Source: Candidatus Aenigmatarchaeota archaeon
GTDB taxonomy: Archaea; Aenigmatarchaeota; Aenigmatarchaeia; CG10238-14; SCSR01
NCBI GenBank assembly: GCA_016198705.1
Contig: JACQIA010000089.1
Coordinates: 1 to 37,021 of the forward strand
Length of the DNA: 37,021 bases
Reading direction: 5' to 3'
The translations under genes were made by a program, and so were the position numbers. This document shows positions 1-37,021 of this stretch, one piece after another; positions within the stretch are counted from its first letter, which is position 1; each line of letters opens with the position of its first letter. The notes beneath the pieces were generated by a model. It did not search any database, had not been told where the DNA came from, and saw nothing but the letters and a program-made list of their open reading frames with translations.

Positions 1-1
1 A

Positions 2-130
2 TTCGAGAGAACTTTTGACGGCAAGGTGTGGAAATCGGGAACTGCTTTGGTGATAACCATACCGATAGCTACCATTCAAAAGTTCAACATAAAAGAGGGG
101 GACTTGTTAGAAATAACAATCAGCAAGTAA
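2..130 (+). CDS. AbrB/SpoVT-fold DNA-binding protein, C-terminal fragment
   Basis: An open frame enters from the left edge and gives 42 residues before TAA. It contains GKVWKSGTALVITIP followed by FNIKEGDLLEI, the swapped-hairpin AbrB/MazE pattern: a G-x-S-x-A-L-V-I-T-I-P strand and then a K-x-G-D-x-L turn. Such proteins are usually dimeric DNA-binding antitoxins or transcription regulators. The start and any partner gene lie outside the window. The next gene is a transposase starting 19 bases downstream on the same strand, so the two could be co-transcribed, or the transposase may have inserted behind it. The family call is fairly safe; the role (antitoxin or regulator) is not determined. 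Confidence 0.7.
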   Translation, partial: FERTFDGKVWKSGTALVITIPIATIQKFNIKEGDLLEITISK

Positions 131-149
131 AAATAGGAGAGTGAATTGT

Positions 150-1265
150 ATGACGCTTGGGAGCAATCAATACAATCCACCCAAAGATAATGGTGGGTTT
201 AAAAATAAAACTGTATCTGACAGGGAAGTAAAAGGCTACGCCATAATTTCTAAGGGAGATATACCCAAAACCGTCAATGAAGAAATTTTCTTAGTTCCAA
301 GTCAATCAAGCAATAAGAAATATAGAGTGATTGTAAGGAATTCCTATTCTTGCGAGTGTCCAGACCACAAATACAGAAAAGTGAAATGCAAACATATACA
401 CGCAGTAGAGTTTCTTTTGAAGATGAGAAACAAGTTCTCCGACAGTCTGGATATACCAAAAACGATATTCCAAGATTTGAGATGTATATATTGCAGTTCT
501 GCTAATCTAAAGAAAAATGGCAATAGGAAAACCTACTCTAGAATAAAGCAGAGATACTTGTGCAAGGATTGTAAGCAGACTTTCATAGAGGACAAGGAAT
601 TTGAGAAAATAAAAGCAGACCCTAAAGTCGTAACTCTGGCTATGGACTTGTACTACAAGGGATTGTCATTGAGGGATATATCCGATACGGTAAAGCAGTT
701 CTACGGCTTGGAAGTCAGCTATGAAGCTGTCAGGAATTGGATAACGAAATTCACGCAATTGACCAATGATTACGTAAACAAGCTACAGCCTAAATTTTCC
801 AGTACTTGGCATACTGACGAGCAGATGATAAAAGTAAAAGGCAAATGGCTTTACAATTGGAATGTCCTTGACGCTGACACAAGATTTCTGATAGCGAGCA
901 ACATAACCAAAGGTCGTGATATAAATGATGCAAGAAAAGTTTTCAGAAAGACCAAGAAGATAGCAAGTGAAAACCCCGACAATATTGTTACAGACGGATT
1001 ATGGAGCTATGAGAAGGCTATAAAGAAGGAGTTTATGCCCCATAGAAGCACCACCGAGCATATACGATTGACAACAATAAGGGAAAAGCCAAACAACAAT
1101 TTAGTTGAAAGATACCACAATACTTTTCGTGAATTTGACAAGGTAAGAAGAGGCTTCAAGGAAAAGTTTACTGATTTAGAAAAGGCTAATGAGTTTATAG
1201 AATTCTACAAAGAATTGCATCCGAAGTTTAGGTTTAAACTAATTGAAATACCAAATTCACATTAA
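150..1265 (+). CDS. IS6/IS240-like DDE transposase with N-terminal SWIM zinc finger
   Basis: A DDE transposase of about 371 residues. In order it shows a SWIM-type zinc finger (CxC...CxH, within CECPDHKYRKVKCKH), a CxxC...CxxC zinc ribbon (IYCSSAN to CKDCKQTF), a helix-turn-helix-like stretch, and an IS240-type catalytic core. The likely triad is D223 (WHTDEQ), D282 (VTDGLW) and E320 (LVERYHN), and none is missing. The ATG is preferred over the GTG nine bases upstream because GGAG at 136-139 is correctly spaced for the ATG but abuts the GTG. I found no terminal inverted repeats on either side, and the next gene overlaps its stop by four bases. It may therefore be a lone or remnant transposase rather than a complete element. 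Confidence 0.85.
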   Translation: MTLGSNQYNPPKDNGGFKNKTVSDREVKGYAIISKGDIPKTVNEEIFLVPSQSSNKKYRVIVRNSYSCECPDHKYRKVKCKHIHAVEFLLKMRNKFSDSLDIPKTIFQDLRCIYCSSANLKKNGNRKTYSRIKQRYLCKDCKQTFIEDKEFEKIKADPKVVTLAMDLYYKGLSLRDISDTVKQFYGLEVSYEAVRNWITKFTQLTNDYVNKLQPKFSSTWHTDEQMIKVKGKWLYNWNVLDADTRFLIASNITKGRDINDARKVFRKTKKIASENPDNIVTDGLWSYEKAIKKEFMPHRSTTEHIRLTTIREKPNNNLVERYHNTFREFDKVRRGFKEKFTDLEKANEFIEFYKELHPKFRFKLIEIPNSH

Positions 1266-1873
1266 CTAAATAACTTATCCAAAATTTTATCGAATCCTTT
1301 TTGCATAGCATATGCAATTAGTTGTGGGAGCAATTTTTGACCTTTATTTTTAATTTCTTTAAGGATTTGTAAAAGTTTATTTTCATCTTTCTCTGATTTA
1401 TTTAGTTCCGTGTCAAATTCCCTAACTTTATTCACTAAGATTTGTTTGTTAGATTCTGATAAACCCAATGGCTCTATAGCTTCTATAATATTGTTTATAC
1501 TGATTCTTTGTTCTAAATTTTGAAATTGACTTATATTTTGATGTAATTGTATAGCTGGTATAGTGCTCGTAATTTTATTTAATTCAGAGAAATCAATACC
1601 CAATGAATCAATTATGCTTGTTGTTCTATTCTTGATAATTTCCAGACCAACAATGATATTATGTTGCCCAAAGAATCCATCATTGATAGTTTCTCCATAT
1701 TTAGTTACTGTTGGATTTTCTTTATTCAATTCTTTAGCTAGCAAAACAGTTTCATTGTATTTTTCTATTAGTCCACCTACTCGAGATAAGTTTTCCCTTC
1801 TCTCTTGCATATCGCTAATCTCGTCCACTATCCTTTTCAAAGACCTTTTCAAATAATCTTCTTGATTAAACAT
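1262..1873 (-). CDS. Unrecognised coiled-coil protein
   Basis: A 203-residue protein that I do not recognise. It is rich in Glu, Lys, Asn, Ile and Leu. The N-terminal part (about residues 5-55) and the C-terminal half (about 135-195) have heptad-like spacing and are probably long helices or coiled coils. There is no signal peptide, membrane segment, cysteine motif or nucleotide-binding motif. The start is ATG with a TATA-like element about 30 bases upstream, which suggests a leaderless transcript. Its stop overlaps the convergent transposase stop by four bases. It could be a cargo or passenger gene of a mobile region, but nothing in the sequence proves this. Confidence 0.65.
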   Translation of the reverse strand: MFNQEDYLKRSLKRIVDEISDMQERRENLSRVGGLIEKYNETVLLAKELNKENPTVTKYGETINDGFFGQHNIIVGLEIIKNRTTSIIDSLGIDFSELNKITSTIPAIQLHQNISQFQNLEQRISINNIIEAIEPLGLSESNKQILVNKVREFDTELNKSEKDENKLLQILKEIKNKGQKLLPQLIAYAMQKGFDKILDKLFS

Positions 1874-1935
1874 AATAACAACCTAAACTTGACAAAATTT
1901 AAATATTTGATAATAACAACCTATTTCTTGACAAA
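1872..1935. repeat. Imperfect direct repeat pair, 38-base period
   Basis: Two copies of a 25-26 base unit lie at 1872-1896 and 1910-1935. Both begin ATAATAACAACCT and end CTTGACAAA, differing in the three or four bases between. They flank the TATA-like element of the minus-strand gene, and the second copy runs directly into a run of ten C residues (1937-1946). They may be duplicated operator half-sites or the trace of a local duplication. Confidence 0.6.
1898..1908 (-). promoter_or_regulatory. TATA-box-like promoter element for the coiled-coil gene
   Basis: TTTAAATATTT, centred about 30 bases upstream of the minus-strand ATG at 1873. This is the archaeal box A spacing expected for a leaderless mRNA. 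It sits between two direct repeats that could bind a regulator. Confidence 0.45.
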
Positions 1936-1952
1936 GCCCCCCCCCCAATAAC

Positions 1953-1960
1953 TTTAAATA
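1953..1960 (+). promoter_or_regulatory. TATA-box-like element for the CDC48 operon
   Basis: TTTAAATA lies about 55 bases before the ATG at 2015. This predicts a start of transcription near 1982 and a 5' leader of about 30 bases. It follows directly after the C10 tract. No other promoter-like element is visible inside the four-gene operon. Confidence 0.4.
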
Positions 1961-2014
1961 GTTTAGTGTTTAAATAATCCTAAATTAGGATTAGATAATA
2001 CTAAAAGTGACAGC

Positions 2015-2353
2015 ATGAGAATCAAAAAAACTATTTTAATCACATTTTCGGTCAGAAGCGAGAAGTTCGACAGCAATTCTGAGAGAAACAAGTTCTTCAG
2101 GGAACTGTATGGCTGGAAGCAGACAGTGCCAGCGGAGAACAAGACATACGAATACCACAGAGATGGGCTGTTAGACGAAATGCCCCATAAGAGAGTCGAC
2201 CAATCTTCATTCATCATCCAAGAAGACAATTTCGATAGGATGACGCAATTTTTCGAAGAATGGCATAAAAAAGTAATATGGAAAACTTTCAAATTGCTAT
2301 TAAATAATAAGGAAATGAGGGAGATGTTCGAGGATGAGGAAGAGGTGGAATAA
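2015..2353 (+). CDS. Small acidic-tailed protein, first gene of the CDC48 operon
   Basis: A 112-residue protein that I cannot assign to a family. It has a beta-strand-like N-terminus (KKTILITFSV), a charged middle, a Trp/Phe-containing amphipathic helix around residues 70-100, and a strongly acidic tail (EMFEDEEEVE). It has no signal peptide, membrane segment or cysteines. The stop codon directly abuts the ATG of the SelW-like gene, followed by two 4-base overlaps, so it is almost certainly translated with CDC48. An adaptor or substrate-recruiting role for the ATPase would fit the position but is only an inference. Confidence 0.8.
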   Translation: MRIKKTILITFSVRSEKFDSNSERNKFFRELYGWKQTVPAENKTYEYHRDGLLDEMPHKRVDQSSFIIQEDNFDRMTQFFEEWHKKVIWKTFKLLLNNKEMREMFEDEEEVE

Positions 2354-2572
2354 ATGAATGTGAAAATAGTATACTGCGTCCCATGCGGATACCTGCCTTT
2401 TGCAGAAAATTTGAAAAAAACAATTGAGGGGCATAATAAAGCAGCCAAGGTTGCCTTAGAAGGGGGAAAGAGTGGCATTCTCGATGTATATGTCGATAGC
2501 AAGCTAATTTTCTCTAAACATAAAGAAGGAAGATTCCCAGAATCCAAGGAAATATTGGAAAAGGTGAAATGA
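2354..2572 (+). CDS. SelT/SelW/SelH (Rdx) family thioredoxin-like protein
   Basis: A 72-residue protein matching the Rdx family. It has an N-terminal strand followed by CVPC (C8 and C11, the redox CxxC, with Cys where some members have selenocysteine). The family's C-terminal signature follows: [18 protein letters not shown], ending in a helix (KEILEKV). Length is normal for the family. These proteins are small thiol oxidoreductases with poorly defined partners. GAGGTGG at the end of the preceding gene serves as ribosome binding site. Its TGA overlaps the CDC48 ATG (ATGA), so translation is probably coupled and a link to protein quality control is plausible. Confidence 0.88.
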
Positions 2573-4863
2573 TGGAAAATAAAGACAATAAAGACATTCG
2601 ATTGAAAGTTGGGGAATTGACAGCGAGGGAGGAAGCTGGCAGGGGTATTGTCAGGATAGATTCCAATACAATGACCAAGCTCGGATTGAAGGAGGGTGAT
2701 GTCCTGGAGATTGAAAGCAGCAAAAAGACAGGCGCTATTGCAGTAAGGGCATACCCAGCCGATGTTGGACTGAATATAATAAGAATGGACGGGATAACAA
2801 GAAGGAATTGCGGCTCTGGTGTTGGGGAGTTTGTAAAAATAAGAAAGGCCGAAGCTAAGGAAGCAAAGAGGGTTTCTATAGCACCGGCAGAAAAGGGAAT
2901 AATAATTCATATTTCTCCGAACTTAATAAAACAAAATATTTTCATGCGCCCAGTTGTCAAAGGCGATATAATTATCCCGTCTCCTGTTGTTAGAAGAAGG
3001 CCACCGCGGGGCGGAAGCATATTCGAGGAATTTTTCGGCATGGACCTGGAAGATTTCTTTTTCACACCATTCCCAGGCGAGACAAGATTTGTAGTTACCA
3101 GTACAGATCCCTCGGGAATCATCAGAATAGGCGAGACTACTGATTTGGAAATTATACCAGAATTGCCTGAGTCCATGAAATTGGAGGAGAGGGCTGTACC
3201 TTCCGTAACTTATGAAGACGTTGGCGGCATAAGGGAAATTATACACAAGGTTAGGGAAATTATTGAACTGCCTTTAAGGCATCCGGAATTGTTTGAGAAA
3301 CTGGGGATAGAACCGCCGAAGGGTGTATTGTTATTTGGTCCGCCTGGAACAGGCAAGACATTACTGGCGAAAGCTGTAGCTAATGAGTCAGGGGCTAATT
3401 TTATTTCAATCAGTGGGCCAGAAATATTTAGCAAGTGGTATGGTGAAACTGAGAATAACTTGAGAAAAATTTTTGATGAGGCAGAAAAAAATGCGCCGAC
3501 AATTATTTTTATTGATGAAATAGATGCAATAGCGCCAAAGAGGGAAGAGGTTACCGGGGAGGTTGAAAGGAGAACTGTGTCGCAACTTCTAACATTAATG
3601 GACGGCCTAAAGAAACGGGGCAAAGTAATTGTTATAGCTGCAACCAACAGGCCTAACAGCATTGACCAGGCCTTAAGACGTGCTGGCAGGTTTGACAGGG
3701 AGATAGAGTTTCCTGTGCCAGATAGGAATGGTAGATTGGAGATTCTGAAAATTCACAGCAGAAACATGCCTTTGGCAAAGGATGTTGATCTGGAGCATTT
3801 ATCGGATATAAGTTACGGTTATGTCGGTGCTGATTTATGGGCTTTGGCCAAAGAAGCGGCGATGTCTGCATTGAGGAGGGTGCTGCCTGATATTAAATGG
3901 AAGGCTGAGGAAGAATTGCCTAGAGAGATAATAGAAAAATTAATAGTAACTAAAGATGATTTTGAAACTGCATTGAAAATGGTTGAACCTTCTGCAATGA
4001 GAGAAGTTTTGGTAGAAATACCGAAAGTTAAATGGAGTGATATTGGCGGGTTGGAGGATGTCAAACAAGCGCTAAAGGAGATGATAGAATGGCCATTGCA
4101 ATCTCCGGAAGCTTTTGAAAGGATGGGAGTAGCACCGCCTAAAGGCATATTGCTATACGGTCCGCCTGGAACAGGGAAAACATTACTGGCGAAAGCCACG
4201 GCTAACGAGTCAGGGGCTAATTTTATTTCTGTAAAAGGACCAGAGATGCTTACCATGTGGGTTGGGGAGAGTGAAAGAAAAGTAAGGGAATTGTTCAGAA
4301 GGGCTAAGCAGGTTGCACCCGCAATCATATTCCTTGATGAAATCGATTCGGTAGTTCCGAAAAGAGGAGGCTATTCTGGAAGCCATGCCATAGAAAGCAT
4401 AGTTTCGCAGCTGCTGACAGAAATGTCTGGATTGGAGGAATTGAAAGGCGTGGTAGTGATAGCTGCAACTAATCGCCCTGACATGATCGACCCTGCATTA
4501 CTTAGACCTGGCAGGATTGATAGATTTGTTTTAGTTCCAGCTCCTGATGAAAAGGCGAGATTGGAAATTTTCAAAGTTCATACAAAACAGATGCCGCTAA
4601 AGAGTGTTGACCTGAAGGAATTGGCGAAAAAAACTGAAGGCTTCAGCGGAGCTGATATTGAGGCTATATGCAGGGAGGCTGCCATGAGTGCCTTAAGAGA
4701 AGATATCAAATCAAAAGAAGTGAAGATGAAGCACTTTGAAGACTCTTTGAAGAGAATGACACCAAGCGTATCAAAAGATGTCGTAGCGCACTACAGCAAA
4801 TTTGTAGAAAGGCAGAAGAAAATTCAGGAAAAAGACGACTTTAGGCCAAGCTATATAGGATGA
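2569..4863 (+). CDS. CDC48/VAT-type AAA ATPase
   Basis: A 764-residue homologue of archaeal VAT and eukaryotic p97/CDC48, a hexameric unfoldase that threads proteins through its pore. The N-domain (about 8-195) begins with a double-psi barrel. D1 has Walker A GPPGTGKT at 257-264 and DEID at 316-319. D2 has Walker A at 531-538 and DEID at 590-593. Both arginine-finger regions (RRAGRFDRE and RPGRIDRF) are present, so both rings should hydrolyse ATP. An Arg/Pro- and Phe-rich insertion (about 142-172) interrupts the N-domain. The tail ends DFRPSYIG. Tyr is third from the end, so it is not a strict proteasome-docking HbYX motif. The gene overlaps both neighbours by four bases. Confidence 0.96.
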
Positions 4864-5366
4864 GGAAAATGAATTTTGCAAAAGAGTTAGGTAAAGCGGA
4901 AGATTTGTCAGAGATTTTTGAGATAGTCAAAACCGCAGTAAAGGAATTTCTAGGAAGAGAAAGGAGTGGGTTGATGCTTGGACTGAGTGATTTAGGCGGC
5001 CGGCCTGGTTTTTTTGTTGGTGCGTTCTATCCTGTTGGATCAAATTTAATAGTAATGAATAAAACGCCTATGAGGGTTGTTGAAGCAACAAAGCCGCATC
5101 TGTATAAAGCTTATTGCTTTCATATATTGCTGCATGAATATCTGCATACAATTGGAATTTTGGACGAAAGAAATAACAGAATCATCACTACGATTCTAAG
5201 TGAAAAGGCTTTTGGCGAGAATCATCCTGTAGCTTTGATTGCCAAAGATTTCAACAGAGTCTTCCCAGAAGTTATGTATTCAGCATTAGGCTGGCAGCCT
5301 TCAAATGAAATGAGAATAGAAATAGTCCCTGGGTTTGATAGGTCAAGTGTAAATTACATTGGATAA
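4860..5366 (+). CDS. Putative metzincin-like zinc metalloprotease (HExxHxxGxxD)
   Basis: A 168-residue cytosolic-looking protein. The central motif [12 protein letters not shown] (H92, E93, H96, G99, D102) fits HExxHxxGxxD, the extended zinc motif of metzincins with Asp as third ligand, as in snapalysin. A preceding helix ([11 protein letters not shown]) leads into it. There is no signal peptide or membrane segment, unlike most secreted metzincins. It overlaps the CDC48 stop by four bases and its last three residues, YIG, equal those of CDC48. It may cleave or process proteins delivered by the unfoldase; that role is inferred from motif and neighbourhood only. Confidence 0.8.
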
Positions 5367-5368
5367 AA

Positions 5369-5896
5369 TTATTTCATCAGCTTAAACAAATCAGATTTGG
5401 TTATTATTCCAACAACTTTTCCCTTTTCTGAAATTAGTATTGAAGAAAATGTTTGAAGAAATGATTTAACAGTATCTATTGTCTCATCAGCATCTACTAA
5501 TGGCAATGATTTTTCCATCAAATTTTTCACAGGCGAATTTGGATTATTCCAACTTCCTATTATTGTAGTTTCATTTATACTGCCTATCGATACATTATTT
5601 TTTAAAACCGGAAGTTGTGATATGCTATAAAGTTTCATTAGTTTGGCTACTTTTTTGATTGTATCATTAGGTGAAACATAAATTACCTTTTTGACCATTA
5701 TGTCTTTACATCTAAGATTGTTCTTTCCTGCTTCAAGTACAGAAAGTATTTTATTAATTGTAGATAATCTTGCATCTACTTTGTTATTTTCAATTTTTGC
5801 TATGTGCGCTTGTGTGATTCCAACTTTTTCTGCTAATTCTGTTTGAGTCAATCCAATTTTTTCTCGTAATTCCCTAAGATATACTCCTGAAATCAC
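5369..5896 (-). CDS. XRE-family HTH regulator with two CBS domains
   Basis: About 175 residues. An N-terminal Cro/C1-type helix-turn-helix (LRELREKIGLTQTELAEKVG, then ITQAHIAKIEN) is followed by a paired CBS module (about residues 60-175; the second ends VVGIITKSDLFKLM). CBS pairs usually bind adenosyl nucleotides such as AMP, ATP or SAM, so this is a ligand-sensing transcription factor of a type common in archaea. The GTG used here is favoured by GGTGG five bases upstream. A GTG three codons earlier is also possible. It is divergent from metK across a shared AT-rich promoter region, which makes metK, or SAM level, a plausible target and ligand; this is inference. Confidence 0.9.
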   Translation of the reverse strand: MISGVYLRELREKIGLTQTELAEKVGITQAHIAKIENNKVDARLSTINKILSVLEAGKNNLRCKDIMVKKVIYVSPNDTIKKVAKLMKLYSISQLPVLKNNVSIGSINETTIIGSWNNPNSPVKNLMEKSLPLVDADETIDTVKSFLQTFSSILISEKGKVVGIITKSDLFKLMK

Positions 5897-5934
5897 TATA
5901 ACCACCAGTTATATTATTAATCTATTAATATGTA

Positions 5935-5947
5935 TTTTTAAATATTT
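5935..5947. promoter_or_regulatory. Bidirectional TATA-like element between the XRE-CBS gene and metK
   Basis: TTTTTAAATATTT reads as an archaeal box A on either strand. It lies about 45 bases from the regulator start and about 60 from the metK start. That leaves metK a leader of about 30 bases, which contains its ribosome binding site. Confidence 0.45.
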
Positions 5948-6003
5948 GTATGAAGTATCAAATATGAGAAGTGTATTTATGAAACAAAAGGAGGTGGTAG
6001 TCC

Positions 6004-7180
6004 CTGAGTAAGCATTTATTTACATCAGAATCTGTAACCGAAGGGCATCCTTGACAAAATCGCTGACCAAATCTCAGATGCTGTCTATGATGAAATGTTA
6101 AGACAAGACTTGGAAATTGATTCTAGTATAGACACTCATGCTGGCATTGAAACATTTTGTACAACTGGTTTAGTATTGGTCGGTGGGGAAGCCAAAACAA
6201 AATCGTATGTTAACGTTCAAGAAGTTGTTAGAAATGTGCTTAAAAAAATTGGTTATGACAAATCCGAATATGGTTTCTGTTGTGATGATGTTGGTGTGAT
6301 AGTAACTATCCACGAACAATCTCCAGATATTGCTATTGGTGTAGAAGGAAAAGGAGAGTATAAGGAGCAAGGTGCTGGCGATCAAGGTTTAATGTTTGGT
6401 TATGCTTGCAATGAAACTCCTGAACTCATGCCTTTACCAATTACTTTGGCGCATAAACTAACTATGAAATTGGCTGAAGTTAGAAAATTGGGTATATTAT
6501 CCTACCTAAGACCCGACGGTAAATCCCAAGTTACTATTGAATATGATAATGGTAAAGCTGAAAGAATAGAAGCGGTGGTTATTGCTGCACATCATTCTGC
6601 TGATGTTAACTTGGGACAACTTAGAGCCGATATAAAAGAAAAAGTTATCAAACCTGTTTGTGGAGACTTGTTGGATGAGAAAACTAAAATTTTCATTAAT
6701 TCTACTGGTCGTTTTGTTTCAGGTGGGCCACCTGCTGATGCAGGCTTGACTGGTAGGAAAATTATTGTTGATACCTATGGTGGTGTTGGCGCCCATGGAG
6801 GCGGTGCCTTCTCTGGTAAATGTATTACCAAAGTTGACAGAAGTGCTTCCTACTATGCCCGTTATGTAGCTAAAAATATTGTGTCTGCTGGTTTGGCTGA
6901 TAAGTGTGAAATACAGGTTGCTTATTCCATTGGTGTTGCCCAACCAGTGAGTATTTCGATAAACACCTTCGGTACAGGAAAGATTTCTGATGATAAGATT
7001 ATTGATTTGGTGAAGAAACATTTCGACTTTAGACCTAAATCGATTATAGAACAACTTAATCTGCGCCGTCCAATCTATAGGAAAACTGCATGCTACGGCC
7101 ATTTTGGAAGAGATGATCCTGATTTTACGTGGGAAAAAACAGATAAGGCTAGGGAATTAAGAAAAGATGCTGGCATTTGA
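6004..7180 (+). CDS. metK: Bacterial-type S-adenosylmethionine synthetase, frameshifted in GHPDK
   Basis: MetK makes SAM from methionine and ATP. Reading from CTG at 6004 gives [15 protein letters not shown] and then TGA. Removing one T at 6051 or 6052 restores [15 protein letters not shown] and a 391-residue protein of normal length. The remainder is intact: [12 protein letters not shown] (ATP-binding signature), [14 protein letters not shown] and KVDRSA. The usual GKDP is GKCI here. AAGGAGGTGG lies 6-7 bases before the CTG, an unusually strong ribosome binding site for a non-ATG start. Most archaea use a different, divergent MAT, so lateral transfer from bacteria is likely. The shift could be a sequence error, a recent lesion, or a programmed +1 event resembling prfB. 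Confidence 0.85.
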
Positions 7181-7235
7181 CTGAAACATATATTTATAAG
7201 CCAAACAAAAACCAAAATCCTTATAAGTGTAACTG

Positions 7236-10200
7236 ATGAAGAGGCTTGAAATTGCTCAGATCCTGGTAATTTCTCTTATTCTTTTAGTGCCTTTAGTGTT
7301 GTCACAAGAAACTACAACAACTACAATACCTTCGACGACTACAACTTTACCGCCTGAAACTACAACTACACTACCTTCTACAACTACAATACCTTTTACA
7401 ACAACTACAATAACATCATCATGCCCGCCAGCACCAACACCACCGACATGCTCAGCAAATCAATATTTATATTATAATTATGACAGCCAAGGTTGCTTAA
7501 CAGGATATGAATGCAGAACATCAGCCACAACTACTACAATAGCAACGTCGTCATGTCCTACAGCACCAACACCACCGACATGCACTTCAGGGCAATATTT
7601 GAAATATAATTATGACAGTCAAGGTTGTGTAGTCAGTTATACATGTCAAACCACAATAACATGCCCAACTCCACCTCCGTATCCGACATGCCCATCAGGA
7701 CAGTATGCACAGTCATCTTATGATTCCAACAATTGTGTGATTAGCTATACATGTCAGAGTACAACGTCACAGTGTGGAGATAAAGTATGTAGCGGAGGCG
7801 AAACTCCATCAAGTTGCCCGGGTGATTGTGGAACGAGTACTAGTGAAACATGCGGGAATAATTTTTGTGGAAGTGGTGAAACACCAACATCGTGTGCATC
7901 AGATTGTAGGGTATGTGGTGATGGACCTATATCTTCTTCAGGATGCCAGTGTGGTAGTGTAACGCAATACGGTGGCTATTGCTGTAATAGTGTATTTCAA
8001 TCTTCCGCTTGTGGAACATCAGGAGGATTAAACAATCCTTGTGGAGAAGGACCAATTCCATCATCAGGATGCAATTGCGGTGGGGGGAGTTTTTACAGTG
8101 GTTATTGTTGTTACAATGTTTACCAAGCGAGTGCGTGTACTGGTGTAACAGGAGGATACTGCGGAGATAAGGCATGTAACAATGCTGAAACACCGACAAG
8201 CTGTCCAAGCGATTGCGGTGGTGGAGCAACATGTTCATCTTCAAACTATTGGTATTGCTACGATCAATCCAGTTGTACAGGTGCCGGTGCGAAATGGTGC
8301 TCTAACCAATATAGCGGCGGATACTGTACAAGCACGACATCGACATGCCCATCTTATGTATGCGAATCTAGTAATGTCTGGAATTGCAAAACCGAATCGG
8401 AATGTAAATCGGCAGGGGGCAATTGGTATAATAATTATTGCTCTTCTTCACCACCACCTCAATGTTCATCATCGCAATTATACAACTGCTACGATCAAAC
8501 AAACTGCAAGACTTCTGGTGGCAATTGGTGTAATAATTATTGCACTTCAGCATCATGTCCAACATGCTCGTCATCGCAGAAATACAACTGCTATACAGAG
8601 AGTGAATGCAGTGGCGCTGCTGGCCGATGGTGTGCAACAGGAGGAAATGGCTATTGTTCCGATTCATGCCCAACATGCTCTAAAGATCAACTATGGAACT
8701 GCTATGACGAAACTAGTTGTAAAAGTGAAGCAGGAAATTGGTGTAAATCGCCTGGTACAAATACCGGCTGGTGTTCTTCATCATCATGTCCTTCTTACAC
8801 TTGTGAAAAAGCTAATCCATGGAATTGTTATTCGCAGAGTGATTGTTCAGGTGTAGGTGGCAATTGGTGTGTATCGTCTGGTACAACTACTGGTTGGTGT
8901 TCGTCAACATCATGTCCTACAACATCTATAGGCTATTGTGGCTGGTGTGGTGATAGTTGTACAAGAATTACGCCAACTATGTTCTGCCAAAATGTTGTTC
9001 CTCCTTCAGGCTTCAAGTGCCTGGAAGAAAATGGCGCATGTGTGAAGAAGGCTTATGATTTCAACCCACCTCCAACTTGCCCTGTTGTTCCGGCATTCCA
9101 ACCTTGTCCAGCTGGAGAGTTTTCAAAACCAACATTCGATGTCAACAATTGCATAACCGGCTATAAATGCGTGGCTGAAACTGGTGTTGGATTTTGTCCA
9201 CAAACACCACCGCCAACGATTACATGTTTGCCACCCGACCAGTTGACGAAGGTAACTAATCATGAGGGGTGTGTTATTAACTATTATTGTGCTTCAACCG
9301 GACCGCCTGGTGGGTTATGCCCTAATATTGCAGCATACAAACCTCAGTGTACTGACGGTAGTTTAGTGCCTATTTTCGATAACAATGGATGTTCGATTGG
9401 TTATAACTGCATTCCATCTGGATGTAGACAGGAGACAGACCCAAACACTCAAGTTACCAGAGTTGTTTGCGAGCAGGCAGCTCAATGCCAGTCTCAAGAA
9501 GAGATTTTATCTATTGGCAATAAATGTATTTCGCAGGGAGGTAAGGTTGCATCATTCACTGACTACAGCGGATGCAAATTTATTGACTGCAAGTTTACCG
9601 ACGAGGAAATTCAGCCAGATCCGCTAACAGGACTCACAGAATGTGTAAACCCTACTAAGATAGACAATGCTGTGAAGGCCTGTAAAGCTACTGGATTGTT
9701 CCCTGCAATATCATTTGAAGGCGGATGCAAAGTTGTTAAATGCCTACAGCACAGAGAAGAGAGATGCAAAATACCAACTCCAGATGAGAAAGCCCAATTG
9801 GACAATCAGTGTTCTGCCAAAGGCTTGCCAATAGTTAGAGATTTCAATTCAAATGGTTGTGCGTTCTACAGATGCGGTGAAACACAGGATGATACTTGTG
9901 CAAAAGAAGTGCCTCCAGAAGCTTTCACCAAATGCCAAGCTGTTGGAGGTGAGATGATAGTAAAGAAGGATGATAATTCATGTGTTGTTTATGCTAAATG
10001 CATCACCAGAGGTGATGAAAGGGATTCTTATGTAGAACCTATTGAAGAAGTGCCTGACTCTACTGAATTGCTACAGATTGTATTGAAGCTGGAGCAGTTG
10101 AAAGTTGAGTTACAGAAATTGGCAGACCAAGCAGAAAATATAGCTGCATTTTATGAAGGCAGAGGAGACGACGATGAGGAAAGGTACAACAGAGTTTCAA

Positions 10201-11327
10201 GCATGTTCGAATCTGCTGGTGATAGAATAGATGAAATAAAAGCTAGGATAAGAGACAGCTTAGATTCGTTAACAGTAGAAGATGTGATTGAAATAAAGCG
10301 CGATATCAAACATTTGAAGGATGTTACAGTCAAAGATATTGTCTATTTTATGTTGAGCAACAGTGACGAGGTAAAACAAACGATTAAAGCAAGCAAAAAA
10401 CTTTCTGCTAAAACTGCAAAGATAGAGGATGTTGAAAGGGAAGGAGATAATTGTGGTACTGATGGTTTATGCTTTGACAGGGCGTTTAGAGTTTGTGATC
10501 CTGTGACATTTAAACCTGAAGGTAGCTCTGGACCGACAATTACTGTTGCTGGATTAGACGGGGATGTATGTGTTGTTAAAGCAAGAATGTCTGGAGAGGG
10601 AATTCCTGTAGTTGGTGGTCTGCTTGAGATGACTTGCAGATTTAGCGAATATTCATTTGGTGTATCTGGTCCGCAAGATTTCTTGCCCAACTGTGAAGGA
10701 CCAATGGCTGATATGATGAGACAGTTTGGAGGGCCAGGTGCTGTTACTAGTGGAGCAGAATTTCCACCTCCAGAAGGAGGACCTGGTGGGTGTACAGAAA
10801 TTACGCAGTGTGCGCAATATTGTTTGGATAATTATGATGACTGTGTACAGTGGACGGAAGAACATCCTGCATACGGGTCTCCACCACCAAGAGGCGAACT
10901 TGAAAGAATAGCTAGAGGTGAGTCTCCAGAAGAATTCAAAAGAGGACCCGGTGGATCTAGAGGACCTGTCAGCTTTGAAGGGCCTGGTGGGTGTAAAGGG
11001 CCAAAAGAATGTGATAAATTCTGCAGCAGCAATCCTCAAGTCTGCCAACAATGGTGTGCAGCTAATCCGGATGTTTGTCCGCAGGAGAATTTAAGAGGCC
11101 CGCCTGCTGAACATGAAGAAGGCTTTGGGCAACAGCATGGAGGAATAAAATGCCCAGATGGTATTTGCGACGCATTTGAACAAGCCAATCCAAATGCATG
11201 TCCTCAAGATTGTGGTGGGTTTGGCGTCAGTCAACCTCAAGAAGTGCAAGCGTGCGCTGGTTGTTTGAATAACCATATTTGTGATATTGGGGAATGTAGC
11301 GAATGTATCGATTGTTTAAAAAGGTGA
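7236..11327 (+). CDS. Large secreted Cys-rich repeat protein
   Basis: 1363 residues. A Sec signal peptide (about 1-23, ending VLSQ) is followed by a Thr/Pro linker to about residue 65, probably glycosylated. Several Cys modules follow. One has the form CPxxPxPPTC...YDSxGCxxxYxC and recurs in looser form to about residue 920. CGDxxCxxGETPxSCPxDC occurs three times early and in degenerate form near the C-terminus. CGxGPIxSSGCxCG occurs twice. A WNCYxxSxC module occurs six times (about 332-568). Residues about 944-1040 are a charged coiled coil. The tail has GGPGGC-type modules. No C-terminal membrane anchor is visible. It is probably an extracellular or surface adhesin-like protein. The start follows TATA-like sequence and TTATAAG. 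I do not recognise an exact family. Confidence 0.88.
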   Translation: MKRLEIAQILVISLILLVPLVLSQETTTTTIPSTTTTLPPETTTTLPSTTTIPFTTTTITSSCPPAPTPPTCSANQYLYYNYDSQGCLTGYECRTSATTTTIATSSCPTAPTPPTCTSGQYLKYNYDSQGCVVSYTCQTTITCPTPPPYPTCPSGQYAQSSYDSNNCVISYTCQSTTSQCGDKVCSGGETPSSCPGDCGTSTSETCGNNFCGSGETPTSCASDCRVCGDGPISSSGCQCGSVTQYGGYCCNSVFQSSACGTSGGLNNPCGEGPIPSSGCNCGGGSFYSGYCCYNVYQASACTGVTGGYCGDKACNNAETPTSCPSDCGGGATCSSSNYWYCYDQSSCTGAGAKWCSNQYSGGYCTSTTSTCPSYVCESSNVWNCKTESECKSAGGNWYNNYCSSSPPPQCSSSQLYNCYDQTNCKTSGGNWCNNYCTSASCPTCSSSQKYNCYTESECSGAAGRWCATGGNGYCSDSCPTCSKDQLWNCYDETSCKSEAGNWCKSPGTNTGWCSSSSCPSYTCEKANPWNCYSQSDCSGVGGNWCVSSGTTTGWCSSTSCPTTSIGYCGWCGDSCTRITPTMFCQNVVPPSGFKCLEENGACVKKAYDFNPPPTCPVVPAFQPCPAGEFSKPTFDVNNCITGYKCVAETGVGFCPQTPPPTITCLPPDQLTKVTNHEGCVINYYCASTGPPGGLCPNIAAYKPQCTDGSLVPIFDNNGCSIGYNCIPSGCRQETDPNTQVTRVVCEQAAQCQSQEEILSIGNKCISQGGKVASFTDYSGCKFIDCKFTDEEIQPDPLTGLTECVNPTKIDNAVKACKATGLFPAISFEGGCKVVKCLQHREERCKIPTPDEKAQLDNQCSAKGLPIVRDFNSNGCAFYRCGETQDDTCAKEVPPEAFTKCQAVGGEMIVKKDDNSCVVYAKCITRGDERDSYVEPIEEVPDSTELLQIVLKLEQLKVELQKLADQAENIAAFYEGRGDDDEERYNRVSSMFESAGDRIDEIKARIRDSLDSLTVEDVIEIKRDIKHLKDVTVKDIVYFMLSNSDEVKQTIKASKKLSAKTAKIEDVEREGDNCGTDGLCFDRAFRVCDPVTFKPEGSSGPTITVAGLDGDVCVVKARMSGEGIPVVGGLLEMTCRFSEYSFGVSGPQDFLPNCEGPMADMMRQFGGPGAVTSGAEFPPPEGGPGGCTEITQCAQYCLDNYDDCVQWTEEHPAYGSPPPRGELERIARGESPEEFKRGPGGSRGPVSFEGPGGCKGPKECDKFCSSNPQVCQQWCAANPDVCPQENLRGPPAEHEEGFGQQHGGIKCPDGICDAFEQANPNACPQDCGGFGVSQPQEVQACAGCLNNHICDIGECSECIDCLKR
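8230..8935 (+). repeat. Six tandem copies of a WNCY-type Cys module within the large secreted protein
   Basis: Six coding repeats of about 35-42 residues, each of the form C-[ES]-x-x-x-x-[WY]-x-C-[YK]-x-[EQ]-[ST]-x-C-x-x-x-G-x-x-W-C...YC or WC, joined by short Ser/Cys/Pro-Thr spacers. Copies differ at the DNA level but keep the Cys and Trp positions. This indicates old duplication under selection for disulfide pattern rather than a recent array expansion. Confidence 0.8.
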
Positions 11328-11331
11328 ATGA

Positions 11332-11562
11332 ATGAAAGGAATTGTAATTACAAAAATGGTGGTAGTAGCAGCAGTAATTCTTGTTGCAGTGATTTATCTT
11401 GCAAATCAACAAGGGCAATTGCCAAGTATAAGTGGTGGTACCACTCCAAGGACTACAACAATTAAAAGTACTAGCCAAGCGTCTAGCGAAATAACTCAAA
11501 TTGGTTCTAACGTTGAAAATATAGAATCGATTTTGGCTGATATAGATAAAGCACTTGGCTGA
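11332..11562 (+). CDS. Small single-pass membrane or prepilin-like protein
   Basis: A 76-residue protein. A short N-terminus (MKGIVITK) is followed by one hydrophobic helix (about 9-24, MVVVAAVILVAVIYLA) and then a Gly/Thr/Ser-rich outward-facing stretch. It ends with a helix (IGSNVENIESILADIDKAL) that could self-associate. The MKG start resembles the two mini-pilins in this window, but the AVSTI prepilin pattern is absent. AAGGTGA, which includes the stop of the large Cys-rich gene, is its ribosome binding site with a 4-base gap. The two are therefore co-expressed, and this protein may anchor or assist export of the large one; that is an inference. Confidence 0.75.
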   Translation: MKGIVITKMVVVAAVILVAVIYLANQQGQLPSISGGTTPRTTTIKSTSQASSEITQIGSNVENIESILADIDKALG

Positions 11563-11574
11563 TTGTCGAACAGT

Positions 11575-11676
11575 TTAAGATAAATCTGCACAATCCATCG
11601 CTCTGCCGCAGTAATTGCACAAGTATTTGCAGTGTTCTAAATTTTTCATTTCATTACAGCAATTATCGCATTTCAT
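11575..11676 (-). CDS. 33-residue Cys-rich zinc-finger-like miniprotein
   Basis: A short frame giving 33 residues with CDNCC near the start and HCKYLCNYCGRAMDC later. The CxxC pairs at C3/C6 and C20/C23 plus additional Cys and His could hold one zinc ion. It starts 17 bases beyond the RNase HI stop on the same strand, so it could be the last gene of that transcript. I see no ribosome binding site. Chance cannot be excluded for an ORF this short, but six or seven well-spaced cysteines in 33 codons of AT-rich DNA are hard to explain otherwise. Confidence 0.45.
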   Translation of the reverse strand: MKCDNCCNEMKNLEHCKYLCNYCGRAMDCADLS

Positions 11677-11693
11677 TTTAAATGAAATTTTGA

Positions 11694-12155
11694 TTATTTT
11701 CTGTATAAAGCTCTCCCAGCTTTACTAGTGATTTTTAATTTGTCCAGCTCTTTATTCAACAGTTTATCCACTCTGGATATTCTAGGATTAGTCCGAGGTA
11801 AATGTTTATATGTCGCTTGTTCGAACATTTTTTCTAGTTCCTTGACTTTCTTGTTTAATTCTTTGAGATGCTTCACTTTAACTTTATATACGCCATTCAG
11901 TTGCCTTACCATAATTTCGCTATCAGAAAAACAAAAAACTTTGCCATGACAATATTTCACAGCTTCTTTCAATGCCAAAATTAGCGCCGTATATTCAGCA
12001 AAATTATTTGTGCGTATTCCTATACTTTCTGATTTTTCTGAAACAATTTTGCCTTTGCTGTCGTAAATTGTAAATGCAACAGCCGCATTGCCAGGATTGC
12101 CTCTAGAACCTCCATCTGTGTAAATATGCAATGATCCGATTTTTTCTGCGCCCAT
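11694..12155 (-). CDS. rnhA: Ribonuclease HI
   Basis: A 153-residue RNase H1-type enzyme that cleaves the RNA strand of RNA-DNA hybrids. Catalytic acids are all present: D14 in YTDGGSRGNPG, E54 in NNFAEYTAL, D78 in FSDSEIMVRQLNG and D130 in NPRISRVDKLLN. It has the basic HLKELNKKVKELEK handle-like helix between the third and fourth motifs. Length is normal for archaeal and bacterial RnhA-like proteins, with no extra hybrid-binding domain. It is divergent from the mini-pilin gene across an 83-base intergenic region containing TATA-like sequence. A 33-codon Cys-rich frame follows closely. Confidence 0.93.
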   Translation of the reverse strand: MGAEKIGSLHIYTDGGSRGNPGNAAVAFTIYDSKGKIVSEKSESIGIRTNNFAEYTALILALKEAVKYCHGKVFCFSDSEIMVRQLNGVYKVKVKHLKELNKKVKELEKMFEQATYKHLPRTNPRISRVDKLLNKELDKLKITSKAGRALYRK

Positions 12156-12205
12156 GAAGAATATCCCTCTTATGTGAGATTTTTTCTATAAAATAGATAT
12201 AGAAT

Positions 12206-12217
12206 GGTTTATATATT
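12206..12217 (+). promoter_or_regulatory. TATA-like promoter of the first mini-pilin gene
   Basis: GGTTTATATATT, centred 27 bases before the ATG at 12239, the spacing of a leaderless archaeal transcript. The paralogous gene at 23039 has the same arrangement, and both coding starts are preceded by AAAATAAA followed by A/T only. Confidence 0.5.
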
Positions 12218-12238
12218 CCTAAAGCTTAAAATAAATTT

Positions 12239-12484
12239 ATGAAAGGTGCTGTATCTACCATTATTTTAGTCGTGATAGCTCTCGTTGTTGTGGCTGCAGT
12301 TTTATCTAGTTACTACAATCCTGGAGAGAAATCGGCAACGACAGGAAGAGCTGTAATTAGCAAATCTGCAAATGACAGGTTAGGTTTTCAAGAACAATGC
12401 AATCCCAATAGAGACATGTGTGATGTTGGATTGATTTGCAAGTTGGGAAGAGATAATGCTTATAGATGTTTGAAAATTGAATAA
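12239..12484 (+). CDS. Mini-pilin-like secreted protein with four-Cys C-terminal module
   Basis: 81 residues. The N-terminus MKGAVSTIILVVIALVVVAA looks like an archaeal class III (prepilin) signal, with likely cleavage after Gly3 and a hydrophobic helix as pilin stalk. A short linker with TGRAV follows, then a compact module C54-x6-C61-x5-C67-x9-C77 (CNPNRDMCDVGLIC to YRC) that probably forms two disulfides outside the cell. It is a paralogue of the protein starting at 23039, which shares both the N-terminus and the Cys module but has a longer middle. The function is not known; a minor pilin or surface-displayed peptide is plausible. Confidence 0.82.
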   Translation: MKGAVSTIILVVIALVVVAAVLSSYYNPGEKSATTGRAVISKSANDRLGFQEQCNPNRDMCDVGLICKLGRDNAYRCLKIE

Positions 12485-12486
12485 AA

Positions 12487-13356
12487 TTATTTATTATCTG
12501 CCAGCTGCTTCTCATAATCCTCTCTATTCTTGAAACATAAATTCCAATAGTCGCAGTAATCACATAATCTTGTGATATTCTTGGGGAAATTCTCTTTATT
12601 AATTTCCTTGGCTCTTATCTCCTCCACATCGTTTTTTATCTCCTCCAAATCCTTCTGGGTTATAGGATAGTAAACACTTTCACCGTCACGCAAATAGAAA
12701 ACTGATATATGCTTTGGTGTTTCACCAAAGATAGCCGTCCAAAGATAAGCATAAACCTTGCACTGCTTCAGGTCTTCTTTGGATATGAAATGCGGTAGAG
12801 TTGTTTTGGAAGTTTTATAATCGACTATGGCAATCCCACCACCGATCAAGCTCATAGTCTTGTCCACAAACCCTATCATGTTCTGCTCAAGAAGCTCCAG
12901 TTTATATTCCCTGTCTTTGGGGTAGAAGAATCTCTTTAAATCTTCAGCAAACCACCTGGGATTTTTAATTTCTTTCAATTTGCTGAACAATGAAAAAGCT
13001 AATTTTGCCGAATAGAAATCTAGAATTTCTTTAGTGTCGTCCAAAAATTCTTGATTCTGGGTTTCATCTTTAAAGCAATTGGGATACTCGTCACCGATTA
13101 AACTCCACTCGGCTTCTAGCAAAGTGTTCATAATTCCCTTGAAACCTTTCCATATTTCATGCCAATGCTTGTCTTTTGGCACATTAGCCAAATCAGCTAC
13201 ATTAAAGAATTCATCCAAAACTCTGTGTACTATACTCCCCCTAACCTTTTGGGGAGTTGGCTTTTCCGGCAATTTTTCTATGTGTCTATAGTAAAATTTT
13301 CTTTGACATTGGCTGTATGTAGAAATGCCACTTGCAGAAAGTCTTACAGTGTTCAT
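12487..13356 (-). CDS. RecB/Cas4-like PD-(D/E)xK nuclease with Cys cluster
   Basis: 289 residues of the PDDEXK_1 (RecB C-terminal/Cas4-like) superfamily. Visible elements are LSASGISTYSQCQRKFYYRH at the N-terminus (C17), GFVDK (D165), IVDYKTSK (D179 and K181) and the Q198-x3-Y202 motif. A C-terminal Cys trio (C265, C268, C274 in CDYCDYWNLC) with C17 would make a 4Fe-4S cluster as in AddB and Cas4. It would cut single-stranded DNA ends in repair or recombination. No cas gene or CRISPR array is in the window, so a Cas4 role is unlikely here. ATG is preferred over the TTG just before it. Confidence 0.9.
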   Translation of the reverse strand: MNTVRLSASGISTYSQCQRKFYYRHIEKLPEKPTPQKVRGSIVHRVLDEFFNVADLANVPKDKHWHEIWKGFKGIMNTLLEAEWSLIGDEYPNCFKDETQNQEFLDDTKEILDFYSAKLAFSLFSKLKEIKNPRWFAEDLKRFFYPKDREYKLELLEQNMIGFVDKTMSLIGGGIAIVDYKTSKTTLPHFISKEDLKQCKVYAYLWTAIFGETPKHISVFYLRDGESVYYPITQKDLEEIKNDVEEIRAKEINKENFPKNITRLCDYCDYWNLCFKNREDYEKQLADNK

Positions 13357-13414
13357 CAAAAATAATCAAGCAATGGAAAATTTAAAGTTATGTAGAGTCC
13401 ACTTCCGATGACCT

Positions 13415-13546
13415 TTAAATATTATTGTGTGCCTCGCACAACTGCATACCTGAATTGGGAAAAAATCCGTCTAAATGGCTACTAAAATCAAAAACTTCTT
13501 CCATGTAATTTCCGCAAACCACACACTTGAATTTAATATAAACCAT
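13415..13546 (-). CDS. 43-residue CxxC small protein
   Basis: An ATG frame encodes 43 residues: FKCVVCGNYMEEVFDF, then LDGFFPNSG, then QLCEAH. The CxxC knuckle near the N-terminus and C-x-x-H near the C-terminus form a plausible zinc site. GTGAT three bases before the ATG matches the 3' part of the GGAGGTGAT ribosome binding consensus. It sits alone between the nuclease gene and a repeat-rich intergenic patch. It resembles no named family that I can recall; the assignment as a gene rests on composition, Cys spacing and the start context. Confidence 0.6.
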   Translation of the reverse strand: MVYIKFKCVVCGNYMEEVFDFSSHLDGFFPNSGMQLCEAHNNI

Positions 13547-13895
13547 GCTATCACATAAATGAAATTTTTTTAGGGAACTGCTAAAGCAATTGGGGATTTC
13601 AACTAGAATCCTCTGAGGGGTTATTTAACAGCTCTTTCCCAAGACCAATTCAATTCAATTCACTCTGAGGGCAACAATTAGGTCATCCGAGGACAACAAG
13701 ATAGGAACGGAGTCATCCCAAACTAAGCGATGAAGAACCTATAACATGTAGAGTAGACTACAGTATTCTTCATTAGGGATGATTTTATTAGGCTCTGGCT
13801 CATTTTGTCTACCCTGTAATCTAATTTCAATTTTGATATTTAAATCTTTTATATGTTTGCAAATGTATTTTGTTGTATATATTTTAGGTGTTGTT
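13547..13895. other. Non-coding interval with hairpin and short repeats
   Basis: No convincing gene lies here. GGGGATT at 13592-13598 can pair with AATCCTC at 13607-13613 around an 8-base loop. CAATT occurs three times in tandem from 13646. Two adjacent imperfect units, 13667-13688 and 13689-13718, both begin GAGG(G/A)CAACAA and end TCATCC. The right end holds TATTTAAAT near 13839 as a TATA-like element for the HAD gene. The patch could be a small structured RNA or a regulatory region. I do not see tRNA, SRP RNA or RNase P signatures. Confidence 0.4.
13667..13718. repeat. Two tandem imperfect repeat units
   Basis: Unit one (22 bases) and unit two (30 bases) are directly adjacent. Both start GAGGRCAACAA, continue with TAGG, and end TCATCC; the second carries eight extra bases (AACGGAG region). 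The shared GTCATCC copies are 30 bases apart. Function unknown. Confidence 0.5.
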
Positions 13896-14564
13896 ATGAT
13901 TAAAGCGGTATTGTTTGATTTAGATAATACATTGATAGATTTTATGAAGATGAAGAAAAGAGCTACAGATGCTGCTATTGCTGCGATGATCAAAGCGGGG
14001 TTGAAAATAAGCAAAAAAGATGGACGGGAATTGTTGGATAAGTTGTTTCGCAAGCACGGCTTAGAATATCAGCAAATATTCAATGAATTTTTGACAGAAA
14101 TTTTGGGATATGTGGATTTGAAGATTTTAGCTGGTGCTGTCGTTGCTTATAGAAGTGTAAAGGGTGATTTATTGCAGTCCTATGCAAATGTAAAACCTGT
14201 TTTAAAGAAACTAAAGAAAAAAGGCTATAAGCTTGGGATAGTCACCGATGCACCGAAGTTTCAAGCTTGGACAAGACTTTATGAGATGAAGTTGGAAAAA
14301 TATTTTGATATTGTAGTTACCTTGGATGATTCTGGCAGTTTGAAGCATACAGGATTGCCGTTTGAAAGGGCTATAGACATGCTTGGAATAAAGCCAAATG
14401 AAATTCTTATGGTTGGTGATTGGATCAGCAGAGATATAATACCTGCAAACAAGCAGGGCATGAAGACTGTTTTGGCAAAATACGGGCAATGGAAAATACA
14501 AATAGGGAATTTTAAAGCTGATTTTGAAATTGATGATATAAATGAACTTCTAAAGATTTTATAA
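13896..14564 (+). CDS. HAD-superfamily hydrolase (subfamily IA)
   Basis: A 222-residue phosphatase-like protein. Motif I is VLFDLDNTLID (D8 nucleophile, D10 acid/base), followed by a helical cap. Motif II is GIVTDAP, motif III is SLKHTGLPFERA with the Lys, and motif IV is MVGDWISRDI. The layout matches archaeal haloacid-dehalogenase phosphatases of the TIGR02253 type that act on small phosphorylated metabolites; the substrate cannot be told. The chosen ATG has AGGTG five bases upstream. An in-frame upstream extension is possible but has no ribosome binding site and no HAD-like sequence. A TATA-like element near 13839 fits a short leader. Confidence 0.9.
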   Translation: MIKAVLFDLDNTLIDFMKMKKRATDAAIAAMIKAGLKISKKDGRELLDKLFRKHGLEYQQIFNEFLTEILGYVDLKILAGAVVAYRSVKGDLLQSYANVKPVLKKLKKKGYKLGIVTDAPKFQAWTRLYEMKLEKYFDIVVTLDDSGSLKHTGLPFERAIDMLGIKPNEILMVGDWISRDIIPANKQGMKTVLAKYGQWKIQIGNFKADFEIDDINELLKIL

Positions 14565-14578
14565 CAAACTTATCTAAA

Positions 14579-15397
14579 TTATGCTAACTCTATTAACAAT
14601 TCAGTAAGATATCCGATTACAATTCCTAAAAATAATCCCATCATCAAAATATCATTTGACGTCTGCCTTCTTCCCGCATGGTACATGGACATGGCAACAT
14701 ACAGCAAAGCGCCGGCTGCAACGGACAAGAACAGCACATAAATTAAGGTAGATGACCAAAAACTGCCTATTATCGTTCCTATGAAAGTTGGTGTGCCGCC
14801 AATAAATCCGGCTAATACAAGAAAACTTGTACGAGGTTTAAGACCTGTTAAGGGGGCTGCAATGCCGAAACCCTCTGTTGCATTGTGCATTGCAAAACCG
14901 AGTGCTAAAAGCAATGCCAAGTTGACAGCGCCTGATGCATAACCTTGTCCGATTGCCAAACCTTCACTAAAGTTGTGTATGCCAATTCCAATTGCTATCA
15001 TTAATGCAAGGCGGTAAGCATCTCGCACTTCTAATTTCCTTTTATGCGCTAAAGACAAATGTCGCAGTTCAGAAGATACAGGTTCAATAAATTTTCTCTC
15101 ATACCAAACTAAGCTCAATAGACCTGCGCCAAATCCACCTAAAAATGCAGCTAAAAACAATATCGGCTCATTAAACATTCCGGTCTTGACTGCACTTTTC
15201 AACACATCTTCAACTTCCTCGCCCGCATGCGAGAAAACTTCTATCAAAAGGAAGATAATTATCCCGATGGCAATCGCATTAAGAAAACCTTTTTTGTTGG
15301 CGCTAACATTTTGTAAGGTGGCTATTGGCAAACCTAGGAATATAGTAAAGCCTGCCAGAGCTCCCAAAACCAATAATTGGATAAAATCTAACGGCAT
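14579..15397 (-). CDS. ZIP-family divalent metal transporter
   Basis: 272 residues with about eight membrane helices. The two paired metal-binding motifs of the family are clear: HNFSEGLAIG at 141-150 (TM4) and HNATEGFGIAAP at 171-182 (TM5). ZIP proteins import Zn, Fe or Mn into the cytoplasm; the metal is not decided by sequence. The gene follows a 54-codon membrane protein with a 3-base gap, and both lie downstream of two TTAGGCTGGCCTAA operators shared with a divergent DtxR-family repressor. Metal-dependent repression of this transporter is therefore strongly suggested. Confidence 0.94.
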   Translation of the reverse strand: MPLDFIQLLVLGALAGFTIFLGLPIATLQNVSANKKGFLNAIAIGIIIFLLIEVFSHAGEEVEDVLKSAVKTGMFNEPILFLAAFLGGFGAGLLSLVWYERKFIEPVSSELRHLSLAHKRKLEVRDAYRLALMIAIGIGIHNFSEGLAIGQGYASGAVNLALLLALGFAMHNATEGFGIAAPLTGLKPRTSFLVLAGFIGGTPTFIGTIIGSFWSSTLIYVLFLSVAAGALLYVAMSMYHAGRRQTSNDILMMGLFLGIVIGYLTELLIELA

Positions 15398-15400
15398 TGC

Positions 15401-15565
15401 TTATCCTCTTGAGTTAAGAATATCAAGAATTTCTTTTATGGTAAAGAAGATTCCAACAAGCAATGTTGCAGTTGCTCCTAATCCTTGTCCCTGAAAGCCT
15501 GTATTTGCTAAAAACAAACCTATGGCTATTCCAACTATACTGAGCAAGATAAATATTCCACCCAT
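15401..15565 (-). CDS. 54-residue membrane protein preceding the ZIP transporter
   Basis: A small frame with ATG preceded by an excellent ribosome binding site (GGAGTGAT, three bases before the start). It encodes MGGIFILLSIVGIAIGLFLA, a Gly/Gln loop (NTGFQGQGLG) and a second hydrophobic segment (TATLLVGIFFTI), ending in a charged tail. The two predicted helices suggest a hairpin in the membrane. The stop is three bases before the ZIP start, so the two are translated together. It may be a small regulatory or stabilising subunit of the transporter; no family is recognised. Confidence 0.75.
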   Translation of the reverse strand: MGGIFILLSIVGIAIGLFLANTGFQGQGLGATATLLVGIFFTIKEILDILNSRG

Positions 15566-15577
15566 CGTATCACTCCA

Positions 15578-15591
15578 TTAGGCTGGCCTAA
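15578..15591. promoter_or_regulatory. DtxR/IdeR-type operator, copy 1
   Basis: TTAGGCTGGCCTAA, with arms TTAGGC and GCCTAA as inverted repeats around a central TG. It matches the TTAGG...CCTAA form of known DtxR/IdeR operators. It lies 12 bases upstream of the small membrane protein start, so a bound repressor would block the ZIP operon. The identical core recurs at 15629. Confidence 0.82.
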
Positions 15592-15617
15592 TTTCTAGAA
15601 TATAATTATCATACAAG

Positions 15618-15627
15618 TATTTAAATA
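15618..15627. promoter_or_regulatory. Palindromic TATA box between the two operators
   Basis: TATTTAAATA is a perfect palindrome and so can serve as box A in either direction. It lies about 38 bases before the DtxR-like ATG and about 57 before the ZIP-operon ATG. It sits one base from operator copy 2, so TBP and repressor would compete. Confidence 0.6.
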
Positions 15628-15628
15628 T

Positions 15629-15642
15629 TTAGGCTGGCCTAA
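15629..15642. promoter_or_regulatory. DtxR/IdeR-type operator, copy 2
   Basis: A second exact TTAGGCTGGCCTAA. The identity with copy 1 extends over 18 bases (TTAGGCTGGCCTAATTTC). Centre-to-centre spacing is 51 bases, close to five helical turns, so both sites face the same side of the DNA. It is 18 bases before the repressor ATG, implying autoregulation. Confidence 0.82.
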
Positions 15643-15660
15643 TTTCATTAGTTTGATAGT

Positions 15661-16122
15661 ATGGAAAAATCTTCGAGCAAACCAGCATACGTTGAACACC
15701 TGTTTATTGAGCCTGTAGAGACAGAGCATTCTGAAATGTATGTTAAAGCAATCTATCTGCTAAAGGAGTCTGAAGAAATACCAGCCAAAGTGAAATCCAT
15801 TGCCAAACTTTTGAATGTGTCTGCCCCCAGTGTTGTTGAGATGCTGAAGAGATTGAATGCGTTAGGTCTTGTTAAATATACGCGAAATGGGGCTATACTG
15901 ACTAAAAAGGGGTTGGATGTGGGAAGAAGGATAATAAGGAATTACAGACTGGTAGAAGCTTTGATGGCAATGAAATTCAAAATACCTGTTGATGAAAGGA
16001 TAGCGTGTGGTATAGAGCATCTGATGACAGAAAAATTCTCTGAAGCTCTTTGCACATTGATTAAACATCCAAAAAAATGTCCCCATGGATTTTCTATACC
16101 CTTGGGCAAATGCTGCAAATAG
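15661..16122 (+). CDS. DtxR/MntR-family metal-dependent repressor
   Basis: 153 residues. A winged helix domain (about 24-85; recognition region LLNVSAPSVVEMLKRL) is followed by a dimerisation and metal-binding domain. Metal ligands of the DtxR/IdeR kind are visible: M26 in the EMYVKAIY helix and C116, E119, H120 in ACGIEHLMTEKF. The C-terminus, with CPHG and CC, adds possible metal-binding residues and no SH3-like domain follows. It should repress its own gene and the divergent ZIP operon through the two identical operators when Fe or Mn is abundant. The start is ATG with no ribosome binding site, fitting a nearly leaderless message. Confidence 0.93.
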   Translation: MEKSSSKPAYVEHLFIEPVETEHSEMYVKAIYLLKESEEIPAKVKSIAKLLNVSAPSVVEMLKRLNALGLVKYTRNGAILTKKGLDVGRRIIRNYRLVEALMAMKFKIPVDERIACGIEHLMTEKFSEALCTLIKHPKKCPHGFSIPLGKCCK

Positions 16123-16193
16123 TCTAAAGCAGACAAAAATTAAGTTTGCTAATCTTTATTTAGTGAATTCACGAAATTTTACTAAGTGATATT

Positions 16194-17036
16194 TTGGTTC
16201 GTACTATAGGAGTTGTTTCTGGAAAAGGTGGCGTGGGCAAAACAACTGTGGCGGTAAACTTGGCTTACGCGCTTAGAAATTATGGACAAAAAGTTACCTT
16301 AGTCGATTGCAATCTATCAACCCCGCATATGGCTTATTATATAGGCACATCGGATTACAAATATACCTTGAATGATGTACTTCTAGGAAAGGTGGATATC
16401 ATATCTGCGTTGCATAATTTCGACGGCATTAGGCACATACCAGCATCATTGAATTTAAAAGACATAATAGGTATTGATCCGATAAAATTGAAGAAACATC
16501 TGAAACCTTTGGAAGTGCCCAGCAAGGTTGATTTTATTATTTTAGATTCAGCTCCTGGATTGGGTAGAGAGGCTTTGGCTGTGTTGGATGCTGCTGACGA
16601 ACTTTTATTTGTAACAACACCGTTTTCGCCCATGCTAAACGACGTAATAAGATGCAGGGATGTTTTGAGGGAAATAAAGGGGGATAAGACTTTGAATATG
16701 GTTTTGAACATGGTAATGGGAGAGAAGCATGAATTGCATTACAAGACTATAGCAGATGTGGTCAACATACCAATAATAGGCCAAATATCTTATGACAAGA
16801 GCGTACTGCACAGTTTAGTTTCCAAATCACCGGTTGTAGCCTATAAACCAAAATCTTTTGCAAGCATAGGTTTTATGGAACTTGCCGCTACATTAACCAA
16901 TAAAGAATTCAAAGTCCCAATGAGGTTCAGACTGCATAAAATGCTGAATAAAGTAAAAAATTCTATACTGCCATCCAGCTTTTCTTTGCCCACATCTCCT
17001 GATGAAATAAAGGAAGATATTTCGCAAGGTAACTGA
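16194..17036 (+). CDS. MinD/ParA-type P-loop ATPase
   Basis: 280 residues of the MinD/Mrp/ParA group. The deviant Walker A SGKGGVGKTT (residues 9-18, with the signature K11) and DCNLSTPHMAYYIG are present. A Walker B-like stretch IILDSAPGLGRE and VTTPFSPMLNDV follow. A C-terminal helix (RLHKMLNKVKNSIL) could be a membrane-targeting amphipathic segment. Start is TTG with GTGAT four bases upstream; no closer ATG fits the family N-terminus. It is followed after three bases by a four-helix membrane protein, and the pair probably works at the membrane, as in positioning systems. No MinC or MinE is nearby. Confidence 0.92.
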   Translation: MVRTIGVVSGKGGVGKTTVAVNLAYALRNYGQKVTLVDCNLSTPHMAYYIGTSDYKYTLNDVLLGKVDIISALHNFDGIRHIPASLNLKDIIGIDPIKLKKHLKPLEVPSKVDFIILDSAPGLGREALAVLDAADELLFVTTPFSPMLNDVIRCRDVLREIKGDKTLNMVLNMVMGEKHELHYKTIADVVNIPIIGQISYDKSVLHSLVSKSPVVAYKPKSFASIGFMELAATLTNKEFKVPMRFRLHKMLNKVKNSILPSSFSLPTSPDEIKEDISQGN

Positions 17037-17039
17037 TTT

Positions 17040-17798
17040 ATGGCTATTTTGAAAAGTTTTGGCAGATTTTTAGGCGGCTTTCTATTAAGTACTTTTTTGA
17101 CATTGTCCATACTTATGATAGGTTTGGTTGACTTCACTTCATATTCTAATCTAAAACCTTTTGTAACCGAAACCTTAGCAAGTGCATTATCGCAGCAAGT
17201 CGATGTAAATGAAATGTATGACACTCTAACGAAGAATTGCATTAATCAAGAATTTACCAATCTCCAATTAGGAACTTCGCAGATTAAATTGAAATGTTCG
17301 GACTTGGAGTCGTTACAGACAACAAATTTGCTCAAGCTAGTATCAGCCAGTGTATTTGACTTTATTTACTATAGGGCATATGATTGCAACTTCCTAGAAT
17401 GTCTAGCGAAGCCCGGGACGGAAAATTTGCTGGTTCTGATCTCTCAGCATGCTAACAATTTCCTAAAAAGCATACAATATATATTCTGGATTCTTGCAGG
17501 CATTGGAGCTGTAATGATGTATTTTTCCATAGACACCCGACAGCATATGTTAAGAACGTTCGGCATAAACTTAACTTTCTCTGGCGCTTCTTATTTTATT
17601 TTCACTTACTTGATAAAATTTCTAATACCTCAGCAAATTTTGCCGATAAATATTGATGTTGTTGCTATTGTAAATAGCGTATTTGGAAAATTGAGCGATT
17701 ATTTCATGATAATATTGTTTGTTGGGGTTTTATTGATAATTTCAAGCTATTTGATAAAACCAACGACGGCAATTAAAAAAAGTGGAAAGAAGAAGTAA
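17040..17798 (+). CDS. Four-helix membrane protein paired with the MinD-like ATPase
   Basis: 252 residues that I do not recognise. TM1 is at about 11-30, followed by a large loop of about 110 residues with four cysteines (C67, C86, C116, C121). Then come TM2 (about 145-163), TM3 (about 176-197) and TM4 (about 219-239), ending in a very basic cytoplasmic tail (TTAIKKSGKKK). By the positive-inside rule the loop faces outside and could hold two disulfides. It starts three bases after the MinD-like stop. It may be the membrane receptor or target of that ATPase; this is an inference from linkage. Confidence 0.8.
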   Translation: MAILKSFGRFLGGFLLSTFLTLSILMIGLVDFTSYSNLKPFVTETLASALSQQVDVNEMYDTLTKNCINQEFTNLQLGTSQIKLKCSDLESLQTTNLLKLVSASVFDFIYYRAYDCNFLECLAKPGTENLLVLISQHANNFLKSIQYIFWILAGIGAVMMYFSIDTRQHMLRTFGINLTFSGASYFIFTYLIKFLIPQQILPINIDVVAIVNSVFGKLSDYFMIILFVGVLLIISSYLIKPTTAIKKSGKKK

Positions 17799-17802
17799 GA
17801 TT

Positions 17803-17967
17803 TCAACCTATGTAGCGCAATTCCTTTTCATGCTCTTTGTGTATTCGTATGTATCTTTGCATCTGCTTATGAACGAATTCCTCAATCTTTTTCCATTTGC
17901 TGTTCTTCCTCAGCTTTCTGTGTGTATGAAAATGTTCATGATCCATAATTATCTTATTAACTTTCAT
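17803..17967 (-). CDS. 54-residue His/Lys-rich protein with C-terminal YIG
   Basis: A short minus-strand gene with ATG start. It is highly charged (MDHEHFHTHRKLRK, then WKKIEEFVHKQMQRYI, then RIHKEHEKEL), forms a likely long helix, and ends RYIG. The many His residues near the N-terminus could bind metal. It ends four bases from the stop of the convergent membrane protein gene and starts 18 bases from the divergent CBS gene, the tight packing of a real gene. The competing plus-strand frame is hydrophobic, overlaps its neighbour and is likely a shadow. The last three residues equal those of CDC48 and the metzincin-like protein at 2.6-5.4 kb. Confidence 0.62.
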   Translation of the reverse strand: MKVNKIIMDHEHFHTHRKLRKNSKWKKIEEFVHKQMQRYIRIHKEHEKELRYIG

Positions 17968-17985
17968 TGTTAAATATTTATTTGT

Positions 17986-18411
17986 ATGCTAGTTAGACAG
18001 ATAATGAACAGAGATGTTGTTATTGCCAAGCCTGAGGCTACATTAAAAGAAGCCAGTGAAGTTATGGCCAAGTTTCATATAGGCAGTTTAGTTATAAGCG
18101 ATGGTGAAAAAATATTCGGCATACTAACAAGTAGTGATATACTAAAGGCAATAGCAAGCGGGAAAGATGTGGGGAAGACATTGATAGACAATGTGATGAC
18201 GAAGAATGTAATAACTATAGAGCCTGATAAAGATATTGAAGCAGCTGTTGACTTGATGGTGCAAAATAAAATTAAAAAACTGCCAGTAGTTGATCAAGGT
18301 AGGTTGGTTGGGGTAATAACTGCTAGTGATATCTTTACGATAGAGCCAAAGCTTTTGGCTAACCTTGCTTCTTTGCTATCAACTAACATGGCAAACTATA
18401 CTGGTGGATAA
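17986..18411 (+). CDS. Paired CBS-domain protein
   Basis: 141 residues consisting of two CBS domains and little else. CBS1 is about 5-62 (VRQIMNRDVVIAKPEATLKE to GILTSSDILKAI). CBS2 is about 70-125 (VMTKNVITIEPDKDI to GVITASDIFTIE). Such stand-alone Bateman modules bind adenosine nucleotides and regulate partner proteins; the partner is unknown. The tail ends NYTGG. A zinc-ribbon frame begins just after its stop with GGTGGA in its last codons as a possible ribosome binding site. Confidence 0.92.
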   Translation: MLVRQIMNRDVVIAKPEATLKEASEVMAKFHIGSLVISDGEKIFGILTSSDILKAIASGKDVGKTLIDNVMTKNVITIEPDKDIEAAVDLMVQNKIKKLPVVDQGRLVGVITASDIFTIEPKLLANLASLLSTNMANYTGG

Positions 18412-18413
18412 AT

Positions 18414-18551
18414 ATTTTAGCTAAATCTTTTTGCCCTGAGCATGGCAGACTGGAATTGGATGGCATAAGAATTAAAAGTGGTGTTCCTGTTTGTAATAGA
18501 TGCTCTAAAATATTAGAATTTGGCACTGTAAAGCCGAGGAAATTAAAATAG
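18414..18551 (+). CDS. Zinc-ribbon miniprotein, apparent non-ATG start
   Basis: An open frame directly after the CBS gene encodes FCPEHGRLELDGIRIKSG, then VPVCNRCSKILEFG, then VKPRKLK. CPEH and CNRC make a clear zinc ribbon with a basic tail, as in small archaeal nucleic-acid-binding proteins. The frame has no ATG, GTG or TTG ahead of the first Cys. ATT at 18414, five bases after GGTGGA, would give 45 residues and is the best candidate; ATA is also possible. Otherwise a base error hides the real start. The product is well supported, the start is not. Confidence 0.6.
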   Translation: MLAKSFCPEHGRLELDGIRIKSGVPVCNRCSKILEFGTVKPRKLK

Positions 18552-18625
18552 AGTTTTGTTAATTTAAGGATGAGAGATTTATAAAAATATTTTAGTTATT
18601 TTTAAGAAAAGTCAATTAATTAATT

Positions 18626-19615
18626 ATGTACAAGGCTATTTCCTCTATCATAGGAACTTTGCTGATGCTTATAATTACAATTGGTTTGTTTGGGTTCAGC
18701 TATTCTTACATTTCTGGTGTGTTTACTTCAAAGACTTCTGAAACATTTTCTGTAGTTGATTCTTTGAATGATACTATCACCATCAGCAATGACGGGACTT
18801 CTGTTATAGTAAACATTAAAGCTACGTTGGATGGCAACAGTGTTCCTATAGCTGTTGTTCCAAACATCCAAGGATTGGTTGGTTATTGGAGTTTTAATGA
18901 AGGTAGTGGAACCACTGCAGATGATAATTCCGATAATAACAATATAGGAACTTTAAGTCCATCTTGCCCAAACTGCCCTTCATGGGCAACAGGTAAATTC
19001 TCTACTGCGTTACAGTTTGATGGGGTGGATGATTATGTGGATGTGGGGACTGATGTAAGTTTGAGTCCTGCCGATGCTATTACTCTTGAGGCTTGGGTAA
19101 AAAGAAGTGCAACTGGAATAGTTTCTGCCGCTATTTTTGAAAAACACTATAACACTGAGTATATACTTGCTTTTAAGAGTGCCACGGGCGAGAAACTCGA
19201 ATTTTATTCAGGCTCAGGAGGTGTTAGTGTTCTTAGTAGTACAAGTGTAACAGATACAACCTCTTGGCATCACGTTGTCGCAACCTACGACTCAACCGCT
19301 CTAGGAAAGCCAGTAAAAATATACCTCGATGGTAAACTCGACAATTCAGGTTCCGGGACAAGTCAATTAGGAATCACTACCACTAATTTAAGTATTGGTG
19401 GTCAGGCAGGAGATAGGTTCGCAGGTGCGCTTGACGAAGTCCGCATCTACAACAGGGCATTATCACCAGAAGAAATAAGTTCTTTATATTCAGGCTTGGT
19501 CCCTCCAGGTCAATTGGCAACAATAAAGCCGTTAGCTTCATTAACAACAGGCAAACACACTTTAAAATTATGTTCATCAACCATGTGTAATACTGCTATT
19601 TTAACTATAATTTAA
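18626..19615 (+). CDS. Pilin-like secreted protein with LamG/concanavalin domain
   Basis: 329 residues. The N-terminus MYKAISSIIGTLLMLIITIG is a class III prepilin-like signal and stalk helix, as in archaeal proteins with KAISxxIGTLLM. A beta-rich stretch (about 35-80) leads into a LamG/concanavalin-like domain (about 85-293). Its hallmarks are GLVGYWSFNEGSG, ALQFDGVDDYVDVG, WHHVVATYDS, KIYLDG and FAGALDEVRIYNRALS. LamG domains bind sugars or proteins, so this is a likely surface adhesin on a pilus or stalk. A short C-terminal beta segment with two Cys follows. TTTATAAAAATA lies about 40 bases before the ATG, and no ribosome binding site is seen. Confidence 0.88.
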   Translation: MYKAISSIIGTLLMLIITIGLFGFSYSYISGVFTSKTSETFSVVDSLNDTITISNDGTSVIVNIKATLDGNSVPIAVVPNIQGLVGYWSFNEGSGTTADDNSDNNNIGTLSPSCPNCPSWATGKFSTALQFDGVDDYVDVGTDVSLSPADAITLEAWVKRSATGIVSAAIFEKHYNTEYILAFKSATGEKLEFYSGSGGVSVLSSTSVTDTTSWHHVVATYDSTALGKPVKIYLDGKLDNSGSGTSQLGITTTNLSIGGQAGDRFAGALDEVRIYNRALSPEEISSLYSGLVPPGQLATIKPLASLTTGKHTLKLCSSTMCNTAILTII

Positions 19616-19685
19616 AAACAATATTTGAATTTTAGTACAATAGATATGTTTATGTAGTTTAGCTTCTAACTTTAGTAGGGTTTAT

Positions 19686-20621
19686 TTGGCTGATATATCA
19701 GCAGAGTTAGCAGGTATTAAATTCGAGACATGCGTGTTCAATGCAGCAGGTCCTAAGGATGTAACGCTTGATGAATTGGAAGTCATCGCAAAGTCTTCTT
19801 CATCTGCAATAACCATGAAATCATGCACTCTAGAACCTAGGCAAGGGAATCCAGAGCCCAGATATTATGATCTTCCAGAAGGATCCATAAACTCTATGGG
19901 ATTGCCTAATCTCGGATACAAAGAATATATAAGATTCACACACCTTCTGAAATCCAAATATAAAAAACCCATTGTAGCCAGCATATCCGGATTGAAATTT
20001 GAGGATAACATAACAATTTTTAATGCATTCAATGAATCAAATACTGACATAATTGAATTCAATCCCGGTTCGCCAAACACTATAGGAAAGCCTACGATGG
20101 GATATGATTTTGAATATCTGGATAACAGTTTGAGGGAAATAGCAAAAGTTTGCAAAAAACCGCTGGGCATAAAATTGCCGCCGTATTTTGATTTCGTGCA
20201 TTTTGAACAAGTTGCGGAAATAATTAAAAGGCATAAAGTGCTTTACATTTGTTCCATAAATTCTATTGGGAATGCATTGGTTGTTGATCCTGAAAGGGAG
20301 AGTGTTGTAATAAAACCTAAGGGCGGATTTGGTGGGTTGGGTGGAAAATATATCAAATACACATCTCTGGCAAACGTGAGAAAATTCTATGAGCTTCTAG
20401 GCGACAGAGTCCAGCTAGTTGGTTGCGGAGGTGTTTATTCCGGAACAGATGCATTTGAATTTATTTTGGCCGGTGCTACTGCCATTCAATTAGGCACAGT
20501 ATACATGCAGGAAGGCCCATCGTGCTTTAAAAGAATTCAAAACGAACTTATGGCTTACATGAAAAATAAAGGCTATGAAAGTATAGAAGATTTTAGAGGA
20601 CAACTAAAAACTATTGATTGA
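19686..20621 (+). CDS. pyrD: Dihydroorotate dehydrogenase, class 1A-like
   Basis: 311 residues. Converts dihydroorotate to orotate with FMN. The match is to class 1A (fumarate-dependent) enzymes: RYYDLPEGSINSMGLPNLG, KPLGIKLPPYFD, INSIGNALVVD, GFGGLGGKYIKYTSLANV, and ending YESIEDFRGQLK. In class 1A the catalytic base is Cys in NLSCPN; here the site reads NPGSPN with Ser129, as in class 2 enzymes where Ser is the base. Start is TTG; no closer ATG suits the family. It is followed by pyrC with a 4-base gap or slight overlap, so the two form an operon. Confidence 0.92.
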   Translation: MADISAELAGIKFETCVFNAAGPKDVTLDELEVIAKSSSSAITMKSCTLEPRQGNPEPRYYDLPEGSINSMGLPNLGYKEYIRFTHLLKSKYKKPIVASISGLKFEDNITIFNAFNESNTDIIEFNPGSPNTIGKPTMGYDFEYLDNSLREIAKVCKKPLGIKLPPYFDFVHFEQVAEIIKRHKVLYICSINSIGNALVVDPERESVVIKPKGGFGGLGGKYIKYTSLANVRKFYELLGDRVQLVGCGGVYSGTDAFEFILAGATAIQLGTVYMQEGPSCFKRIQNELMAYMKNKGYESIEDFRGQLKTID

Positions 20622-20625
20622 TTGT

Positions 20626-21771
20626 ATGTATGATCTAGTTGTTGAAGGCAGGATTGTAGGTTTAGAAAGAATTTTTGAAGCACAGATTGGAATTGAAGAT
20701 GGTGTAATTAAAAAAATAAAAAAACAGGGTTTAGAAGGCGAAAATAAAATAACTGTGAAGAATGGTCTAATATTTCCAGGGTTTATAGACCCTCATGTCC
20801 ACTTAAGAGAGGATAGTAGTCATAAATGGGATTACAAAGAAGATTTTGAAACCGGTTCTAAGGCTGCGGCACACGGTGGCGTTACAACTGTCATTGATAT
20901 GCCGAATAATTTTCTTCCATCTGTTACAGAAGAAAGGATATTGGAAAAAATTAAACTTGCTAAAAAGTCTGCAGTTGATGTATTGTTTCATGGCGGTGTT
21001 GTAAAAGAATATTTCAATGAAATTAAGAAAATGGCGGGACATGTTGTTGGATACAAAGTTTATTTATCGGAAACGACTGGTGGTTTGACCATTGATAAAA
21101 ATGATTTGGAAGTCGCTGTAAGTAAATTATCAGAAACGAATTTACCGAGTGTTTTCCATACGGATGAGACTAGACAAACGTTAGAGGAATTGATCGGTAT
21201 TTCAAATAAATTAAAAATTCATGTTGCACATGTTTCAAGATCATCATCTATAGATACGCTGAATACTAAGGTAACTTACGAAGTAACTCCGCACCACATA
21301 ATGTTTGATGAGAATAATTTAAAGAAAAATAAATTCTTAACAGTAAATCCTACGATAGGAACGAAGTCTGATAGGTTAGCGATTTTAAATGCATTAAAGG
21401 CAGGTAAAGTCTTCTTTTTGGCTACTGACCATGCACCACATACTATTGAAGATAAAGAAAATGGTGCCATGGGTGTGCCGGGATTGGATATCTATGGGAA
21501 TATTGTTTCTTGGTTGATAGGCAGTTTGAGATTGGATCCCACTTACGTGGCTAAGCTGACATCGTATAATGCTGCTAAACTTTTCAACTTGAAAGGAAGG
21601 GGGGAGATTAAAGAGGGTTTTATTGCTAATATTTCTATTTTAAAATTCGAACCTGAAAAAGTAGATTCAACAAATCATTTTACTAAATGCGGATGGTCAC
21701 CTTATGATGGGATGACGTTTCCTGGTAAACTCATATATACTATTTACAAAGATCAAGTGTTTTTAAATTAA
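20626..21771 (+). CDS. pyrC: Dihydroorotase (class I amidohydrolase)
   Basis: About 381 residues. Cyclises carbamoyl aspartate to dihydroorotate. Zinc ligands are visible: H57 and H59 (DPHVHLRE), K144 expected to be carboxylated (GYKVYLSETTGG), H178 (FHTDE), H202 (HVAHVS) and D268 (ATDHAPH). MGVPGLD and the C-terminal CGWSPYDGMTF are also typical. ATG four bases after the pyrD stop is chosen; a TTG overlapping the pyrD stop would add four residues. Together with pyrD it supplies the middle steps of UMP synthesis. The other pyr genes lie beyond two unrelated secreted-protein genes. Confidence 0.95.
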   Translation: MYDLVVEGRIVGLERIFEAQIGIEDGVIKKIKKQGLEGENKITVKNGLIFPGFIDPHVHLREDSSHKWDYKEDFETGSKAAAHGGVTTVIDMPNNFLPSVTEERILEKIKLAKKSAVDVLFHGGVVKEYFNEIKKMAGHVVGYKVYLSETTGGLTIDKNDLEVAVSKLSETNLPSVFHTDETRQTLEELIGISNKLKIHVAHVSRSSSIDTLNTKVTYEVTPHHIMFDENNLKKNKFLTVNPTIGTKSDRLAILNALKAGKVFFLATDHAPHTIEDKENGAMGVPGLDIYGNIVSWLIGSLRLDPTYVAKLTSYNAAKLFNLKGRGEIKEGFIANISILKFEPEKVDSTNHFTKCGWSPYDGMTFPGKLIYTIYKDQVFLN

Positions 21772-21777
21772 ATTTAT

Positions 21778-22989
21778 TCACCATACAGCTTTTTTGAGAG
21801 GTATTTCAAATTCGTATACATTGTCATTCTCGTTAGGTTCGTTAATTTTATTCGTTGTGTCTATAACTAATCGTAATTTATTGTCGCCAATAAGTAAATG
21901 ACCCATGTTTAACTGAAAAGTATGGGTATTGTCTTTATCTGTTAGAAATTCTACTTCCTTGGTTTCTATAGTGTCCCATCCAAATGGCGACAACTTTTGT
22001 AGTTTTGTGAAAAAACTAGCATATACAGGATATTCGCTAGTGGAAATTATAAAGCTTAAATCAAGTGATTTAATCTGCTGGTAATAAGAGTACTTCTCGT
22101 CGGTATGTTGAATTTTTCCTTCATTATCAACTTCATAATAAACGTCAACTTTTGTTCCGCTAATCCCAATAGGACCAATTGCTATTACGTCTTTCCAACC
22201 TTTCTTAGTACCATATATACCAGTTTTTTTGACAAGTTTAAGTTTTTTATCTGGAATTCCCTCATAGTTCGCATTTACTTTGAATGAACTCACATACAAG
22301 TTAGGTTTATTGGTTATTACCTGGTCTGGAGCGAATTCAGCACCAATCCACAATGTGGCACCGTTGGAAGATATCGATTGAACATAAACATCCAAACCTG
22401 CTATTATTGAATTCGCCTTTACATTAACTAATAAGGTTTCTTCACTGTTTTGAACATGATTCTCTACTTTTATTGTAGCCGTATCGAACGAAACCTTTTC
22501 AAGAGTAACTGCATACAGTTCAACTCCCACTGGACCAGAATATATACTAGCCTTTTTCCCCACTGTTAATTCTGCTTTTCCTGCTCCTGGAAAGATTGTC
22601 TCTTTTTTAGTTGTTTCTCCAGCGCAAGTACTTAGGTAATCTGAACAGCAATCGCCATAAGTGGAGCATTGGCTATCGCACCAACATCCTGATGGAACTT
22701 GTTTGTCACAATAGCCCTGGCAACTACCACTAGGAGTAGGTCCTATTTGTTGCGATACAGTTCCTTTAGCCTGTGCATATACATCTGGACATACAGTTTG
22801 TATATTGCTACAGTAGTCGTTATATTTTGGATCCAATGAAAGCACGTCACACTGGCATGAGTTTCCTTCAATATACTTTCCGCAGGCTGACGGTGTGCAG
22901 GAGCCTGGTTTTTGGGCAAAGATTGAATTTACTATGAGTAATGAAGATACTACAACAACCAAAAGCAAAAGTGAATGTGAGGGTTTCAT
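21778..22989 (-). CDS. Secreted protein with somatomedin-B-like domain
   Basis: 403 residues. Signal peptide 1-25 (LLLLVVVVSSLLIVNSIFAQ). A first Cys-rich part (31-67, six Cys) is followed by a somatomedin-B-like knot at 90-122. Its eight cysteines are spaced C-x3-C-x7-C-x-C-x3-C-x5-CC-x6-C, with the typical CxCDxxC and GDCCxDY. A beta-rich region follows (about 130-340), with a C-terminal CARDB-like fold (INEPNENDN). Somatomedin-B domains are common in animal extracellular proteins and scattered in microbes, usually as protein-binding modules. It is divergent from a mini-pilin and shares its TATA element, so the two may act together at the cell surface. Confidence 0.85.
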   Translation of the reverse strand: MKPSHSLLLLVVVVSSLLIVNSIFAQKPGSCTPSACGKYIEGNSCQCDVLSLDPKYNDYCSNIQTVCPDVYAQAKGTVSQQIGPTPSGSCQGYCDKQVPSGCWCDSQCSTYGDCCSDYLSTCAGETTKKETIFPGAGKAELTVGKKASIYSGPVGVELYAVTLEKVSFDTATIKVENHVQNSEETLLVNVKANSIIAGLDVYVQSISSNGATLWIGAEFAPDQVITNKPNLYVSSFKVNANYEGIPDKKLKLVKKTGIYGTKKGWKDVIAIGPIGISGTKVDVYYEVDNEGKIQHTDEKYSYYQQIKSLDLSFIISTSEYPVYASFFTKLQKLSPFGWDTIETKEVEFLTDKDNTHTFQLNMGHLLIGDNKLRLVIDTTNKINEPNENDNVYEFEIPLKKAVW

Positions 22990-23010
22990 TAAATTATAAT
23001 TACAAGTTTG

Positions 23011-23020
23011 ATATATATAA
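23011..23020. promoter_or_regulatory. Bidirectional TATA element for two secreted-protein genes
   Basis: ATATATATAA, almost its own complement. It is centred about 24 bases before the mini-pilin ATG (plus strand) and about 26 before the somatomedin-B-like gene ATG (minus strand). Both distances fit leaderless archaeal transcripts from one shared box. Confidence 0.55.
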
Positions 23021-23038
23021 TCTAGACAAAATAAAATT

Positions 23039-23467
23039 ATGAAAGGTGCTGTTTCTACTATTGTTTTAGTTATAATTGCTATTGTAGCTATTGCAGCTAT
23101 AGGATATAATTTCTATTTACAACAACCATCTACACTACCTATAAGAACAACATCGACTACAGACTGTCAAAATAAACTAGTATCTTATTGCACTACATGG
23201 AGTGCTAATGAGTATGGTAGGGATGCTGTATCTGCAGGAGGAAGACCCGGGCCTTGGGATAGATATGCTAGTAGCTGTAATGATGTCACACCTAGTGTTG
23301 ATATTTGTGGTAGAGCACTAAGAACTAGCGTTGCTACTGGCAGGGCTACAGCTGTTAGTAAGTTAGGTTTTCTCGAATCATGCAATCCCAATAGAGATAT
23401 ATGCGATGTTGGGCTGATTTGTAAATTAGGAAGAGATAATACCTATAGATGTTTAAGGCAGAGTTAA
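23039..23467 (+). CDS. Mini-pilin-like secreted protein, long paralogue
   Basis: 142 residues, a paralogue of the 81-residue protein starting at 12239. The N-terminus MKGAVSTIVLVIIAIVAIAA is again prepilin-like, with probable cleavage after Gly3. The C-terminal module C115-x6-C122-x5-C128-x9-C138 is nearly identical in sequence. Between them lies an extra segment of about 60 residues with four more Cys (C43, C51, C80, C90), which the short form lacks. The start is 24 bases from a TATA box it shares with the divergent somatomedin-B-like gene. It probably makes a minor pilin or small disulfide-rich surface protein; the role is not known. Confidence 0.82.
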   Translation: MKGAVSTIVLVIIAIVAIAAIGYNFYLQQPSTLPIRTTSTTDCQNKLVSYCTTWSANEYGRDAVSAGGRPGPWDRYASSCNDVTPSVDICGRALRTSVATGRATAVSKLGFLESCNPNRDICDVGLICKLGRDNTYRCLRQS

Positions 23468-23929
23468 CTAAAGTTTAAGATTATCAACAATTTCCCCATA
23501 CTTCAACAAGGAATCGCAATAATAGCATTGTACAGAATTATTACCAACTTTAATAAACTTGGTAACTATAGGCTCATTTTCTAAATTAGTAATGCAGGAT
23601 AAATTAGGGCATTTCAAAACTTCTTCTATAACATCTGGGAATTTTACTTCGGCCTTTTCAACAACTTCAGAATTTTCTATTTTATTAATGGTTGCATTTG
23701 GCGCTATCAGTGATATTATATTGACTTCTTTTGGAGTTAAAAATTTACCCTCTATTTTTATCAAATCTTTCTTACCATACTGCCTACTATCAACATTAGC
23801 TATGATTACTGCTCTTGCCTTAGGATCTATCTTTAGAATTTTTTGAACAAGATAACCCCTGCCTGCAGGTATATGGTCTATTGCTGTCCCTTTCATTATT
23901 TTGCTAACTGAAAGTTTTTCATCTGACAT
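23468..23929 (-). CDS. pyrI: Aspartate carbamoyltransferase regulatory subunit
   Basis: 153 residues. PyrI binds CTP or ATP and gives allosteric control of PyrB. An N-terminal allosteric domain (GTAIDHIPAGRGYLVQKIL) and a C-terminal zinc domain with C107, C112, C135 and C138 (CPNLSC and CYYC) are complete. It starts six bases after pyrB, the usual pyrBI order. The stop lies directly against the stop of the convergent mini-pilin. The presence of PyrI implies feedback control of the pathway by end-product nucleotides. Confidence 0.95.
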   Translation of the reverse strand: MSDEKLSVSKIMKGTAIDHIPAGRGYLVQKILKIDPKARAVIIANVDSRQYGKKDLIKIEGKFLTPKEVNIISLIAPNATINKIENSEVVEKAEVKFPDVIEEVLKCPNLSCITNLENEPIVTKFIKVGNNSVQCYYCDSLLKYGEIVDNLKL

Positions 23930-23935
23930 AATAAA

Positions 23936-24871
23936 TCAACTTAGTATCAGGTTCAACAAAGCTGTCCTAACGAACAAACCATTTCTAGCCTGCTCAAAAT
24001 ACTTCGCAAATTTTGTATTATCTATATCAGACGAAATTTCATCCACTCTTGGTAGTGGGTGCAAGATAATCATTCCTTCTTTCACATTTTTGATATTGTC
24101 CAAAGTTATTCGATAACTACCTTTTAGCTTAAGGTATTCAGTAGGATCAACAAATCTTTCTTTTTGCAGTCTAGTAACATAAAGAACGTCCAAATCATTT
24201 ATCGCTTTATTCAAATCAGATTGCTTTGAAAACGATATACTTTTGCTAGCCAAAAATTCTTCTACCTCCGGCCTAATTTGTAGAGTGTCTGGTGCTATAA
24301 AATTCAATTGCACGTCAAATTTCGATAAGGCATAGCACAAAGAAGGAATAGTCCTACCGTATCTCAAATCCCCAACTAATCCTATGTTAAGTGTGTCTAT
24401 CTCACCGAATTCGCTTTTTATAGTGAACAAATCCAGCATTGCTTGTGTAGGATGCTCCTGGAATCCTGAGCCTGCATTGATAACTGGCTTCTTAGAAATT
24501 TCTGCAGCAAATTTAGCTGACCCAGCTGCTGGATGCCTAATAATTATGCAATCACTGTAATTTTCGAAAATTCTTATAGTATCATGAAACGACTCGCCTT
24601 TACCGCCATAAGAAGAGCTGTTCGGTTCTGCAAACCCAATTACATCGCTGCCTAAAGATTTTGCAGAAGTTTGAAAGCTTTGATAGGTTCTAGTAGATGG
24701 TTCAAAAAAAATCATTGAAATAATTTTATCTTTTAGTGAATTTCTGAATCTTTCAGGCTTCTCTTTGACTTCCTTAGAGATGTCAAAAATAAATTCAAGC
24801 TCTTCACGAGAAAAGTCTTTTGCGCTAATTACATCTCGATTTTTGAGATTTTCTTTATTAATGGAACCCAC
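23936..24871 (-). CDS. pyrB: Aspartate carbamoyltransferase catalytic subunit
   Basis: 311 residues, full length. Joins carbamoyl phosphate to aspartate. Carbamoyl-phosphate site FEPSTRTYQSF (S59-T62), K91 in the mobile loop (GGKGES), HPAAGS, EHPTQAMLDLFT, and HPLPRVDEI near the C-terminus are all present. The start is GTG at the ORF limit with no strong ribosome binding site; no better ATG precedes the conserved part. It lies 32 bases after pyrE and six before pyrI on the same strand, so pyrE-pyrB-pyrI probably form one transcript. No carbamoyl-phosphate synthetase is in the window. Confidence 0.96.
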   Translation of the reverse strand: MGSINKENLKNRDVISAKDFSREELEFIFDISKEVKEKPERFRNSLKDKIISMIFFEPSTRTYQSFQTSAKSLGSDVIGFAEPNSSSYGGKGESFHDTIRIFENYSDCIIIRHPAAGSAKFAAEISKKPVINAGSGFQEHPTQAMLDLFTIKSEFGEIDTLNIGLVGDLRYGRTIPSLCYALSKFDVQLNFIAPDTLQIRPEVEEFLASKSISFSKQSDLNKAINDLDVLYVTRLQKERFVDPTEYLKLKGSYRITLDNIKNVKEGMIILHPLPRVDEISSDIDNTKFAKYFEQARNGLFVRTALLNLILS

Positions 24872-24903
24872 ACTATAGTTGGAAAGTTAATCTTATAAGC
24901 CTT

Positions 24904-25518
24904 TCATTTTGAATGCTTTTTGGTATATTCTACAATAGATTTATAACTAGCGTCTGCAATCAAACCCTCTTCATTCAACAAATTGGCAATTTCTGTTATC
25001 GACATGACTGAAAATAGCGGTATTCCATGTTTATTTAGCGTTTCTTTGCCACCCTGTTCCCTGTCTAACAAAACAACTACCCCTTTCATATTGAATTTCA
25101 CATTTGCGTTCTTTATTTTCTCTATAGTTTCAACCTTGCTTTGCCCATCAGTGATTAAATCATCCACAACAACTATGTTTTCCCCGTCTTTTATCTCGCC
25201 TTCAATCAAATTCGATATACCATATTCCTTCATTTCTTTTCTTGTGTAGCATGACGGTATTCCAGACGCAATAGATACAGCAGTTACAAGAGGTATGCCT
25301 GCATACGCCACTCCAACTAGTCTGTCTACATTTGGTATGTTTTCTTTTATAAAATCGCCAAGCATTTTGCCAACTTTCAGCAAAAGATTAGGATGGCTGG
25401 TTAAATGTCTCAATTGAATGTAATAAGGGCTTTTGATGCCAGATTTGAGAGTAAATTCACCGAATTTTATAGCGCCTATATCAAATAGCTCGGTTGCAAC
25501 TTCTGTTTTTGTTGTCAT
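24904..25518 (-). CDS. pyrE: Orotate phosphoribosyltransferase
   Basis: About 204 residues. Transfers orotate to PRPP to give OMP. The PRPP-binding motif [12 protein letters not shown], the flexible loop with [10 protein letters not shown], and the N-terminal [16 protein letters not shown] substrate region are present. ATG is preferred over the GTG just before it. It is divergent from pyrF over about 50 bases with TATTTAAAAATA about 35 bases upstream of pyrE. The enzymes of the last two UMP steps (PyrE and PyrF) and of PRPP supply (Prs) are thus controlled from this one point. Confidence 0.95.
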
Positions 25519-25568
25519 CACATTCCAAATGTTAATTCTTTATCAAGTATTTAAAAATAGTAGATAGT

Positions 25569-26384
25569 ATGTTAAAAGATGGCATGTTCTTTGAAAAGTA
25601 TAGAAATGCAGTTGAGGAAAAGAAAAGTATAATTAATATTAACTTAGACCCTGCTTTACCTAGACAAAGAAAGAATTTTGTTATACCAGACAAATATTCG
25701 TCTGAAGATGACAGTGATACTATATTAAATTTCTCGCTTGATATCATTGAAAAGGCTAGTGGCTATTGCTGTTCGATAAAACCAAATACACAGTATTTCT
25801 TGAATGATACAAAATTACTTAAGATTTTAGCAGATAAGATTCGTAAGGAGGGTATGATTGCTATTTTAGACCACAAACTTAGCGATATAGGCTCAACTAA
25901 CGATTCAGCAATACATTGGATTAATGAAATGGGTTATGATGCGTTTACATTTTCTCCATTCGCTGGAAATATGCAAACTGCAGTAGAGGATGCGCATAAT
26001 AAAAATCTTGGTGTGTTTGTTTTAACATTAATGTCAAATCCTGAGGCTGAACTGTTTATGGTGAATACAAAAATCAATGGCTCTCCAACTTACCAATTCA
26101 TAGCAAGTGAAGTCAAAAGAACTAATGCAGACGGTTGTGTTGTTGGATTGACTGGATTTGTCCAAGAAGATTACATAAGAAGCATACAAAATACAGTAGG
26201 CCATAATAAAGTGTTTCTATTGCAGGGCATAGGACCTCAGGGTGGTAGTGAAGCTGATTTGAACAAGATAAAACTTGTAAAAAATCCACTGGTTAGTTTG
26301 GGTAGAGAAGTAATATTTTCAGAAAATGTTGTAGAATCTATTAAAAAATATTATGATTTGTTAAACGAGGTGAGGAAAACTTGA
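25569..26384 (+). CDS. pyrF: Orotidine-5'-phosphate decarboxylase
   Basis: 271 residues. Converts OMP to UMP. Active-site residues are in ILDHKLSDIGST (D101, K103, D106) with SIKPN at 69-73, and the phosphate-binding end is QGIGPQGG...SLGREVIF. At 271 residues it resembles the longer (group 2-type) enzymes rather than the compact archaeal form of about 215, so the subgroup should be regarded as provisional. It overlaps prs by four bases (TTGA). No strong ribosome binding site precedes the ATG, so the message may be nearly leaderless. Confidence 0.93.
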   Translation: MLKDGMFFEKYRNAVEEKKSIININLDPALPRQRKNFVIPDKYSSEDDSDTILNFSLDIIEKASGYCCSIKPNTQYFLNDTKLLKILADKIRKEGMIAILDHKLSDIGSTNDSAIHWINEMGYDAFTFSPFAGNMQTAVEDAHNKNLGVFVLTLMSNPEAELFMVNTKINGSPTYQFIASEVKRTNADGCVVGLTGFVQEDYIRSIQNTVGHNKVFLLQGIGPQGGSEADLNKIKLVKNPLVSLGREVIFSENVVESIKKYYDLLNEVRKT

Positions 26385-27271
26385 CTTTTATCGTCGGTTG
26401 TAGTAATGCCGCTAATTTATCTAAGGAAGTTTCTGAATTGGCAAATATGCATTTAGTGAAAACAGAATTTAAGAATTTTCCTGATGGCGAACTCTATGTT
26501 AGAATTGACGAGGATCTAGAAGGCGAAGACGTAGTTATCATACAATCTGGTTATCCCAACCAAAACAATGCACTTATTGAATTATTCCTGACGCTAGATG
26601 CGATAAAAGATATGGAACCTAAGAAAGTCTCGTTAATTCTAACTTACATGCCGTACAGCAAGCAAGATAAAAGGTTTAAGGACGGTGAGGCAGTTAGTTC
26701 CGGCGCTATTCTTAAGTTAATAAAAAATTTTAAGATCAATAAAATATGCGTGATAAATTTGCATTTTGCGAAAGGTGAAAGCGATTTTGATTTCTTTAAT
26801 ATGGATATTAAAAATCTTAATGCAGCGCCATTAATTTCTCGGTATGTGAAAGATAACTACGGAGATTTCACGACAGTACTGCCAGGTAAAGGAAGTAGTT
26901 ATTTGTTGAATGAAGGCGAGGTAATTTTTTTAGAAACCAGAAGAGAAGAATATGTAGCAAGTGGAAAGGAGTATTTTGGTGAATCTGGTATAGTGCCAAA
27001 TGAGATAAAAAATGTTAAGGGTAAGACGGTTTTGGTACTTGATGATATGATTAACACAGGAGGAACGATGGCTAAAACTTGCGAATTGGTTAAAAAAAGT
27101 GGTGCGAATAAAATAATCAGTGCGTGTGTACATGGTTTGTTTGTAGGAAATTCCATAGAGAAATTGAAGAATGCTGAAGTTGATGAGATAATTTCTACTG
27201 ATACTATAGAAAGTCAGTTCAGTAAAGTATCTGTAGCGCCTTTGATAGCGGAAGAGATTGGTAGGATATGA
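26381..27271 (+). CDS. prs: Ribose-phosphate pyrophosphokinase (PRPP synthetase)
   Basis: 296 residues. Makes PRPP, the substrate of PyrE. FPDGELYVRI, IQSGYPNQN, YMPYSKQDKRFKDGEAVSS and the PRPP signature VLVLDDMINTGGTM (about 215-228) are clear. The usual DLH of the catalytic flag region reads NLHF here. Start is TTG overlapping the pyrF stop, with GAGGTGAGG just upstream as a strong ribosome binding site. The next gene, rpiB, overlaps by four bases. Placement in the pyr operon couples PRPP supply to pyrimidine synthesis. Confidence 0.93.
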   Translation: MTFIVGCSNAANLSKEVSELANMHLVKTEFKNFPDGELYVRIDEDLEGEDVVIIQSGYPNQNNALIELFLTLDAIKDMEPKKVSLILTYMPYSKQDKRFKDGEAVSSGAILKLIKNFKINKICVINLHFAKGESDFDFFNMDIKNLNAAPLISRYVKDNYGDFTTVLPGKGSSYLLNEGEVIFLETRREEYVASGKEYFGESGIVPNEIKNVKGKTVLVLDDMINTGGTMAKTCELVKKSGANKIISACVHGLFVGNSIEKLKNAEVDEIISTDTIESQFSKVSVAPLIAEEIGRI

Positions 27272-27723
27272 AAATAATCATTGGTTCTGATCATGCAGGA
27301 TTTGAATTGAAAGGGAAAATTAAAGAATATTTAGATGGATTGAATTTTGAGTATGAAGATTTAGGAGCTAACAGTCTTGACCCATCGGACGATTATCCTG
27401 ATTTTATAATCCCCGTAGCAAAGAAGGTTGCTAAGAATCCGAAAGAAAACTTAGGTATAGTTATAGGTGGCTCAGGCCAGGGTGAAGCAATAGCTGCTAA
27501 TAAGATCAAAGGAATAAGAGCTACAGTCTATTATGGTGGCTCATTAAATATTGTAAAACTTTCTAGGACTCATAATAATTCTAATATTCTGTCTTTAGGA
27601 GCTAGGTTTTTGACAGAAGGGGAAGCAATTGAAGCAGTCAAATTATGGATAGAAACCCCATTTTCAAATGAAGAAAGGCATAAAAGGAGAATAGGAAAAA
27701 TAGAAGGGTTTGAAAATAAATGA
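27268..27723 (+). CDS. rpiB: Ribose-5-phosphate isomerase B
   Basis: 151 residues of the RpiB/LacAB fold. Interconverts ribulose-5-P and ribose-5-P, the precursor of PRPP. GSDHAGFELK (D8, H9), GGSGQGEAIAANK and HNNSNILSLGARFL are present. The catalytic position is Glu (E73) rather than the Cys of E. coli RpiB, as in the mycobacterial type. It overlaps prs and the following zinc-ribbon gene by four bases each. The order pyrF-prs-rpiB gives a direct route from ribulose-5-P through PRPP to UMP. Confidence 0.94.
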   Translation: MKIIIGSDHAGFELKGKIKEYLDGLNFEYEDLGANSLDPSDDYPDFIIPVAKKVAKNPKENLGIVIGGSGQGEAIAANKIKGIRATVYYGGSLNIVKLSRTHNNSNILSLGARFLTEGEAIEAVKLWIETPFSNEERHKRRIGKIEGFENK

Positions 27724-27875
27724 AGTGCCCAAATTGTAAGAAAAACACTATGAAATTTCTCCCTTGGCTTGGTTTGTTGTACCAATGTTACAATCCTAAA
27801 TGCGGATATAGAGGTCCGCTTTATTTAACAAAATCAAGAAGACCAAAGGCATCCAGACTCGGTTCTGGCAGCTAG
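27720..27875 (+). CDS. 51-residue zinc-ribbon protein
   Basis: A small gene, starting in an ATGA overlap with rpiB, that encodes MKCPNCKKNT, then FLPWLGLLYQCYNPKCGYRG, then a basic Lys/Arg/Ser tail. C3/C6 and C23/C28 form a zinc ribbon like those of small ribosomal or RNA-associated proteins. Overlapping translation with rpiB supports a real gene at the end of the operon. Its 3' end overlaps the convergent nuclease gene by 42 bases, which is unusual but tolerated in compact genomes. Role unknown. Confidence 0.75.
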   Translation: MKCPNCKKNTMKFLPWLGLLYQCYNPKCGYRGPLYLTKSRRPKASRLGSGS

Positions 27876-28313
27876 AAATGCCTGCTGGATATCTTCATGA
27901 TATTTCACATTTGGTTTTATTGTGTACATCTTTGCAAGGCCTTCTCTGACCAATTTCACATTAATGTTTTCCTTGCCCAAAAAAATAAAGCGCAATAATC
28001 TATCGTATCTATCCTTGTTTTCTACATCCCGCTCTAAAATCACATCTTTTCCTTCCACCAATTCACGTAATCGATCAGTGGATTCCTTGTAACATTCATG
28101 GCCTTTTTCAGCTGTATCTATACCTATTAATCTAACTCTTTCTCCATCGATTAATTCGACTGTATCTCCGTCTATCACTCTGGCCACTACAGAAGTTTCT
28201 TTGGTATAATCCTGCTGTATATCTTGACGTACAAAAAAACCTGTGAATGAAAAGTATCCTATAGTGGAAATCAAAATAATGGCAATTAATAAGATAATTA
28301 ATTTTTTATCCAT
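27834..28313 (-). CDS. Membrane-anchored staphylococcal-nuclease-like protein
   Basis: 159 residues. An N-terminal membrane anchor (about 4-24, LIILLIAIILISTIGYFSF) is followed by an SNase domain on the outer side. Key residues correspond to the staphylococcal enzyme: DGDT (D48-T51), R61, IDTAE (D66, T67, E69) and the RYDRLLRF arginines near 102-108. It should degrade DNA or RNA at the cell surface, perhaps for nucleotide scavenging, which would fit the nearby pyr/PRPP genes. A C-terminal Cys-Leu-Trp end is present. The gene lies alone with a TATA-like AT stretch upstream. Confidence 0.92.
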   Translation of the reverse strand: MDKKLIILLIAIILISTIGYFSFTGFFVRQDIQQDYTKETSVVARVIDGDTVELIDGERVRLIGIDTAEKGHECYKESTDRLRELVEGKDVILERDVENKDRYDRLLRFIFLGKENINVKLVREGLAKMYTIKPNVKYHEDIQQAFLAARTESGCLWSS

Positions 28314-28352
28314 GTTATGGAATTATTTAGATCTAATTTATATATTTAAATC

Positions 28353-28586
28353 CTAACTGGCTGTACCCTTTTTCTCTACTCGCAATCCTTCTTCAAATGC
28401 TTTATCATCCTTTTTCCCATATTCTTCTATAATTTCTGCAGTTGGTTTGCTGCCAAAATCATCAGCACAGGACTTGCATACTGTAACTGTTTTATGTGTG
28501 TCCTCATCACCAGCACTAAATACGACAGATTTTTTACCACAAATAGAGCACTTGCCTTCAAATGTAGCTGATAGCTTAATCTTCAT
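28353..28586 (-). CDS. Small two-CxxC zinc-binding protein
   Basis: 77 residues from the ATG (a TTG codon precedes it). CSICGKKS (C13, C16) and VCKSCADDFG (C37, C40) make one treble-clef or ribbon-type zinc site. A charged helical tail (EIIEEYGKKDDKAFEEGL) follows. It is similar in style to archaeal small zinc-finger proteins of unknown role. It lies between the nuclease and the first UbiA gene without overlap, so an operon with either is uncertain. Confidence 0.75.
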   Translation of the reverse strand: MKIKLSATFEGKCSICGKKSVVFSAGDEDTHKTVTVCKSCADDFGSKPTAEIIEEYGKKDDKAFEEGLRVEKKGTAS

Positions 28587-28607
28587 CAATAAATAATCGA
28601 TTTTGAA

Positions 28608-29501
28608 CTAAAAAAGTTTACTAAATTCATTTAACGCCTGAATAAGATTATAGTTAACAGAGTATAGAGTGGAATCCGTCCTAACCAAAATTATAGAAAT
28701 TATTGCAAATAAAGACATAATATAAATAAGTATCATGCCAATTTGCATTTTTTGTTTTAAACTTTTTAATCTTGTACTATAGTAATAACAAAATAGACCA
28801 AAAAGCGTAGTCATACCTATTGCTAATGGCATCTTATATAGGAGCAAAGAAAATATGAATGAAATGATTAAAATAGAAATGACAAATAAATTAGAAATAT
28901 TAAACAAGCTGAATTGAGCTGAAAAATGCGACTTGTAAATGCGGTAAACTAATACATAAAATGAAGAAAGCAAAACAAATAGCCAAAAAGGGAATGATTC
29001 AAAAGTTGTTGTTTGTGTGAACCATCCCAATGAAAATTTTATAAATTGTATTACAATCATATTAGCATACAGAAGTAAACTAAATTTTTTTATACGAAAA
29101 AAAGGATTCGAGTGAAAAAAAGTGAAAATGAGTAACGACATTTGAATCGTAAAAAACGTTAAATTAATTTTAGATGCTAAAAGGGTGCCAATAACAAAAA
29201 CCGCACTTGAAAACAATAGCAGCTCTTTAGTTTTCACAACTCCACTGTGCAATGGATAATGAAGGGCCAATTTTTTCTTAATTATACTTTTATCTTTAAT
29301 ATCATACTTGTAGTCAATAGCGTCATTTAAAGCATAAGTAAATTGGTAAGATAGAGTAAATGCAATGCCGCCTATCAAAGCGCTTTCTAAAGAAATTTGT
29401 CCAAATATAGAATAAAATAGAATTACACTTATTAAAAATTGTAAGAAATTTCTAGGAAAATGAACTGGGTATAGCATATAAAAGATTTTGTTTAATTGCA
29501 A
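28608..29501 (-). CDS. UbiA-family prenyltransferase-like membrane protein, divergent
   Basis: 297 residues with about eight or nine membrane helices. The first Asp-rich motif NDAIDYKYD (59-67, N-D-x-x-D-x-x-x-D) with the flanking YQFTYAL helix identifies the UbiA superfamily, which moves prenyl groups to acceptors. The second Asp-rich motif is not recognisable (YRIYKSHFS occupies the expected region), so it may be divergent or inactive in the normal reaction. It lies 24 bases downstream of the PAP2 gene on the same strand. It may act on an isoprenoid made by the neighbouring enzymes; acceptor unknown. Confidence 0.75.
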   Translation of the reverse strand: MQLNKIFYMLYPVHFPRNFLQFLISVILFYSIFGQISLESALIGGIAFTLSYQFTYALNDAIDYKYDIKDKSIIKKKLALHYPLHSGVVKTKELLLFSSAVFVIGTLLASKINLTFFTIQMSLLIFTFFHSNPFFRIKKFSLLLYANMIVIQFIKFSLGWFTQTTTFESFPFWLFVLLSSFYVLVYRIYKSHFSAQFSLFNISNLFVISILIISFIFSLLLYKMPLAIGMTTLFGLFCYYYSTRLKSLKQKMQIGMILIYIMSLFAIISIILVRTDSTLYSVNYNLIQALNEFSKLF

Positions 29502-29525
29502 AGCATCACCTTTAAAATAATTTTT

Positions 29526-29978
29526 TCAAATAAGTAATATAGCAATACCTGTCAATACACCGAAAATACTGCCAAAAATCACATCGATGAAATTATGAGA
29601 TTTAGTCATTAATCTACTAATGCCTACAAAAGTAGCGAAACCAAAAGAAGGTATAAATAACAATCTAAAGTAGAAGGAGTATATAGTTACAATGGTAAAT
29701 GCTACATGCGTATGGAAAGAAGGGAAGCCGTATTCCATTTCCTGATATTTATCCATTCTTGGACGTTTAGTTTTGAATAATGACTTTAGGGGCAAATTAA
29801 TCAATAATGTTAGAATACAACCTATAAAAGCTAATAAAGTTAGCTTTACCATAAGGTAAAAATCGAGTATTCCTACGATAAAATTAAGTATGAAAATTGA
29901 TATAAATAGCATTTTTAACGGCTTAACATGCATTTCTCTAGCCAGTCTATTAAATAATTTTTGCATTGCTTTCAACAA
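29526..29978 (-). CDS. PAP2-family membrane phosphatase
   Basis: 150 residues, four to five membrane helices. All three PAP2 motifs are present: K65-x6-R72-P73, P86-S-F-H89 (PSFH in place of the usual PSGH) and S121-R122-x5-H128-x3-D132. The two catalytic His and the Arg and Asp are kept. It would remove phosphates from a lipid or prenyl diphosphate. Its place between a UbiA protein and a squalene/phytoene-synthase-like enzyme suggests a prenyl-pyrophosphate substrate. It is divergent from the synthase gene by 50 bases. Confidence 0.9.
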   Translation of the reverse strand: MLKAMQKLFNRLAREMHVKPLKMLFISIFILNFIVGILDFYLMVKLTLLAFIGCILTLLINLPLKSLFKTKRPRMDKYQEMEYGFPSFHTHVAFTIVTIYSFYFRLLFIPSFGFATFVGISRLMTKSHNFIDVIFGSIFGVLTGIAILLI

Positions 29979-30028
29979 CTATAAAACTAATTCTTTTATT
30001 TATACTTTTAGTTAATTAAAAGTGAGTT

Positions 30029-30922
30029 ATGTCTCTAGAATATAATCTGCTGAACAGAGCTATTGTAATTTCAAAAAGAGAAAACAAGCTTTGGTATCTT
30101 TTAATAAAGACTTTGTTTACTCAAAAAATGCAAAAAATAGCATTTTTACTCTACTATTTTCTAAGATGGATTGATGATACTATCGACCGTAATCACTTGC
30201 CTAAAAATAAAAAAATCAGATTTTTACTGAGGGAAAGAAAGGTGATAGAAAATATTTTTGCCGGCAAGCAGCTCAAAAATTTAAATGATTATGAAACTGG
30301 ACTTATCCTATTAAGGAAATTTGATAAAAAAATCGCTATTAAGATAAAAAGATACGTCATTGATAATTATATAAAAGCTTTTGAACTTGAACTTAAAAGG
30401 AATGAAATTGTTACAAAAAAGTGGTTGTCAGAATACGCATATTATGTTGGTGGAAGTTTCGCTAACTTCGGTCTAATAATTACAAATCCCAATTTAGATA
30501 CAAAAATTATGAATGGCATATCAAAAACTTGTGCAACTGCAGCAGATTTGACGCATTTGTTGAGAGATTTTAGGAAAGATCTAAGAACTAAAAAACTCAA
30601 CATTCCAAAGGAAGATATAGAAAAGTTTAATATAGAGCCAAACAAACTAAATGAAAATTGCCGAGAATTAAGTAACTTTGCTAGAAGCCAAGTGAACGAA
30701 ATTTATAAATTATTTTCAAGCGGTGAAAAATATATAAAATCGACTTCTAGTTTCAGATTGAGATTAGCTTCTGCTCTATTTATTTCAAAATATAAATTCG
30801 TTTTGGCAAAAATCAAAAATAGGAATTATGATTTATTTTCAGATTATGATCATAGCACACTATCAGAAAAATTTATCAGAATGGGAATAGTACTAGATGA
30901 TATTTTAAGATTGGCTTTTTAA
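30029..30922 (+). CDS. Squalene/phytoene-synthase-like enzyme
   Basis: 297 residues of the trans-isoprenyl head-to-head synthase family. The first Asp-rich motif DDTID (49-53) follows FLRWI; the second is LLRDFRKDL (D180, D184), followed by KLNIPKED, typical of phytoene/squalene synthases. It would join two prenyl diphosphates (C15 or C20) into squalene- or phytoene-like product. No CrtI-type desaturase or squalene epoxidase is in the window. It is divergent from PAP2 and is followed, after a convergent ferredoxin, by a GGR-like reductase that could saturate the product. Confidence 0.9.
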   Translation: MSLEYNLLNRAIVISKRENKLWYLLIKTLFTQKMQKIAFLLYYFLRWIDDTIDRNHLPKNKKIRFLLRERKVIENIFAGKQLKNLNDYETGLILLRKFDKKIAIKIKRYVIDNYIKAFELELKRNEIVTKKWLSEYAYYVGGSFANFGLIITNPNLDTKIMNGISKTCATAADLTHLLRDFRKDLRTKKLNIPKEDIEKFNIEPNKLNENCRELSNFARSQVNEIYKLFSSGEKYIKSTSSFRLRLASALFISKYKFVLAKIKNRNYDLFSDYDHSTLSEKFIRMGIVLDDILRLAF

Positions 30923-30949
30923 ATAAAAGATATTTCAAAATTAGCAGAA

Positions 30950-31216
30950 CTAAACTAATTGTTCTCCAGTTTCCACATCTATTATATGAATACAATTAAC
31001 AGGACATCCTTTAGCTGCTTCTATTTCTATTTGAAGAGTAGATTCGTCAATTTCCAACTCAAAAACATCTGCAGCTCCTTCTTTTATTTTAGAATTAAAT
31101 AAATTCGCCTTATTGTCACTATTGTCTAATTCCCAAGATTTAGGGTTGATAGCAACGCACGTACCTGCACCTATACATAGGCTTCTCTCATAAATTATTT
31201 TATATTTTTTAGCCAT
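30950..31216 (-). CDS. Ferredoxin with a CxxA cluster motif
   Basis: 88 residues. Cluster ligands C14 and C20 (CIGAGTC) and C71 (CPVNC) with A17 in the position of the second cluster Cys point to a 3Fe-4S or labile cluster. C75 (in CPVNCI, where Ala is usual) could supply a fourth ligand or a disulfide. Single-cluster ferredoxins of this sort feed electrons to flavoproteins. It is divergent, by 63 bases, from the GGR-like gene, matching the known need of Methanosarcina geranylgeranyl reductase for a ferredoxin encoded next to it. Confidence 0.92.
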   Translation of the reverse strand: MAKKYKIIYERSLCIGAGTCVAINPKSWELDNSDNKANLFNSKIKEGAADVFELEIDESTLQIEIEAAKGCPVNCIHIIDVETGEQLV

Positions 31217-31279
31217 ACCAATTGACCTTATAAATAAGTTTCATATGCTTAAATAAAGTACGGTAACAACAGTTTATTT

Positions 31280-32353
31280 ATGCGACAGTTTAATATTTTA
31301 GGTGCAGGTTTGTCAGGTTTGTCAGCCGCCATAAATTTAGCTGAAGCGGGCTTTAAAGTAAATGTATTTGATGTGCGAAAGGATAGTGGAGCGAGATTTG
31401 AAGGGGATTTGCAAGGGTTAGAGAATTGGACTAATGAAATTAGTATTTTAGAAGATTTAAAAGAAATGAACATAAAAGTTAATTTCCATTGCAATCCTTT
31501 TAAAAAAGTTTTTCTTACGGATGGTAGAAAAACGTCTGAGATTAATTTTTCAAGACCAATGTTTTATTTAGTTAAGCGGGGTACTATGGTGGATAGTATA
31601 GATCAAGGTCTCAAAAGACAAGCTATTGACAAAGGTGTGCAAATAAGCTATAACACAAAATTCGAAAGTAAAGCAGATATTATTGCAACAGGTCCTAAGC
31701 CTAGTGGTAGACTCTTTGGAATAGATAGAGGTATTGTTTTTGATACTGAAATAGAGGATACAGCTGTAGCAATTGTCAATACTGAAGCCACATATAAAGC
31801 ATATTCCTATCTTTTAGTAACTGAAGGCTACGGATGTATAGCTACTGTTTTATATGATAAATTTCATCTTGTAAATAAATGCTTGGAAAGAACTAAAGAA
31901 ATAGCCATCAAACTCTTTGATGTAAAAATAAAAAATGAAAAGGGTGTTGGTGGCATTGGTAATTTTATATATCCACAAAAACTTCAAGAAAATGACAGTC
32001 TATTTGTCGGTGAGGCTGGTGGTTTACAAGAAGCTTTATGGGGGTTCGGAATGAGATATGCAATGACTTCTGGCTATTTAGCTGCTAATAGCATTACTCA
32101 GGGGCTTCAGTATAAGAAATTAGTTGATGAAAAATTCGACAACCAATTTAAAGCGTCTATAGTAAATCGTTTTATGTGGGAAATTATGATTGGCAAAGCA
32201 ATCAATTGGCTAAAATTTAATTATAAAACCTATTCTAAAAAAGACACACTAAAATTTTTCAACAAACTTTATAATTTCACTTTAACATATCAAAAACTAC
32301 TTTATCCAATTGCGTATCTTTGGTTTAAGTCTAAATACAAAGGTGTTATGTAA
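31280..32353 (+). CDS. GGR-like FAD-dependent oxidoreductase
   Basis: 357 residues. An N-terminal FAD fold GAGLSG (8-13) with acidic end D31 is followed by a second FAD signature, VGEAGGLQEALWGFGMRYAM (243-262). The C-terminal third is rich in aromatic and basic residues with hydrophobic helices, fitting a membrane-associated enzyme. The plan resembles geranylgeranyl reductases (saturation of isoprenoid chains) and is shorter than CrtI-type desaturases. The adjacent ferredoxin is its likely donor. TTAAATAAAG centred 27 bases before the ATG indicates a leaderless message. Reductase versus other flavoprotein activity is not proven. Confidence 0.85.
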   Translation: MRQFNILGAGLSGLSAAINLAEAGFKVNVFDVRKDSGARFEGDLQGLENWTNEISILEDLKEMNIKVNFHCNPFKKVFLTDGRKTSEINFSRPMFYLVKRGTMVDSIDQGLKRQAIDKGVQISYNTKFESKADIIATGPKPSGRLFGIDRGIVFDTEIEDTAVAIVNTEATYKAYSYLLVTEGYGCIATVLYDKFHLVNKCLERTKEIAIKLFDVKIKNEKGVGGIGNFIYPQKLQENDSLFVGEAGGLQEALWGFGMRYAMTSGYLAANSITQGLQYKKLVDEKFDNQFKASIVNRFMWEIMIGKAINWLKFNYKTYSKKDTLKFFNKLYNFTLTYQKLLYPIAYLWFKSKYKGVM

Positions 32354-32367
32354 ACAAATAAAAAGGC

Positions 32368-32781
32368 TTAAAATTTAAATTCTACCCATTTTATTTGCTT
32401 CTGCTCAACCAATTCTTTAATTTTCCTTTGAATATTTGACAGCTTACTGTTTCCAGATTTAATTTCGCAAAACACTATCTGACGTATATTCCCATTATCA
32501 GAATATCCATCAAAAATTACCAAATCTATGGGATCTCCTAACCATCTCACATCATGTGGATTATAAGTGAACCTATCTAAAAAAGGGACGAACTTCTCTA
32601 AAGTTTTTCCAGATAATACGCGAGCACTCCTCTGTATTGCGTCTTGTCGAATCCTTTTTTCTTCCTTGTCTAACCATTCTTTAATCTTTTGCTCAAATTT
32701 GTATCGCCATCTCAAATCCTTGATGACAAAGTAAACCAGCAAAATAGTTAATACTATCACAGCCAATTCTAGAAGGACCAT
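32368..32781 (-). CDS. COG4741-like predicted endonuclease with N-terminal membrane helix
   Basis: 137 residues. An N-terminal membrane segment (about 3-20) and a charged coiled region lead into a PD-(D/E)xK core. There DPIDLVIFDG (D86) and FCEIKSGNS (E106, K108) are the catalytic pattern, preceded by SARVLSGKTLEKFVPFL and YNPHDVRWLG. The layout matches predicted secreted or anchored endonucleases distantly related to archaeal Holliday-junction resolvases. The function is unproven; it is probably unrelated to the lipid genes on either side. Confidence 0.85.
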   Translation of the reverse strand: MVLLELAVIVLTILLVYFVIKDLRWRYKFEQKIKEWLDKEEKRIRQDAIQRSARVLSGKTLEKFVPFLDRFTYNPHDVRWLGDPIDLVIFDGYSDNGNIRQIVFCEIKSGNSKLSNIQRKIKELVEQKQIKWVEFKF

Positions 32782-32825
32782 TAAACCAACTATAAAATAG
32801 TTCTAAATCTTCAACTATAATAATT

Positions 32826-33554
32826 TCATTCAAAGACTATTCTAGAATCAACAGCTATGGCATCTTTACTCAAGACAACTACAGGATTAATATCAATCTC
32901 TTTTATTCTGGGATTTTTTTCTAATAATTTTGATGTGTTTAATAAAATTTTCGTCAAAGATGCAATATCGTATTTTATGCCTCTGTAACCTTGCAGTATT
33001 TTATATCCTTTTATTTCCCTTATCATAGATTCTGCATCTTGCTTGTTTATAGGAGCTATTCTGAAAGCAACATCATTAAAAACTTCTGTAAATATTCCAC
33101 CCAAGCCAAACATAATAACATGCCCGAACTGCTCATCTGATTTACAACCAATGATTATCTCCAATCCACCATCTATCATATTTTGAACAAGCACTCCATC
33201 GACTTTAGTTTTAGGCGCTTTCCTTTTAGCATTTTTAAGCAAAGTTTGGTAAGCAGATTTCAATTCCATCTCATTTCTAATGTTCAATTGAACTCCACCT
33301 ACATCGGTTTTATGAGTTATTGATGAACTAACCACTTTGATAGCAACTGGATAACCTATTTGTTTAGCATAATTTATTGCATACTGCAGTGTTTTTGCAA
33401 ACTTTGATTTAGGAACATGTATTTGATACTTTTGTAGGATTTTAAGCGATTTCTCTAAGCTTAGAACCTTACTAACATTGTTCATAATTAAATGATTTTG
33501 TTCCTTGCTAAATAAACTTGATAGAACACTCGAAATTTTATTAGCTAAATCCAT
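32826..33554 (-). CDS. Acyl-CoA synthetase (ADP-forming) beta-type ATP-grasp subunit
   Basis: 242 residues of the ATP-grasp_5 family (beta subunit of archaeal acetyl/acyl-CoA synthetase). SKFAKTLQYAINYAKQIGYPVAIKVVS and THKTDVGGVQLN form the ATP-grasp N-terminal part. VDGVLVQNMI, GHVIMFGLGGIFTEVFNDV and EIDINPVVV are the family signatures. The enzyme makes ATP from acyl-CoA, ADP and phosphate, or the reverse. The alpha subunit with the CoA-binding and phosphohistidine domains is not in the window. The gene overlaps the preceding glycosyltransferase by 14 bases, so the two are co-translated, which is an unexpected pair. Confidence 0.92.
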   Translation of the reverse strand: MDLANKISSVLSSLFSKEQNHLIMNNVSKVLSLEKSLKILQKYQIHVPKSKFAKTLQYAINYAKQIGYPVAIKVVSSSITHKTDVGGVQLNIRNEMELKSAYQTLLKNAKRKAPKTKVDGVLVQNMIDGGLEIIIGCKSDEQFGHVIMFGLGGIFTEVFNDVAFRIAPINKQDAESMIREIKGYKILQGYRGIKYDIASLTKILLNTSKLLEKNPRIKEIDINPVVVLSKDAIAVDSRIVFE

Positions 33555-34218
33555 TGGCTATAATCTTGGCTAGCTCCTTAGGATTTAACAAAAGTTTACT
33601 TCCAAATATCCCACCATCTCTAAGTTTTATAGGAATGGGAACGGCATTTATTTTATAATCTAGAGCTAGTGCTTTAGCATTCATCTCAGCTTCTATTTCG
33701 AAATTGTTGCTTCTGATGTCTAATTTATTGAAATCCCTTTTGCGAATAACTCTAAATCCTGCTAATGGATCAGAGACATCAGGCCCCATTTTTCTGAATT
33801 TCCTTAAAAACAAATTAACAAAACCGTATTTATAAATCATAAAAAATATCTTTGTGGTCTTGTCTTTAGTTTTACTTAAATCCCTACATCCTAAGACTAA
33901 GTTGCAACCTTTTAGTTTTTCCAACAACATTGGTATATAGGCTGATGGATCGGTCCCGTCCCCATCTAAAAAAACTAGTATGCCCCCCCTGCTTATTTTT
34001 ATAGCTTCTTTAACAGCTCTTCCCTTTCCTCCTTTATTAATTTTTATGACTTTTGCGTTGAATAATTTAGCTATTTCTGGCGTTGAATCTTCAGAAGAAT
34101 CCGCCACAATAATCTCCGAATGATGCCGTAATTTATTCGGAATAGAAGACAATACTTTTCCTATAGTAGTTTCTTCATTTTTCGTAGGAATGATGATGCT
34201 ATATTTTGGTTTAGACAT
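33541..34218 (-). CDS. GT2-family glycosyltransferase (dolichol-phosphate sugar synthase-like)
   Basis: 225 residues. GT-A fold of family 2: YSIIIPTKNEE (nucleotide site), ADSSEDSTP, GGKGRAVKEAI and LDGDGTDPS (metal-binding D85/D87/D90) are visible, followed by DPLAGFRVIRK. There is no membrane domain, unlike GtrB-type proteins, so it is a soluble or peripheral DPM1-like enzyme transferring a sugar to a polyprenyl phosphate or lipid head group. Its location among isoprenoid genes fits a lipid-linked sugar product. Co-translated with the ATP-grasp subunit. Confidence 0.92.
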   Translation of the reverse strand: MSKPKYSIIIPTKNEETTIGKVLSSIPNKLRHHSEIIVADSSEDSTPEIAKLFNAKVIKINKGGKGRAVKEAIKISRGGILVFLDGDGTDPSAYIPMLLEKLKGCNLVLGCRDLSKTKDKTTKIFFMIYKYGFVNLFLRKFRKMGPDVSDPLAGFRVIRKRDFNKLDIRSNNFEIEAEMNAKALALDYKINAVPIPIKLRDGGIFGSKLLLNPKELAKIIANGFS

Positions 34219-34344
34219 ATGAAATCGTCTTTTATGATCTTAATTATCTCATTTTTCTATTTAATTGCTTATATAACAGTCAGCTTTAAAAAGAGTTTAT
34301 AATATTTATTACTAATATAAAAAAATTATAATCGAGTGGAATTA

Positions 34345-35562
34345 ATGGTAAAATCAGAATATGATGTAATTATTGTAGGCGGAGGTCCGTCTGGATCAGC
34401 TTGTGCCATTTTCCTAAGTAAATATGGCCATAAAGTTCTGCTGGTCGATAAAGCAAGATTCCCGAGAGATAAAGCTTGCGGTGACGGTATTACTGGTAAG
34501 TCGGAGGCTATTCTAAAAGAGTTGGATTTAATTGATGATATCGAATCTAATCCGCACGGCATATTTAAAGGGGCACTTTTCTATCTAAAAAATCAAAAAA
34601 TTGAAATAGGATTTGACGAACCCTACCATGTAGTAAGAAGGCTTGTATTCGATAATATACTTTTTCAAAAGGCAAAGAGTTTGGTTGATACTATGGAAGG
34701 GTTTACTGTAACGGGTTTAGTTCTTGAAAACAACAAAGTAGTTGGAATAAAAGGAATGGATTATGAAACAAAGCAAGAGAAAATCTTAAAATCTAAAATT
34801 ATAGTGGGTGCAGATGGGGCAACTTCTGTTATAGCACGCGAAATGGGTCTAGCTGAATTCAAGCCTGAACATCATGCTTCTGCTTTGCGAATTTATTATA
34901 AAAATATTAAAGATCTCAGTCCAAAATTAGAATTATATTTCTTTGAGAGTTTGATGTCAGGATATTTTTGGATATTTCCACTTGAGAATAACATGGCAAA
35001 TGTTGGATTAGGTATGTCAACCAGTAATGTTCAAAAGAATAATATAAACTTACAGGAACTTTTATTCAGAGAAATTAAAAACAATCCAATACTAAGTGAA
35101 AGGTTTAAAGATGCTGAAATAGTTGAAGGGAGTTTACGAGGCTGGAATTTGCCTTTAGTTATGAATAAAAGGAAATTGTACGGAAATGGTTTTGTCTTGC
35201 TTGGCGATGCTGGAGCTTTGATAGATCCATTTACAGGAGAGGGCATTGGGCCTGGCTTAGTAAGCGCAAAGATTGCTTCACAAGTTATCAATCAAGCGCT
35301 AGAACAAGGTGATTTTTCAGAAAAAATATTTAGAAAATATCAAAAGGGAATGTCGAAAATTTATATAGAACCTTACATGAAATATATTTTATTATCGAAG
35401 TTTGTAGGCAAGTTCAAATGGTTATTTAATCGTGCCATTAAAAAATTGGAAAATGATGAGAGTTTTAAACAACTTGTCACAATGTCGCTTTCAGATACGG
35501 AAAAACGTAAAAAGTTCACTGTGTGGACTGGATTAAAGTTATTATTTAAAGCACTCTTCTAA
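34345..35562 (+). CDS. Geranylgeranyl reductase family protein
   Basis: About 405 residues. FAD-binding GGGPSGSA (12-19), ending VDKARFP, and the family hallmark FPRDKACGDGITGK (39-52) are present. Also present are GADGATSVIAREMG and GDAGALIDPFTGEGIGPGLVSAK. This is the archaeal digeranylgeranyl-glycerophospholipid reductase group, which hydrogenates isoprenoid chains of membrane lipids or quinones. The ATG is chosen over a GTG three codons earlier, because GAGTGGA precedes it with correct spacing. A UbiA gene follows after 27 bases on the same strand, probably in the same transcript. Confidence 0.94.
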   Translation: MVKSEYDVIIVGGGPSGSACAIFLSKYGHKVLLVDKARFPRDKACGDGITGKSEAILKELDLIDDIESNPHGIFKGALFYLKNQKIEIGFDEPYHVVRRLVFDNILFQKAKSLVDTMEGFTVTGLVLENNKVVGIKGMDYETKQEKILKSKIIVGADGATSVIAREMGLAEFKPEHHASALRIYYKNIKDLSPKLELYFFESLMSGYFWIFPLENNMANVGLGMSTSNVQKNNINLQELLFREIKNNPILSERFKDAEIVEGSLRGWNLPLVMNKRKLYGNGFVLLGDAGALIDPFTGEGIGPGLVSAKIASQVINQALEQGDFSEKIFRKYQKGMSKIYIEPYMKYILLSKFVGKFKWLFNRAIKKLENDESFKQLVTMSLSDTEKRKKFTVWTGLKLLFKALF

Positions 35563-35589
35563 ATTCCGATTAGATATAAAGTGAATTAA

Positions 35590-36441
35590 ATGGAAATAAA
35601 CGATTTACTAACTCTAATAAGATTCAAAAACATTACGATTGCAGTATTCTATATTTTAATTTTTTCCACATTGATAACACGAAGCTTTGTTGCATCTGAT
35701 TTTGCATTAATTTTAATATCAAATTTGCTAGCAATTTGGACAATTTACAGTTTTAATGATCTAGAAGATGCAAAAGTAGAAACCCATTTGAAAAAAAGGA
35801 GGAAATTTTTCCATAAAAATTTAATAATCAATGAAAAGATTACACTGAAAGAAGCGCTTATCATAACTTTGATTTTAGCAATATCAGCATCGTTAATTTC
35901 TATGACAATCGCAAACTCAAATTTCGTACTTGTCATATTAATTTTGACCATAGGATTTCTGTATTCTGAAAGACATTTTCGATTGAAGTCAAAACCACCT
36001 TTAGATGTGTTATCACATGCATTTATTGGTCCTTTAATATCACTAAGCATTTTTATTAATACTGGAATTAATTCGATTACGATATTAGCATTATTTTCAT
36101 TTTTCTTAGGTTCACTAATACCAGAAATCTTAAACCAACGCTATGATTATCAAATAGATAAAAAGAATAAAATAAAAACTACAGTTCAAATTTTAGGAAA
36201 AGGCTTTTCATTGAAATTGATAATACTTATGTCATTTACAATAATTCTTCTGAATGGTGGAATATTTTTCTTATATGGTGGCAAGAATTTGGCGTTACTC
36301 TACTTGAGTTTAGTACCATTCTTAATCATGTTTTTATTTAAAAAAGTCAGACAATTATTAGAAAAGAGGCCAGTTATTTTAGTTATTCCTCTTGCAATAA
36401 ATATTTTCATATTGCTCTTAGGATTTTTAAATATTGTCTAA
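35590..36441 (+). CDS. UbiA-family prenyltransferase
   Basis: 283 residues with about eight or nine membrane helices. First Asp motif FNDLEDAKVET (N56, D57, D60) and second Asp motif NQRYDYQIDKKNKIKTT (D186, D190) are both intact, so it is likely catalytically active. UbiA enzymes attach prenyl chains to glycerol lipids, aromatic rings, hemes or sugars, or elongate carotenoids. It lies downstream of GGR and its stop overlaps by four bases that of another UbiA gene on the opposite strand. The acceptor cannot be inferred. Confidence 0.92.
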   Translation: MEINDLLTLIRFKNITIAVFYILIFSTLITRSFVASDFALILISNLLAIWTIYSFNDLEDAKVETHLKKRRKFFHKNLIINEKITLKEALIITLILAISASLISMTIANSNFVLVILILTIGFLYSERHFRLKSKPPLDVLSHAFIGPLISLSIFINTGINSITILALFSFFLGSLIPEILNQRYDYQIDKKNKIKTTVQILGKGFSLKLIILMSFTIILLNGGIFFLYGGKNLALLYLSLVPFLIMFLFKKVRQLLEKRPVILVIPLAINIFILLLGFLNIV

Positions 36442-37021
36442 ATAAAATTCAGCACCAAAAATAATATAAAGAAAATTATTGTCAATTGAATCAATCTTCT
36501 TCTGAAATAGTACAACAGAAGTTGTTCGCGCCTCTTATTATTCAAACTATCATATAGAGGTTCAAACAAGAAGTAAGATAAGGGAAGATATATTAAAGAT
36601 TTAATTGGAAATATAGAAATAATTACGCCTGCTAAAACTATAAACAACAAAGATATCAGCAAGACAATCGATAGCTTAATAGAATTTCTTTTGCCGATAA
36701 CTATAACAGTTGTTTTTATAAATTTTTTGTCAACATCAAAATCCCGTATTTCTTGCAACAATTGTATTATCAAAAATATGTTAAAAATTATAACCATTGA
36801 AAACAAAATAGCAAAATCAAATTGTATATAAAAAGAACTAACCATTATAAAAATTATAGCTGGGCTTAATCCGTGATAAATTAGATCGAGTGGTGGTCTA
36901 GATTTAGCCTTAATAAAAAATGAGTATGTAGATGAAATTAGAATAAGAATTAAAGACATATAGAATAAATTATCAGGTAACAAAAATGCGAAAATTATAG
37001 ACATTAGTAAAAATAAAATTA
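36438..37021 (-). CDS. UbiA-family prenyltransferase, partial
   Basis: The frame remains open to the right edge; about 194 residues are visible and the true start lies outside. Membrane helices alternate with loops, and the second Asp motif QEIRDFDVDKKFIKTTVIVIG is intact. The first NDxxD motif would lie in the missing N-terminal part. SRPPLDLIYHGLSP is like the PPLDVLSHAFIGP of the neighbouring UbiA, so the two are related by duplication. It is convergent with that gene with four bases of overlap. Substrate unknown. Confidence 0.88.
   Translation of the reverse strand, partial: ILFLLMSIIFAFLLPDNLFYMSLILILISSTYSFFIKAKSRPPLDLIYHGLSPAIIFIMVSSFYIQFDFAILFSMVIIFNIFLIIQLLQEIRDFDVDKKFIKTTVIVIGKRNSIKLSIVLLISLLFIVLAGVIISIFPIKSLIYLPLSYFLFEPLYDSLNNKRREQLLLYYFRRRLIQLTIIFFILFLVLNFI

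What the first reader, a model, noticed from the sequence alone, without database searches (positions are those of the whole stretch)
15401..16122. Twin identical DtxR operators around a palindromic TATA box control ZIP operon and repressor
Two copies of TTAGGCTGGCCTAA, identical over 18 bases and 51 bases apart, flank the palindrome TATTTAAATA between divergent DtxR and ZIP operons. Repressor dimers on the same DNA face could cooperate to shut both directions. The site gives an exact motif for finding the whole regulon.
Basis: partly seen in the sequence, partly recalled or inferred. Interest (0 to 1): 0.56.

Follow-up and report, generated by a model that had tools for sequence, protein, structure and literature searches.

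The report
Captured switch for metal uptake
A small-genome archaeon carries a metal importer and, facing the other way, a metal-sensing repressor, with two identical repressor landing sites between them; the genes, sites and promoter layout look acquired from relatives of ammonia-oxidizing archaea, which gives a testable clue to how that abundant group controls metal (probably iron) uptake.

Summary
TTAGGCTGGCCTAA lies at 15578-15591 and 15629-15642, identical over 18 bases, 51 apart, with TATTTAAATA between, in the 95-bp gap between a DtxR gene and a small-ORF/ZIP operon. No other exact TTAGGNNNNCCTAA exists in the 1.08-Mb genome. The site equals the published one-dimer IdeR/DtxR consensus, so a metal-dependent repressor that controls itself and a ZIP importer is well supported, though untested biochemically. 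New here: both proteins are closest (about 50-58%) to Nitrososphaeria proteins and absent from the other 15 family genomes; trees nest both in Nitrososphaeria; native syntenic genes flank the block, so it is lateral capture, not a chimeric contig. In Nitrososphaeria the same ZIP promoter carries twin operators in 19 of 33 scored loci, and the motif also precedes FTR1 iron permease-DtxR operons and a ferritin, pointing to iron. The regulator's subfamily lacks a histidine kept by 20 of 20 other homologues and has seven invariant Cys/His positions instead. Corrections: the operators sit asymmetrically about the TATA box; same-face cooperation is untested; the regulon is apparently this gap alone. 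Verdict: real, a new variant of the DtxR/IdeR kind.

The parts
14579..15397 (-). ZIP-family metal importer, 272 aa
   Evidence: PF02535 1.8e-15; full-length matches of up to 57-58% identity in Nitrososphaeria; no match in the other 15 genomes of its family
15401..15565 (-). 54-aa hydrophobic small ORF, first gene of the ZIP operon (3 bases before the ZIP start)
   Evidence: ORF; no Pfam match; no relative in the loci held; gene status inferred from spacing and a Shine-Dalgarno-like sequence
15571..15576 (-). GGAGTG, Shine-Dalgarno-like, before the small ORF
   Evidence: read from sequence; inference
15578..15591 (.). operator 1, TTAGGCTGGCCTAA, ZIP side
15598..15607 (-). AATTATATTC, possible weak second TATA box for the ZIP direction
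   Evidence: read from sequence; Nitrososphaeria ZIP promoters have a second TATA (TTTAAATA) before their second operator; inference
15618..15627 (.). palindromic TATA box TATTTAAATA, 1 bp from operator 2
   Evidence: aligns with TATTTAAAC of Nitrososphaeria ZIP promoters
15629..15642 (.). operator 2, TTAGGCTGGCCTAA, DtxR side
15661..16122 (+). DtxR-family metal-dependent repressor, 153 aa, no SH3/FeoA domain, Cys/His-rich C-terminus
   Evidence: PF01325 3e-15, PF02742 1.4e-17; Nitrososphaeria subfamily
13899..14564 (+). native flank: HAD hydrolase
   Evidence: PF13419; 61% identical and in synteny in family genome G010
16194..17036 (+). native flank: MinD/ParA-type ATPase
   Evidence: PF10609; matches in 16 of 16 family genomes, itself included, up to 55% identity in the others

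Best explanation
This is a self-contained metal-uptake switch. When enough divalent metal (most likely Fe2+) is in the cell, the metal-loaded DtxR-type repressor binds as one dimer at each 14-bp operator. Operator 2 abuts the only strong TATA box: it should block TFB/TBP or RNA polymerase for the repressor gene (site between TATA and start) and, because it covers the BRE side, for the ZIP operon too; operator 1 lies near the predicted ZIP start and adds a second block. When metal falls, the repressor leaves, the ZIP importer is made, and the repressor is remade for a fast reset. Regulator, importer and promoter were acquired from a Nitrososphaeria-like archaeon and set between two native genes; the repressor came to lie beside its target and under its own operator. 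Shown: the sites, their uniqueness in the genome, protein families, homology, conservation of motif and twin-site layout, lateral origin. Inferred: binding, metal, transcription starts, repression and feedback.
For: The site equals the one-dimer IdeR/DtxR consensus and is found without mismatch nowhere else in the genome. The protein has both DtxR domains and C116/E119/H120; its fold matches MntR and IdeR. Independent conservation: 19 of 33 scored Nitrososphaeria ZIP loci carry two sites 72-76 (once 96) bp apart, 3 carry tandem sites, 2 one, 9 none; over those loci as a whole 52 sites against 5 for the backwards control. Across 250 Nitrososphaeria genomes TTAGGCNNGCCTAA has 77 sites against 10 for the backwards control, or 53 against 10 without one repeat-rich genome (sums are mine). 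Autoregulation-type placement: sites at the start of the DtxR gene in 8 of 10 loci of the wider class, and before FTR1-DtxR operons (L192, L201). Iron: FTR1 (PF03239) and ferritin (PF00210) next to sites; no FeoB in the genome. Lateral origin; native synteny on both sides.
Against: No binding, expression or metal data exist. The nearest Nitrososphaeria DtxR genes (L038, L039 and most of L088-L117) carry no such site in front of them (the printout was cut for two loci), so their link to the motif rests on co-occurrence plus a few FTR1- or ZIP-linked cases. Only 32 of 250 Nitrososphaeria genomes hold the exact TTAGGCNNGCCTAA; 9 of 33 scored ZIP loci have no site. Many of those genomes have more than one DtxR match, and a paralogue could be the real binder there. 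ZIP transporters also carry Zn and Mn, and an ABC-3 transporter lies beside one such locus.
Confidence: 0.8

Rival explanations
1. Same switch, but the signal is Mn2+ or Zn2+ (MntR/SloR-like), not iron.
For: Best sequence matches among solved structures are the Mn regulators SloR and ScaR; ZIP and the ABC-3 neighbour of one relative can carry Mn/Zn; no SH3 domain, as in MntR.
Against: Operators of the same motif precede FTR1 iron permease-DtxR operons and lie beside a ferritin gene. C116 stands at the place of the Cys of iron-type DtxR (assignment recalled).
Confidence: 0.25
2. Only operator 2 is functional; operator 1 is a passive duplicate and 'twin' adds nothing.
For: Operator 2 alone touches the TATA box, on the BRE side for ZIP and downstream of it for dtxR; some relatives manage with one site (L173, L189).
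Against: Twin sites flank the same promoter in 19 of 33 scored Nitrososphaeria ZIP loci with narrow spacing, and the two window copies are identical over 18 bases.
Confidence: 0.15
3. The block is a misassembled piece of a Nitrososphaeria contig.
For: Both proteins look Nitrososphaeria-like and both are missing in 15 of 15 other family genomes.
Against: Native, syntenic genes on both sides (PD-D/EXK, HAD, MinD, membrane protein as in G010), similar G+C through the region, and no full-length Nitrososphaeria relative closer than about 58%.
Confidence: 0.03

Closest known systems
IdeR/DtxR iron regulators of Actinobacteria (PMC8464063, passages)
   Same: Winged-helix plus metal/dimerisation domains; 14-bp TTAGGNNNNCCTAA bound by one dimer; control of metal uptake
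   Different: No SH3 domain; lacks the histidine at position 95; Cys/His-rich C-terminus; archaeal TATA/BRE promoter; apparently a single target region
MntR / SloR / ScaR manganese regulators
   Same: Best hits in the PDB by sequence (SloR, ScaR) and fold (MntR); the CPHG motif is shared with SloR/ScaR
   Different: Operator is of IdeR type; extra C131, C151, C152; links to FTR1 and ferritin in relatives
Archaeal MDR1 of Archaeoglobus fulgidus (recalled; the search found no paper)
   Same: DtxR-type repressor, autoregulated by operators next to an archaeal promoter (recalled)
   Different: There it belongs to an ABC-transporter operon (recalled); here it is divergent from ZIP with two identical single-dimer sites
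Divergent DtxR / multicopper oxidase-ZIP(-Nramp) loci of the same class (G046, G052, G039, G102)
   Same: DtxR divergent from a ZIP operon with a TTAGN6CTAA dyad in the gap
   Different: Different DtxR and ZIP subfamilies, an MCO gene between, a different dyad

Membership tests
DtxR/IdeR family | N-terminal winged helix and C-terminal metal/dimerisation domain | tested here: met
   PF01325 and PF02742 above cut-off
DtxR/IdeR family | primary metal-site ligands (the CxxEH motif) | tested here: met
   C116, E119, H120; C116 in 33 of 33 Nitrososphaeria rows and 14 of 20 others, E119 and H120 in all 53; that these are the primary ligands is recalled
DtxR/IdeR family | ancillary-site histidine (DtxR H79 / MntR H77; assignment recalled) | tested here: not met
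   Y95 in the window, S/T/G in 33 of 33 Nitrososphaeria rows, H in 20 of 20 others
DtxR/IdeR family | TTAGGNNNNCCTAA operator at regulated promoters | tested here: met
   two exact sites, none elsewhere in the genome; consensus from PMC8464063
IdeR subtype | third, SH3-like domain | tested here: not met
   153 aa, no further domain
DtxR/IdeR family | metal-dependent DNA binding and repression | not testable with these tools
   needs EMSA and expression
ZIP transporters | ZIP domain with paired HNxxEG motifs (motif recalled) | tested here: met
   PF02535; HNFSEG and HNATEG in the translation

The most novel reading that the evidence does not exclude
The regulator is the founding case of a distinct DtxR class that serves as the iron regulator of Nitrososphaeria (ammonia-oxidizing archaea included). 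It has rebuilt its second metal site from H23, C131, H136, C140, H142, C151 and C152 (all invariant in 33 of 33 relatives compared, 0 or 1 of 20 other homologues), and so senses metal, or metal plus redox state, in a way unlike IdeR or MntR. Regulator, importer and twin-operator promoter can move between archaeal lineages as one working iron switch, here closed into an autoregulated unit with one target.
Probability: 0.35. Interest if true: 0.65.

Novelty: new variant of a known kind. Interest (0 to 1): 0.5.

Why it matters
Ammonia-oxidizing archaea are among the most abundant microbes (recalled). A passage in PMC6776035 says that Nitrosopumilus maritimus lacks known iron-specific transporters and seems to have only generalist ZIP and Tro-type ones; how these are regulated was not found in the searches made. 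This locus supplies a motif, a promoter layout and a regulator subfamily that can be tested at once, and a clear case in which a regulator, its target and its operators moved between archaeal lineages.

Tried and rejected
Regulon search: the exact and one-mismatch TTAGGCNNGCCTAA motif finds nothing beyond this gap. One search opened 20 loci around looser near-sites (from; not all near-sites were opened). Four (L077, L078, L083, L085) could not be judged because the script read a fixed position that was not the site. Of the other 16, 12 sites lie inside an open frame of at least 60 aa and 4 (L003, L074, L076, L084) do not; no metal gene was recognised by eye among the frames printed. No further regulon member is claimed.

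Operator in the two nearest named relatives: no site in L038 or L039; their DtxR follows directly on another regulator gene (TrmB-like by eye).

Structure: the AlphaFold model (mean pLDDT 72, C-terminal tail mostly below 50) is too poor to place the Cys/His residues, so no geometry is claimed; the fold search only confirms the family.

Helical phasing: spacings of 51, 72-76 and 96 bp are all near whole turns, but they are about three independent cases, and the tandem form (14 bp, 1.33 turns) does not fit. Left as suggestive.

Alignment A2: the L158 row was a wrong stretch (my coordinate error) and is ignored; the other seven rows are used.

Name of the host phylum: not told by any search. The small genome (1.08 Mb) suggests a DPANN-type archaeon, but this was not tested; group labels 'DPANN' in my scripts are only shorthand.

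Bias: the 33 Nitrososphaeria DtxR rows are mostly the best matches to the window protein (30 loci fetched, of 240 genomes with a match, plus L038, L039 and later stretches, duplicates dropped), so invariance is stated for that set only.

Full report
What is there. The 95-bp gap 15566-15660 separates a rightward gene for a 153-aa DtxR-family protein (15661-16122) from a leftward operon of a 54-aa hydrophobic small ORF (15401-15565) and a 272-aa ZIP transporter (14579-15397). It holds two copies of TTAGGCTGGCCTAA (15578-15591, 15629-15642), identical over 18 bases, 51 apart, with TATTTAAATA at 15618-15627. The TATA box is 1 bp from operator 2 and 26 bp from operator 1. Shuffles of the gap never gave a direct repeat above 11 bases (2000 shuffles).

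Uniqueness. In the host genome (1,083,303 bases, 96.8% complete) TTAGGNNNNCCTAA without mismatch occurs at these two places only; TTAGGCNNGCCTAA with up to one mismatch likewise. With up to two mismatches the count is 32 against 22 for the backwards control. The motif is therefore not a sequence found at random inside genes, and the 'regulon' in this genome is probably this one gap.

Family of the site. Passages of PMC8464063 state that one IdeR dimer can bind half of the 19-bp target and suggest redefining the consensus as TTAGGNNNNCCTAA. The window sites equal it. In the wider class, 8 of 10 DtxR loci examined (L012, L013, L014, L022, L023, L024, L026, L029; not L025, L027) have such a site at the start of the DtxR gene. 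Four other loci of the class (L069-L072) show a different DtxR divergent from a multicopper oxidase-ZIP operon with a TTAGN6CTAA dyad in the gap (two of the four dyads read by eye from the printed sequence).

Lateral origin. The DtxR is found in 1 of 16 family genomes, itself; elsewhere in the phylum the strongest match has 39% identity (27 of 156 genomes match at all, the host included). The nearest named relatives are a Nitrososphaerota and a Nitrosopumilaceae MAG, 52% and 50%, and of 250 genomes of that class 240 have a match, the best 53-57% identical. The ZIP has no match in the other 15 family genomes (20 of 156 in the phylum, the host included) but full-length matches of 52-57% in Nitrososphaeria (195 of 250 genomes match at all, most of them only weakly). 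Maximum-likelihood trees place both proteins inside the Nitrososphaeria set (DtxR: fork 98/94, with the FTR1-linked L112/L192 outside. ZIP: fork 98/89, with L188/L198 outside); the window branches are long (0.69, 0.47), so the exact donor is open. The contig itself is native: the MinD neighbour matches in 16 of 16 family genomes, and in G010 the order PD-D/EXK, HAD, MinD, membrane protein is the same, with two small ORFs but no DtxR or ZIP between HAD and MinD. G+C is even across the region.

The promoter came along. In Nitrososphaeria the orthologous ZIP gene is often divergent from a small HTH gene, and its promoter reads operator, TATTTAAAC, spacer, second TATA, operator, ATG. Of 34 ZIP loci examined, 33 could be scored: 19 have two sites 72-76 bp apart (once 96), 3 have two sites in tandem at 14 bp, 2 have one, 9 have none; L180 gave no frame. 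The window promoter aligns with it (seven usable rows of eight, the window included) but lacks about 21 columns that hold the second TATA box, so the remaining, now palindromic, TATA box may serve both directions; a weak alternative TATA for ZIP at 15598-15607 cannot be excluded. Across 250 Nitrososphaeria genomes TTAGGCNNGCCTAA occurs 77 times, in 32 genomes, against 10 for the backwards control; without G290, which has 24 copies that look like a repeat, 53 against 10 (sums made by me).

Which metal. Tandem operators stand before an FTR1 iron permease followed by a DtxR of this subfamily (L192 in G365; L201 in G359) and a site stands 47 bp before a ferritin gene (L195). An ABC-3 transporter lies beside the DtxR in G359. 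The host genome has no FeoB by PF07664. Iron is the best guess; Mn or Zn is not excluded.

The regulator is a variant. Against 33 Nitrososphaeria and 20 other archaeal homologues, the window protein shares with all 33 the residues H23, C131, H136, C140, H142, C151 and C152 (0 of 20 others; 1 of 20 for H136), while the histidine kept by 20 of 20 others at position 95 is Y here and S, T or G in the 33. C116, E119 and H120 are kept. By my recollection position 95 corresponds to DtxR H79/MntR H77, and in ScaR the Cys and His of CPHG bind metal; neither comes from a call. The model was too weak in the tail to test this.

Mechanism. Shown: sites, uniqueness, homology, conserved twin layout. Inferred: with the TATA box at 15618-15627, starts near 15648 (dtxR) and 15597 (ZIP operon) put operator 2 between TATA and the dtxR start and on the BRE side of ZIP, and operator 1 just inside the ZIP transcript. 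Metal-loaded repressor would then shut both; loss of metal opens both. Same-face cooperation fits the spacing (4.86 turns; relatives 6.86-7.24 and 9.14) but is not tested.

Novelty. The kind (DtxR-type repressor with TTAGG/CCTAA operators, autoregulated and controlling metal uptake) is known. New, as far as the searches show (search listings only; of the papers, passages of PMC6776035 and PMC8464063 were read), are the Nitrososphaeria motif with twin sites at ZIP, the Cys/His-rich subfamily, and its capture as a one-target unit.

Noticed in passing
L129 (genome G290): A genome of the Nitrososphaeria class has 24 exact TTAGGCNNGCCTAA sites (the 16 listed are TTAGGCTGGCCTAA or its complement, identical to the window operator), apparently in a dispersed repeat.
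   Followed up: no
L192:820-847; L182:1993-2020; L183:1892-1919; L193:1455-1482: In other Nitrososphaeria genomes the operator is a 28-bp head-to-tail double site TTAGGN4CCTAATTAGGN4CCTAA; in L193 it is a perfect 28-bp palindrome next to TATTTAAAC.
   Followed up: partly
L190:1433, L191:1484, L199:2623: The site abuts or overlaps the start of a secreted-looking protein with repeats (by eye) that lies directly before a second ZIP gene; it may be a further target.
   Followed up: no
L194:1475, L151:1501: Exact sites next to a TATA-like sequence ahead of a SUI1 translation-factor gene (PF01253 for L194) in two genomes; reason unknown.
   Followed up: no
L071:2017-2034: In a class relative the TATA region between DtxR and the multicopper oxidase-ZIP-Nramp operon is a long palindrome ACGCTTAAATATAAGCGT, again a palindromic TATA at a divergent metal promoter.
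   Followed up: partly
window 15401-15565; L202:1906-2236: The 54-aa hydrophobic ORF has no relative found; in G010 two other hydrophobic ORFs of about 50 aa lie at the same place and orientation between HAD and MinD, so it may be native rather than transferred.
   Followed up: partly
L042:5549, L043:5545, L044:4718, L045:5553, L047:5392: In Methanosarcinales/ANME-type relatives a TTAGGG...CCTAA-type site lies 70-90 bp downstream of the DtxR gene, ahead of the next gene.
   Followed up: no
window 7236-11327: A 1363-aa Cys-rich, apparently exported protein with an internal direct repeat of at least 18 bp (7429/7561); parts are conserved in several family genomes.
   Followed up: no
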